Of a DNA stretch of 46,130 bases, positions 1 through 46,130 are shown piece after piece. Position 1 is the stretch's first letter, and each line of letters begins with the position of its first letter. The notes beneath the pieces were generated by a model. It searched no databases. It saw nothing but the letters and a program-made list of their open reading frames with translations, and was not told the DNA's origin. This stretch comes from Bacillota bacterium (lineage in GTDB: Bacteria; Bacillota; DTU065): contig JAHDNZ010000039.1 of NCBI GenBank assembly GCA_018435125.1, positions 1 to 46,130 of the forward strand. Direction: 5' to 3'. A program made the translations under genes and the position numbers.

Positions 1-16
1 TATAGCTGAAGCTACA

Positions 17-36
17 AAGGTTGGCTAGCCAACCTT
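17..36. terminator. Perfect 20-bp palindrome, possible terminator of a gene left of the window
   Basis: Positions 17-36 read AAGGTTGGCTAGCCAACCTT, a perfect inverted repeat that would fold as an 8-bp stem with a CTAG loop. The following stretch is only moderately T-rich (ATCTTTACAC). It lies upstream of the promoter of the gene at 137, so it may end a rightward transcript from outside the window. An operator role is also possible. Confidence 0.4.
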
Positions 37-72
37 ATCTTTACACAAAACTATCTTGGACGGTAGTTCAAC

Positions 73-99
73 TTGAAATTGCAATTTGGGTTGTATAAT
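73..99 (+). promoter_or_regulatory. Probable promoter of the gene at 137
   Basis: A consensus -10 box TATAAT lies at 94-99, and a TTGAAA -35-like box at 73-78. The spacer is 15 bp, shorter than ideal. A strong ribosome site (TTAGGGGG, 121-128) follows before the GTG start at 137. Confidence 0.45.
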
Positions 100-136
100 T
101 AATTAATATGTTTGAAAATATTAGGGGGTTGTTGTA

Positions 137-1306
137 GTGCATAGAAGAATCTGTTTCCTTCTTATTTTTTTTATTGGTTTTTCTAACTTAGTCGCAGCTG
201 AAAACATCTTTCTTAAGCAATTTAATGAAATACAGACTTTTACTAAACCTGACTGGCTTGAACCCGGTTTGAGAGTTACCTATGAAGTCTCTTCTTTTTT
301 AATTGATCTAGATAACTATTCCCCCGATTTGTTAACAGGACATATGTCTGTAAGTGAGGAGATGCTTCATAACTTTGAATATTTGATCATGCAGTATGAC
401 CTTTGTGCTCAAATAAACGACATTTTCTTCAATAATATTACCACTTACTTCTCCGACCAAAATGGGGATCTTTCTCCTTCAAATGTCTATGCTGTTGATG
501 ATTTGGTAGCAGCTGGAAAGTTCTGGTTAGCTCCCGAAGTAATTAATTATTTAGAAAACACCGCCACTGAGGCAAACATTCTTAGAACAACAGCTACCTT
601 AGGAGAAGAAGATATTCCCGTTATTTTAATCATCTATGAATATCCAACCCGTGATCTATTTTATATTCTAGAAGCTGAAACTGGTTTAGTTCTTCGTTTT
701 GCAGAAGCTATAGTACAACAGGATAATAAAACAGTTCTACTCAGAACAGAAAATATCCTTGGTTTAAGGAAAAAATATGTACCATGGACAATGTTTACCT
801 CACCACTTAATACAAATGATTTCTTTAATTATAAGGGGAAAGCTGTTCTCATAAAAGATGATATAGTCGTTAGCACCTCTGATTATGGATTAAGTTTAAA
901 AGTGATCGCTAAAGAAGATAACTATGTCATCTACGAAAAAAAGCTTTATTACAATGAGTTAGCAGATGAACCAGTTCAAATTATAGACTCCTCACAAAAT
1001 CAAGGACAAAACTATTGGCTCCCTCCTGAATTCTTATCTAGCCTAAAAAAAGACCAAGTGATTGATACTGATCCTATAACCGGAGAAGTGGTGCATATCT
1101 CCGACATTGGTCTGTTAAGTGATACTGAGTTGGAAACAGTTATTATTGAAACATATGGTAATGCCTATTCAAATACCACTGCTTATGATCTTAAAACCGG
1201 TCAAGCTGTCTACTTTCAAAACGAAAGAAAAACCAATGCTAGTTTAATCGTTGAAAATGCACTTCTTAACGAATTTGATTTATCTGATTCTGACACAGAA
1301 CATTAA
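137..1306 (+). CDS. Secreted protein of unknown family
   Basis: A 389-residue protein I do not recognise. It begins with GTG at 137, eight bases after the purine-rich site TTAGGGGG. The N-terminus is a clear Sec signal peptide: basic HRR, hydrophobic core CFLLIFFIGFSNLV, likely cleavage after VAA near residue 21. The mature part is acidic, with alternating hydrophobic residues suggesting beta structure and no further membrane helix. Stretches such as TRDLFYILEAETGLVLRFAE and AYDLKTGQAVYF resemble the strand-turn-strand units of outer-surface beta proteins, but no catalytic motif is visible. It has its own promoter and a terminator downstream, so it is probably monocistronic. The only neighbour is a convergent gene. 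The exported location is well supported; the function is unknown. Confidence 0.75.
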   Translation: MHRRICFLLIFFIGFSNLVAAENIFLKQFNEIQTFTKPDWLEPGLRVTYEVSSFLIDLDNYSPDLLTGHMSVSEEMLHNFEYLIMQYDLCAQINDIFFNNITTYFSDQNGDLSPSNVYAVDDLVAAGKFWLAPEVINYLENTATEANILRTTATLGEEDIPVILIIYEYPTRDLFYILEAETGLVLRFAEAIVQQDNKTVLLRTENILGLRKKYVPWTMFTSPLNTNDFFNYKGKAVLIKDDIVVSTSDYGLSLKVIAKEDNYVIYEKKLYYNELADEPVQIIDSSQNQGQNYWLPPEFLSSLKKDQVIDTDPITGEVVHISDIGLLSDTELETVIIETYGNAYSNTTAYDLKTGQAVYFQNERKTNASLIVENALLNEFDLSDSDTEH

Positions 1307-1596
1307 CTCTTTTGATAACTAAACTTTTATTATTTCCAATACTTCTTAATCTTAAGAGATTAACCCTTTATGGTGTATGAATAAACATTAGCTTCAAAAA
1401 GCTATGCCTTTTGAAACCAACCAGCAGTTTTATTCGTACCTTAAGTTACTATAGCAAGCTAGAATTATAAATTTTAAGGAAGTTCAAATTATACGAATTT
1501 ATCCCCAGGGTTTATCGCTTAATAGATAGATTACATTCACAAGCTCATGTAAAAACGCCTATCAGTGTGCATTTTTATCACATAGTGAAGTATATA
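1307..1596. other. Intergenic region without a gene
   Basis: No credible reading frame is present. Two short inverted repeats can be seen: TTAATCT/AGATTAA at 1346-1363 with a TAAG loop, and TTCAAAA/TTTTGAA at 1393-1415. Neither is followed by a T-run, and their role is unknown. Confidence 0.5.
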
Positions 1597-1645
1597 AAAC
1601 TACCCCTAAGACTAATAAACATACCCTAGGGGTAGTTTATTTTTT
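1597..1645. terminator. Bidirectional rho-independent terminator between convergent genes
   Basis: AAACTACCCCTAAG at 1597-1610 pairs with CCTAGGGGTAGTTT at 1625-1638, with one mismatch near the loop. On the plus strand the stem is followed by ATTTTTT (1639-1645), and on the minus strand by TTTTATAT. It can end both the gene at 137 and the convergent gene at 1671-3755. Confidence 0.8.
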
Positions 1646-1670
1646 AAGAGTTAGAGTTACTTGTTTTAAC

Positions 1671-3755
1671 TTAATTAGAAAAAACAATATCATCAAGAAG
1701 AAGCTGACCTTGAGAGCCTTCGGGAATAATTAATTTGATATTTTTTAAGTCTAGCCAAGGAGTATAATCAAAACTAGAAAAAAACAGGTAAAGAGGTAGA
1801 GAGTAGGTTTGTAAGATTATAGGTTGTGAATAAAATCGATTTAAGCTAACTAATTTGAAGCGTTTAACAGGTGCATATTGAGGTAAAGTACTTATTTCAC
1901 TCAGCTTAATTTTTTCACTTTCCCCTCTTAAGGTCTCTATTTGTAAAAAGAGCTCTGAGGGTATTTCTTCTGTTAGTGCTGCTAGGCTAAAACAAAATAC
2001 AGATTTAGAAGTGAGATTTGCTTTTTTACTAAAATCTCTGGGTAGAGACAAAGAAATACTAGTTTCTTCTTCTAACTTCGGAATTGATATTTGCAAAGCT
2101 TTATTATTCCCTAAATCCTTGACAAACCATTTTAATCCATCACTCAATTTTAAACTAACATTAGGTACATTAAGTTTTCTATAGTTATAACCCTTTTCAA
2201 AATCGCTTATTAGTGTATCATTCGAACTTATAGTCCTTACCACAAGATACTCATCTTGACAAAGCTGGGTTAGGTTTTGATTATAAAAAAGCTCACTAAA
2301 CTTGGAACGATTATTTAACGAGATCTCTAGAGCTGCTGTAACAATTGAAATTGTAATGTCTTTTTGTAACTTGGCTGTCATTAAAGGTTTTTTATTCACT
2401 ATAAGTCCGCCGGGAAAATCCAAGTCGGATTTAGAATTGAGAAAATAGTTTTGGTTAGCTCTGTAAATATAGATCTGAGATTTAAAACTATTTTCACCCG
2501 AGCATTTTATCGGGTTAAATAGTGGATCGGAAAAACTATGTTTTGCAACTTCATGTCCTCCAAAAACCGAGATATAATTAATCCCAGAAAGGTTGTAGTC
2601 GATAACATAATTATTAGGCGGAGCTAAAGCTATTAAGGAAACAATCTTATAATGAGTGGGAAAACTGATCTTACCATCTAAAGGATAACAGTTTTCCTGA
2701 TTCATATAACAAGCTGCAGCAATAGTCCCTACCCCTTCTCCAAAACCTATTAAAGCGATTTTTTCGGAATCTATCCTAATATCCTTTAACGATCGCTCTA
2801 AGCCTATAAGTGTTTCAAGTAAAACTACTCCCTGATACCAGTAATAATCAGTTTTACTTTGCATAACACTGGCTTTTTTGATGTCTAATTCCGGAAATAT
2901 GGCCACAAGAAAACCTTTAGATGCCAAATGTTTACCTAGATAGGCAAAACCTAATTCGTTGGCCTTAATGAATTCGCTGTTAATATATACCAAGGGAAAT
3001 GGCCCTTCACCTTCCGGAAGATAAATTTCGCCATATCTAGAAAAGCTCTGCAAACTTTCAGTATTTGTTTGCTTGTTATTTGAAGCACCTAGATATTTTG
3101 ACAGATCTATTGTTAAAGGTTCTAAAACACCAAGTTTACCTTTGTTTTTACTGCTAGATGTAAATTTTAAAATACTATAATTATATATTCCTTCTTTACT
3201 TAGTTCGCTAAATTGACTTAACCTACTTGATTTTACCGGTTCAACTCTTTTTAAGTATGAATCATCTCCGGGAACAAATAAAATCAAGCTATACCAAAGC
3301 AAAAGTATTAGATCTATATAAAACAAAGCCAGGACTAAATAGTTGGGTTTATCCTTATTAATCTTAAATGTAGTATAAACTGACTTAAAATAATAAAGTA
3401 AGGTTAGTAAAACAATAAATGGCACCGCAACTAAGATATCAGCTATACTAAATTTGCTTGGTGTAAAAATAAGACCTACACCACTTATAACAAAAAGAGC
3501 TAAAAAGCCTCCTGTCAATATTAGCGGAGTATTTCTAAGTAGCTTTAACAAGGTTGAAACAAAAAGCCAAAGCAGAGCAAAGCTTAATAAACCAGCAAAA
3601 AAAGCCACCCACCCGGAAAGGAAAGCCTTTGAAAAAAGAAACTTACCCGCTAAAATTAGAGCAAAACTGATAAATAGGCAAAAAGCAGCATAGATTAATT
3701 CAAAATGTACTCTTTTAGGTTCTATTTCTGTGGATGTATTTATATTCCCCTCCAC
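1671..3755 (-). CDS. Five-helix membrane protein with degenerate alpha/beta-hydrolase domain
   Basis: A 694-residue protein starting with GTG, with an AGGGAG site ten bases upstream. Residues 18-162 form about five hydrophobic segments (18-40, 44-73, 78-97, 104-123, 139-162), followed by a large soluble part. Residues 240-480 look like an alpha/beta-hydrolase of the dienelactone-hydrolase/chlorophyllase-like type: an EIYLPEGEGPFPLVYIN strand, a FAYLGKHLASKGFLVAIFPE segment, and a nucleophile-elbow position IALIGFGEG at 333-341. The elbow has Gly339 where the catalytic Ser of G-x-S-x-G should be. The usual histidine loop is matched by ANQNYFLN (433-440), with Gln435 where His is normally found. 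The last 180 residues look like a beta-rich C-terminal domain. I infer a membrane-anchored pseudo-hydrolase that binds rather than cleaves. The fold call is moderately sure; the absence of enzyme activity is inference. Confidence 0.75.
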   Translation of the reverse strand: MEGNINTSTEIEPKRVHFELIYAAFCLFISFALILAGKFLFSKAFLSGWVAFFAGLLSFALLWLFVSTLLKLLRNTPLILTGGFLALFVISGVGLIFTPSKFSIADILVAVPFIVLLTLLYYFKSVYTTFKINKDKPNYLVLALFYIDLILLLWYSLILFVPGDDSYLKRVEPVKSSRLSQFSELSKEGIYNYSILKFTSSSKNKGKLGVLEPLTIDLSKYLGASNNKQTNTESLQSFSRYGEIYLPEGEGPFPLVYINSEFIKANELGFAYLGKHLASKGFLVAIFPELDIKKASVMQSKTDYYWYQGVVLLETLIGLERSLKDIRIDSEKIALIGFGEGVGTIAAACYMNQENCYPLDGKISFPTHYKIVSLIALAPPNNYVIDYNLSGINYISVFGGHEVAKHSFSDPLFNPIKCSGENSFKSQIYIYRANQNYFLNSKSDLDFPGGLIVNKKPLMTAKLQKDITISIVTAALEISLNNRSKFSELFYNQNLTQLCQDEYLVVRTISSNDTLISDFEKGYNYRKLNVPNVSLKLSDGLKWFVKDLGNNKALQISIPKLEEETSISLSLPRDFSKKANLTSKSVFCFSLAALTEEIPSELFLQIETLRGESEKIKLSEISTLPQYAPVKRFKLVSLNRFYSQPIILQTYSLPLYLFFSSFDYTPWLDLKNIKLIIPEGSQGQLLLDDIVFSN

Positions 3756-3891
3756 AAATAAAGCACTCCCTTTATGTAATAGTTATATGCATTTTTTAAT
3801 TTCTCTCTTTTACCACCAATTCCCTCTATCTGATCGTTTTCGGAATTTATTCCTGGGCAAAACGTTATTATAGTAATTATATCAGCAAGAT

Positions 3892-4848
3892 TTAGTTGCT
3901 TTTTATAAGACCTATCTTACCTATAACATTATCTGTTAAAGCTTTTACTGTAATTATCTCAGGCCTTTCTATCTCCATAATGCGAAAACAGGTTAGCTGC
4001 GAGTCGATTGTTGAACTCAATCCTTTCTGGAAAAAGTTATGTTTATAGCCTTCCCCATTTATTTGTACAAGATCTCTGAGGGCTAATTCTTGGTTGGCAT
4101 TAGAAGAGGTGAAAGTCATTATATAGGTACCGGGAAGCAATAGTTCTAGTCGGATGCTGCCATTTTTTACCAGGGTAAACATTTTATAAAACTCAGCTTT
4201 GCTACCCAATTGAGTTGCCAGGCTTTTTATTACTTGAGAGGCATATATCAAATGGCCTTTTTTATTTGGATGAACACCATCTGCCTGAGTTGAGTTTTTT
4301 AAACTAACTAATAAATCATCTAAGATGTAGCCTTCTTCTAAGGCTTGCATAAATGCAGCGTAGATATCAACCAAGATTGTCTCTGCTTTTTGAGCTAAAA
4401 CATATATACTCTCGTTATAAAGACTAATTACATTGTTTGCTCCCCCATATGGTTTATAGAAATTGCAGTCATGGCGGCTGTAATAGTAATATTCCTGATC
4501 ACCTTCTATAACCGGCTGCAGCGTTAATAACAAAGCCACAGCTTTATGGTCTCTAATTAGGTTAACTAGGTGCATCATGTTATGAGAATAATCTTTCAGA
4601 GAAACCATATGGGCATTTGAATTAATAAGATAATGATCATTCATACCAAATCCTATGGTTACAAAGTTAGGTTTATATAATAAAATATCTTTTTCTATCC
4701 TTTTAACAGCTTCAGCAGTACTATTACCAGGCACCCCACTATTAATAACTCTAATACCGGTAACCTCTTCAATCAAATTAGGGAAACTGTCTTTTCTGTC
4801 TACAAAAACACCTGCTGTAATACTGTCTCCAAAGGTCACTAATTTCAC
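3892..4848 (-). CDS. SGNH/GDSL-family esterase or lipase
   Basis: An SGNH hydrolase that removes acyl groups from esters, in this context plausibly from decorated carbohydrates. All four signature blocks are present near the start, middle and end: VTFGDSITAG (nucleophile Ser), NSGVPGNSTAEAV (Gly block), TIGFGMNDHY (Asn block) and DGVHPNKKGH (Asp and His of the catalytic site). No signal peptide is visible, so it is probably cytoplasmic. About 100 residues follow the SGNH core and look beta-rich. The frame is open to a GTG at 4887, but that codon lies in the loop of a strong hairpin. The GTG at 4848, preceded by GGTGGTG and leading directly into KLVTFGDS, is the better start and gives 318 residues. 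It follows a solute-binding-protein gene on the same strand and is probably co-transcribed with it. Confidence 0.85.
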   Translation of the reverse strand: MKLVTFGDSITAGVFVDRKDSFPNLIEEVTGIRVINSGVPGNSTAEAVKRIEKDILLYKPNFVTIGFGMNDHYLINSNAHMVSLKDYSHNMMHLVNLIRDHKAVALLLTLQPVIEGDQEYYYYSRHDCNFYKPYGGANNVISLYNESIYVLAQKAETILVDIYAAFMQALEEGYILDDLLVSLKNSTQADGVHPNKKGHLIYASQVIKSLATQLGSKAEFYKMFTLVKNGSIRLELLLPGTYIMTFTSSNANQELALRDLVQINGEGYKHNFFQKGLSSTIDSQLTCFRIMEIERPEIITVKALTDNVIGKIGLIKSN

Positions 4849-4867
4849 ATTTTCACCACCAGAGTGC

Positions 4868-4902
4868 TTAACAAGGCTGCTAGGCACTAGCAGCCTTGTT
4901 AA
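4868..4902 (-). terminator. Strong intercistronic hairpin after the solute-binding-protein gene
   Basis: TTAACAAGGCTGCTA (4868-4882) pairs perfectly with TAGCAGCCTTGTTAA (4888-4902) around a 5-base loop. The stop codon of the upstream gene lies in the first arm. There is no T-run on the minus strand, so it is more likely a partial terminator or an mRNA 3'-end stabiliser than a full stop. Confidence 0.6.
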
Positions 4903-6170
4903 AGTTTGTTAATAAAACGGGCAAACTCCTTTAACTTCTTTTGTATTTCTAAAGTAGATTCCTTTGCTGCTTGCTTAAGTACAGTTTCAGGGTCTTCTTT
5001 TTGTATAACAACCCTGTGAAAAGCAAAATCAAGGTAACGATCGGCAACATAACCACCGATAACAGCCCTTTGAATACGGCAATTAGCCATACCCTTTTTG
5101 GCTACCGCAAGGTGTTTTTCAGGAAAAAGGGCATTATCAAGAGTATCTTTAGAAGCGAAAAAAAGACGCCACTTTTCTGTGGATTGATTAGCCAGAAGCA
5201 TAAATCTGCCTGTGGTTTTAGACGAGACAAGCCATTTAAGAAGCACCCAAGCAGCCTCTTTATTATTACTTGAGGCCGTCATTGACCAAGAAAGTCCATG
5301 ACTAGTATTAGTATGATCTATCTTACCGTCTTTTTTGGTTCCTGGAAATTCTATAACAGACCATTGGCCTTGTAGCTGAGGCGCTATTCTTTCAAAAACA
5401 GAATATCTCCACACTTGAGCAAACAAAAGTGGCGTTTCTCCACTAGGGAAAGTAGTATTAATCGGATCTTCCATAAGCATCTTACTCTCTGTATACAAGG
5501 AGCAAAAGTCTTTAAAGGCTTTTAGGCTTGCAGGTGTGTCCAGATAAGATGCATCACCTTTGGCATTATAAAGATCACTGCCGTTTTGAAATAAAAATGG
5601 TAAAAATTTAGTTGCTGAAATGGTGGAAGCATCACCTACTTGATCGTAGTACATGCACCTTTTCCTAGCTAGTAATTTACTAGCTAGTACTTTTACATCA
5701 TCCCAACTCTCTGGTGGTTCTAAACCGTATTCTTGAAATAAATCACTGCGGTAAAATGTCCAAAGCCAGTTTATTTCTCCTGGCAAAGCAAATAAAGCTT
5801 TGCCATATGAGAGTTGTGTCAAAAACTGTGGGTAAACAGCTTGAATTGCCGTTTCGGCATCTTTAAACTCCTTAAGATCATATAAAGCACCCCTAACCCC
5901 TAGCTCCACGGCCTGGTTAGAGTATATCTCTACCAGATCCGGAGCTACACCACCAATATGAGCCATGATTAATTTGCTGGTTATATCTTGGATAGGTACC
6001 GTGATTACCTCGACTTCTATACCTGTATTGGGGGTGAAGTCGTTTTTAATCAGATCTCTTAATATTCCTCCCAATACTCCTTCATACCAGGTCCAAAGAA
6101 CCACTTTCTGAGCGGCAAAAAGACTGCAAGATAGTAATAGAACCATCAGTAAGACCAGCACTTTTTTCAA
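4899..6170 (-). CDS. Family 1 extracellular solute-binding protein of a sugar-type ABC transporter
   Basis: The lipid- or wall-proximal receptor that captures a sugar or oligosaccharide for an ABC importer. The best start is TTG at 6170, nine bases after a perfect AAGGAGG (6180-6186). It gives a classic signal peptide, MKKVLVLLMVLLLSCSLFAA, ending at AAQ. A longer frame to 6212 has no ribosome site. The mature part begins with the family's KVVLWTWYEG strand, then FTPNTGIEVEVITVP, the PDLVEI hinge strand, PESWDDV, and a helical C-terminal lobe ending KEFARFINKL. A Cys is present in LLLSCSLFAA, but the context is a poor lipobox. No permease or ATPase gene is in the window, so it is an orphan receptor. 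It is clearly related to the protein at 11166, with shared motifs FTPNTGIEV and SWDDV and a similar C-terminal helix. Confidence 0.85.
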   Translation of the reverse strand: MKKVLVLLMVLLLSCSLFAAQKVVLWTWYEGVLGGILRDLIKNDFTPNTGIEVEVITVPIQDITSKLIMAHIGGVAPDLVEIYSNQAVELGVRGALYDLKEFKDAETAIQAVYPQFLTQLSYGKALFALPGEINWLWTFYRSDLFQEYGLEPPESWDDVKVLASKLLARKRCMYYDQVGDASTISATKFLPFLFQNGSDLYNAKGDASYLDTPASLKAFKDFCSLYTESKMLMEDPINTTFPSGETPLLFAQVWRYSVFERIAPQLQGQWSVIEFPGTKKDGKIDHTNTSHGLSWSMTASSNNKEAAWVLLKWLVSSKTTGRFMLLANQSTEKWRLFFASKDTLDNALFPEKHLAVAKKGMANCRIQRAVIGGYVADRYLDFAFHRVVIQKEDPETVLKQAAKESTLEIQKKLKEFARFINKL

Positions 6171-6212
6171 GAATAAGTACCTCCTTAAAATACACCTGCT
6201 ATTAAAAACCAA

Positions 6213-6430
6213 TCAAACCCCTACTAAAAGATACCCCCTGAACATACTTTTACTTACCAAGTCAAAATCCTCTGTTTTGGAGGAATTTAATATTGTTTTA
6301 CATAGCAACTATTCTTCTAAATCTCCTTGTTTCCTAGGAGCTAATGATTGCTAATCTATCTTTACCGAGTTAACAACAAGTCTTTATTTTGGTTGTTTAG
6401 TTGTTCTTTCCGTAAGTAAGCGCAAACTGC
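6213..6430. other. Intergenic region between divergent genes
   Basis: About 340 bases separate the solute-binding-protein gene (minus) from the TetR gene (plus). No reading frame is credible. The right part carries the TetR promoter and leader, described separately. I see no convincing -35/-10 pair for the minus-strand gene. Confidence 0.4.
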
Positions 6431-6459
6431 TTTCTTGGTTAGCTGTTTTTTGTTATACT
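6431..6459 (+). promoter_or_regulatory. Possible promoter of the TetR-family gene
   Basis: A good -10 box TATACT lies at 6454-6459. The only box at the right distance is TTTCTT (6431-6436, 17-bp spacer), a weak -35. The placement depends mainly on the -10 box. Confidence 0.4.
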
Positions 6460-6492
6460 AGTTATATATGTAATAAAAGTAAAGTAAACTGA

Positions 6493-6553
6493 AGGGAGGC
6501 AAACAAGTAAACCACAATTATTCCGATTTGCTAATAGTTTTACGGTTTACTTG
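6493..6553 (+). promoter_or_regulatory. Ribosome site and inverted repeat spanning the TetR-gene leader
   Basis: The strong ribosome site AGGGAGG (6493-6499) stands 53 bases before the only usable start codon, GTG at 6553. In-frame stops at 6508 and 6535 exclude an earlier start. Between them is a perfect 10-bp inverted repeat, CAAGTAAACC (6504-6513) and GGTTTACTTG (6544-6553), whose second arm ends on the first base of the start codon. As RNA, the stem would loop out 30 bases and bring the ribosome site next to the GTG. As DNA, it could be the regulator's own operator. Confidence 0.55.
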
Positions 6554-7218
6554 TGAAATCTGTGCCCAAACAGACATTTTACAACCTCTCCGAAGAAAAG
6601 CGTCAAAGATTTCTTAAAACGACCCTTGAAGAATTTGCTCTATATGATTACAATTCGGCTTCGCTAAATCGAATTGTTGATGTAGCCGGAATTGCTAAGG
6701 GTAGTATCTACCAGTACTTTGATAATAAAAAAGAACTCTATCAGTTCTTGGTAGAAACTGCGGTTAGAGAAAAATTTACTTATATAGTTTATAATTTACC
6801 TGACTATCCTTCTGACTTCTACGAATTATTAAATTCTTTGCTCCTTTTGAATGTTAAATTTGACCTAAAAAATCCGCTTAAAAGCAAGCTCTTGTTTAAT
6901 ATTTTTACTGAAAAAAACACTGACCTTCTAGGTAGCTTTCCTAACTCCATTGCTTATTTAAGCGATGAGTTTATGACGGAATTTATTAAATATGCCGCAG
7001 CTAATGACCTTTTAAGGTCAGAGTTAGATCTCGAATTTACTGGTTTTATTATTAACCGTTTTAGCCAATTAATTCCAGACTATATCGAAAAACAGCATGG
7101 CTCTACCTACCTGGAATTTATTCTAGATGATAGTATCCCAGAATCTTGCAAACTACTAGAAATTCAACATATCATCGCCAGATTTATTGATCTCTTTAGA
7201 CTAGGACTCACCTATTAA
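6553..7218 (+). CDS. TetR/AcrR-family transcriptional regulator
   Basis: A 221-residue DNA-binding repressor of the usual family length. The N-terminal helix-turn-helix is clear: KRQRFLKTTLEEFALYDYNS, then LNRIVDVAGIAKGSIYQYF and DNKKELYQFLVE, the standard TetR recognition-helix pattern. The rest is helical and family-typical only in length, so the ligand is unknown. It lies divergent from the solute-binding-protein and esterase genes and convergent with the GH2 gene. Control of those carbohydrate genes, or of itself through the inverted repeat in its leader, is plausible but unproven. No ribosome site is at normal distance from the GTG start. Confidence 0.9.
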   Translation: MKSVPKQTFYNLSEEKRQRFLKTTLEEFALYDYNSASLNRIVDVAGIAKGSIYQYFDNKKELYQFLVETAVREKFTYIVYNLPDYPSDFYELLNSLLLLNVKFDLKNPLKSKLLFNIFTEKNTDLLGSFPNSIAYLSDEFMTEFIKYAAANDLLRSELDLEFTGFIINRFSQLIPDYIEKQHGSTYLEFILDDSIPESCKLLEIQHIIARFIDLFRLGLTY

Positions 7219-7335
7219 TTGACAGTTGTAAAAGGGAGTCTTTGTAAATTTACTTCCCGAATCTATTCTTAAGTATTTAATCTTCCAACTTAACTTAAGC
7301 CTCGAACCAAAGTGGTGCATATTAAATAGTAAGAA

Positions 7336-7369
7336 AGAGTTAAGCTTAAAGCTTAACTCTCTTTTTTTT
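7336..7369. terminator. Terminator of the TetR gene, overlapping the end of the GH2 gene
   Basis: AGAGTTAAGCTT (7336-7347) and AAGCTTAACTCT (7349-7360) form a perfect stem, followed on the plus strand by eight T (7362-7369). The convergent GH2 gene stops inside the right arm at 7353. The minus-strand tail is only weakly T-rich, so termination is probably stronger rightward. Confidence 0.75.
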
Positions 7370-9071
7370 CAATAGCTGCTTTTTGGGTTATTATTCCGTT
7401 AATCGTCTCTAAAGCAAATTTTGGCTTGCGATTATATGATAATAAACCATTTGTTTCTTGTTCTACATCATATAGTTGAGTGTAGCAAAAACCACTAACT
7501 TTTAAGGAGTTAAGCAGTGTCTGTGTTAAACCCCGAAAACGTTCCATGAACTCTTCTTCAGATTGCGGTCTTTGCCCATAGCCCCAATTATTCTCCTGAT
7601 TTTCTCTATTCCACCAGATCCCACCATATTCACTTACAATATAAGGTTGATTGGTATACTTCTCCAAATCAGATAATACTACGGGTAGATCTTCTTGTTT
7701 GTAGCGGGCACGAAAATTACCTATAGCTTGTATATAATCATGTGTATCATAAATGTCAGTTTTAACATGGATGTAACCGCTAGTGTCAATTACAGGCCTG
7801 GTGCCATCTAGATCATGGCTTACCTGATAAAGTGTCTCTAGCAACTCCTTGTCTTGATCTTTTTCAGTTTCATTTAAGGGACACCAGGTAATAATTGAAG
7901 GGTGGTTTAGATCTCTTTTTATAACTTCACCCCATTGGGGGATAATGTTTTTCCAAGCTTCACCTTGATTTAGCTTTAAACCCCAACTGCCAAATTCAGC
8001 CCAAGTTAAGTAACCTAGTTTATCAGCATAGTAAAGGTAGCGAGGTTCAAAAACTTTCTGGTGCATTCTAGCCCCATTAAACCCAAGTAATTGTGCCATT
8101 TCAATATCTTTTTTTAATAAAACGTCTTCTCTGGCTGTATAAATGCCATCGGGGTAATAACCCTGATCTAGTACTAGACGTTGAAAGATTGTCCGCCCAT
8201 TTAGGAGAATTTTATTACCATCGATCTCTATGGCTCTTAAACCAAAATAGGTTTGCAGAAAATCTTTAGATCCACTATCATCTTCATAATAAAGCTTAGC
8301 TGTATATAGGCTGCCTTGACCTATTTCCCAGGAGACTTTCCTATTAAGTGAGACTGGTAGATAAAACCTGCCCCAGTTTGTAAGCTGAGACCCTTCGCCT
8401 ACGATTTCATTGTCGTAACTAACCTCAACTGCAATTTTGCCGTTTCGGTTCTGATTATTCTTTCTTACTAAACCAGAGATTATTACCTGGCAATTATGCC
8501 AGTCTGGTATTATTCTTAACTCGTCAATATAGTTAGGAGAGACAAATTCCAACCACACAGTCTGCCAAATACCGGTTACACGGGTATAGTCACATCCTGA
8601 TGAATACAAAGTCTGTGCTTGTTTGCCTCTTGGCTGAAGGCCACTGCGATTGTCGTCATTGACACCCACAACTAAAAGGTTGTCTCCATCCAAAAGATAA
8701 TCTGTAATATCGATTTGAAATGGTGTATACCCACCTCTATGCTCTCCAACCAAATAGCTGTTAATAAAAACAGAGGTATAATAATCAACCGCACCGAAAT
8801 GTAAGATCACTCTGTGATCTTGGTACTTTTTAGGTATGTCAATCATTCTTTTATACCAAACACTGGGTATAAATCCGGTATAAGCTATACCAGATAGTTC
8901 ACTTTCAGGAGCAAAGGGCACTGTTATTTTTCTATCAAAACCAAGTCCTTTAGGGGCGTCTTCTTCAATGCCACTTTTACCAAAATCAAAACGAAAATCC
9001 CAATAGCCGTTTAAATTCAGCCAGTCTTTTCTATATAAATCTGGACGAGGATGTTCTGGTCTTGGTAACAC
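7353..9071 (-). CDS. Glycoside hydrolase family 2 (beta-galactosidase/beta-glucuronidase-like)
   Basis: A 572-residue retaining glycosidase. Domain order: jelly-roll sugar-binding domain (about 1-180, with RPDLYRKDWLNLNGYWDF and GGYTPFQIDIT), immunoglobulin-like domain (about 180-285), TIM barrel (about 285-572). The acid/base is Glu401 in WCPLNETE. The nucleophile is Glu481 in YIVSEYGG. Both sit at the usual strand ends, and GARMHQKVFEPRYLYYAD is the family barrel segment. It ends shortly after the barrel, as short GH2 enzymes do, and has no signal peptide, so it acts on imported oligosaccharide. The start is GTG with AGGGGAGG seven bases upstream. It lies 25 bases behind the DUF4855 gene and is probably in one transcript with it. 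Substrate specificity cannot be read from the sequence. Confidence 0.92.
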   Translation of the reverse strand: MLPRPEHPRPDLYRKDWLNLNGYWDFRFDFGKSGIEEDAPKGLGFDRKITVPFAPESELSGIAYTGFIPSVWYKRMIDIPKKYQDHRVILHFGAVDYYTSVFINSYLVGEHRGGYTPFQIDITDYLLDGDNLLVVGVNDDNRSGLQPRGKQAQTLYSSGCDYTRVTGIWQTVWLEFVSPNYIDELRIIPDWHNCQVIISGLVRKNNQNRNGKIAVEVSYDNEIVGEGSQLTNWGRFYLPVSLNRKVSWEIGQGSLYTAKLYYEDDSGSKDFLQTYFGLRAIEIDGNKILLNGRTIFQRLVLDQGYYPDGIYTAREDVLLKKDIEMAQLLGFNGARMHQKVFEPRYLYYADKLGYLTWAEFGSWGLKLNQGEAWKNIIPQWGEVIKRDLNHPSIITWCPLNETEKDQDKELLETLYQVSHDLDGTRPVIDTSGYIHVKTDIYDTHDYIQAIGNFRARYKQEDLPVVLSDLEKYTNQPYIVSEYGGIWWNRENQENNWGYGQRPQSEEEFMERFRGLTQTLLNSLKVSGFCYTQLYDVEQETNGLLSYNRKPKFALETINGIITQKAAIEKKES

Positions 9072-9095
9072 TTAAAAACCTCCCCTTATATAATT

Positions 9096-10712
9096 CTAGT
9101 CCCACAATCCTTCCGTAAACTTACCCTTAGCAAACAAATAAGTTTTATCATAGATCTCTCTTAACTCTATTTGATCCTCAACTGCGCAGGTAGCTAGTGC
9201 TTTTGAGCCAAAATAATAAGCTTTAGCTGAATTTATATAATCCAGAGTCACTCCCGCCTTAAGATAAGTTAAATATCTTTCACGAGCAAGAGGATCTTTT
9301 AGCACACTATTTTCGCCTTCGATTTCAAAATTGGTCCCATAAGTAAGAGCATCTATATAAGTTTGCCAAAACCTTGACAGAGCAACCTGTTTGTTAAACA
9401 TATAGTTTGGCTGTAAAAAAACCGCATCAAAATTAAAGTTATCATTATAACCAGGCGCTTTGTTAAAAGGAATCCAATAAAACTTATAGCCCTTTGCGTG
9501 TAGATAGTCAGAGGTTTTTAAAACAACATCCTTATCATAATCTTTATAAATATCCTCACTCATCCAATAAAAGCCAATAAGCTCGAGATTCTTAAAATCT
9601 TCCTTTTGCCAAAGTGTTTCGATTCGTTTTACATACCAGTCAATGGCTTTTAATCTTTGCCTTTGAGATTCTTCCCTACTCTGGTTAGTAATACTAAATG
9701 AAAGCTTTTCTCCATCTATTTCGCCAAAGTCATCTTGTGCTGTTAAAGGATTAGGAATCATAATAACTACTTTGGCCTTAGAATTTTCTTCGTTTTTTAA
9801 AGTTTTGTTAACACTTTCTTTAGCTTGATCAAAAGCAGCCAGTTGCTTTTTCCCCTCAAACAATTTATCAAGATACCAAACCCAGTCCTCTAACTTATTA
9901 GCTGTCGCTTTGTTACCTCCAATTACAGCTCCAAAATTACGACCGTATGGAGACTCAATACCCAGAAATAAAAAAGCATCAAAAAATGTATCTGCTACCT
10001 TTAAGTTGCGATCTAAATAACCTGCATAAGGCAGTGCATCCTTAAAAGACCATTCTCCTTTACCATCACTATAATAGCCGGTATAGATTAACATCATATT
10101 ATTAAAGCCAACCTCTGCTGCTTTTTTAAAAGGCTTACACCTTTCAGGCAAAGGATAAAGTTTTTTGGCTCTTTCCCACATATCTTGGGTAGCTTTTTTA
10201 ACCTCTGTTGTTTTAACAAGATTAATATTAATGTTTTCAACCTCTGTTAAGGCCATTTCGGTACGTAAAACAACTCCTCCGTAAGGATATCTATCATCTT
10301 TATCTTGAGTAGTGATAACATTTTTCCCATTCCAATTGACTACAATTTCATTGTCTCTAACAGTTAATATCAACTTGTATTTTTTATTAATACCTATCGG
10401 TTCTTGGTAGCTTCCTAATTTAACACCGATGTCCCAACGGCCATCATAACGCCAAAGAGAAAGGCCCCTCTGATCGATATTTAGGCAGTAACAGTCAAAA
10501 AGTCCATTTTGCCTAACCATAACACGTAAATTGCCCCATTGGCTAAATTCGCTAAATAAAATATCCATCTCTAAACTATAATCGACCCAGCTCAAATCAC
10601 CGGTGGAGATATTGGCAAAACCCATTTTTTTGGTACTAAAACCATGTGGATTTCTTTGCCAAAGATAATCGTTGTTCCAAGAAAACTCACTTGACGCTAA
10701 CATAGACATCAC
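9096..10712 (-). CDS. DUF4855 protein with N-terminal LamG/DUF1080-like domain; signal peptide out of frame
   Basis: A 538-residue protein. Residues about 20-165 look like a concanavalin-type beta-sandwich (SWVDYSLEMDILFSE, NLRVMVRQNGLFDCYCLNID, GRWDIGVKL). The remainder matches DUF4855, a TIM-barrel-like family found in carbohydrate loci (MMLIYTGYYSDGKGEW, DAFLFLGIESPYGRNFG, ELIGFYWMSEDIY, FDAVFLQPNYMF, YGTNFEIEGE). The frame opens at GTG 10712. The ATG at 10703 has AGGGG at better spacing. Both starts lack an export signal. Continuing the same frame upstream reads KKILIILAIGVMSMLASSE, a perfect signal peptide core, but its only ATG (10749) is one base out of frame across an A7 run at 10738-10744. 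The real gene is therefore probably 9096-10749 with a frameshift or a sequencing indel. It is transcribed with the GH2 gene. Confidence 0.8.
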   Translation of the reverse strand: MMSMLASSEFSWNNDYLWQRNPHGFSTKKMGFANISTGDLSWVDYSLEMDILFSEFSQWGNLRVMVRQNGLFDCYCLNIDQRGLSLWRYDGRWDIGVKLGSYQEPIGINKKYKLILTVRDNEIVVNWNGKNVITTQDKDDRYPYGGVVLRTEMALTEVENININLVKTTEVKKATQDMWERAKKLYPLPERCKPFKKAAEVGFNNMMLIYTGYYSDGKGEWSFKDALPYAGYLDRNLKVADTFFDAFLFLGIESPYGRNFGAVIGGNKATANKLEDWVWYLDKLFEGKKQLAAFDQAKESVNKTLKNEENSKAKVVIMIPNPLTAQDDFGEIDGEKLSFSITNQSREESQRQRLKAIDWYVKRIETLWQKEDFKNLELIGFYWMSEDIYKDYDKDVVLKTSDYLHAKGYKFYWIPFNKAPGYNDNFNFDAVFLQPNYMFNKQVALSRFWQTYIDALTYGTNFEIEGENSVLKDPLARERYLTYLKAGVTLDYINSAKAYYFGSKALATCAVEDQIELREIYDKTYLFAKGKFTEGLWD

Positions 10713-10749
10713 CCCTATAGCTAAAATAATTAATATCTTTTTTTCTCAT
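10703..10749 (-). pseudogene. Frameshifted signal-peptide segment of the DUF4855 gene
   Basis: ATG at 10749 begins ATGAGAAAAAAAG. With seven A the frame dies after 20 codons. With six A it reads MRKKILIILAIGVMSMLASS and joins the downstream frame exactly. The A7 tract at 10738-10744 is therefore either an indel, a slippage site or a reading error. Confidence 0.6.
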
Positions 10750-11165
10750 GCTAACAGCTCTGGAACAGTGGCAATTAAAATAAAATTTCACCTTGGTAAA
10801 AATAACACCTGCCAATCCATCGAAATTAATTCAACTGGTTTTTAGCCTGTTTATCTTTTCAATACTTACTTTATCATAAGTCTGTCTTGGAGTATTAATA
10901 TAAACAAGTGATAAAACGTGCATATCCATTGATATCGGAAATTTAGCGAGCATCCTTTAGCTTTTGGCTAGCCTGAGTAGAAATTCATATCCTAAAAAGA
11001 ATAAGCTGAATAAACCAGTACTATTTATAGGCTCAACAAGCCACCTTATTTTTTATGGTCTAAGATCTCGTCTCTAGCGGGTAACTTTATGAATTATTAC
11101 ACTCATACAGCAGGAATGTTTCAATTTAAGCTGAAAAATTATCTTTGAAAGGGGACAGATAATAA
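10750..11165. other. Intergenic region between divergent genes
   Basis: About 415 bases between the DUF4855 gene (minus) and the second solute-binding-protein gene (plus). No credible frame, strong hairpin or clear promoter pair is visible. Both promoters are expected here. Confidence 0.4.
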
Positions 11166-12455
11166 ATGACCAAAATCTTCCTATTAATTCTTATTTTAGC
11201 ATTATCTGTGCAGGCCAAGCCAGCCACTATTGAAATCTGGCAGGCTTCTATGGAAGAATCAATTAAAATTATGAAAACTCTTATTGAAGAACATTTCACA
11301 CCTAATACTGGAATTGAGGTAAGAATAAACACTATGCCAGGTGGAACCGAACAATGGAATAAAGTACTTTTAGCCATGGCTACCAATGATACTCCAGACC
11401 TTGCTATTATTGGTTCTGAATGGCCGCTTGAATTTGGTATCCGTGGTGGATTAGTTGATATGAAAGCAATGTTTGGTCAAGAATATGATGAGCTTTTCAA
11501 GCTTTCTTTTCCCGGACTTAATCAGTCACTTGATTACTATAAGACAGGCTTTGGACTTAATGTAAGTTTTGGACAGACACTCACCTATTATCGCAATGAC
11601 ATTTTTGCTGAAAATGGCTGGGGGGTTCCCCGTTCTTGGGATGATGTAAGAACTTTACTTCCCAAAATGCAAGCTAAGAAAATGAACCTAGGGTCTTCTG
11701 TCTGGTATCTTATTCCGGACTGGTTTGGTGCCTATATTTTTATGTGGCAAAATGGCTTGCGTGAAGTAAATACTGAACGCACCAAAACTACCTGGGATTC
11801 TCCGGAAGCTGTTAAAGCATTTAAAGAGTTTTGTGAGCTTTTTACCAAACACAATGTACCAAAAGAAAGCATCCCCTTTATTTCAAGTATAAGCAGTGGC
11901 GACTATCCTCTAATTGTAGGTATCAGTTGGGACTATTCCAACCTCTATTTAGGTGCTCCTAATCTTAAAGGCAAGTGGGAGCTCTGCCTTACCCCCGGGA
12001 CCAAACAAAAAGACGGAACCATTAACCATTCTGCCTACATTGGTGGTAACCCTTATGTAATGTTTAAAGGCTCCAAAAACAAAGAAGCAGCCTGGGAATT
12101 TCTTAAGTGGTGGCTTCAACCGGATATACAGAAAGAGTATGCTAAACGACAATGGGATCACTTAAATCTAATCTATCAACCTGCTACTATGGAAGCCTAT
12201 AATTCTCTCAGCTTTATCCCGGAAAATCATCTTAAAGTAATGAATGAGCAGACCAAAGCTTGTAAAGCACCTTTGTTTGCCCTAGGTTTGGTTGTAAGTC
12301 AGCGCTATCTTACTAATGCTGCTAGAAGTGTAGTTATTGGCAATGCCAATCCGGAAACAGAAATGCTTAAAGCTGCTGATTTAGCTAATCAAGAAATGGC
12401 ACGCAAGCAAAAAGAATATACCCGTTTTATTAACGAATTAAATAAGAAAAAATAA
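11166..12455 (+). CDS. Family 1 extracellular solute-binding protein of a sugar-type ABC transporter (second copy)
   Basis: A 429-residue carbohydrate-type receptor. It starts at ATG 11166 after AAAGGGG (spacing about 11), with signal peptide MTKIFLLILILALSVQA and likely cleavage VQA/KPA. There is no lipobox Cys. The family strands are clear: IEIWQASMEESI, FTPNTGIEVRINTMPGG, NDTPDLAIIGSEW, YRNDIFAENGWGVPRSWDDV, and the late segment KEAAWEFLKWW. The C-terminus EYTRFINELNKKK mirrors the end of the protein at 4899-6170, so the two are paralogues with diverged ligand lobes. No permease lies nearby. The gene is monocistronic, with a strong terminator 15 bases behind the stop, and is divergent from the DUF4855-GH2 unit. 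Confidence 0.9.
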   Translation: MTKIFLLILILALSVQAKPATIEIWQASMEESIKIMKTLIEEHFTPNTGIEVRINTMPGGTEQWNKVLLAMATNDTPDLAIIGSEWPLEFGIRGGLVDMKAMFGQEYDELFKLSFPGLNQSLDYYKTGFGLNVSFGQTLTYYRNDIFAENGWGVPRSWDDVRTLLPKMQAKKMNLGSSVWYLIPDWFGAYIFMWQNGLREVNTERTKTTWDSPEAVKAFKEFCELFTKHNVPKESIPFISSISSGDYPLIVGISWDYSNLYLGAPNLKGKWELCLTPGTKQKDGTINHSAYIGGNPYVMFKGSKNKEAAWEFLKWWLQPDIQKEYAKRQWDHLNLIYQPATMEAYNSLSFIPENHLKVMNEQTKACKAPLFALGLVVSQRYLTNAARSVVIGNANPETEMLKAADLANQEMARKQKEYTRFINELNKKK

Positions 12456-12469
12456 TCCCGTAAAAAAAA

Positions 12470-12504
12470 AAAGAGGTGTTTAATATGAACGCCTCTTTTT
12501 TTTT
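12470..12504. terminator. Bidirectional rho-independent terminator
   Basis: AAAGAGGTGTT (12470-12480) pairs with AACGCCTCTTT (12488-12498) through a 7-base loop. Ten T follow on the plus strand, and a run of eleven T follows on the minus strand. It ends the solute-binding-protein gene and the convergent gene at 12524. Confidence 0.85.
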
Positions 12505-12523
12505 AATGCTACTGGCAATTTAT

Positions 12524-13084
12524 TTAAATCAGAGGCCAACAGATCGTTTTAAAACCTTTACGGTATTCACTGGGAATATCTCTACCCTTTTTATAAGCTA
12601 TTATTTTCATAGTTTTTAAATCAACTAAAAAATAGTGTCCTGAAGCTGTAAGATAGATTTTATCACCGATCATTTGTGCTCTGTCGATATCAACAATGAG
12701 GGTTTGCCCTGATGTTCTATCTACCAAAATAGTATGCCTAATCCCCAAAGAACCATCTGAAATAATTGCTAGCCTTCCTCCTAACCACTCGGTATTGGGA
12801 TTGTAATCCCAGAGAACAAAAAGCAATACTGGGATAAACTGCCAAAAAACCCATATTAGGAGGAAGTCATTAAAAGCATCGGGCAGCTCCTCCCCTGTTT
12901 TTTCACCCACATCCCTAAGCCAGCTAAGCATCTCTATTGCTTCTGGGAAAAGCCAGATTATAACACCTAAGGATAACGTTAAGGCTAAAATAATATTAAA
13001 AGTTCTTCTTTTTATTCGAGATTTTAAGGGAATAGCTTGTGTTAGTAATTTAATGATAATTGTTAAAGAAAGAATTACAACCAT
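12524..13084 (-). CDS. Small membrane protein of unknown function
   Basis: A 186-residue protein not recognised as a known family. Three hydrophobic segments are visible: 1-17 (VVILSLTIIIKLL), 28-46 (NIILALTLSLGVIIWLF) and 72-91 (LIWVFWQFIPVLLFVLW). A soluble C-terminal half of alternating hydrophobic strands follows (HTILVDRTSGQTLIVDID, KIYLTASGHYFLVDL), resembling a small beta domain. The start is ATG with AAAGGAGCG about seven bases upstream. It ends in the shared terminator at 12470-12504 and appears to be a single-gene unit. Confidence 0.7.
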   Translation of the reverse strand: MVVILSLTIIIKLLTQAIPLKSRIKRRTFNIILALTLSLGVIIWLFPEAIEMLSWLRDVGEKTGEELPDAFNDFLLIWVFWQFIPVLLFVLWDYNPNTEWLGGRLAIISDGSLGIRHTILVDRTSGQTLIVDIDRAQMIGDKIYLTASGHYFLVDLKTMKIIAYKKGRDIPSEYRKGFKTICWPLI

Positions 13085-13507
13085 AATTATCGCTCCTTTA
13101 AGATATTCTTACTAAGATAACTTGGTAGTTTGAAATCCCTTAATGGTTGACCTTACGTTTATCTCAAAAAGTAACAAGAATTGACTATCATAGTATTCTT
13201 CATGGCAGACCTAAGTCCTTGATTTGCCTCTTTGTAAGCTTTGTTATCAAACACCTATTTAAACCTTTTTGATTTTTTTGCTACATCATAAAAAATTGCT
13301 GTTATGAAAATCATAACAGCCAATTAATTTCCTAAAATATTCTCCGAGTCTAAAATCTTAGTATTAGGTTAATTTTATTAAGGAGGATCTTAATCTCTTC
13401 TTAGTACTCAAAAAAATTAACTTCTCAAAAACTTTTGTAAACCATGCTATAAGTAACTATTTTTCTTTATAAAAAGCCCAGTAGGGTAGCTAGACAATAT
13501 CTCCCAA
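13085..13507. other. Intergenic region holding a minus-strand terminator
   Basis: No credible gene. A terminator hairpin lies at 13290-13320. The stretch 13321-13507 is A+T-rich, with a TAAGGAGG-like string near 13379 that leads to no start codon. Confidence 0.4.
13290..13320 (-). terminator. Rho-independent terminator of the minus-strand unit above 13508
   Basis: GCTGTTATGA and TCATAACAGC form a perfect 10-bp stem with a 3-base loop (13298-13320). On the minus strand it is followed by AATTTTTT (T-run opposite 13290-13295). It lies about 190 bases behind the stop at 13508. Confidence 0.75.
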
Positions 13508-13852
13508 CTAACAATCACTTTTATCTTCATTTGTTGTTTTTTCCATCTCGTCTCGCTCTAAATTGCTGATCTTCTGTAAACTAAACACAATGACACTAAT
13601 TATTATACAACTTATCCCTAATAAAACTATTAAAATAGGCCAACAGAAACCACTTAGTTTTATGCTTTCGATCTCCCAGATATTAGCAGTTCTCTTTATA
13701 GCTAATTCAGCTTTTTTGAAAAAAAGCCAACTCCCATAAAGTACAAAGACTGAACCGGAAATTAAGCCCGCTACAGGTTGGTGATATTTACTGGTAGCAA
13801 TAATAGTTATTAACAGTATAGCAATTATTAAAAAGACAACTAGATTAACCAC
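13508..13852 (-). CDS. Small three-helix membrane protein
   Basis: About 114 residues from the preferred start. The frame opens at GTG 13873, but the ribosome site GGAGG lies inside that extension. The GTG at 13852, nine bases after GGAGG, gives the natural start of the first helix. Helices: VNLVVFLIIAILLITIIA, YHQPVAGLISGSVFVLYGSWLFF and FCWPILIVLLGISCIIISVIVF. A short charged tail with acidic and lysine residues follows. No family is recognised. It lies just behind the pRiA4b-ORF3-like gene and is probably co-expressed with it. Confidence 0.65.
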   Translation of the reverse strand: MVNLVVFLIIAILLITIIATSKYHQPVAGLISGSVFVLYGSWLFFKKAELAIKRTANIWEIESIKLSGFCWPILIVLLGISCIIISVIVFSLQKISNLERDEMEKTTNEDKSDC

Positions 13853-13880
13853 CGGCACAGTCCTCCGTATCACAGCAAAG

Positions 13881-14294
13881 CTAAAAGTTATTTAAAACCC
13901 TAGGCTCTAATTTTGGATCCTTCCTGTAGGAACTTTTATAAGTTTTTTTCAAACAGATTGGATAATTAACTCCCGCTTCTGACATTAAAATGGCTTCTAC
14001 CCTTACTAATAAGCGCGTCTTCTTTCTATAATCTTCCCAAATAAATTTTGTACCCGGTTGTAACTTTAAATGCTTTAGTCGTCTTTTTATACCCACCTTT
14101 AGATCGTTATCTTGTTTAGTAACATTATTAATTGGCAACTCATGATCTTGTGGTTGTATTTCTAGATCAAAAAGTAAATTGATATAGTTAACAAAACCTC
14201 TTACTGTCATCTTGTCACAAACTCTAATTCTTCGCCATTGAATTGGCTTAGTCCCCTCCATGTCTATGCGAAACTGCAAGACAGTGGGACACAT
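13881..14294 (-). CDS. pRiA4b ORF-3-like protein, diverged
   Basis: A 137-residue protein resembling the plasmid pRiA4b ORF-3 family. The N-terminal signature strand-loop is kept (LQFRIDMEGTKPIQWRRIRV), then a helix (MTVRGFVNYINLLFDLE). The later region FIWEDYRKKTRLLVRVEAIL replaces the usual Tyr-Asp-x-Gly-Asp-x-Trp strand, followed by YPICLKKTY, the family's Pro-x-Cys position. The missing YDFGD-type motif marks it as a distant or degenerate member. The family's function is not established. The start is ATG with GGAGGG six bases upstream. Confidence 0.7.
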   Translation of the reverse strand: MCPTVLQFRIDMEGTKPIQWRRIRVCDKMTVRGFVNYINLLFDLEIQPQDHELPINNVTKQDNDLKVGIKRRLKHLKLQPGTKFIWEDYRKKTRLLVRVEAILMSEAGVNYPICLKKTYKSSYRKDPKLEPRVLNNF

Positions 14295-14438
14295 AAATAT
14301 CCCTCCAAACAGTCTAAGAATCTCTACATTTTTCCCTAAGCACGAAGTATAAGCTCCAGCTTAGTGTACTATTTCTTTGCTTATATACTAACATACTCCT
14401 GTACCTTAAACCAGTTTTAATCTTGTTTGTTAGTTGAC

Positions 14439-16139
14439 TTAACCCACAACATTTTTTATTATCTCAAGAATGAACTCAGGCAGTTTAATCTCTTCCTTAT
14501 TAGATTGCGGAGACAGAATAGTCTTTATAGTTAAAAAGATAGACTTACAAAAACTAATTAGGGGTTGATGAAACACTAAAGGTTCAAGTTCCGCTACCAC
14601 AATTTTATCCCAATAACCAGCATAGAGCTGATCTTTATACGGAACATACTCTCTACTGGAAAAATGAGTAGGATGGAAACTCGCTAGAAAAGTCGTACCG
14701 GTTTTTTCTCGAGAAAAATCGTCGATAGCACCGAAAGCCTTGGAAATAACAGCCTTTTTTTCAGGATTGTCGGCAAAAACACCTTGATTTAAACTCTCTA
14801 CTGCGAGTTCCGCGCAGAGCTCAGGTTCAAGCACATCTCTATTATCAGGCATAAAAGCTTCCCAGAGTAATGCATTGTGTATATAGCCGTTTTTAAGGGT
14901 AGAGATATAACCATAAATTCCATAGTAGCCTTCAATTAAGGACCAATCCAGAGCTGCCTCGATAAATCGGCCTTTTTCTTCTCTGGAACCATACTTTGCT
15001 ACACACTTCCACAATGGCCAAAACAGCTGATACTTTTCTTCTCTTTGGATTTCAATTAGCTCATTGATTAGTTCCTGCATTAAAACAAGAGCATAAAAGG
15101 CTTTGGTACCGGCTTCACCTGTTGCTAAATAATTATCCCGCCAATTTAGATAGTCTTGAAATGAACTGGTACTGTTTTGATTAGCAATCTCTTTGATCTT
15201 TCGTATTACTTTTACTACATCCGGTTTTGCGTTAGATGGAATTGTTTGCCTAGCTAAATAGATAAAATCGCTATGGCCAGCCAGATTAATATCACTTGCA
15301 TTTTGGGAGTTAAAACCTGCGTAATAAAACCAGGAATCAGGACTAGTCACACTAATAAGATCAGCATTTGTTTTCTCTTTTGCACCTAAGTCTGATAAAG
15401 AATAACCTGTAAAATAGCTTCTGTTAAATCTAATACCGGTATTAAAAAGTTGATCTCCATGCAAAAGACCGACTTTTGTATGGACAAAACCAAAACGATC
15501 ATATACCACCGGAAGCTCATCTACAGTGAGCTTTTTGTCTTTAATAGCTAAATAGAAATTGCTCTTTTCATCTTTTTTAAGTTCAATGCCATTGGGCTCT
15601 ACTAGTAGAGTCTTTAAATCCTCTTTTTTTGTGGTCATAAAAGGCTTTAATAACGGCCATTCTTTTTCTAAAAACCTTCTCAATCTTAAGCCCTGGAATA
15701 TCTTGACACCCGATTCATGTAAATCGGAAAAGAGGTATTCCGATGCTATCCCAGATAAAAGATCTGAATTTACCATTACAAAACCCATTGGTGAGTAGAT
15801 CTCTTTTATTTGTTCTATTGGATAGAACCATGTAAGATCAAAAACCAAATGTTTTTCGGTAACCTCTAGTAAATCGAGGCTAATAGCTTTTTTTATTTCT
15901 GCCTCAATGCTAATAAGGTTATTAAACCTTCTTGTCCAAGTAGAAGCAATCATTAAAAAACTCGTTGCTTGTTCAAGGGAGACCCTCTCTTGATTAAGCC
16001 AGTAATAATCTTCAGCTGAAAAGGCGAATTTATTAGCAATTGCAGCTAAATCACTATCCAAACAGGTTTTTGTAAAGCAATTATTATCCCTGTCATAGGT
16101 GAAAGTTATTTTGGTTAAATTCGCTTCTAAAACACTCAT
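14439..16139 (-). CDS. 566-residue protein of unknown function
   Basis: I do not recognise this protein. It has no signal peptide and no membrane segment, so it is probably cytoplasmic. It is mixed alpha/beta. The N-terminal 60 residues (KITFTYDRDNNCFTKTC, AEDYYWLNQE) may be a small separate domain. The middle holds Trp-, Tyr- and Phe-rich strands around residues 205-310. The C-terminal 200 residues are helical, with paired helices (ALVLMQELINELIEIQREE, KGRFIEAALDWSLIEGYYG) suggesting a repeat-type scaffold. The start is ATG about ten bases after GGGGGTGA. It follows a four-helix membrane protein by 53 bases, probably in one operon. Confidence 0.7.
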   Translation of the reverse strand: MSVLEANLTKITFTYDRDNNCFTKTCLDSDLAAIANKFAFSAEDYYWLNQERVSLEQATSFLMIASTWTRRFNNLISIEAEIKKAISLDLLEVTEKHLVFDLTWFYPIEQIKEIYSPMGFVMVNSDLLSGIASEYLFSDLHESGVKIFQGLRLRRFLEKEWPLLKPFMTTKKEDLKTLLVEPNGIELKKDEKSNFYLAIKDKKLTVDELPVVYDRFGFVHTKVGLLHGDQLFNTGIRFNRSYFTGYSLSDLGAKEKTNADLISVTSPDSWFYYAGFNSQNASDINLAGHSDFIYLARQTIPSNAKPDVVKVIRKIKEIANQNSTSSFQDYLNWRDNYLATGEAGTKAFYALVLMQELINELIEIQREEKYQLFWPLWKCVAKYGSREEKGRFIEAALDWSLIEGYYGIYGYISTLKNGYIHNALLWEAFMPDNRDVLEPELCAELAVESLNQGVFADNPEKKAVISKAFGAIDDFSREKTGTTFLASFHPTHFSSREYVPYKDQLYAGYWDKIVVAELEPLVFHQPLISFCKSIFLTIKTILSPQSNKEEIKLPEFILEIIKNVVG

Positions 16140-16176
16140 CTACAAAATTCACCCCCAGCTGCTAATCGAAAACAGA

Positions 16177-16213
16177 AAGCGGGTTAACCCACTTAGAGGT
16201 TTTTAACCCGCTT
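16177..16213 (-). terminator. Hairpin at the end of the membrane-protein gene
   Basis: AAGCGGGTTAA (16177-16187) pairs perfectly with TTAACCCGCTT (16203-16213). The stop of the minus-strand gene (16193) lies in the loop. The minus-strand tail TCTGTTTTCG is only partly T-rich, so it may be a weak terminator before the 566-residue gene. Confidence 0.5.
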
Positions 16214-16723
16214 AGCTTTTTTGATTTTATACAAAAAAGTATTTCTAATTGTCTCGCAAAGGAAACTGTATATGGCAGTACAAATCAAGGTAGCTATAAT
16301 AGTAATCAACCAAATTAAAAGCGAAGACCTAGTATCGGTGTTATATTTTTGCAACCAAAATAGAATTCCTGTACCAAATGAAATAGCGATTATGGCATTA
16401 GCATAGCTATAGGCTAATTCGATATTAAGTATTTTCAACGTAGCACTGCCAACCGCTTCTCGCACCAAATTTAGTATTCCTGAGACTAAGGTAAGAATAA
16501 TAAACTTAAACACTAGATCAGCTATTAGCTCACTGTTTTTTACCTTAGGAATCATTCCCAAAGATCCCCAAATAAACTCTCTATAAGCATAGGCTCCTAA
16601 GAGATATATTAAAAATATTGCTGCAAATAATAAAGCTACTATAGCTCCTGTAGCAAATGATAACCACAGTTTTTTGAGCAGAGGATATTCCAACCATTTC
16701 TCCTTAATATCAACCCGAGACAT
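16193..16723 (-). CDS. Four-helix membrane protein of unknown function
   Basis: About 176 residues from ATG 16723, chosen because GGGGGTGG stands six bases ahead. An in-frame upstream ATG at 16756 lacks a ribosome site. Four hydrophobic segments can be seen: FATGAIVALLFAAIFLIYLL, LVFKFIILTLVSGILNLV, YANAIIAISFGTGILFWL and LLIWLITIIATLICTAIYSF. A basic C-terminus (KIKKAKRVKNL) fits a cytoplasmic end. No family is recognised. It is co-directional with all genes between 13508 and 21343. Confidence 0.65.
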   Translation of the reverse strand: MSRVDIKEKWLEYPLLKKLWLSFATGAIVALLFAAIFLIYLLGAYAYREFIWGSLGMIPKVKNSELIADLVFKFIILTLVSGILNLVREAVGSATLKILNIELAYSYANAIIAISFGTGILFWLQKYNTDTRSSLLIWLITIIATLICTAIYSFLCETIRNTFLYKIKKAKRVKNL

Positions 16724-16911
16724 AGCCTTCCACCCCCGGTTGCCTTTCCCTAACACATTTTTAGTTAAAATTTACTCTGGTAAATGTCTCTGTTAATATT
16801 TCTCGTCATCTATTTTATTTCCTCTTATTTGGTCTTGAATAATCTATAATAGTCTACTCCTATTCAATCTTATTAACAAAAATAATCTTCCAAACACTGA
16901 AAGGCTTTTAG

Positions 16912-17733
16912 TTAATATGAAAAGAGGCTGAGTTCGGTAATCTTAGCAGCTAGGAAACTAGACATTATTCCAAAACCACCATCATAAACAGCACCCTCAC
17001 TCAAATCCTGGGCTTCCATGATTTTTTTATAACCATTGTCGCTGGTAGCTCTAAAATAGATAACTATTTTTTCTTCCTTGGCAAAGATTACAGTCTCATA
17101 CTCAACACCTGCTTTAGCTCCCGGTGCAATAAACATTTCTTTGGGTTCAAGGATATTAAACTGTTTATCCCAGTTACCTTCAAATCTTGTAAAATAGCTT
17201 AAGGCACCAGAGATACCGGGAAAACTAAGGCAATAGCTATGAAAGCCTGGCTCGGTCAAACGGAAAAAGAAACGTAGGTAGTTGTAAAGTTTAGCCTTAT
17301 CCAAACTAAATTTAGCCCGAAATACAAAATTAGCAAAACTATCATCATAAAAAAGCTGCGTCTCATAGCCTTCTTTGACCAGAATCTCGTTTTTGTTAAT
17401 TTCCCAAATATCTTCCCCTTGAATTGTAAAATCATCCTTGTTATAAGGAGCTCCAAAATAGAGTTTGTTCTTAAATTTCATCTGCTCATCAATTGGCAAT
17501 TCAGCACTTAATGCTAACCAGTTTACAGTCGCTACCTTTTTGTCTTGAGGGACATCTAAGACTACAACACCATTGGCATCGGCTTCAAATACATTATTAG
17601 CGATTTGAACTTTAGCAAATGGTGCTCTATTGCCGTCTGGAAGTAATATCTGAGCAGTAAGAGTCGTAGCTTGAAGGTTAACAGCCACCAACACCAAAAC
17701 CATAACCACGAAAAATCCCAATCTCTTTGTCAT
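16912..17733 (-). CDS. Secreted two-domain beta-sandwich protein
   Basis: A 273-residue exported protein. Signal peptide: MTKRLGFFVVMVLVLVAVN, cleavage near LQA. Residues about 25-75 look like a carboxypeptidase-regulatory-type beta-sandwich (TAQILLPDGNRAPFAKVQI, DANGVVVLDVP). Residues about 110-273 look like a LamG/DUF1080 concanavalin-type domain (FANFVFRAKFSLDKAK, LRFFFRLTEPGFHSYCLSF, ALSYFTRFEGNWD, GAVYDGGFGIMSS). The second domain parallels the N-terminal domain of the DUF4855 protein, with LR-x-FR, Y-C-L and a Gly-x-Trp-Asp in the same order. It probably binds glycan at the surface. The start is ATG with GGAGGAGAG upstream. Confidence 0.75.
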   Translation of the reverse strand: MTKRLGFFVVMVLVLVAVNLQATTLTAQILLPDGNRAPFAKVQIANNVFEADANGVVVLDVPQDKKVATVNWLALSAELPIDEQMKFKNKLYFGAPYNKDDFTIQGEDIWEINKNEILVKEGYETQLFYDDSFANFVFRAKFSLDKAKLYNYLRFFFRLTEPGFHSYCLSFPGISGALSYFTRFEGNWDKQFNILEPKEMFIAPGAKAGVEYETVIFAKEEKIVIYFRATSDNGYKKIMEAQDLSEGAVYDGGFGIMSSFLAAKITELSLFSY

Positions 17734-17755
17734 CCTGTCTCTCCTCCTTTTTTGG

Positions 17756-17824
17756 GTAAACGCTTAACTATTATCATACTTTCTATTCTCTTTTTCTAAA
17801 CCATTTCCTTCTATGCCATTTCCT
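17756..17824 (-). promoter_or_regulatory. Candidate promoter region with cre-like site and tandem repeat
   Basis: Upstream of the gene at 16912-17733 lie a -10-like TATGAT (opposite 17774-17779) and a cre-like core TAAGCGTTTAC (opposite 17756-17766). The core fits the CcpA consensus in the middle but not at its ends. Two tandem 15-mers occur at 17795-17809 and 17810-17824, differing at two positions. The placement of the repressor-like core just downstream of the -10 box would fit catabolite repression. Confidence 0.3.
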
Positions 17825-17848
17825 GCCAAATGACCTGATGAGAAAAAG

Positions 17849-18625
17849 TTATGGCAAAAGCAAATTTCCCTCAATAGCGGAGCAGATAGTTTTTATAGGA
17901 GCTCTTGCAAAAACAGAGACATTCCCTTTAATCTCTTTTATCTCAGCCAAACCACCTTGTTGGGCCGAGATAGTTACATCACCTACAATATTTTCCATTT
18001 TTAAATCTAAAAGAGTATCACTATCTATAACTACAAACCCTGCAACATTTTTTACTACCATTGTTCCACCAAGATCACTAATCCAAATATCACCCAATAT
18101 GTCTTTTAGTACTAAGTTACCTCCGTTATCACGTATTCTAACCATCCCGTTAACAGCCAAAAGGGTGGTTTGATTTCCATAGGTTTTAATATCCAAGCCA
18201 GCTATTTGAGAAACAAAAACATCTTTTTCTGCTTGGCAGATAACTAAAGCCATATGTTCTGGCATTTCGATATTGATCTCTAGGCCGTTAGCATTTTGTT
18301 CTAGCAAAGACCAGTCAATCTCAAGCCATAGTTCATCACTTAAAATTTCATAGACTATCTCTAGGTTAGCTATGCCTTTAGGAGATCTAGTAAGCAGTTT
18401 TACGATAACAGTCTCTAAGTCGTTTTTTCCTTTTATCGTAAGTGGAAGTTTTATAGTATTGATTCTCAAGGTGATGCAATCCTTACTTTGAATCTCTTTT
18501 TGAATTATTGTTTGTAACTGATTGTCTGTGGGATTAACTTTAGCATCTACTGGACTTTCTTCAGCTATAGTAGTTATTGTAGTTAATAATACAACTACAA
18601 TAAATATCCATCTTACTTTTTTCAT
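17849..18625 (-). CDS. Secreted DUF4097/GIN-like beta-solenoid protein
   Basis: A 258-residue protein with an N-terminal signal peptide (MKKVRWIFIVVVLLTTITTI, cleavage near AEE). The C-terminal half, about 120-258, consists of short repeating strands with Val, Ile and Gly at turns (MVRIRDNGGNLVLKDILGDI, GTMVVKNVAGFVVIDSD, MENIVGDVTISAQQGGLAEI). This is the pattern of DUF4097 and putative adhesin-head proteins that fold as a right-handed beta-helix. No membrane or wall anchor follows, so the protein is presumably released or held by partners. It starts 34 bases behind the radical SAM gene, so it probably shares its transcript. Function unknown. Confidence 0.7.
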   Translation of the reverse strand: MKKVRWIFIVVVLLTTITTIAEESPVDAKVNPTDNQLQTIIQKEIQSKDCITLRINTIKLPLTIKGKNDLETVIVKLLTRSPKGIANLEIVYEILSDELWLEIDWSLLEQNANGLEINIEMPEHMALVICQAEKDVFVSQIAGLDIKTYGNQTTLLAVNGMVRIRDNGGNLVLKDILGDIWISDLGGTMVVKNVAGFVVIDSDTLLDLKMENIVGDVTISAQQGGLAEIKEIKGNVSVFARAPIKTICSAIEGNLLLP

Positions 18626-18659
18626 TTCTTTGTGTAACCTCCAAATTAAGCCCTAGCTT

Positions 18660-19919
18660 TTACAAAACTGCTCGCTCTTCATATTCAAGGGGACAAGAAC
18701 CGCCACAGGCCATAAGATGAGTACAACCTTGGCAGGTTTTATCTAGCCATTTCCTCTCACGTAAATACATTGCTAAAGGATGATTCCAAGCATCCTTTAA
18801 CGAATCGGTTTTTATATTACCTAAGCCGTCAAAATAAGATTGACAAGGAATAATTCTTCCGTCTGGTTCAATAGCCAAAACTGTTTGCGCTGCTGCACAG
18901 CGTTTTGTTCCAAAGCCTTCCTGTAAAGGGTCGAAAGCTAGATAGCAAGTTGGTGTAAACCAAATTAACTCAGCCCTAGAAATGGCACAGCTTTTCTTAG
19001 CATGATTTAGAATTAGTTTCAATCTTGAAGCTGGGAGACCTTCTTTGTTTTTACCTCTTTGAGAACGAATCAGGCCATTTAAGCCTATCCTACTTACACC
19101 AAGCTGAAGTAAAAAATCTAAAGTATCAGTTATCTCTTTTTCATTAAGACTTGTCATGGTAGTGTTAGTAGTTACTCTAAGACTTGATGCCAGCGCATTT
19201 TTTAGGCCGGCTAGAGTTTGCTCAAACGCACCTTCTATACCGACTATTCTATCATGAACCTCTTTGAGATGAGACTCAATTGTTATCTGTACATAATCCA
19301 AGCCGGATTCCACTAGTTTTGTCACTTTCTCGGAGGTTAAAAGCCTGCCATTTGTAATCAGACCGGTAATCATTCCTAGTCCTTTAGCGTATTGTATTAG
19401 TTCAAGTAAATCAGCCCTAAGCAAAGACTCCCCCCCGGTAAAAGCCACCTGAGGCACTCCAAACTGCCATAATTTGTCAAGAGCATTTTGCCATTCTAAG
19501 GTAGTAAGTTCCTCGGTTTTATGACTCCCACCTGCATAGCAATGAAAGCAGTCGTTATTGCAAATATAAGTCAAAGCTAAATCCACCCTTAGGGGAGCTT
19601 GAAAACATCTCTCTCCTACTTGGATGTTTATACCCGAACCTGCACAACAGCCTTTAGCAGCTGTGACTAAACTCCTCTTAAGCTTTAACCAGTCTTTTTT
19701 TGCTTTTATGGGATTAACTCCATATCTTAACATCGACCAGACGGTTTTGCTATCATTTGCACCGCTTTTTAAAAATAAAGCTACATAGCGATAACCGGCT
19801 TTATTTAATTCTATTACCTTACTTCCATTAATAATAAGAACTCCTCCGTCGCTTTCACGGCGGAGGTGCCAATTGTCACCTTCAACTTCATAAAAAACCA
19901 AACTGTTATTTCTATTCAT
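18660..19919 (-). CDS. Radical SAM/SPASM enzyme with PqqD-like N-terminal domain
   Basis: An iron-sulfur enzyme of the peptide- and protein-modifying radical SAM/SPASM class. Residues below are numbered from the upstream in-frame ATG (19928). About 10-90 form a PqqD-like winged domain of the kind that recognises RiPP leader peptides (GVLIINGSKVIELNKAGYRY, then a helical segment). The SAM cluster motif is C123-x3-C127-x2-C130 (YICNNDCFHCYAGG), with the SAM-binding strand FTGGESLL at 163-170. The C-terminal SPASM region has the expected cysteines (KRCAAAQ, IIPCQSYFDGLGNI, CQGCTHLMACGGSCPLEYEE) for auxiliary clusters. The preferred start is ATG 19919, one base overlapping the upstream stop (TGATG) with GGGGGA eight bases ahead, so translation is coupled to the Cys-Ala-tailed membrane protein. 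That protein is its likely substrate. The enzyme class is firm; the substrate is inferred. Confidence 0.93.
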   Translation of the reverse strand: MNRNNSLVFYEVEGDNWHLRRESDGGVLIINGSKVIELNKAGYRYVALFLKSGANDSKTVWSMLRYGVNPIKAKKDWLKLKRSLVTAAKGCCAGSGINIQVGERCFQAPLRVDLALTYICNNDCFHCYAGGSHKTEELTTLEWQNALDKLWQFGVPQVAFTGGESLLRADLLELIQYAKGLGMITGLITNGRLLTSEKVTKLVESGLDYVQITIESHLKEVHDRIVGIEGAFEQTLAGLKNALASSLRVTTNTTMTSLNEKEITDTLDFLLQLGVSRIGLNGLIRSQRGKNKEGLPASRLKLILNHAKKSCAISRAELIWFTPTCYLAFDPLQEGFGTKRCAAAQTVLAIEPDGRIIPCQSYFDGLGNIKTDSLKDAWNHPLAMYLRERKWLDKTCQGCTHLMACGGSCPLEYEERAVL

Positions 19920-21343
19920 CAAGTGCATCCCCCACTACTGGCACAGGCACAGGCACAGGCGCAAGCACAACTACTTCCACCAGTTTTGCCTCCTCCGGCA
20001 GCTGTGGTAAAAGTGTTGTTAAAAGTGGCCTGTCTTTGTTTTTCCTGGTTAGAATTGAGAAAACTCAGATAAAACAATGGTAGATAACCATGCAGATATC
20101 CCGGTTCATAACTTACATCGGTTATTGGTTTATCTGGTATCTTGCGATCTAAATAATCGTTAAGAACCTGCCACCTGATGGCATCTTTTTGTTCTGCTAG
20201 TTCAGGACTTTTTAATAAAGTAGTGTAATAAGCTTTTGTCTGGGCTCCACAATAACCACCCAGGAGTTCCTTTAACTTTTGCACCATTTTTTGATATAGT
20301 TCAGGCCATTTTTCTTCTTTCAATTCCACATTTTCATCAATGCCATCTATAAAAAGCTCTTCGTACCAGGTAACTCGTTCTAATGAAGGTACTTTAACTA
20401 ACTTATTTTCACTGGTCATTTTAACAATCTTTTTGTCCATAAGACCCATAAGGATAAGCTTGATAAGCAGATCCCCAGGCACATTAAAAAACAAAGCTGC
20501 TTCTACGGGATCAAAAGTTGTACAGGCCTCTTTGCCGGTTATATAGGCTGCTGGAGTCATGTACCTGGCTTGTTTATAAGACCAGGTAATTATTAGAGCC
20601 AAAATAAGGATAACTCCGCCTACAACCATAGCTATTATACCTTTTTGAGTGGTACTAAGCCAGTTTTTTTGCGGTTTAAAGCTTTCATTAAAATAACCTC
20701 TGGGCAATTGTAACGCATGAGCTAGTTTGGTATTTTTAGCTACGTTGTGATATTTAAAAACCGCCACCGACATATTATTATACCGTTGTATAGAATCTGG
20801 TTCACCCTTAAGGTAACCGATTTTATATGGATCGAGCTTGGGAGCAAATCTAAACTCAAGTGTTAATTCTTTCACTTGACTCTTTTCCCACCAGGCTGGA
20901 ATATAAGAAAGTGAAACTTTTTGGTCTTTCAATTCTTTATCCGGTTGCTGTTTATCAAACCAGTAGATCAAATCTGGTATCTCCGCATAAAAATGGATCA
21001 CTAGATTTTCGCCAGGAAGAATAGCTGGAAAATCCTTGAAAATAACTTGTTGAATGTCATCTCCTTTTTTTACCTTAAAGTCCAAAGAAGAATAAACACC
21101 GTCTTTGAGATACTTAGCATAAGTTACAGTTGTCCCCTTAGTTGGCAAACCAACCCAGATCTCAGTACCATTTTCAGTAGATTCTGGCAATACCTTAAAA
21201 GAAAACTCTTTATCAAGTAGGATCTTACCTTGAGTGCTTACCTCTAATATTTCGTTTTGCCATTCTATTTCATAGTAAAAAGAGGCTAAGGCAGTTGTGA
21301 CAAAAAACAAAAAAACAACTGCGGCAAGTAATGGTTTTTTCAT
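19919..21343 (-). CDS. DUF2207-like membrane protein with C-terminal (Cys-Ala)5 tail
   Basis: A 474-residue protein. Signal peptide: MKKPLLAAVVFLFFVTTALA. An extracellular beta-sandwich (about 22-215), a single membrane helix (236-254, AMVVGGVILILALIITW) and a cytoplasmic region follow. The cytoplasmic part begins with the DUF2207-like helical segment FDPVEAALFFNVPGDLLIK, then GLMDKKIVKM. After a flexible stretch and the Gly-rich linker GGGKTGG, the protein ends SSCACACACACASSGGCT, with cysteines at 459, 461, 463, 465, 467 and 473. By this topology the tail is cytoplasmic, within reach of the radical SAM enzyme encoded next in a one-base overlap. The tail could be a crosslinked or metal-binding element. 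The DUF2207 assignment is by architecture and weak motif match. The start is ATG after GGGGAGGG. Confidence 0.85.
   Translation of the reverse strand: MKKPLLAAVVFLFFVTTALASFYYEIEWQNEILEVSTQGKILLDKEFSFKVLPESTENGTEIWVGLPTKGTTVTYAKYLKDGVYSSLDFKVKKGDDIQQVIFKDFPAILPGENLVIHFYAEIPDLIYWFDKQQPDKELKDQKVSLSYIPAWWEKSQVKELTLEFRFAPKLDPYKIGYLKGEPDSIQRYNNMSVAVFKYHNVAKNTKLAHALQLPRGYFNESFKPQKNWLSTTQKGIIAMVVGGVILILALIITWSYKQARYMTPAAYITGKEACTTFDPVEAALFFNVPGDLLIKLILMGLMDKKIVKMTSENKLVKVPSLERVTWYEELFIDGIDENVELKEEKWPELYQKMVQKLKELLGGYCGAQTKAYYTTLLKSPELAEQKDAIRWQVLNDYLDRKIPDKPITDVSYEPGYLHGYLPLFYLSFLNSNQEKQRQATFNNTFTTAAGGGKTGGSSCACACACACASSGGCT
19940..19969 (-). repeat. Five Cys-Ala codon pairs encoding the protein tail
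   Basis: Thirty bases encode five consecutive Cys-Ala pairs. The codons vary (TGT/TGC, GCT/GCC), with three identical TGTGCC units in the middle. A 6-bp unit like this can expand or contract by slippage without losing the frame, so tail length may vary among strains. Confidence 0.85.
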
Positions 21344-21437
21344 GTGATTACCCTCCCCTTTGGGTATTCTAATGTTTCTTTTTTCTACTCTGATTTAAGA
21401 CCACTAACAGAATCTCATTTGGTTTTAACCTTTTTTA

Positions 21438-22439
21438 TTAGTTGAGACAGACTTTAGCGGCATACGCTCCTGTAGCTGCCGCAGTTTGAAAAAATTCGCT
21501 CTCCTCGCTATAACTACGCCCCATGGTACTAAGAGACAAAGCAGCGTAGTCAAGGCAAGGGTATTTTTCGATCACAATCCTATGAGGCTCTAAATCGATT
21601 GTAAGCCACTTAGAGTTGGTAAAGACTACTTCTGCCAAACCAAGCGCAATCCTTTTTAATGAAGTTATAGTATGGTGAGACAATCCCCAATGCCTCTTTC
21701 TTTTGTCTGAGGTCATAATACGGGGAATAACTATGGCTCTTCCTCCTAGGGAGTTTACCGCATTAATGCCTGTGCCAACTTCCAGAGCAGTTGTTCCCCA
21801 AAGACTATTGGTCCCGACAATTCCCGGCCCCATACCCATAATAATAATATCACATTCTTGTGAGGCTAACGCTAAAGCACTATAGATATTTACAGCTTCT
21901 TTTTCTCCGCCAAAAGAATGTCCAGCTGTATATGTTAAAAAGTCATGGCCACTTTTTTGCAACTTCAAAACTGCTAAACTATAATCAATTGGCAAGGCCC
22001 CTCCATCAGTCATTATATAGCCTATTTTGAGGCTTGGATTAACTGACCACACTCCAAAAGCAGCCGGTACCAACATACTATGTAGTTCAGCCAAGATAAC
22101 AGGATTATGGATAGTTAGTGGTAGCTCACTAATTTCTTCCTCTGCTAAAACTTTTAACTGTAGCGGGGTATACCTTAGTTTAATTATATGACCTTGTCCT
22201 TTAAGTTCAAGCGGGAGATTATCTAAATTAACAACAACAAAATCAAAGCCTCCGCTTCCAAGACCTAAATCTACTGCCGTAGTATTAATGACTACTTCCT
22301 GACCGACTTCAACTTCACCCAAAAGCCTGGAGTAATAAAGAGCCTCTCGCTGACCTTTGTCTGTATCTACCTTTAGTTTAGTAACTAACCCTCTTTGTAG
22401 AATCTTGGCTACTTTTGCTTTCTGCAAACCTATCTCCAT
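21438..22439 (-). CDS. DUF3866 family protein
   Basis: A 333-residue conserved Gram-positive protein of unknown function. The family hallmarks are present: an N-terminal beta domain (GQREALYYSRLLGEVEVGQE), the linking motif LGLGSGGFDFVVVNL, and an alpha/beta C-terminal domain with GYIMTDGGALPIDYS, ECDIIIMGMGPGIVGTNS, GGRAIVIPRIM and SKWLTIDLEPHRI. No signal peptide or membrane helix is visible. The start is ATG, about seven bases behind GGGGGGAG. It starts about 30 bases beyond the terminator of pnp, so transcription depends on read-through or on a promoter I cannot identify. Confidence 0.88.
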   Translation of the reverse strand: MEIGLQKAKVAKILQRGLVTKLKVDTDKGQREALYYSRLLGEVEVGQEVVINTTAVDLGLGSGGFDFVVVNLDNLPLELKGQGHIIKLRYTPLQLKVLAEEEISELPLTIHNPVILAELHSMLVPAAFGVWSVNPSLKIGYIMTDGGALPIDYSLAVLKLQKSGHDFLTYTAGHSFGGEKEAVNIYSALALASQECDIIIMGMGPGIVGTNSLWGTTALEVGTGINAVNSLGGRAIVIPRIMTSDKRKRHWGLSHHTITSLKRIALGLAEVVFTNSKWLTIDLEPHRIVIEKYPCLDYAALSLSTMGRSYSEESEFFQTAAATGAYAAKVCLN

Positions 22440-22469
22440 AGAAAAACTCCCCCCGCTTTTAGTGTTTAC

Positions 22470-22500
22470 AAAAAAAAGGGGGGAGAGTTATCTCGCCCCT
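22470..22500 (-). terminator. Terminator behind pnp
   Basis: On the minus strand AGGGGCGAGA, loop TAAC and TCTCCCCCCT form a stem with one internal mismatch (22477-22500). Eight T follow (opposite 22470-22477). It sits directly behind the pnp stop. Confidence 0.8.
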
Positions 22501-22505
22501 GGAAC

Positions 22506-24623
22506 TTATTGCTTATTATTTTCGTCCGCAGGTGCTAATAAAGCTTTTCGTGAGAGATTTATTCTACCCTGCTGGTCAATTTCAACTACTTTAACCATAA
22601 TGCTATCTCCTACCTGCACTACATCCTCAACATTAGCTACACGCTCGTTAGCAAGTTTTGATATATGCACCAGGCCTTCTTTACCGGGTAAAATCTCTAC
22701 AAAAGCACCAAACTTAGCGATTTTGGTAACTACGCCATCATAAATCTCACCGACTTGAACTTCCTTGGTAAGATCGTTGATTCTTTTGACTGCTTTATCG
22801 GCTGCCACCATATCGACAGAAGCAATATATACGGTACCATCATCTTGAATATCAATCTCAACTCCGGTATCGGCAATAATGGAACGTATTGTTTTACCAC
22901 CTGGTCCAATAACGTCGCGAATCTTCTCCGGATCGATTTGCATGGTAACCATTCTTGGTGCATAAGGAGACAGTTCAGCTCTAGGTTCAGCAATAACTTC
23001 AGCCATTTTTCGGAGAATAAATTCACGTGCTTCTTTGGCTTGTTTTAAGGCCTGGCTAAGAATCTCTTTATTGACACCAGTTACTTTGATATCCATTTGC
23101 AGTGCAGTAATACCATCGTTGGTTCCGGCAACCTTAAAGTCCATATCACCAAAGTGATCTTCCAAACCCTGAATATCGGTCAAAATGGTAAAGTTCTTTT
23201 CTCCTTTAACTAGGCCCATGGCAATACCAGCAACTGGTTTTTTGATAGGTACGCCCGCATCCATCAACGCCAATGTGCTGCCACAGATACTAGCCTGAGA
23301 TGACGAACCATTTGATTCCAAAACCTCAGAAACTACACGGATAGTATAGGGGAACTCTTCTTCTTTAGGTATTACAGGTAGTAGTGCTCTTTCAGCTAGA
23401 GCGCCATGGCCAATCTCTCTGCGGCCAGGTGTTCTCATAGGTCTAACCTCTCCCACAGAAAACCCGGGGAAATTGTAATGGTGGATATAACGTTTTTTAT
23501 CCTCCTCGGTTAAACCGTCTAATAACTGCACATCGTTTAAACAGCCTAAGGTACAGACGGAAAGAACCTGTGTCTGACCTCTATGAAACATGCCTGTCCC
23601 ATGAACCCTAGGAAGCACACCGACATCACATCTAATTGGTCTTATCTCTGTTAAACCACGTCCATCGGGACGAATCTTTTCTTCTGTGATCATACGACGA
23701 ACTTCGGATACTTCCAATTCATCGATTAGGCTTCTGACTTGCCCTTCACGATTTAGATAATCTTCTTCACCTAAAATCTCGACCAGCTTTTCAGACAGTT
23801 CTTTTTTTACATTCTCGACTGCTTCTTGTCTGGCTAGTTTTTCGGTTGTACGCAAAGCCTGACTCATTTTGGCCAATCCCTGTTCAAAAACGAGTTTCTT
23901 TAAGTCTTTATCTGTTTGTGCTAAAACTACTTCCCGCTTTGGTTTGCCTATCTCCTCCCAGATAGCTTTTTGCCACTCAGTAATATTTTTAATTTCCTGA
24001 TGAGCAAATAAGATAGCCTCCAAAGCTGTTTCTTCACTTACTTCATTAGCACCGGCTTCAACCATGGTAATTGCTTCGGCTGTACCTGAGACCATGATAT
24101 TTAGTTGGCTTTTTTCCTGCTCTAAAACGCTTGGATTTAGGATAAATTTACCATCTATAAGACCTACTCTAACACCTGCTAAAGGAAGGTCAAAAGGAAT
24201 ATCAGAGACCAGAAGTGCCAGTGAAGCCCCGATAGTAGCTGCAATCTCAGGTGCAAAGTCGGTGTCTACTGAAAGGACGGTAGCAACAATCTGGACATCA
24301 TTCCGAAAACCTTCCGGAAATAGGGGTCTTAGTGGTCTATCGATTAAACGTGCATTTAAGATGGCAACTTCAGTGGGTTTACCTTCCCTACGTCCCCAAG
24401 AACCAGGAATCTTACCAACAGCATACATTTTTTCCTCATAATCTACTAGTAAAGGAAAAAAGTCTATGCCTTCACGTGGTTCTTTGGACATACATGCGGT
24501 AACTAAAACTACTGTATCACCATAATGCATCAGTACTGCTCCATTAGCTTGAGCAGCATAATTACCAAACTCAGCAGTTAGAGTTTGGCCTCCAAGCTCA
24601 AATGAATAGGTTTTTCGCTCCAT
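22506..24623 (-). CDS. pnp: Polynucleotide phosphorylase (PNPase)
   Basis: A 705-residue exoribonuclease that degrades RNA 3'-5' with phosphate to yield nucleoside diphosphates, part of the RNA-decay machinery. Domain order is complete: first RNase PH-like domain (about 1-230, [14 protein letters not shown]), helical linker, second RNase PH domain (about 310-550, [40 protein letters not shown] with the catalytic acidic residues), KH domain ([19 protein letters not shown]) and S1 domain ([20 protein letters not shown]). The length is normal. It follows rpsO, separated by a terminator hairpin, as in many bacteria. The start is ATG with GGAGG seven bases ahead. Confidence 0.98.
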
Positions 24624-24645
24624 TAATTTCCCTCCTGTGTCTGCT

Positions 24646-24674
24646 AAAAAGGGAGCGGCCTCCCGCTCCCTTTT
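24646..24674 (-). terminator. Hairpin terminator between rpsO and pnp
   Basis: AAAAGGGAGCGG (24647-24658) pairs perfectly with CCGCTCCCTTTT (24663-24674) around a 4-base loop. On the minus strand five T follow. Such hairpins between rpsO and pnp set the ratio of the two products and are cleavage sites in other bacteria. Confidence 0.85.
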
Positions 24675-24676
24675 TT

Positions 24677-24952
24677 CTACTTAAGTGGTCTAATGCCTAG
24701 CTTCTCAATGAGAGTTCTATATCTTTGGATATCTTTGTCTCGTAGGTACTTGAGAAGGCCATTTCTCTGTCCGATGAGCTTGTACAAACCACGGCGAGAA
24801 TGGTAGTCCTTAGAATGCTTTTTTAAATGTTCTGTTAAGTCGCTGATTCTTTTGCTTAACATAGCAATCTGGACTTCAGGAGAACCGGTATCGCCTTCAT
24901 GTGTTTGATACTCTTCAATTATTACCTTCTTAGTTTGTGCATCAAGTGCCAT
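24677..24952 (-). CDS. rpsO: Ribosomal protein S15
   Basis: A 91-residue small-subunit protein binding 16S rRNA in the platform, of usual size. Hallmarks: [39 protein letters not shown] and [12 protein letters not shown]. It is a single-gene unit with its own promoter, a folded leader and a terminator, upstream of pnp. Autoregulation by S15 binding to the leader is known in several phyla and is plausible here. The start is ATG with AAGGAGGTG upstream. Confidence 0.98.
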
Positions 24953-24978
24953 TTAGACACCTCCTTACATTTAAATCC

Positions 24979-25026
24979 CCCATAGCCAAGCTTAACGTCG
25001 GAGGTTTCGTTAGGCTGAGCAATGGG
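24979..25026 (-). promoter_or_regulatory. Structured rpsO leader, candidate S15 autoregulatory RNA
   Basis: On the minus strand CCCAT (25026-25022) pairs with ATGGG (24983-24979), and inside it AGCC (25016-25013) with GGCT (24987-24984), enclosing a further imperfect stem CCTAACG/CGTTAAG. The structure begins a few bases after the predicted transcript start and ends before the rpsO ribosome site. The position fits an S15-binding leader, but I cannot match it to a specific known class. Confidence 0.45.
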
Positions 25027-25039
25027 TTAGTTCGTATTT

Positions 25040-25068
25040 AGTTTATCATAAGAACATCTAATTAACAA
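25040..25068 (-). promoter_or_regulatory. rpsO promoter
   Basis: On the minus strand, TTGTTA (opposite 25063-25068), a 17-bp spacer and TAAACT (opposite 25040-25045). The -35 box is the same as that of the rpsB promoter. The transcript would start near 25033. Confidence 0.65.
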
Positions 25069-25189
25069 CAATTCTTCCTTAAGACTAAAAATTATTACAG
25101 CTATATGTCTAGTATATGTTTTATCCGTACTGTAATTTCTATTCGTTAATTCATAAATATGAACATTGCTTGCCCGATAATTTTTATAC

Positions 25190-26116
25190 TTAAAGGTAAT
25201 GCTTGATTATAAAGCGGGCCTTTTTTTCATCAAGTTCTACTTGGTCTCTTAACGCTAAAGCCGAGTTAAATTTAACTATGCCTCGGAGATAATCAATAAA
25301 CTCTAATTTAATCTCTTTACCATAAAGATTGCCCGCAAAATCTATAAAATAAACCTCAACAGCTATATCTAAATCATCACGGAAGGTTGGTTTATTCGAA
25401 ATTGATAAAAGACCATAAGCGGATTTTTCCTCAAAAAATCCTTCCACTAGGTAAACGCCGCAAGCTGGTATGAGTTTATCTCGAGATACTTCCAGATTGG
25501 CTGTAGGCATACTTAAGGTACGTCCTCGGCCCTCTCCTATGATAACCTCGCCGGCTAAAGAATATCTTCTGCCAAGGAGAGTGTTGGCTCTAAGTATTTG
25601 CCCTTCATGTAAAAATCTTCTAATTAAAGTCGATGATATAATACTCTGATTATCTTTAATAACAGGACTTATTACTATCGGAATCCGGTTTCTTCTACCC
25701 AAAAAGGACAAAAGAGTACTGTTTCCCTGAGCTTTTTTACCAAAATGGAAATCAGTACCGACAACTGCACCTACTGCCCCAAATTTAGTCAGTAAAGTTT
25801 CCTGAAAAAACTGTGCTGCTGAATAATTAGCCAGATCATAAAAACTTGGTATAAAAACAATTTCAACTCCCAGTTTTTCAAGCAGTCTAAATTTTTCGGT
25901 TTTAGTTGTTAAAAGTTGCACCGCATTTGCTTTTAAGACTGTCTCTGGATGCTCGTTAAAGGTCATTAAAGCTAAACGAGCTCCTTTTTTAGTAGCTAAA
26001 TCTCTGCCCTGTTTAATTAAATTTTGATGTCCCCTATGAAGTCCATCGAAGGTACCCAAAACTACTATTGTTCTATCTGGACATTTTTCTAAACCTCTGA
26101 TCTCCACTTTTCCCAC
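25190..26116 (-). CDS. ribF: Bifunctional riboflavin kinase/FAD synthetase
   Basis: A 308-residue enzyme that phosphorylates riboflavin to FMN and adenylates FMN to FAD. The N-terminal nucleotidyltransferase domain shows VVLGTFDGLHRGHQNLIKQG (family HxGH) and SSTLIRRFLHEGQI. The C-terminal riboflavin-kinase domain shows GRGRTLSMPTANLEV. The length is standard. It follows truB by 13 bases at the end of the rimP-nusA-infB operon, the usual Gram-positive place. The start is GTG or ATG near 26116, with a short ribosome site in the truB end region. Confidence 0.97.
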   Translation of the reverse strand: MGKVEIRGLEKCPDRTIVVLGTFDGLHRGHQNLIKQGRDLATKKGARLALMTFNEHPETVLKANAVQLLTTKTEKFRLLEKLGVEIVFIPSFYDLANYSAAQFFQETLLTKFGAVGAVVGTDFHFGKKAQGNSTLLSFLGRRNRIPIVISPVIKDNQSIISSTLIRRFLHEGQILRANTLLGRRYSLAGEVIIGEGRGRTLSMPTANLEVSRDKLIPACGVYLVEGFFEEKSAYGLLSISNKPTFRDDLDIAVEVYFIDFAGNLYGKEIKLEFIDYLRGIVKFNSALALRDQVELDEKKARFIIKHYL

Positions 26117-26129
26117 CTGCCAAGCTACT

Positions 26130-27041
26130 TTAGGTAATAAGAATCTTTTCTGGTTTAAGTATAGGTTTATCTTCTCCTAGGAAGTGATAAATACCTACAA
26201 ATATATTGGTAGCTGTATAAACTAGAACTCGCTGATTTTTTATAAGAGAATCTAATTGGTTTTCTTCTACCTCAGCTGCGGTTAAAACCTGTCCGTTTAA
26301 TAGTGCTTTCTCCTTACCTTTAAGAGCCCTTATCACTGGAAAATCTAAGATTTGATCTGCGGGTATGATAAAGTCTTGACCGGTCTTCATTTTTGAATCT
26401 ATCTCTTCTATTAAAAGCGAATCGGCAATTTTTAGGCCCCCCGAAGCTGTACGCAGAAGAAAGCCCATATGAGCCGGCAGTCCTATTCTCTCTCCAAGTG
26501 CCTTACAAAGAGAGCGAATATAAGTACCTTTACTCACCTGAGCTTCCAACAAAACCTTATCTCCGGTATGAATAAGTTGAGGAGCCGAGATTATCTTCAA
26601 GGAATAAATAATAATATCCCTTGGTTCTCTAGCTATCTCTTGGCCCTCACGAAATAGTTCATATAGTTTTTTACCTCGGACTTTAATGGCTGAGGCCATA
26701 GGTGGAATCTGCTTTTGGGGTCCCATAAATTCTGATAAAACAGCCTCTAGATCTTCTCTTTTAATAGTTCCGGTCTTTTGGGTTAAAATTTCGCCAAAAC
26801 TATCTTCCGTAGTAGTTGCTACACCTAAAACCAGCTCAAACCGATAAGTCTTTTGCTGTTCTAATAAATATTCCAAAACCCGGGTAGCTTTACCCACCCC
26901 CAAGACCAAAACACCCGCGGCTCCGGGGTCAAGGGTCCCGGCGTGGCCAATACGTTTTTCACCAAGAAGACGTCGCATTTTAGCAACTACATCATGAGAT
27001 GACATTCCCGGTGTTTTAAGGAGATTAATAATGCCTTCCAT
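26130..27041 (-). CDS. truB: tRNA pseudouridine-55 synthase
   Basis: A 303-residue enzyme making pseudouridine 55 in the T-loop of tRNA. The catalytic segment KRIGHAGTLDPGAAGVLVLG carries the essential Asp, and GIINLLKTPGMSSHDVVAKM is the N-terminal family block. KGTYIRSLCKALGERIG lies in the core. The C-terminal 70 residues form a PUA-like extension. It starts four bases behind the nrnA stop, so it is co-translated. Confidence 0.97.
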   Translation of the reverse strand: MEGIINLLKTPGMSSHDVVAKMRRLLGEKRIGHAGTLDPGAAGVLVLGVGKATRVLEYLLEQQKTYRFELVLGVATTTEDSFGEILTQKTGTIKREDLEAVLSEFMGPQKQIPPMASAIKVRGKKLYELFREGQEIAREPRDIIIYSLKIISAPQLIHTGDKVLLEAQVSKGTYIRSLCKALGERIGLPAHMGFLLRTASGGLKIADSLLIEEIDSKMKTGQDFIIPADQILDFPVIRALKGKEKALLNGQVLTAAEVEENQLDSLIKNQRVLVYTATNIFVGIYHFLGEDKPILKPEKILIT

Positions 27042-27045
27042 TGAT

Positions 27046-28005
27046 CTAAGACACCTCTTTGGCTTTAGCTAATACTTGATTAATAGCTGTATTTAATGGA
27101 GCTTCGATAACACAGCCAGCAGCTTTCGGATGACCTCCACCGCCAAATTTTTCAGCTAGAGTAGCCACATTATAAGAGCTCTGAGATCGCAAGGACACTT
27201 TAACCAGATTTTTTTCTTTTTCTTTAAATACAATAGCGATTTCAATATTAGCCATCATTTTCATATAAGTAGATAGTTCTTCAGCTGCTCCAAAATCAAG
27301 GCCTAGATCTTCCACTTCTTTAAAACTAATCCAAGTGTAGCAGATCTTCTCAACTAAGGTAATACGATTAAACGCTAAAGCTAAAAGCTTAAAATAACCA
27401 GGTGATTTATGCTCATGAATCTCGCTGCTGATAAAAGCTGGATTGGCACCGGCTTTTACTAGTTTAGCAGCTTTTTCTAGAGTTTGGGCTGTAGTGTTGC
27501 TAAATCGGAAGCCTCCTGTATCGGTAAAAAGGGCCGTATAAAGAGGTTCACTAAGTTTTTCATCCAGTTTTAGACCTAAGTCTAAAATTAAATCCATAAT
27601 AATTTCACCGGTAGCCGATCTTTTAGGATCGACATAATTAATAGCTCCATAATTAGGATTAGAACTATGGTGATCAATATTAATTGTTAAATCCTGAGTC
27701 TTAAAAAGTTCTAAACCTTTATCACCAAGACGGTTACTATCCGCAGAGTCAATGGCTATTGCTATATCAAAACTTTGGGTTACATCCTCAGTTTTGATTA
27801 ATTCACCTTCTTGAGGTAAAAATTTTAGAAAAGAGGGAATATCATCCTCACAGGCCATGATAACCTCTTTATCTAATCTTTTTAAGGCTCTCCCTAAGGC
27901 TAAAAGTGAGCCTATACAGTCTCCATCAGGAGTAACATGGCAAAGAAGCAGGATGCGCTTTTTTTTTAACAAAAGTGAAGCAATTTCACTTCTGATTGCC
28001 ATCAT
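27046..28005 (-). CDS. nrnA: DHH-family oligoribonuclease/pAp phosphatase (NrnA type)
   Basis: A phosphoesterase degrading nanoRNA and 3'-phosphoadenosine 5'-phosphate, common beside rbfA in Gram-positives. DHH motifs: HVTPDGDCIGSLLALG, AIDSADSNRLGD and INIDHHSSNPNYGAINY (the DHH triad). The DHHA1 domain ends with KFGGGGHPKAAGCVI. The frame extends to 28035, but that part overlaps rbfA and lacks a ribosome site. MMAIRSEIAS at 28005, behind GGTGAGG, is the likely start and overlaps the rbfA stop by 20 bases. Confidence 0.95.
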   Translation of the reverse strand: MMAIRSEIASLLLKKKRILLLCHVTPDGDCIGSLLALGRALKRLDKEVIMACEDDIPSFLKFLPQEGELIKTEDVTQSFDIAIAIDSADSNRLGDKGLELFKTQDLTINIDHHSSNPNYGAINYVDPKRSATGEIIMDLILDLGLKLDEKLSEPLYTALFTDTGGFRFSNTTAQTLEKAAKLVKAGANPAFISSEIHEHKSPGYFKLLALAFNRITLVEKICYTWISFKEVEDLGLDFGAAEELSTYMKMMANIEIAIVFKEKEKNLVKVSLRSQSSYNVATLAEKFGGGGHPKAAGCVIEAPLNTAINQVLAKAKEVS

Positions 28006-28360
28006 CCTCACCGCTCTCTTTTTTCTCGACTTCATTTAAAAGCTCCATAATACGTGCTCCGCGTTTAAGAGAGTCATCATAGCGAAAAGTTATCTCCGGC
28101 GTTACTCTTAATCTGATACGTTTGCCAATTTCACTGCGGATATACCCAGAAGCTTTATCTAAGCCACTTTGAATCTCTTCTAGTTTATGGTCGTTAAGGG
28201 TAGAATAAAAGACCTTTACAAAGGTAAGATCATCGCTTATATCAACATCAGTGATGGAGATAAAACCGATACGCGGATCCTTAACATCCTGTCTTAAAAT
28301 ATTGGCTAATTCACGTTTTATCTCTTCTTGCACTCTCTCTTTACGTGAAAACTGCGGCAT
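27986..28360 (-). CDS. rbfA: Ribosome-binding factor A
   Basis: A 124-residue KH-fold factor needed for 30S maturation and 16S 5'-end processing. The family strands are clear: RVQEEIKRELANILRQDVKD, GFISITDVDISDDLTFVKVF and RLRVTPEITFRYDDSLKRG. A charged C-terminus overlaps the nrnA start. It lies between infB and nrnA, as usual. Confidence 0.97.
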   Translation of the reverse strand: MPQFSRKERVQEEIKRELANILRQDVKDPRIGFISITDVDISDDLTFVKVFYSTLNDHKLEEIQSGLDKASGYIRSEIGKRIRLRVTPEITFRYDDSLKRGARIMELLNEVEKKESGEDDGNQK

Positions 28361-28402
28361 GTAAATAACCTGCCTTTCTTGAGATATAAAGAGAACGTTA
28401 GC

Positions 28403-30367
28403 TTATTCTATCTGGACCATCTGATAAGCTTCGATGATGTCGCCTTCTTTAATATCATTAAACTTTTCAAAACCAATACCACATTCAAAACCAGTAGCTA
28501 TTTCCTTGACATCGTCTTTAAATCTTTTTAGAGAACCCAGCTCGCCTTCATAGATAACAATATGGTCTCTAAGTACTCTAGCTTTAGCTGAGCGAACAAC
28601 TTTTCCATCTAAAACATAACAGCCTCCGATATTACCTGCTTTGGGTACCTTAAAGACTGCTCTTACTTCAGCATGGCCAATAATATCTTCCTTAAACTTG
28701 GGTTCGAGAAGTCCTTTAAGCGCTTTTTGGATATCATCTACCGCATCGTAGATAATACGATAAAGTCTTATATCCACAGCTTCTTTTTCAGCAGCTTTTT
28801 TAGCAATAGCATCAGGGCGAACATTAAAGCCAACTACAATCGCATTCGAGGCTGAAGCTAGCATAATATCACTTTCACTTATGGCGCCGACTCCAGCATG
28901 AATAGCAACCACTTTAACTTCAGCGGTAGAAAGTTTTTCTAACGACTGCTTAACAGCTTCAGCAGAACCTTGAACATCAGCTTTAATAAGTAGCTTTAAT
29001 TCTTTTATATCCGCACTTTGAATTTGCGCAAAAAGGTCGTCTAGGGAAACCTTGGTGACTTTTTGCATACTAGCCCTATCTTTATCCAGGCGTTTATCGG
29101 CGATATCTCTAGCAGCTCTGTCATCTCGGGTAACCTGGAAGGGATCGCCTGCCTGAGGCACATCATTAAGACCTAAAACTTCAACTGGAGTGGAAGGACC
29201 TGCAACTTTGATATTTTGTCCTTTATCATTCACCATGGCTCTGATACGTCCAAAAACAGTCCCAGCCACAACTGAATCCCCTATTTCCAAGGTACCTCTT
29301 TTTACAAGAACAGTAGCTGTTGGACCTCTTCCTTTATCTAATTTAGCTTCGATAATAATGCCATCGGCTGGACCATCTATCGGAGCTTTTAATTCCTGCA
29401 TCTCAGATACTAAAATAATCATATCTAAAAGTTCGGCAATCCCCTCACCACGTAAAGCTGAAACAGGTACACAGATAGTGTCCCCGCCCCAATCTTCGGG
29501 TATAAGCCCATGTTCTGATAGCTGCTGTTTTACATGATCTGGGTTAGCACCAGAAACATCAATTTTATTAACTGCCACTATAATAGGTACCTTGGCTGCT
29601 TTGGCATGGTTGACAGCCTCTATGGTTTGAGGCATCACTCCATCATTAGCTGCTACAACCAAAATGGCAATATCAGTTACCTGGGCACCTCTTGCTCTCA
29701 TGGAAGTAAAGGCTTCATGGCCTGGAGTGTCTAAAAAAGTAATTTTTTTATTATTAACCTCGACCTGGTAAGCCCCGATATGTTGGGTTATGCCACCGGC
29801 TTCGCTAGCAGCTACTTTAGTGTTGCGAATTCTATCAAGTAAGGTTGTCTTTCCATGGTCAACATGGCCCATAATAGTTACTACCGGGGCTCTATCAATC
29901 GCAACAAACTCTTCTTCTTTATCTGCTTCGTTCTTCTCACATGAGCTTGCCAGAGCGGATTTTTGTTTTAGTTTGGCACCGTATTCATCTGCTAAAATTT
30001 GAACTACTTCATAATCAATCTCTGCGTTTTGGGTTAACATTAAGCCTAAATCCATAAGCTTTTTGATCATCTCGGTAACGGGGACCTCTAATTTTTGGGC
30101 CATCTCTGCTACAGTAACTGAACTCTCTACTTCAATAACCTTCTTTTTTTTCTTTTTTGTTGTTTTAACTGCGACCGGCTCTTCTGACTCTTTGAAATCA
30201 CTTTCCTCACCCGAGGCAAACTCTTCTTTCAAAATATCGACCAGATCATCTTCTATAGCACTCATATGACTGCTTATCTCAAAACCTAAACCTTTGAGAT
30301 AATCAATAAGTTGCTTGCTGGTAACACTAAGAATTTTAGCTAATTCGTAGATACGAGTTCTACCCAT
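28403..30367 (-). CDS. infB: Translation initiation factor IF-2
   Basis: A 654-residue GTPase placing initiator tRNA on the 30S subunit. Two IF2-N modules (about 1-50 and 80-130) precede the G domain: [15 protein letters not shown] (G1), [20 protein letters not shown] (G3) and [15 protein letters not shown] (G4). Domains II-IV follow. The linker with TTKKKKKKV is short, so the protein is shorter than many IF-2. It begins one base behind the ylxQ stop, with GGGGGTGAG as ribosome site. Confidence 0.98.
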
Positions 30368-30664
30368 CTACTCACCCCCAGATTTATATAACTCACCTAT
30401 TGTCTGTGCAAAGTTAGTATCGGTAACGACTAAGACTGCGGCTTCTCTAAAGCCCACAAGCTCTCCCAGACTTTTTTTGTTTTTAAAGTCTAGTATCTTT
30501 ACATGGTGTTTATTAGCCAGATGCCAAAAATTGCGTTTGGTGGAATTACCCGCATCTTCGGCTACAATGATTAGTTTGGCTGTTTGGCGTTTAATGGATT
30601 CTTCACATGCCTTGCAGCCCACCACGATTTTCCCCGAACGGCGTGCTAAACCAAGTATGGTCAT
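30368..30664 (-). CDS. ylxQ: L7Ae-family ribosome-associated protein (YlxQ)
   Basis: A 98-residue L7Ae/L30e-fold RNA-binding protein, which in Bacillus is an accessory K-turn binder of unclear role. Family signature: LARRSGKIVVGCKACEESIK, LIIVAEDAGNSTKRNF and LGELVGFREAAVLVVTDTNF. The start overlaps the ylxR stop by four bases (ATGA type), indicating coupling. Confidence 0.93.
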   Translation of the reverse strand: MTILGLARRSGKIVVGCKACEESIKRQTAKLIIVAEDAGNSTKRNFWHLANKHHVKILDFKNKKSLGELVGFREAAVLVVTDTNFAQTIGELYKSGGE

Positions 30665-30924
30665 TGCTTAATAAATTCCTCTCTAAGCCTATTGTAAATA
30701 TCCTCTGAAACATTGGTATCTAAGGTTTGAGAGAGCTTATCTCCTTTATAAGCTTTCTCCAGGCACTCAATTTTAGCACAGATATAAGCACCTCTACCGT
30801 TTAACTTGCCGGTTGGATCAATTTTTACTTCTCCAGTAGGAGTTTTGACTATACGAATTAATTCTCTTTTTGTAAATTTACCCCTACAGCCAATACAGCT
30901 TCTTTCAGGAATCTTTTTGGCCAT
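30661..30924 (-). CDS. rnpM: YlxR/RnpM-family RNA-binding protein
   Basis: An 87-residue protein of the YlxR family, reported to bind and modulate the RNA component of RNase P. It keeps the signature ERSCIGCRGKFTKRELIRIV, TGKLNGRGAYIC and a second cysteine (KIECLEKA). It overlaps the nusA end by 20 bases; the start ATG follows GAGGGA. Confidence 0.94.
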   Translation of the reverse strand: MAKKIPERSCIGCRGKFTKRELIRIVKTPTGEVKIDPTGKLNGRGAYICAKIECLEKAYKGDKLSQTLDTNVSEDIYNRLREEFIKQ

Positions 30925-31981
30925 CTTCCCTCACCTCAGGCTCGCTACTTGTCTGGCTTTCACTTTTAATATCAATCTTCCAGCCGGTTAATTTAGCTGC
31001 CAGTCTGGCATTTTGACCTTCTCTGCCAATTGCCAGTGAAAGCTGGTCATCAGGGACAATAACTCGAGCAATTTTCTCATCACCTTCAAGTATCTGGACT
31101 TGGCTGACCTTAGCCGGTGACAAAGCGTTAGCTACAAATACCGCTGGTTCCTTATCCCAAGTTATGACATCGATCCTTTCTCCGTACAGTTCATCAACAA
31201 TAGCTTTAATACGAGCTCCTTTGTTTCCTACACAAGACCCTACCGGATCAACATTGGGATCTACTGAATGAACTGCAACTTTAGAACGATTTCCAGCTTC
31301 TCTAGCCACAGCTTTTACCTGGACTATACCATCATGAATCTCCGGTACTTCAAGTTCTAACAATCTAAGAAGCAGACCAGGGTGAGTGCGAGATAAAATG
31401 ATCTTTGGTCCCTGGGTTACTTCTTTTACCTCGGCAATATATACTTTAATGCGATCCCCATGTTTATATGTTTCGCTAGCTACCTGTTCTTTGGGAAGTA
31501 AAAGTGCCTCTGTTTTACCTAAGTTAATAAAGACATTGTTACCTGAAACTCTCTCGACAATACCAGTGATAAGATCTCCCTCACGATTTTTAAACTCCTC
31601 AAGAATTAAGCTTCTTTCGATAACCAAAAGGTTGTTTCTAACATTTTGCTTTGCATTAGTAGCAACTTTGCGTTTGAAATCAGCCGGAGTTACCTCAATC
31701 TCCAATACATCACCTACATCAAAAGCGGGATTTACCTCCCTGGCTTTAACCAAAGAGATTTGAGTTTCATTGTTTTGGACTTCTTCTACAATAGTCTTTT
31801 GCATATAGATATGCAGTTCCATATCACTGTCAAAACGGACAACGATCGATTGCCCATCTGCTTTGTAATTGTTTTTATAAGCTGTAATCAGAGAAGATTG
31901 CAATACCGCCATTAGTTTTTCTTCCGGAATACCCTTCTCTTTCGATATTTCTTGAATCGCCCGGTATATTTCACTTGACAT
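30905..31981 (-). CDS. nusA: Transcription elongation/termination factor NusA
   Basis: A 358-residue factor binding RNA polymerase and nascent RNA, affecting pausing and termination. An N-terminal RNA-polymerase-binding domain (1-125) is followed by S1 (GDLITGIVERVSGNNVFINL) and two KH domains (DPVGSCVGNKGARIKAIVDE and VPDDQLSLAIGREGQNARLA). There is no C-terminal acidic repeat, which is normal for Gram-positive NusA. Its operon leader carries a hairpin terminator (32504-32525), so NusA could act on its own expression, as the E. coli nusA operon is autoregulated. Confidence 0.98.
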   Translation of the reverse strand: MSSEIYRAIQEISKEKGIPEEKLMAVLQSSLITAYKNNYKADGQSIVVRFDSDMELHIYMQKTIVEEVQNNETQISLVKAREVNPAFDVGDVLEIEVTPADFKRKVATNAKQNVRNNLLVIERSLILEEFKNREGDLITGIVERVSGNNVFINLGKTEALLLPKEQVASETYKHGDRIKVYIAEVKEVTQGPKIILSRTHPGLLLRLLELEVPEIHDGIVQVKAVAREAGNRSKVAVHSVDPNVDPVGSCVGNKGARIKAIVDELYGERIDVITWDKEPAVFVANALSPAKVSQVQILEGDEKIARVIVPDDQLSLAIGREGQNARLAAKLTGWKIDIKSESQTSSEPEVREDGQKDS

Positions 31982-32001
31982 GTTTCTTTTAACCCTCCAC
32001 C

Positions 32002-32466
32002 CTAAAACTTGATAGCCAGGCGAGCCTTAATCACTTGAGAATAAGAAAGCTTATAGCAATCTGCTTCATCTTCAAGGATAATATTCTCGTTCTCGTCTGC
32101 CTGTTTTAAATAGCCGGTTAGCTTGTTCTTACCTTCTACAGGCTCTTTAAGAACCAAATAAACATAACGCCCCAGCTGTTTTTGCAAATCCTTATAGTCT
32201 TTTATTTTTCTCTCGGCCCCGGGAGAAGATACTTCCAGATAATAGGCTCCCTCAATAGGATCAGCCCTGTCTAGGACCTCTGACAAAGCCCTATTTACTT
32301 TCTCACAATCATTTATGGTCACACCTTCTGGTGGTTTGTCGATAACAACACTTAAAACCCAGTTTGTGCCTTCCTTGCGGTAAGTTATTGCAAAAAGCTC
32401 AATAGCCATACTCTCCAGGATTGGTGTTACCACCTCGCTAACAACATCGATAACCCTACCGCTCAT
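32002..32466 (-). CDS. rimP: Ribosome maturation factor RimP
   Basis: A 154-residue factor for 30S assembly, first gene of the nusA-infB operon. Family segments: LDRADPIEGAYYLEVSSPGA, the core motif before ERKIKDYKDLQKQLGRYV, and a C-terminal SH3-like domain (NKLTGYLKQADENENIILED). The start ATG follows GGAGGAAAA. The leader upstream holds a promoter and a terminator hairpin. Confidence 0.96.
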   Translation of the reverse strand: MSGRVIDVVSEVVTPILESMAIELFAITYRKEGTNWVLSVVIDKPPEGVTINDCEKVNRALSEVLDRADPIEGAYYLEVSSPGAERKIKDYKDLQKQLGRYVYLVLKEPVEGKNKLTGYLKQADENENIILEDEADCYKLSYSQVIKARLAIKF

Positions 32467-32503
32467 AGTTTTCCTCCTTCAACTAGTTACTATTGATAAA
32501 AGA

Positions 32504-32525
32504 AAGAGTGGGCAGACCCACTCTT
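32504..32525 (-). terminator. Hairpin terminator between polC and rimP, possible operon attenuator
   Basis: AAGAGTGGG (32504-32512) pairs with CCCACTCTT (32517-32525); on the minus strand TTCTTTTATC follows. It ends polC transcripts. Because it also lies downstream of the rimP promoter, it can terminate that transcript before rimP. Confidence 0.8.
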
Positions 32526-32566
32526 CTACAAACGTTCACGCTACAACTAAATAATATTTACTACCT

Positions 32567-32609
32567 TGCTATACGAAAATATTATAGCACAAAGTGGTGC
32601 AATAAGCAA
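32567..32609 (-). promoter_or_regulatory. Promoter of the rimP-nusA-infB operon with inverted repeat over -10
   Basis: On the minus strand, TTGCTT (opposite 32604-32609), a 17-bp spacer and a perfect TATAAT (opposite 32581-32586). A 7-bp inverted repeat, TGCTATA (32567-32573) and TATAGCA (32583-32589), overlaps the -10 box and start site and could be an operator. The promoter lies at the very end of polC. Confidence 0.7.
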
Positions 32610-32615
32610 TAAAAC

Positions 32616-35600
32616 TTAAAAAAGCGACATTTGGCTTGATTCTGGCATACCGTCTAGACAGCCATGATTTCTTAAAGCTTCAATAACATTCTTAGAAACC
32701 TTCGCTTTTTCCTGTAGCTCTTGAATAGAAGCAAACCTCTCCACTGTTTTTTTGGCTTCATCTAAAGCCTGTGCTGCTGCTTCACCTACCCCTTCTAAAG
32801 TTTTTAAAGGTGGCAAAAGACCACTTGGGGTTATTTTAAAGTAGGCAACATCGGATTCATAGAGATCAACATAACGAAATTCAATTCCCCTAGCCAAGGC
32901 TTCAGATATAATCTCGAGTGTTGTTATCTGAGAGGCTTCTTTTTCTGTCAAATCATTGGCTCTGGCTTTAAGGTTATCTAGTTGACTTTTGATGGCATCT
33001 TGCCCTTGAGGAGCTAGATTAGCCGGAAAATCTGTGGCTCGAGTTGAAAAATAGGTCGCATAATAAGCCTTAGGATAATGAACCTTAAAGTAAGCGATTC
33101 TAAAGGCCATTATAACATAAGCTACAGCATGAGCTTTGGGAAAGAGATAACTAATCTTTTTACATGCTCCAATAAACCAGTCTGGGGTATTGTGCTTTTT
33201 CATCTCTGAAATATTTTCTTCTGTAAGCCCCTTGCCTTTTCTAACCCTCTCCATAATATTGAAAGCTAAAGAAGGCTCCATCCCATATTGGATAAGAGCA
33301 TTCATAATATCATCACGGGTGGCAATAGCTTCTTTTAAGCTAGCTTGGCCTTCTTTAATTAAATCCTGGGCGTTATTGGTCCACACATCGGTCCCATGTG
33401 AAAAACCTGAAATCCGGACTAGTTCAGCGAAGGTAGTAGGTTTTGTCTCTTCAACCATTCTACGGACAAAATTAGTACCAAACTCAGGGATTCCTAAAAC
33501 ACCTACTGTGCATCCCCCTACTTCATCCGGAGTGAGATTTAAGCTCTCTAAACCGGCAAAAATAGCCAGAGTATCCGGATCATCAAGAGGAATCTCTCTT
33601 ACATCAATTCCAGTTAAATCAGACAGCATCCTAAGCATGGTAGGATCATCATGCCCCAAAATATCAAGTTTAACCAAATTAGCATCGATAGAATGAAAAT
33701 CAAAGTGGGTAGTTATTGTATCAGCTTCGGTATCGTTAGCAGGATGCTGTATCGGTGTAAATTCATAAATTTCTCTGCCTTCTGGAACAACTACCATGCC
33801 TCCCGGGTGTTGTCCGGTAGTTCTTTTTATTCCCACACAGGCTCTGGTAATCCTATTTATTTCAGCTTCCGGCCAGGTTTGTTTGCGATCCTCAAGGTAT
33901 TTAGCCACAAACCCAAAAGCTGTCTTTTCAGCTAAAGTACCAATTGTTCCGGCTCTAAATACATGCTCTTTGCCAAATAGCTCTTCAGTATATTTATGAA
34001 TGGTCGCTTGATAGATGCCGGAAAAGTTAAGATCAATATCCGGAACTTTATCACCCTTAAAACCCATGAATATTTCAAAAGGAATATCAAAACCGTCCCG
34101 TTTAAGTTCTTCTTGACAGTTTGGACACTTCTTGAGGGGAAGATCAGCCCCGCATCCATATTCAGGATCATTGCTAAACTCACTATAATAACAATGAGGG
34201 CAAAGGTAATGCGGAGGTAGGGGATTTACTTCGGTAATATTACACATAGTAGCCACCAGTGATGATCCCACTGAGCCGCGTGACCCTACCAGATAACCAT
34301 CGGAGAGAGATTTCTCAACCAGCTTGTGAGCAATCAGATATAAAACCGCAAAGCCATTAGAAATAATAGCTTGCAACTCTTTTTTCAGTCTTTGGGCCAC
34401 AATCTCGGGCAACTCTTCGCCATAGAGAGCATAGGCCTTTTTGTATGTCATCTCCTCAATCTGCTTATCAGCGCCTGCAATATAAGGTGGACAGTATTCC
34501 TTGGAAATAGGCGATAGATCCTCTATTTGACTGGCTATAAGGTTGGTATTGGTTACCACTACCTCATAAGCCTGCTCCTTACCTAAATAAACAAATTCCT
34601 GCAACATCTCTTCTGTGGTTCTATAATAAAGTGGTGGTTGGTTATCGGCATCACTATAGCCTTGTCCCGCTAGAAGTACTCTTCTTATAACTTCATCCTC
34701 CGGATTTAGAAAATGAACATCTCCGGTTGCTACCACAGGTTTTTTAAGCTCCTTACCCAAATTATAAATTGTACGGTTTAGCTCTTGTAACTCGTTTACC
34801 GAACCGACTCTGTTTTCATTTAATAAAAACATATTATTACCTATGGGCTGAATTTCAAGGTAATCATAAAAGGCAGCAATCTCAGCAAGATTTTGCTTTT
34901 TATTCAAAACAGCTTGAAATAGCTCTCCAGCTTCACACGCTGAGCCGATTATTAAACCTTCCCTGTTTTCTTCGATTAGTTTTCTTAGCATACGGGGATG
35001 GCGATAAAAGTGATCGACATGACTTAAGCTAATTAGTTTATAAAGGTTAAACATCCCTGTTTGGTTTTTAGCAAGTAAAATAATATGATAGGTTGGTGTG
35101 TCTTTTCTCTCATCTTCTGCCAAATAACCTTCTACACCATAAAGAATCTTAACACCTGCTTTTTTAGCAGCTTTTAGTACTTCAGGAAAGGCTTGTACTA
35201 CGCCGTGATCGGTAATAGCTAAAGCTTTATGACCCATTCGTTTTGCGAGTAAGACCACAGCTTCGGGATCTATTACAGCATCAAGAGAACTCATTTTGGT
35301 ATGTAAGTGGAGTTCTACTCTTTTTGTAGCAGCTATATCTAATCTTTCTTCGGGTTTAGCCTCGGTAATGATTTGGGGTAATATTACCAACCCCTTGGTA
35401 AAGTTGTCATACTCCAAACGTCCCTTTATTTTAAGCCAAGCTCCCTCTTTTATAAATTCTGGTGCTTGTTCAGCGGGATCTAAAAAGATCTTCACCGGAT
35501 AGGTACTGGTAAAATCTGTTAAATCAAGAGTTAGTAGTTTTCTACCTGTTTTAAATGTTCTTTCACTCATAAAACAAATCTGACCCTCGACCACAACCAC

Positions 35601-35978
35601 CGGAGTTTCTTCTACCAAAGATGCTAAAGGTATGGCTGGTTCTGCAACTGATTTTGCCCACATTCTTTTCCGAGTTCGTTTATGGTTATCTGTTTTGGGA
35701 ATCTCGATAGGCGGTTTCTTTTCATATTTAGCTGCCCGCTCTAAATCTTGAGAGTCATCTAGCCAGCCGCATATGCTAATTACTCTAGCTGAAGGGAGCT
35801 GTTTTTTGATAACTTCTTTGATGTTTTTTTTCAAATTAAAATCAAGCGGTAAGGCTGTTTTTACTTCGATTTCCAAGCGACATCTATCCTCATCAACGAT
35901 TACTCGCTCTATCTGCACAGGCAGTTCTTTAAGAAGTGCACGGCATTTTTCATCACTTGGTTTAATTACATATGCCAT
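32616..35978 (-). CDS. polC: DNA polymerase III alpha subunit PolC, lacking the exonuclease domain
   Basis: The replicative polymerase, 1120 residues against about 1430 in Bacillus. Order: N-terminal domain (1-120), OB domain (125-205), PHP domain (218-450), zinc finger (LCPHCYYSEF...KKCPNC), palm with KVPDIDLNFSG, then TTGQHPGGMVVVP, LDILGHDDPTMLRM and fingers/C-terminal helices. PHP metal ligands are kept: HLH 224-226, DHG 257-259, GVEGY 281-285, His298, Cys348 and TGDVHF. The DnaQ-like 3'-5' exonuclease normally inserted after the GVEGY segment is absent: GVEGYLAEDERKDTPTYHII joins the two halves of PHP directly. The start is ATG behind CCGGAGGGG. It stands between its own terminators. Confidence 0.97.
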   Translation of the reverse strand: MAYVIKPSDEKCRALLKELPVQIERVIVDEDRCRLEIEVKTALPLDFNLKKNIKEVIKKQLPSARVISICGWLDDSQDLERAAKYEKKPPIEIPKTDNHKRTRKRMWAKSVAEPAIPLASLVEETPVVVVEGQICFMSERTFKTGRKLLTLDLTDFTSTYPVKIFLDPAEQAPEFIKEGAWLKIKGRLEYDNFTKGLVILPQIITEAKPEERLDIAATKRVELHLHTKMSSLDAVIDPEAVVLLAKRMGHKALAITDHGVVQAFPEVLKAAKKAGVKILYGVEGYLAEDERKDTPTYHIILLAKNQTGMFNLYKLISLSHVDHFYRHPRMLRKLIEENREGLIIGSACEAGELFQAVLNKKQNLAEIAAFYDYLEIQPIGNNMFLLNENRVGSVNELQELNRTIYNLGKELKKPVVATGDVHFLNPEDEVIRRVLLAGQGYSDADNQPPLYYRTTEEMLQEFVYLGKEQAYEVVVTNTNLIASQIEDLSPISKEYCPPYIAGADKQIEEMTYKKAYALYGEELPEIVAQRLKKELQAIISNGFAVLYLIAHKLVEKSLSDGYLVGSRGSVGSSLVATMCNITEVNPLPPHYLCPHCYYSEFSNDPEYGCGADLPLKKCPNCQEELKRDGFDIPFEIFMGFKGDKVPDIDLNFSGIYQATIHKYTEELFGKEHVFRAGTIGTLAEKTAFGFVAKYLEDRKQTWPEAEINRITRACVGIKRTTGQHPGGMVVVPEGREIYEFTPIQHPANDTEADTITTHFDFHSIDANLVKLDILGHDDPTMLRMLSDLTGIDVREIPLDDPDTLAIFAGLESLNLTPDEVGGCTVGVLGIPEFGTNFVRRMVEETKPTTFAELVRISGFSHGTDVWTNNAQDLIKEGQASLKEAIATRDDIMNALIQYGMEPSLAFNIMERVRKGKGLTEENISEMKKHNTPDWFIGACKKISYLFPKAHAVAYVIMAFRIAYFKVHYPKAYYATYFSTRATDFPANLAPQGQDAIKSQLDNLKARANDLTEKEASQITTLEIISEALARGIEFRYVDLYESDVAYFKITPSGLLPPLKTLEGVGEAAAQALDEAKKTVERFASIQELQEKAKVSKNVIEALRNHGCLDGMPESSQMSLF

Positions 35979-36006
35979 AAAACCCCTCCGGTCTACGCTA
36001 TAAAAA

Positions 36007-36029
36007 GCTCCGGTTTTTTAATCCGGAGC
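36007..36029 (-). terminator. Terminator behind the glycosyltransferase gene, before polC
   Basis: GCTCCGG (36007-36013) pairs with CCGGAGC (36023-36029). On the minus strand it is followed by TTTTT (opposite 36002-36006). It closes the pyrH-to-glycosyltransferase unit, so polC has a separate start or depends on read-through. Confidence 0.8.
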
Positions 36030-36037
36030 CTTGTTCC

Positions 36038-36670
36038 TTAAATTGAGGCTTTAATAATGTCCCAATACATTTTTAGCCTTACTTTAAACCCTGCACCAAA
36101 CCCCATCTTTTCCTCTTTCATTACCTGACTCATGTTGTACCAGTTAACCTTTTTAACCCGCCATCTGTGTTTTTTACTATACTTGGTTAAAACAACCTCT
36201 ACACCGTAGCGTGAGTTGTCCAAGTCTGGTATAGACAAAAAATCCGTTTTTAGAATAGCTCTTTGACCGGTTAAAAAGGGCGCAACATGTTGAGCTGCAT
36301 CAGTCGACATGCGACCTCCGCCAAAAATACCCATACTCATTTGAGCTTTACCGGATTTTACAGGCTCAATTAAGTCTCGCACATGGTTGGCAGTTAAACC
36401 AAGCAGGTCGGCATCGATAAAAACTAAAAGTTCTGCATCTGTAGCCTTAGCACCAGCTAGCATGGCTCCACCTTTTCCTCGGTTAGGTGATAACTCCAGT
36501 ACATTGGCACCATAACCTCTGGCTATAGCTGCCGTATCATCCTTACAGCCATCACAAACTACTAAGATATCGTCTAAAAAGCCAAGGGACCTAGCTTCAT
36601 CTAGGGGAAACAAGACACCGCTAATGTTTAATGCCTCATTATAAGCTGGTACAATAGCCGTGACCTTCAT
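36038..36670 (-). CDS. Family 2 glycosyltransferase
   Basis: About 210 residues from ATG 36670, chosen because GAGGTG stands six bases upstream; a longer frame to 36832 lies inside ispG and has no ribosome site. GT-A fold: TAIVPAYNEALNISGVL, DDILVVCDGCKDDTAAIA, ELSPNRGKGGAMLAG and the metal-binding FIDADLLGL (DxD-type). A GGGRM segment lies in the acceptor loop. No membrane helix is present. The donor and acceptor are not apparent. It lies 31 bases behind ispG and closes the isoprenoid unit, so a lipid-linked sugar is possible but unproven. Confidence 0.85.
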   Translation of the reverse strand: MKVTAIVPAYNEALNISGVLFPLDEARSLGFLDDILVVCDGCKDDTAAIARGYGANVLELSPNRGKGGAMLAGAKATDAELLVFIDADLLGLTANHVRDLIEPVKSGKAQMSMGIFGGGRMSTDAAQHVAPFLTGQRAILKTDFLSIPDLDNSRYGVEVVLTKYSKKHRWRVKKVNWYNMSQVMKEEKMGFGAGFKVRLKMYWDIIKASI

Positions 36671-36701
36671 TAAAACACCTCGATTCAACGGGTAAAACCA
36701 G

Positions 36702-37787
36702 TTAGTTTTCCCGTCTTCTTTCCAAGACCTTTTGTAAATAAAATTCAAACCTAGTAAGAAGATCCGATTCTCGAACTTTTTCGACAACTTCGCCACCCAC
36801 AAATATAAGCCCTTCACCTTTACCACCAGCAATGCCTAAATCAGCATTTTTAGCCTCTCCGGGACCGTTTACCGCACACCCCATAACAGCGATAACTAGA
36901 TCTTCCTTAATAGACTCTACCATTTTTTCTACCTTTTTGGCAAGAGTATAAAGATCTATTTTGGTACGTCCACAGGTTGGACACGAAATGACAGTTGGTC
37001 CAAATCTCCTTAAGCCACAGGCTTTTAAGATCTCTTGGGCCACTTTAATCTCGTTATTAGGATCTGCTGTTAAAGAAACGCGAATTGTCTCTCCAATGCC
37101 CTCTAATAAAAGTGTACCCATGCCAACAGCTGACTTTACTGTGCCACTAAAGGCAGTTCCCGCCTCTGTGATCCCCAAATGAAGTGGTGCCTCACTGAAG
37201 GTTCGAAATTTACGGTTAGCAGAAACGGTAGTTAAAACATCAGATGCTTTCAAAGATACAACCACATCAAAAAAGTCATGATCATAAAGAAAATCAACGT
37301 AATCTTTAGCCAAATAGGCCATAGCTTCTGGCAAATTTAAGTGACCAGCGTTAATACTTTCAAGATAGTTTTTGGGTAGACTTCCTGCATTGACACCCAC
37401 CCGAATGGCAGCTTGGCCTTTAGCTGCCTTAGCTACTTCAAGAAGCTTATCTAACCCGCCGAGATTCCCGGGGTTGATCCTCACCTTGACTGCTCCTGCT
37501 TCAACAGCCTTGATGGCCAAAAGATAATTAAAATGAATATCTGCAACTACAGGTAATGGCGCTTGCTTTACAATTTCCCTAAAGCCTTTTAGATCTTCTT
37601 CTTGAGGTACTGCTACGCGAATTATTTCACAGCCAACTTCAGCCAGATGATTGATCTGTTCCAAAGTAGCTTTTACGTCACTGGTTTTAGTGTTAGTCAT
37701 GGATTGGATCAATACCGGTAGATCTCCACCTAAATAAACCGACCCAACTCTGACTTTTCTGACAGACATTTTTTCCATTAAGATCAC
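36702..37787 (-). CDS. ispG: 4-Hydroxy-3-methylbut-2-enyl diphosphate synthase
   Basis: A 361-residue iron-sulfur enzyme of the methylerythritol phosphate pathway. Family blocks: VLIQSMTNTKTSDVKATLEQ, VKVRINPGNLGG and IRVGVNAGSLPKNYLE. The cluster region SCPTCGRTKIDLYTLAKKVE and VMGCAVNGPGEAKNADLGIA supplies the three Cys. The length is typical for the short class. The start GTG 37787 overlaps the rseP stop (TAGTG); ATG 37778 is an alternative. Confidence 0.97.
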   Translation of the reverse strand: MILMEKMSVRKVRVGSVYLGGDLPVLIQSMTNTKTSDVKATLEQINHLAEVGCEIIRVAVPQEEDLKGFREIVKQAPLPVVADIHFNYLLAIKAVEAGAVKVRINPGNLGGLDKLLEVAKAAKGQAAIRVGVNAGSLPKNYLESINAGHLNLPEAMAYLAKDYVDFLYDHDFFDVVVSLKASDVLTTVSANRKFRTFSEAPLHLGITEAGTAFSGTVKSAVGMGTLLLEGIGETIRVSLTADPNNEIKVAQEILKACGLRRFGPTVISCPTCGRTKIDLYTLAKKVEKMVESIKEDLVIAVMGCAVNGPGEAKNADLGIAGGKGEGLIFVGGEVVEKVRESDLLTRFEFYLQKVLERRREN

Positions 37788-38878
37788 TATCTTTCCATAA
37801 GGCCATTAAGCCACCCCAGCCTGGAAAAATCACTGTAGGTTGCAAAAAGGAACAGACCTGCTATTAAGACCAAACCAGTCATTTGGGCGATAGCTTTTTG
37901 TTTTTCGGTAAGGGGTTTTTTTCTAATTAGCTCAATAACGGTAAACATGATCCAACCGCCATCTAGAACAGGTACTGGCAAAAGGTTTAAAACTGCAAAG
38001 TTTACTGATAAAAAGACTGCTAGATACAAAACATTTAAAAGACCGATTAAAAAATCTTCTTCCATTACAGCGGCTGTTTCTCCAATAATTTGCACCATAC
38101 CCAAAGGACCGGCAACATCAACCTTAACTTTACCGGTAAACATTATTTTTAATCCTCGAAACAAAGTTACCAGCATGATGCGAGTATTATCCAGACCAGA
38201 TCTTAAAAGCCCTCCGAAATTCATAGGGATTTCTTTATATGTCAGTGCATCGACCCCAATAATCGAGCGATTTAATTCCGGATTAAACTGCGGTTTAACA
38301 ATAATTTCTTGAAACTTACCCTCTCTTTTTATTTTAAGCTTCAAGGACTCTCCTTCACTTGAGGCAATAAGCTGAATGAATTGACCCTGGTTATAAAGCG
38401 GTAGGTTATCGACAGCCCAAATCTCATCTCCGCTTTGTATGCCGGCAGATTCAGCCGACGAGCCGGGCATAGTCTTTCCTACCAGAGGTACCTGGCGACC
38501 GGATATCCCTATAATCAACATCGAAATTAATATGGCAAAAACTATATTCATTAGCGGTCCGGCAGCTATGGTAAGTATTTTTGCCCAAGCAGGTTTATTG
38601 TTATAGAGCCTTTGTGGAGGAACTAGACTGGCTTTTTCTTCATCTGCTGCTTGATCCATTCCGGCTACACTCACAAAACCACCAAGAGGAAAAGCTCTGA
38701 GCGAATATTGAGTCTCATTTTTCTTCCGTTTAAATAATACCGGTCCGAATCCTAAGCTGAATTCATAGACCCAAATACCAAGTAGTTTAGCTACACCAAA
38801 ATGACCCAGCTCGTGAACTATTACCAGTACAGCAAAGACTAGAACAACTGTAATAATTTGAATTATTATTCTGTCCAC
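37787..38878 (-). CDS. rseP: Site-2 intramembrane metalloprotease RseP/RasP
   Basis: A 363-residue membrane protease acting in regulated intramembrane proteolysis (anti-sigma factors, signal-peptide remnants). The zinc motif HELGH lies in the first helix (VIVHELGHFGVAKLLG), and the third ligand lies in NLLPVPVLDGGW. One PDZ domain is in the middle (TMPGSSAESAGIQSGDEIWA). Four hydrophobic segments are visible. The GTG start is abutted by its GGGAG ribosome site, so the true start may be slightly downstream at a non-standard codon. Confidence 0.96.
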   Translation of the reverse strand: MDRIIIQIITVVLVFAVLVIVHELGHFGVAKLLGIWVYEFSLGFGPVLFKRKKNETQYSLRAFPLGGFVSVAGMDQAADEEKASLVPPQRLYNNKPAWAKILTIAAGPLMNIVFAILISMLIIGISGRQVPLVGKTMPGSSAESAGIQSGDEIWAVDNLPLYNQGQFIQLIASSEGESLKLKIKREGKFQEIIVKPQFNPELNRSIIGVDALTYKEIPMNFGGLLRSGLDNTRIMLVTLFRGLKIMFTGKVKVDVAGPLGMVQIIGETAAVMEEDFLIGLLNVLYLAVFLSVNFAVLNLLPVPVLDGGWIMFTVIELIRKKPLTEKQKAIAQMTGLVLIAGLFLFATYSDFSRLGWLNGLMER

Positions 38879-40026
38879 CTCCCAGAATTGATTAGTCTTG
38901 AAATATAAGCTCTCACGGATTTATCGATTTCAAGTTTAGCTGTTAAAGTATCACTTTTTGATTCTGGAAAACTACTAAGTGCTTCAGCTATTAACTTGTA
39001 TATACTACCAAAAGCAATTTTTTGGGCGAGAAAAGATTCGACCGCTGCCTCATTGGCAGCATTAAGAACAATCGGTCTGTCTCTACCAGCTCTTCCTGCT
39101 TCATAGGCTAACCTCAGACAAGCGAATTTTGTTAAATCAGGCTCAAAAAAATCTAGTCTTTTCCCTATTAAAGAAAGGCTGGAGCTACGTTTAGCTCTTT
39201 TGGGGTATGAAAAGGCAAACTGAATTGGCACACGCATGTCAGCCAGACCTAGCTGAGCAATTAGCGAACCGTCATTGTACTCCACCAGCGAATGCACAAC
39301 AGACTGAGGATGTATTATAGCCTCAATTCTATCATAATTTAACCCAAAAAGGTGATGGGCTTCAATTACTTCCAAGCCTTTATTCATCATAGTAGCAGAA
39401 TCAATAGTGATCTTGCCACCCATCTTCCAATTAGGGTGATTGAGGGCTTCAGCCACAGAAGCTTGCTCCATTTTAGCCTTGGAAACGTTTAAGAATGGTC
39501 CTCCCGAAGCGGTTAAAATGATTTTTTTTAATTCCTTAGTATCTTGACCAAGTAGACACTGAAAAATAGCCGAGTGCTCGCTGTCGACAGGAATAAGCTC
39601 AGTAGCATGTTCTTTGCAGGTCTTTATCAGCAAATCGCCACCCATAACCAGGGATTCTTTGTTAGCAAGAGCCAATCTCTTACCTAATTTAGCCGCACTC
39701 AATGAGGGTAAAAGTCCTGCTGCTCCCACTACACAGACTAGAGTAATATCGGCATTGGCCTCGCTTACAATAGCTTCAACCGGCTCCTCGCAGTCGATAA
39801 CTTTAGTTTTTTTTGTGCGCAGTAAGGATTTTAAACTAGTCCGTGCTTCTTTATCTTGCAGGGTTACCAGTTGGGGTTGCAATTTCTCAACTTGGGCAGC
39901 TATTAATTCAGTATTTTTGTTGGCAGCTAAGGCTACTATTTTATATTCATCAGCTAAATCGGCAAGAACATCAAGAGCCTGTAGACCGATAGAACCGGTG
40001 CTGCCGATTATTGCTACTGTCTTCAT
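38866..40026 (-). CDS. dxr: 1-Deoxy-D-xylulose 5-phosphate reductoisomerase
   Basis: The second-step enzyme of the methylerythritol phosphate pathway, NADPH- and metal-dependent. Hallmarks: KTVAIIGSTGSIGLQALDVL (nucleotide site), LALANKESLVMGGDLL and IPVDSEHSAIFQCLLG (metal and substrate). The preferred start is ATG 40026 after GAGGTG, avoiding a 6-residue extension that would overlap cdsA. It overlaps the rseP start by 13 bases. Confidence 0.97.
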   Translation of the reverse strand: MKTVAIIGSTGSIGLQALDVLADLADEYKIVALAANKNTELIAAQVEKLQPQLVTLQDKEARTSLKSLLRTKKTKVIDCEEPVEAIVSEANADITLVCVVGAAGLLPSLSAAKLGKRLALANKESLVMGGDLLIKTCKEHATELIPVDSEHSAIFQCLLGQDTKELKKIILTASGGPFLNVSKAKMEQASVAEALNHPNWKMGGKITIDSATMMNKGLEVIEAHHLFGLNYDRIEAIIHPQSVVHSLVEYNDGSLIAQLGLADMRVPIQFAFSYPKRAKRSSSLSLIGKRLDFFEPDLTKFACLRLAYEAGRAGRDRPIVLNAANEAAVESFLAQKIAFGSIYKLIAEALSSFPESKSDTLTAKLEIDKSVRAYISRLINSGRWTE

Positions 40027-40036
40027 TATACTCACC

Positions 40037-40810
40037 TCAAACAAAAAGCTGCAAGATAAAATAGATCACAGGTGCCAATAGAATCAAGCTGTCAACACGA
40101 TCTAGAATACCACCGTGACCGGGTAATATGTAGCCACTATCTTTGACATTACTTTCTCTTTTCATTGCCGATTCCATTAAGTCGCCTACCTCAGCTGTAA
40201 TACCTCCAAAAAAACCGGTTATAAGGCCAATTAAAGGAGTAGTAAAACCCAAAAAGGCAGTCACCAGACCCCCTAGGATACCGCCCAAAAGACCACCTAA
40301 AGCTCCCTCCCAGGATTTTTTTGGTGATACCGCCGGCCAGAGTTTATGTTGGCCAAATTTAATACCGATAAAATAAGCAAAGCTATCTGTACCCCAGGTT
40401 ACAAGAAATAAAAGTATAATATGACCAAAGCCAAAGTTTCTTATTAGTGGTATAAAAGCGAACAAAACTCCAGCATAAATTAGACCCAGAATTGTTAGTG
40501 AGCCGTTTTTCAGCACCGCTTTAGAGCGAAACATCTCTACTAGCAGTATAAAGATAATAAGGACTATTAAAGCTGAAAAATTAAGCTTGTTTTCGCCAAT
40601 CAAATACATAGTTAAAAAGGCTGCTAAACCGCCTGTTAATAGTAAACTCAGGCTGAGATTATATCCTAATCCTTGTGCAAAGCAATAAAATTCATATAAT
40701 GCTATAGCTGATGCGAGAAGACAAATCCCCAAAAGATACCACCCACCTAATACTATTAATAATAGTAAAAGAGGTATGGCCACTAATGCAGTTAAAATTC
40801 TCTGCCTCAA
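40037..40810 (-). CDS. cdsA: Phosphatidate cytidylyltransferase
   Basis: A 257-residue membrane enzyme making CDP-diacylglycerol, the precursor of phospholipids. It has about seven hydrophobic segments. The C-terminal signature ESNVKDSGYILPGHGGILDR is intact, followed by VDSLILLAPVIYF. It lies between uppS and dxr, as normal in Gram-positives. Confidence 0.97.
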   Translation of the reverse strand: MRQRILTALVAIPLLLLLIVLGGWYLLGICLLASAIALYEFYCFAQGLGYNLSLSLLLTGGLAAFLTMYLIGENKLNFSALIVLIIFILLVEMFRSKAVLKNGSLTILGLIYAGVLFAFIPLIRNFGFGHIILLFLVTWGTDSFAYFIGIKFGQHKLWPAVSPKKSWEGALGGLLGGILGGLVTAFLGFTTPLIGLITGFFGGITAEVGDLMESAMKRESNVKDSGYILPGHGGILDRVDSLILLAPVIYFILQLFV

Positions 40811-40822
40811 TTTACATCCCTC

Positions 40823-41548
40823 CTAAGCCTTGCCAAAACGCCGGGTACGTTTACTATATTCCAAAAGAGCTTTTAGATATTCGTCTTTGGTAAAATCTGG
40901 CCATAAGGTATTGGTAAACCAAAGTTCTGCATAGGCTCCCTGAAAAAGCAAGAAATTAGACAGACGCATCTCACCGCTAGTACGAATTATTAAATCAGGG
41001 TCAGGTTGATCTTTAGTATCAAGATAAGCTCTTATTAAGGCTTCATTAATCTCCTCGCAGGTGAGATTGGTGCTTTTAATCTCAAGTGCGATCTTTCTCG
41101 TAGAGCGAATTAGCTCATCTCTACCACCATAACTGAGTGCTAAATTAAGTGTCAGGCCTTTATTATAAGCAGTTTTTTCCATGGCATTTTCTAGAATTTT
41201 TAATACCCTACCTGGTAAAGCATTTAGATCACCTATAGCTTTGATTTTTACATCCTCAGCCATCAATTCATCTAACTCACTTATTAAGTACTCAGTTAAA
41301 AGCCCCATTAAATACCTTACCTCTTCTTGAGGGCGTTGCCAATTTTCAGTTGAAAAAGCATAAAGAGAGAGCACCTGAATTCCTAATTCACCACTAGTAC
41401 GTACAATCATTTTAACAGTCTTGGCTCCCTCTTTATGACCTGCCACTCTGGGTAAACCTCTTTTTTTAGCCCACCGCCCATTGCCATCCATTATAATGCC
41501 TACATGCTTAGGAAGTTGTTTTGGGTCTAATCCATTTGTAATTGCCAT
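40823..41548 (-). CDS. uppS: Undecaprenyl diphosphate synthase
   Basis: A 241-residue cis-prenyltransferase making the C55 carrier lipid of cell-wall synthesis. Motifs: HVGIIMDGNGRWAKKRGLPR (catalytic Asp), YAFSTENWQRPQEEV and DLIIRTSGEMRLSNFLLF, with AELWFTNTLWPDF. It starts directly after the stop of a 65-residue frame (TAGATG), whose end supplies the AGGGGAG ribosome site. Confidence 0.98.
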   Translation of the reverse strand: MAITNGLDPKQLPKHVGIIMDGNGRWAKKRGLPRVAGHKEGAKTVKMIVRTSGELGIQVLSLYAFSTENWQRPQEEVRYLMGLLTEYLISELDELMAEDVKIKAIGDLNALPGRVLKILENAMEKTAYNKGLTLNLALSYGGRDELIRSTRKIALEIKSTNLTCEEINEALIRAYLDTKDQPDPDLIIRTSGEMRLSNFLLFQGAYAELWFTNTLWPDFTKDEYLKALLEYSKRTRRFGKA

Positions 41549-41746
41549 CTAATTCTCCCCTTCAACTAACTGACTTGGCCGTTCGTGAGCTGTTGTTATT
41601 TCCCAGATAGCTGCAGTTTTTTTTAATTTAACCCTGATAATCATTTCGCGGCCCCTAACTAAGTTATCACAACATTTAATAACAAGGGGAGCATGTGGCT
41701 CCCCAGCTAATAACTGTTTGAGAGGTTGACCTAGGTAGTTGTACAC
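41549..41746 (-). CDS. Small 65-residue protein between frr and uppS
   Basis: A short, probably real gene: GTG start eight bases after GGAGG (inside the last codons of frr), and a stop abutting the uppS start. The sequence is mixed and basic, with KCCDNLVRGREMIIRVKLKK and an aromatic strand AAIWEITTAH, compatible with a small beta protein. No family is recognised. The fit between neighbours suggests translation is coupled through it. It is not usual in this operon. Confidence 0.6.
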   Translation of the reverse strand: MYNYLGQPLKQLLAGEPHAPLVIKCCDNLVRGREMIIRVKLKKTAAIWEITTAHERPSQLVEGEN

Positions 41747-41749
41747 TGC

Positions 41750-42304
41750 TTAGACCTCCATGATATCTTTCTCTTTAGCTGCTAATAATTGATCTATCTG
41801 GGCAATGTATTGATCGGTTAATTTTTGAATCTCAGTTTGACCTTTTTTATTCTCATCTTCGGTAATAGTGCTTTCTTTTTCCATTTTCTTAAGTGTGTCA
41901 TTAGCTTCTCTGCGCACATTCCGGACTGCTATTTTCATCTCTTCGGAGACCTTTTTGGCAAATTTAACTAAATCTTTACGACGTTCTTCAGTTAAGGTTG
42001 GAATGGCAAGTCTGATTAACTGACCGTCATTAGTAGGATTAAGACCTAGATCAGCAATACGAATAGCTTTGTCAATGGCAGAGATAGTTGATCTGTCGTA
42101 GGGTTGTACAATAAGCATTCTTGGCTCCGGAGCAGAAACCATGGCCACCTGATTAAGAGGCATCCTTGAACCATAGGCCTCTACTTCAACACGATCAAGT
42201 AAGGCCGGATTAGCTCTGCCAGTACGAATAGAAGCCAGTTCCTTTTTGGTTGAATCAATAACCTTTTCCATTCTAGTCTTGGAATCATCAATGATCTTTT
42301 GCAT
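41750..42304 (-). CDS. frr: Ribosome recycling factor
   Basis: A 184-residue factor that splits post-termination ribosomes with EF-G. Motifs: [60 protein letters not shown] and [19 protein letters not shown]. It overlaps the pyrH end by 17 bases; the start ATG follows AGGGGAGG. Length normal. Confidence 0.98.
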
Positions 42305-43025
42305 TATTATCCTCCCCTATAACTGTTCCTACTTGCTCGCCCATAGCTGCTTTTAAAGCACTACCCGGCTTATTAAAATCAAACACTATCATAGGAATAT
42401 GATTAACCATACATAAAGATGCCGCTGTTGCGTCCATAACTGTAAGACCTTTGTTAAGCAGATCTAAATACCCCAGTTTTTCAAACTTGGTAGCTTTGGG
42501 ATCTATGGCCGGATCAGCAGAATAAACACCATCTACGCCTCTTTTGGCCATCAGAATTACTTCGGCTTCAATTTCAGCTGCTCTTAGAGCTGCAGTGGTG
42601 TCTGTCGAAAAATAAGGGTTACCTGTTCCTGAGGCAAAGATGACTACCCGACCCTTCTCTAAATGCCGAATCGCTCTGCGCCTGATATAGGGTTCGGCGA
42701 TCTGTCTCATTTCAATTGCTGTCATACAGCGGGTATCGACTCCAACTTGTTCGAGAGCATCCTGTAAACCTAGGGCATTGATTACTGTTGCTAGCATGCC
42801 CATATAATCTGCCTGGGCTCTATCCATACCTTTAGCACTGCCTCTAGCACCTCTCCAGATATTACCGCCGCCAACGACTAAAGCTACTTCTATATTGGCT
42901 TTGGTGAGTTCTTTAATTTCTAAAGATATGCGGTTAAGCACTACCGGATCGAGTCCATGTCCTTGTTCACCTGCTAAAGCTTCTCCGCTTAGTTTCAATA
43001 ATACTCTTTGATATTTAGGTGTCAT
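42288..43025 (-). CDS. pyrH: UMP kinase
   Basis: A 245-residue enzyme phosphorylating UMP, regulated in bacteria by GTP and UTP. Preferred start: ATG 43025 after GGGGGAG. A longer frame to 43115 lies in the terminator region and lacks a ribosome site. Motifs: [51 protein letters not shown] and [20 protein letters not shown]. Confidence 0.98.
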
Positions 43026-43104
43026 AGACGCTCCCCCTGTCTTTATTATTATTCTATTTAAAAAGTGAACATCCTTGTTTAATAAAGTTCCTACTTTATA
43101 AAAC

Positions 43105-43131
43105 AAAGAGAACACCAGAGGTGCTCTCTTT
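43105..43131 (-). terminator. Hairpin behind tsf
   Basis: AAAGAGAACACC (43105-43116) and GGTGCTCTCTTT (43120-43131) form a stem fully paired on the minus strand (one G-U) with a 3-base loop. GTTTTATAA follows, a moderate T-tract. It begins right behind the tsf stop and probably limits read-through into pyrH. Confidence 0.65.
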
Positions 43132-43135
43132 AGAT

Positions 43136-44059
43136 TCAGGAATTAGTCATTTTTGCGACCTCAGCTGCTAAATCATCGCTTTTTTTCTCGATGCCTTCGC
43201 CTCTTTCAAAGCGAACAAATCCTAAAATAGTAATATTACTATTTAAGTCTTTGGCAACTGATTTGATATGAGCTTCTACCTTAACATTGTCTTCCCGAAT
43301 AAACTCCTGTTCAAGAAGACAGACTTCACTATAATATTTGTTGAGTCGACCGGTAACAATTTTATCGACAATTGCTTCGGGTTTACCTTCCTGAAGTGCT
43401 TGAACTCTGTAGATTTTTTTCTCTTCTTCAAGTTTTTGTGCATCTACTTCTAAGCGGTTTATATAAAGAGGATTAGCTGCTGCAATCTGCAAAGCCAAAT
43501 CTTTTAGCAATTCATTAAAGGCATCGCTTTGAGCAACTTCAGCCGAGTCAGCCTTGGCCTTTACTAAAACACCGATTTTACCGTTTAAGTGAACATAGGA
43601 TGTCATATTTTCTGTAGCATCCTTGGCCTCAAAAATAGCAAAACGACGCACGGCCATATTTTCGCCGGTTTTGGCAATCATTGATTTGAGATAGTCCTCA
43701 AAGGTACCCTCGTTAACTTTAAGTGTTAAGAAGGTATCTAAATCAGCTGGTTTTTCCTTGGCCAGTAAATTTAATGTCCTCTTTACCAAGTCGCTAAAGT
43801 CTTCGGTTTTAGCAACAAAGTCAGTCTCACAGTTTACCTCAACTAAAACGCCGACATTGTTTTCTATCAATGTGGCAACCACACCTTCAGCAGCAACACG
43901 TCCAGCTCTTTTAGCTGCGGCAGCCAAACCTTTTTCTCTCAAAAATTCGATCGCTTTTTTTAGATCACCTTTAGTCTCCGTAAGCGCTTTTTTGCAATCC
44001 ATCATACCAGCGCCTGTTTTTTCACGTAACTCTTTTACCATAGCAGCGGAAATATCCAT
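43136..44059 (-). CDS. tsf: Elongation factor Ts
   Basis: A 307-residue nucleotide-exchange factor of EF-Tu. Motifs: [20 protein letters not shown] (UBA-like and signature 1) and [20 protein letters not shown] (core, signature 2). It is longer than many EF-Ts (about 290) because of a helical segment near residues 205-240. It lies 67 bases behind rpsB, probably the same transcript. Confidence 0.98.
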
Positions 44060-44126
44060 CTATATGCCTCCTCTCTTCACACACGAAAGAGGGGGTGAAA
44101 GAATAAACCTCCACGCCCCAGTTAGA

Positions 44127-44915
44127 CTACTTAATATCGTCATCCATGGCGTTATCGTCTAGCACATCATCCATGGGAATATTCTCTGTCGCTTCTTCAG
44201 TATGTTGTCTTACTGCGTCTTGTCCTGCATCTTGTCCTTCATTGGCTTCAATAACTGCATCCGAAATTACAGAAGCAATTAATTTAACAGCGCGAATAGC
44301 ATCATCGTTGCCCGGGATAACGAAGTCTACTTCATCGGGATCGCAGTTAGTATCAACGATAGCGATAGTTGGAATACCAAGTTTTCTTGCCTCGGCAATA
44401 GCAATCTTTTCTTTGCGGGGATCAATTATAAACAAAGCTCCGGGAAGCTTAGTCATATTTTCAATACCGCCAAGATACTTTTTCAGCTTAGCATACTCTG
44501 CCTTTAATTGCTGAACCTCTTTTTTCGGTAACAGTTCAAAACTGCCATTTTCGGCCATTTGTTCCAACTTTTGCATGTATTTAACCCTTAAACGAATTGT
44601 CTTAAAGTTAGTCAGCATGCCACCTAACCAACGTTCATTGACAAAAAACTGTCCGCAACGCTCAGCTTCTTCACGAATCGTTTCCTGGGCCTGCTTTTTG
44701 GTGCCGACAAACAGAATGCTTTCACCCTCAGAAGCTATAGAACGGATAAAGTCATAAGCCTCTTCAATTTTTTTAACAGTTTTTTGCAAATCAATAATGT
44801 AGATACCATTACGCTCAGTGAAGATGTATGGTTTCATCTTAGGATTCCATCTTCTTGTCTGGTGTCCAAAATGGACCCCAGCTTCGAGCAATTGTTTCAT
44901 AGAAACTACGCCCAT
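44127..44915 (-). CDS. rpsB: Ribosomal protein S2
   Basis: A 262-residue small-subunit protein, late assembly, needed for S1 and mRNA placement. Motifs: [57 protein letters not shown] and [21 protein letters not shown] long acidic C-terminal tail ([14 protein letters not shown]) is present. It has its own strong promoter and a folded leader, with AAGGAGGTAATTTT before the start. Confidence 0.98.
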
Positions 44916-44942
44916 AAAATTACCTCCTTAGTTTTTCCTCCC

Positions 44943-45005
44943 CGCATCTCATCTCCTCTAGAAACCAATGTAAGACCATCTGGCACTCTCTAGCGGATCG
45001 ATGCG
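44943..45005 (-). promoter_or_regulatory. Structured rpsB leader, candidate S2 autoregulatory RNA
   Basis: On the minus strand CGCATC (45005-45000) pairs with GATGCG (44948-44943). Inside it CCGCTAGA pairs with TCTAGAGG with one mismatch, enclosing a CCAGATGG-containing loop. The element lies between the predicted start site (near 45021) and the rpsB ribosome site. rpsB leaders are autoregulatory in other bacteria. The match to a known class is not tested. Confidence 0.45.
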
Positions 45006-45027
45006 AGTGTGTTTTACACCGTTTAGT

Positions 45028-45056
45028 AGTATATCATACTGCCATGGCTTTAACAA
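45028..45056 (-). promoter_or_regulatory. rpsB-tsf promoter
   Basis: On the minus strand, TTGTTA (opposite 45051-45056), a 17-bp spacer, and TATACT (opposite 45028-45033) with TATGA just before it, giving an extended -10 flavour. Transcript start near 45021. Confidence 0.75.
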
Positions 45057-45226
45057 GAGTTTCTATTGGTTTTATGTAGTTATCGTAGTTCGCAGTTTGT
45101 CGTTGTTCACGCTTTTTGAAAAAGTAATTGCTACTTTATAGGACTTATTTCTACCTTTGACAAAATTGAAAACTAACTTTAAAACTTAAGGCTTATCTAG
45201 ATTATTAATGCTTACAGCTAGCGGTA

Positions 45227-46130
45227 TTATTCCGGTAAGTGACTTAAAAAGCGCAAACTCCATAAAAGTGGCCTTACTTTAATTGTTTTTCCTTGCAATG
45301 CTTGCTCAAATAATTCAATAGCATTATCTAGTCTGGCTTTTAGCATCCCTTGTCCAGCTTCTTTAGAAGCCTTCTTGGGATCCCCCATATAAGGCTTCAT
45401 GTTGGCAGAGTTTATCCAAGCTAAGGTATTGGCCAGATGCAGAAGATCATTGCCTGCCTCTTTAAAGCCTATTTTATCTAACAATACAGCTGTTTTTTGG
45501 GTCGCTCGCGCGAAACCTGTTATCTTAGGTGGCAAAGATGCTGCTTCTTTTTGGTAGTCTTCTTTGACACAATCAGGTTCTAAAGTAAGCATCAGAGAGG
45601 TTTCGTTGGTACCGGCATGGCTATCTGGATCATCACCGCAAACTTGGGGTTTTAAACCTGCTTTTTTGAGAAAATCTGGGTCGTGTTGAACCATTTTACA
45701 AAAATCGCTGTTAAAAGGATCCACTAAATAAAAATGGTAGCTACGCCATAGTCTTCTCGAGGCTTTTTCTATAGCCATTTGATGACGAGGTCCCCCATGA
45801 TTATCTGCTAGAAACAAATAGCGAAAACCTTGTTGAGAAAGTCCTTTACCATAATTAAGCAAAACACCCTGTAAATATTTAGCCTCAACTGACAGCGAGC
45901 CTGGTAAAGGTAGAGCATCTGAGCCTAGATAAAGTGGTGGCAATTTAATTATGGTAAGTTCGGGATGCTTTTTAGACAGATCCTTGGCATATTGTTCTAA
46001 TATTTTTTCAGCGATAAAGACATCAGTTCCCACAGGAAGATGATGCCCATGAACTTCAATAGGGCTTACACTCATCATAAAAACTGTACTCTTTCGATCT
46101 AGTTTTGCTAATTCATCAAAAGTTAATTCA
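45227..46130 (-). CDS. Creatininase-family amidohydrolase (partial, runs off the right edge)
   Basis: At least 300 residues. The frame is open through the right edge: residues before the ATG at 46078 read ELTFDELAKLDRKSTVFMMS, matching the family's N-terminal helix and strand, so that ATG is internal and the start is outside the window. Metal-site motifs: VHGHHLPVGTD (the family's EQHGPHLPLGTD equivalent, with Glu replaced by Val-His-Gly context) and FLADNHGGPRHQ (family NGHGGN). Creatininase-fold enzymes hydrolyse cyclic amides and related formamides; the substrate here is unknown. The C-terminal helical third is less conserved. Confidence 0.85.
   Translation of the reverse strand, partial: ELTFDELAKLDRKSTVFMMSVSPIEVHGHHLPVGTDVFIAEKILEQYAKDLSKKHPELTIIKLPPLYLGSDALPLPGSLSVEAKYLQGVLLNYGKGLSQQGFRYLFLADNHGGPRHQMAIEKASRRLWRSYHFYLVDPFNSDFCKMVQHDPDFLKKAGLKPQVCGDDPDSHAGTNETSLMLTLEPDCVKEDYQKEAASLPPKITGFARATQKTAVLLDKIGFKEAGNDLLHLANTLAWINSANMKPYMGDPKKASKEAGQGMLKARLDNAIELFEQALQGKTIKVRPLLWSLRFLSHLPE

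Follow-up and report, generated by a model that had tools for sequence, protein, structure and literature searches.

Gene pair and predicted products

The window, i.e. the whole 46,130 nucleotide stretch of DNA analyzed here, carries two adjacent genes on its minus strand. The first (19919..21343) encodes a single-pass membrane protein of 474 residues, the presumed substrate, as read from the open reading frame and five homologues. The second (18660..19919; Pfam PF04055 and PF13186; structure model md5c99044897f) encodes a radical SAM/SPASM enzyme of 419 residues that is presumed to modify the tail of the first. The ATG of the enzyme gene at 19919, which is Met4 of its open reading frame, shares its A with the stop codon of the membrane protein gene (TGATG). 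An alternative in-frame ATG at 19928, 9 bases upstream, would give a 10-base overlap; family alignments favor the inner start (19919).

Translation of the membrane protein gene gives the C-terminus GGSSCACACACACASSGGCT. The final residues of this 474-residue reading frame (19919-21343, minus strand) are TTAAGGGKTGGSSCACACACACASSGGCT before the stop, also written FTTAAGGGKTGGSSCACACACACASSGGCT before the stop. The conserved tail SSCACACACACASSGGCT, residues 457-474, is encoded at 19922..19975 (minus strand), as delimited by conservation and codon analysis. It contains exactly five Cys-Ala units (19940..19969, minus strand), after which SSGGCT follows, with the last Cys at residue 473 and Thr as the last residue. 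The initial annotation had read this tail correctly up to (CA)5S, while its C-terminus, given with a final Cys, is replaced by SSGGCT ending in Thr; the one-base TGATG overlap it reported stands, provided that the enzyme starts at Met4 (19919).

The membrane protein consists of a signal peptide (residues 1-20), a beta-rich ectodomain (about 21-228) that contains no Cys, a transmembrane helix (about 231-252), a cytosolic helical domain (about 255-445) and the tail. The transmembrane helix (residues 231-252; 20588..20653, minus strand) was located by hydropathy and by an AlphaFold helix at 231-255, and is the sole strong hydrophobic segment besides the signal peptide; the positive-inside charge around it is weak. 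The predicted topology would place the tail in the cytosol, in agreement with the cytoplasmic location first proposed. In its predicted fold the ectodomain is similar to ribophorin I and to the N-terminal domain of M1 aminopeptidases. Beyond the transmembrane helix the AlphaFold model is poor (pLDDT mostly 25-60), so that no conclusion on the shape of the tail is drawn from it; the very low-confidence prediction of the tail fits, as expected, a disordered or modified segment. The designation ‘DUF2207-like’ holds for the domain layout and fails for the sequence. The DUF2207 profile (PF09972) has no match at E<=10 in the genome of the window, and a profile comparison of the membrane protein with a true DUF2207 protein was not significant; membership in DUF2207 was rejected, as only the architecture is alike. 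Searches of NCBIfam and Pfam gave no name for any of the membrane proteins.

Both Pfam domains of the enzyme, Radical_SAM (PF04055, E=4e-25) and SPASM (PF13186, E=8e-10), score above the gathering threshold, which confirms the class to which the neighboring gene had been assigned. The radical SAM motif CxxxCxxC (C120/124/127) is invariant in an alignment of ten enzymes of families I and II, the groups of loci described below. The SPASM Cys residues C341, C359, C396, C399, C405 and C409 are encoded at 18693..18899 (minus strand) in the pattern C341-x12-G-x4-C359 and C396xxC399x5C405x3C409, with C325 upstream of this set and, in the window enzyme, no Cys beyond C409; they are invariant among the same ten enzymes save for C396 (9/10). 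In the enzyme of one family II genome (G154, L049:2032-3498) Phe occupies the counterpart of C396, and the partner protein keeps the full tail. Full ligation of two 4Fe-4S clusters takes eight Cys; the seven conserved C-terminal Cys outside the SAM motif (C396 in 9/10) are one short of this number. By analogy to CteB, an open cluster site accepting a substrate Cys is possible. In CteB such a site takes a Cys of the substrate (PMC6231123).

The AlphaFold model of the enzyme (pTM 0.80) shows an N-terminal domain, then the radical SAM barrel, then the SPASM part. Its best full-length Foldseek matches are SkfB and SuiB, and the top structures by sequence profile are SkfB, PqqE, BlsE and SuiB. SkfB and SuiB both carry an RRE (PMC6231123). 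In the model, the N-terminal domain (residues about 1-90; 19650..19919, minus strand; AlphaFold secondary structure) consists of four strands and then three helices, arranged as in a PqqD-like RiPP recognition element (RRE). It matched no Pfam family and gave no significant sequence match to PqqD/RRE, so that its status as an RRE rests on the predicted fold. The best PDB sequence match of the family I/II domain was the lasso-peptide RRE TfuB1, at E=0.14 only, and that of family III matched PqqD at E=7e-4, below the cut-off. An hhalign comparison of the isolated domains of families I/II and III was not significant, and the full enzymes of these families align from residue 25 on, the N-terminal domain part included. 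All curated NCBIfam maturase models scored far below their cut-offs against the enzyme; the nearest NCBIfam models by score were those of the tetrapyrrole enzymes NirJ and AhbC/D, and also PqqE, all far below cut-off as well. TIGR04463 (rSAM_vs_C_rich), tried for its fitting name, reached 52 bits against a cut-off of 525. The best match to TIGR04463 in the genome of the window is another radical SAM gene (L078, G000:C53:10829-11926), at 86 bits, also below the cut-off.

Conservation of the tail and distribution of the pair

About 1e-10 runs of (CA)5 are expected per genome from the composition of the window (Cys 0.95%, Ala 7.5%). Six Cys lie in the last 20 residues of the membrane protein; the next-highest reading frame of the window in this respect is the enzyme itself, with two.

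The group of the window, family I, comprises five loci from at least three taxonomic families. The tail is identical in 5/5, (Cys-Ala)5..GGCT, all homologues ending in CACACACACA[SS/GG]GGCT, and the enzyme is the next gene in every one. The homologues on JAQVYS010000015.1, LFSI01000049.1 (Clostridia bacterium DTU065), DIRN01000094.1 (UBA5435) and JAENYK010000003.1 are 55, 53, 38 and 45% identical overall to the membrane protein of the window. A search among 100 relatives gave homologues in three genomes, and a search of the GTDB species collection with a four-sequence alignment as the query gave the same three and a fourth, from a Halothermothrix metagenome bin; a contig scan with the window protein as single query found nothing. 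Two sister genomes from the taxonomic family of the window (G002 and G003, drafts that are 85 and 92% complete) lack both genes. A distant homologue of the family I ectodomain in a further genome (G387, L015:3-776, minus strand) is cut by the contig end, so that its tail and neighbor lie beyond the contig; no enzyme of the subfamily was found in that genome.

Of the 16 alignment columns that begin with the first Cys, 14 are invariant among the five family I homologues, versus 96 of 487 elsewhere, an excess with a hypergeometric P of about 2e-8. No other part of the membrane protein is as conserved as the tail in this alignment. Among the (CA)5 codons of family I, third positions vary in 8/10 and positions 1-2 at 0/20; the 27 tail codons of family II, compared across eight genomes, vary at 27/27 third positions and at 3/54 of positions 1-2. 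With third positions free and the first two fixed or nearly so, purifying selection acts on the residues of the tail and not on a DNA repeat, and a DNA-repeat artefact as the source of (CA)5 is ruled out. Several other matches to TGYGCN in the phylum (in G106 and G148, and some in G124, G204, G384 and G179) were not considered further, as they have the look of plain repeats or of chance frames. Those at G106:C3:65972-66048 and G148:C115:1720-1754 are long perfect TGTGCT or TGCGCC repeats, poly Cys-Ala in one frame, and look like simple repeats without relation to the enzyme.

Family II was recognized both by a DNA pattern of four Cys-Ala units and by the enzyme profile, each over 398 genomes of the phylum. 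It is a sister enzyme group from 12 genomes (genome families f49 and f116), in which the gene order is reversed, the enzyme preceding the membrane protein. Its tail reads FGGRxxGCxCVSCACACVSCACACACAGG[GR]GAGC[AT][QR]KF, and its ectodomain is homologous to that of family I (E=4e-8). The tail was readable in 10 of the 12 enzyme-bearing genomes and present in all ten, one of them stopping at the contig end after CVSCACACVSCACAC; the two left out of the count are G344, where the spot is masked, and G482, where it is off the contig. Two f49 genomes without the enzyme (G204 and G124) lack the membrane protein too. The 3' neighbors of the family II membrane protein gene encode a lipoprotein-like protein and then LemA (PF04011, E=6e-17). 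The former, which has no Pfam match, looks by its motif like a TPM-domain protein. In three family II genomes (G052, G384 and G090) the tail protein runs on through a second hydrophobic segment into a TPM-like domain (L048:4364-6439, L050:873-2687 and L072:2943-4784, minus strands). The Cys stretch of these fusions lies between two hydrophobic segments and thus fits a cytosolic loop.

The enzyme profile gave 14 family I/II hits above 620 bits over the 398 genomes, followed by a gap to 270 bits. Family III (G012, G097 and G282) lies at 258-270 bits. Here the enzyme gene overlaps the membrane protein gene by ATGA, and the membrane protein ends in [AV]CHSACHDA(CHSA)nCVSGGAR. An hhalign comparison shows homology between its cytosolic domain and the one of family I (E=2e-9). 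No further members were found among 150 relatives of G282. G012 also encodes a genuine DUF2207 protein beside LemA, with a Gly-rich, Cys-free tail, and the 3.6 kb stretch that was read there is free of radical SAM genes; the Cys repeat thus tracks the enzyme and not the type of protein. The three family III loci (L073-L075) share a third gene for a membrane protein of about 330 residues, which overlaps or abuts the enzyme gene (e.g., L074:2341-3363, minus strand) and has no Pfam or convincing NCBIfam match.

Together, the co-occurrence of a Cys-repeat tail with this SPASM subfamily, which the initial annotation had proposed as a check, is seen in 20 loci of three related groups. Relatives that keep the enzyme and lose the tail, named in the initial annotation as counter-evidence, were looked for and none was found; the tail is readable in 18 of the 20 loci and present in all 18. 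Four sister genomes (G002, G003, G204 and G124) jointly lack both genes. The genomes searched were a sample of one phylum plus those of a single GTDB scan, and several loci are contig fragments; given this sampling, the family is probably larger than the loci found.

Proposed maturation of the tail

The Cys repeat is fixed, a SPASM enzyme with an RRE-like domain is encoded beside it, each of the three enzyme groups goes with its own repeat type, and the two genes are absent together; on these grounds the tail is very probably the substrate of the enzyme. We consider it probable that the pair as a whole is a two-gene module in which the enzyme cross-links the Cys residues of the cytosolic tail as thioethers. 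Under this proposal, the membrane protein and the adjacent, translationally coupled RRE-radical SAM-SPASM enzyme would form a protein-maturation module. The enzyme would bind the membrane protein, probably via the RRE, at the cytosolic domain or at the linker preceding the tail. A 5'-deoxyadenosyl radical would abstract hydrogen from tail residues, with Ala the obvious candidate, and the Cys sulfurs would be joined to the radical-bearing residues as thioethers. The product, a rigid and cross-linked tail, would stay part of the membrane protein; the genes shared among the loci include neither a leader protease nor an exporter. Possible functions of the finished tail are a rigid anchor for LemA- or TPM-type partners, or a metal or redox site. 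This function and the thioether chemistry are the least certain parts of the proposal.

RRE-SPASM enzymes commonly cross-link Cys-rich targets through thioethers. Counting against such cross-linking here, known thioethers span more residues than the very close alternation of Cys and Ala would allow for. The repeat of family III has a period of four, so that one uniform linkage geometry is not guaranteed. Ala serves as the thioether acceptor in the Cys5-Ala12 linkage of ruminococcin C1, and the SPASM enzyme QhpD acts on a protein subunit, QhpC (PMC8172795); a Cys24-Ala31 bridge is also formed in an altered ruminococcin precursor (PMC6779426). A more specific form of the proposal, offered tentatively and doubtful in its detail, is a ladder of permanent radical-made cross-links with a geometry, closely spaced alternating Cys-Ala, that is not known from RiPPs, in which the tail would act as an anchor or a metal or redox site for DUF2207/LemA-type complexes. 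Cys-to-Ala thioethers at i,i+3, or linkage of Cys to the beta carbon of Ala to give lanthionines by a radical route, are examples of such geometries.

It is unlikely that the tail is modified without thioethers, for example by epimerization of Ala to give alternating L-Cys/D-Ala, or by oxidation or other alteration of Cys. SPASM and related enzymes are known for varied peptide reactions, one of the fold matches is the radical SAM epimerase EpeE, and a segment of alternating L and D residues would agree with the strict alternation in (CA)5. The residue that is constant through all three repeat types is Cys, however, the (CHSA)n and CVSC units do not alternate, and over its full length the enzyme matches SkfB and SuiB best in fold, not epimerases. 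The regular Cys-X-Cys repeats and the Cys/His repeat (CHSA)n also resemble metal ligands, so that the tail could be a metal- or cluster-binding or redox element as encoded, not cross-linked, with the enzyme acting on something bound there or helping to build the metal site. NCBI names another SPASM family found beside Cys-rich proteins rSAM_vs_C_rich, of which the enzyme here is not a member. An RRE-like domain is typical of enzymes with peptide substrates, and in all three groups, in either gene order, the enzyme adjoins a Cys-repeat partner; both points make a purely ligand-binding tail improbable.

Mere operon linkage, with the enzyme maturing another, unseen target and the tail serving an unrelated purpose, would be in line with the three further genes that follow in the same order within the taxonomic family of the window. 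However, locus L013, a more distant member of family I, and families II and III retain the pair, in either order, without the downstream genes, and the four sister genomes lack both genes together, which makes this explanation very unlikely.

Known systems and flanking genes

The closest known systems are those of the sactipeptide maturases SkfB, CteB and AlbA, which by prediction share the RRE-radical SAM-Twitch/SPASM layout and have a Cys-rich partner encoded by a neighboring gene; both by sequence and by fold, the top structure match of the enzyme is SkfB. In those systems a leader-core peptide is the substrate. Here it would be a membrane protein of 474 residues that bears a signal peptide, the shared genes include neither an exporter nor a protease, and sactisynthase models score far below cut-off. 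The partner is not a short precursor peptide with a leader and a Cys-rich core, by which sactipeptide and ranthipeptide systems are recognized. The loci have neither a precursor peptide nor a protease or exporter in common, and the enzyme matches none of the curated maturase models; the pair is RiPP-maturase-like but not a RiPP system as defined.

QhpD, the maturase of the quinohemoprotein amine dehydrogenase gamma subunit, forms thioethers inside a retained protein subunit and not in a secreted peptide (PMC8172795). The likeness to QhpD is one of description: QhpC is small and soluble and belongs to a periplasmic enzyme, whereas the repeat described here is at the cytosolic end of a membrane protein. 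The His-Xaa-Ser (Hxs) system, in which radical SAM enzymes are paired with a repeat-bearing protein, is also comparable. It differs in its repeat, HxS and not CA, and in its enzyme set; HxsC models are among the weak NCBIfam matches of the enzyme, far below cut-off. Envelope proteins of the DUF2207/LemA/TPM type have a like architecture with a low-complexity, Gly-rich C-terminus, and family II adjoins LemA; in contrast, the window protein does not match the Pfam DUF2207 profile and the true DUF2207 protein of G012 has no Cys in its tail.

The system is not named in the family libraries NCBIfam and Pfam. A literature search for the tail strings and for radical SAM with DUF2207 found neither the tail nor its pairing with the enzyme described; most subscription journals and all preprints lay outside its scope. 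Judged from sequence, the pair would combine a known enzyme class with a new kind of substrate; its result in the cell is probably a membrane protein with a permanently modified tail, of a kind apparently undescribed so far. Nearly all known radical SAM maturases of Cys-rich sequences act on small peptides that are secreted. If the proposal is true, an integral membrane protein would be stably modified after translation by such chemistry, in three related enzyme groups with three repeat types, and this would also offer a first functional lead on DUF2207/LemA-type envelope proteins. We know of no explained role for the low-complexity tails of these proteins. As a very simple and regular substrate, (CA)5 makes cross-link geometry and enzyme processivity directly testable.

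Three genes lie 3' of the enzyme (14439-18625, minus strand), outside the core pair. They encode a secreted repeat protein (17849..18625, minus strand; 35% identical to its counterpart in locus L008 and absent from L013), a secreted protein of 273 residues (16912..17733, minus strand; 48% identical to its counterpart in L008) and a protein of 566 residues, none with a convincing Pfam match. Two sister genomes carry counterparts of all three genes in unchanged order (35-48% identity to L008).
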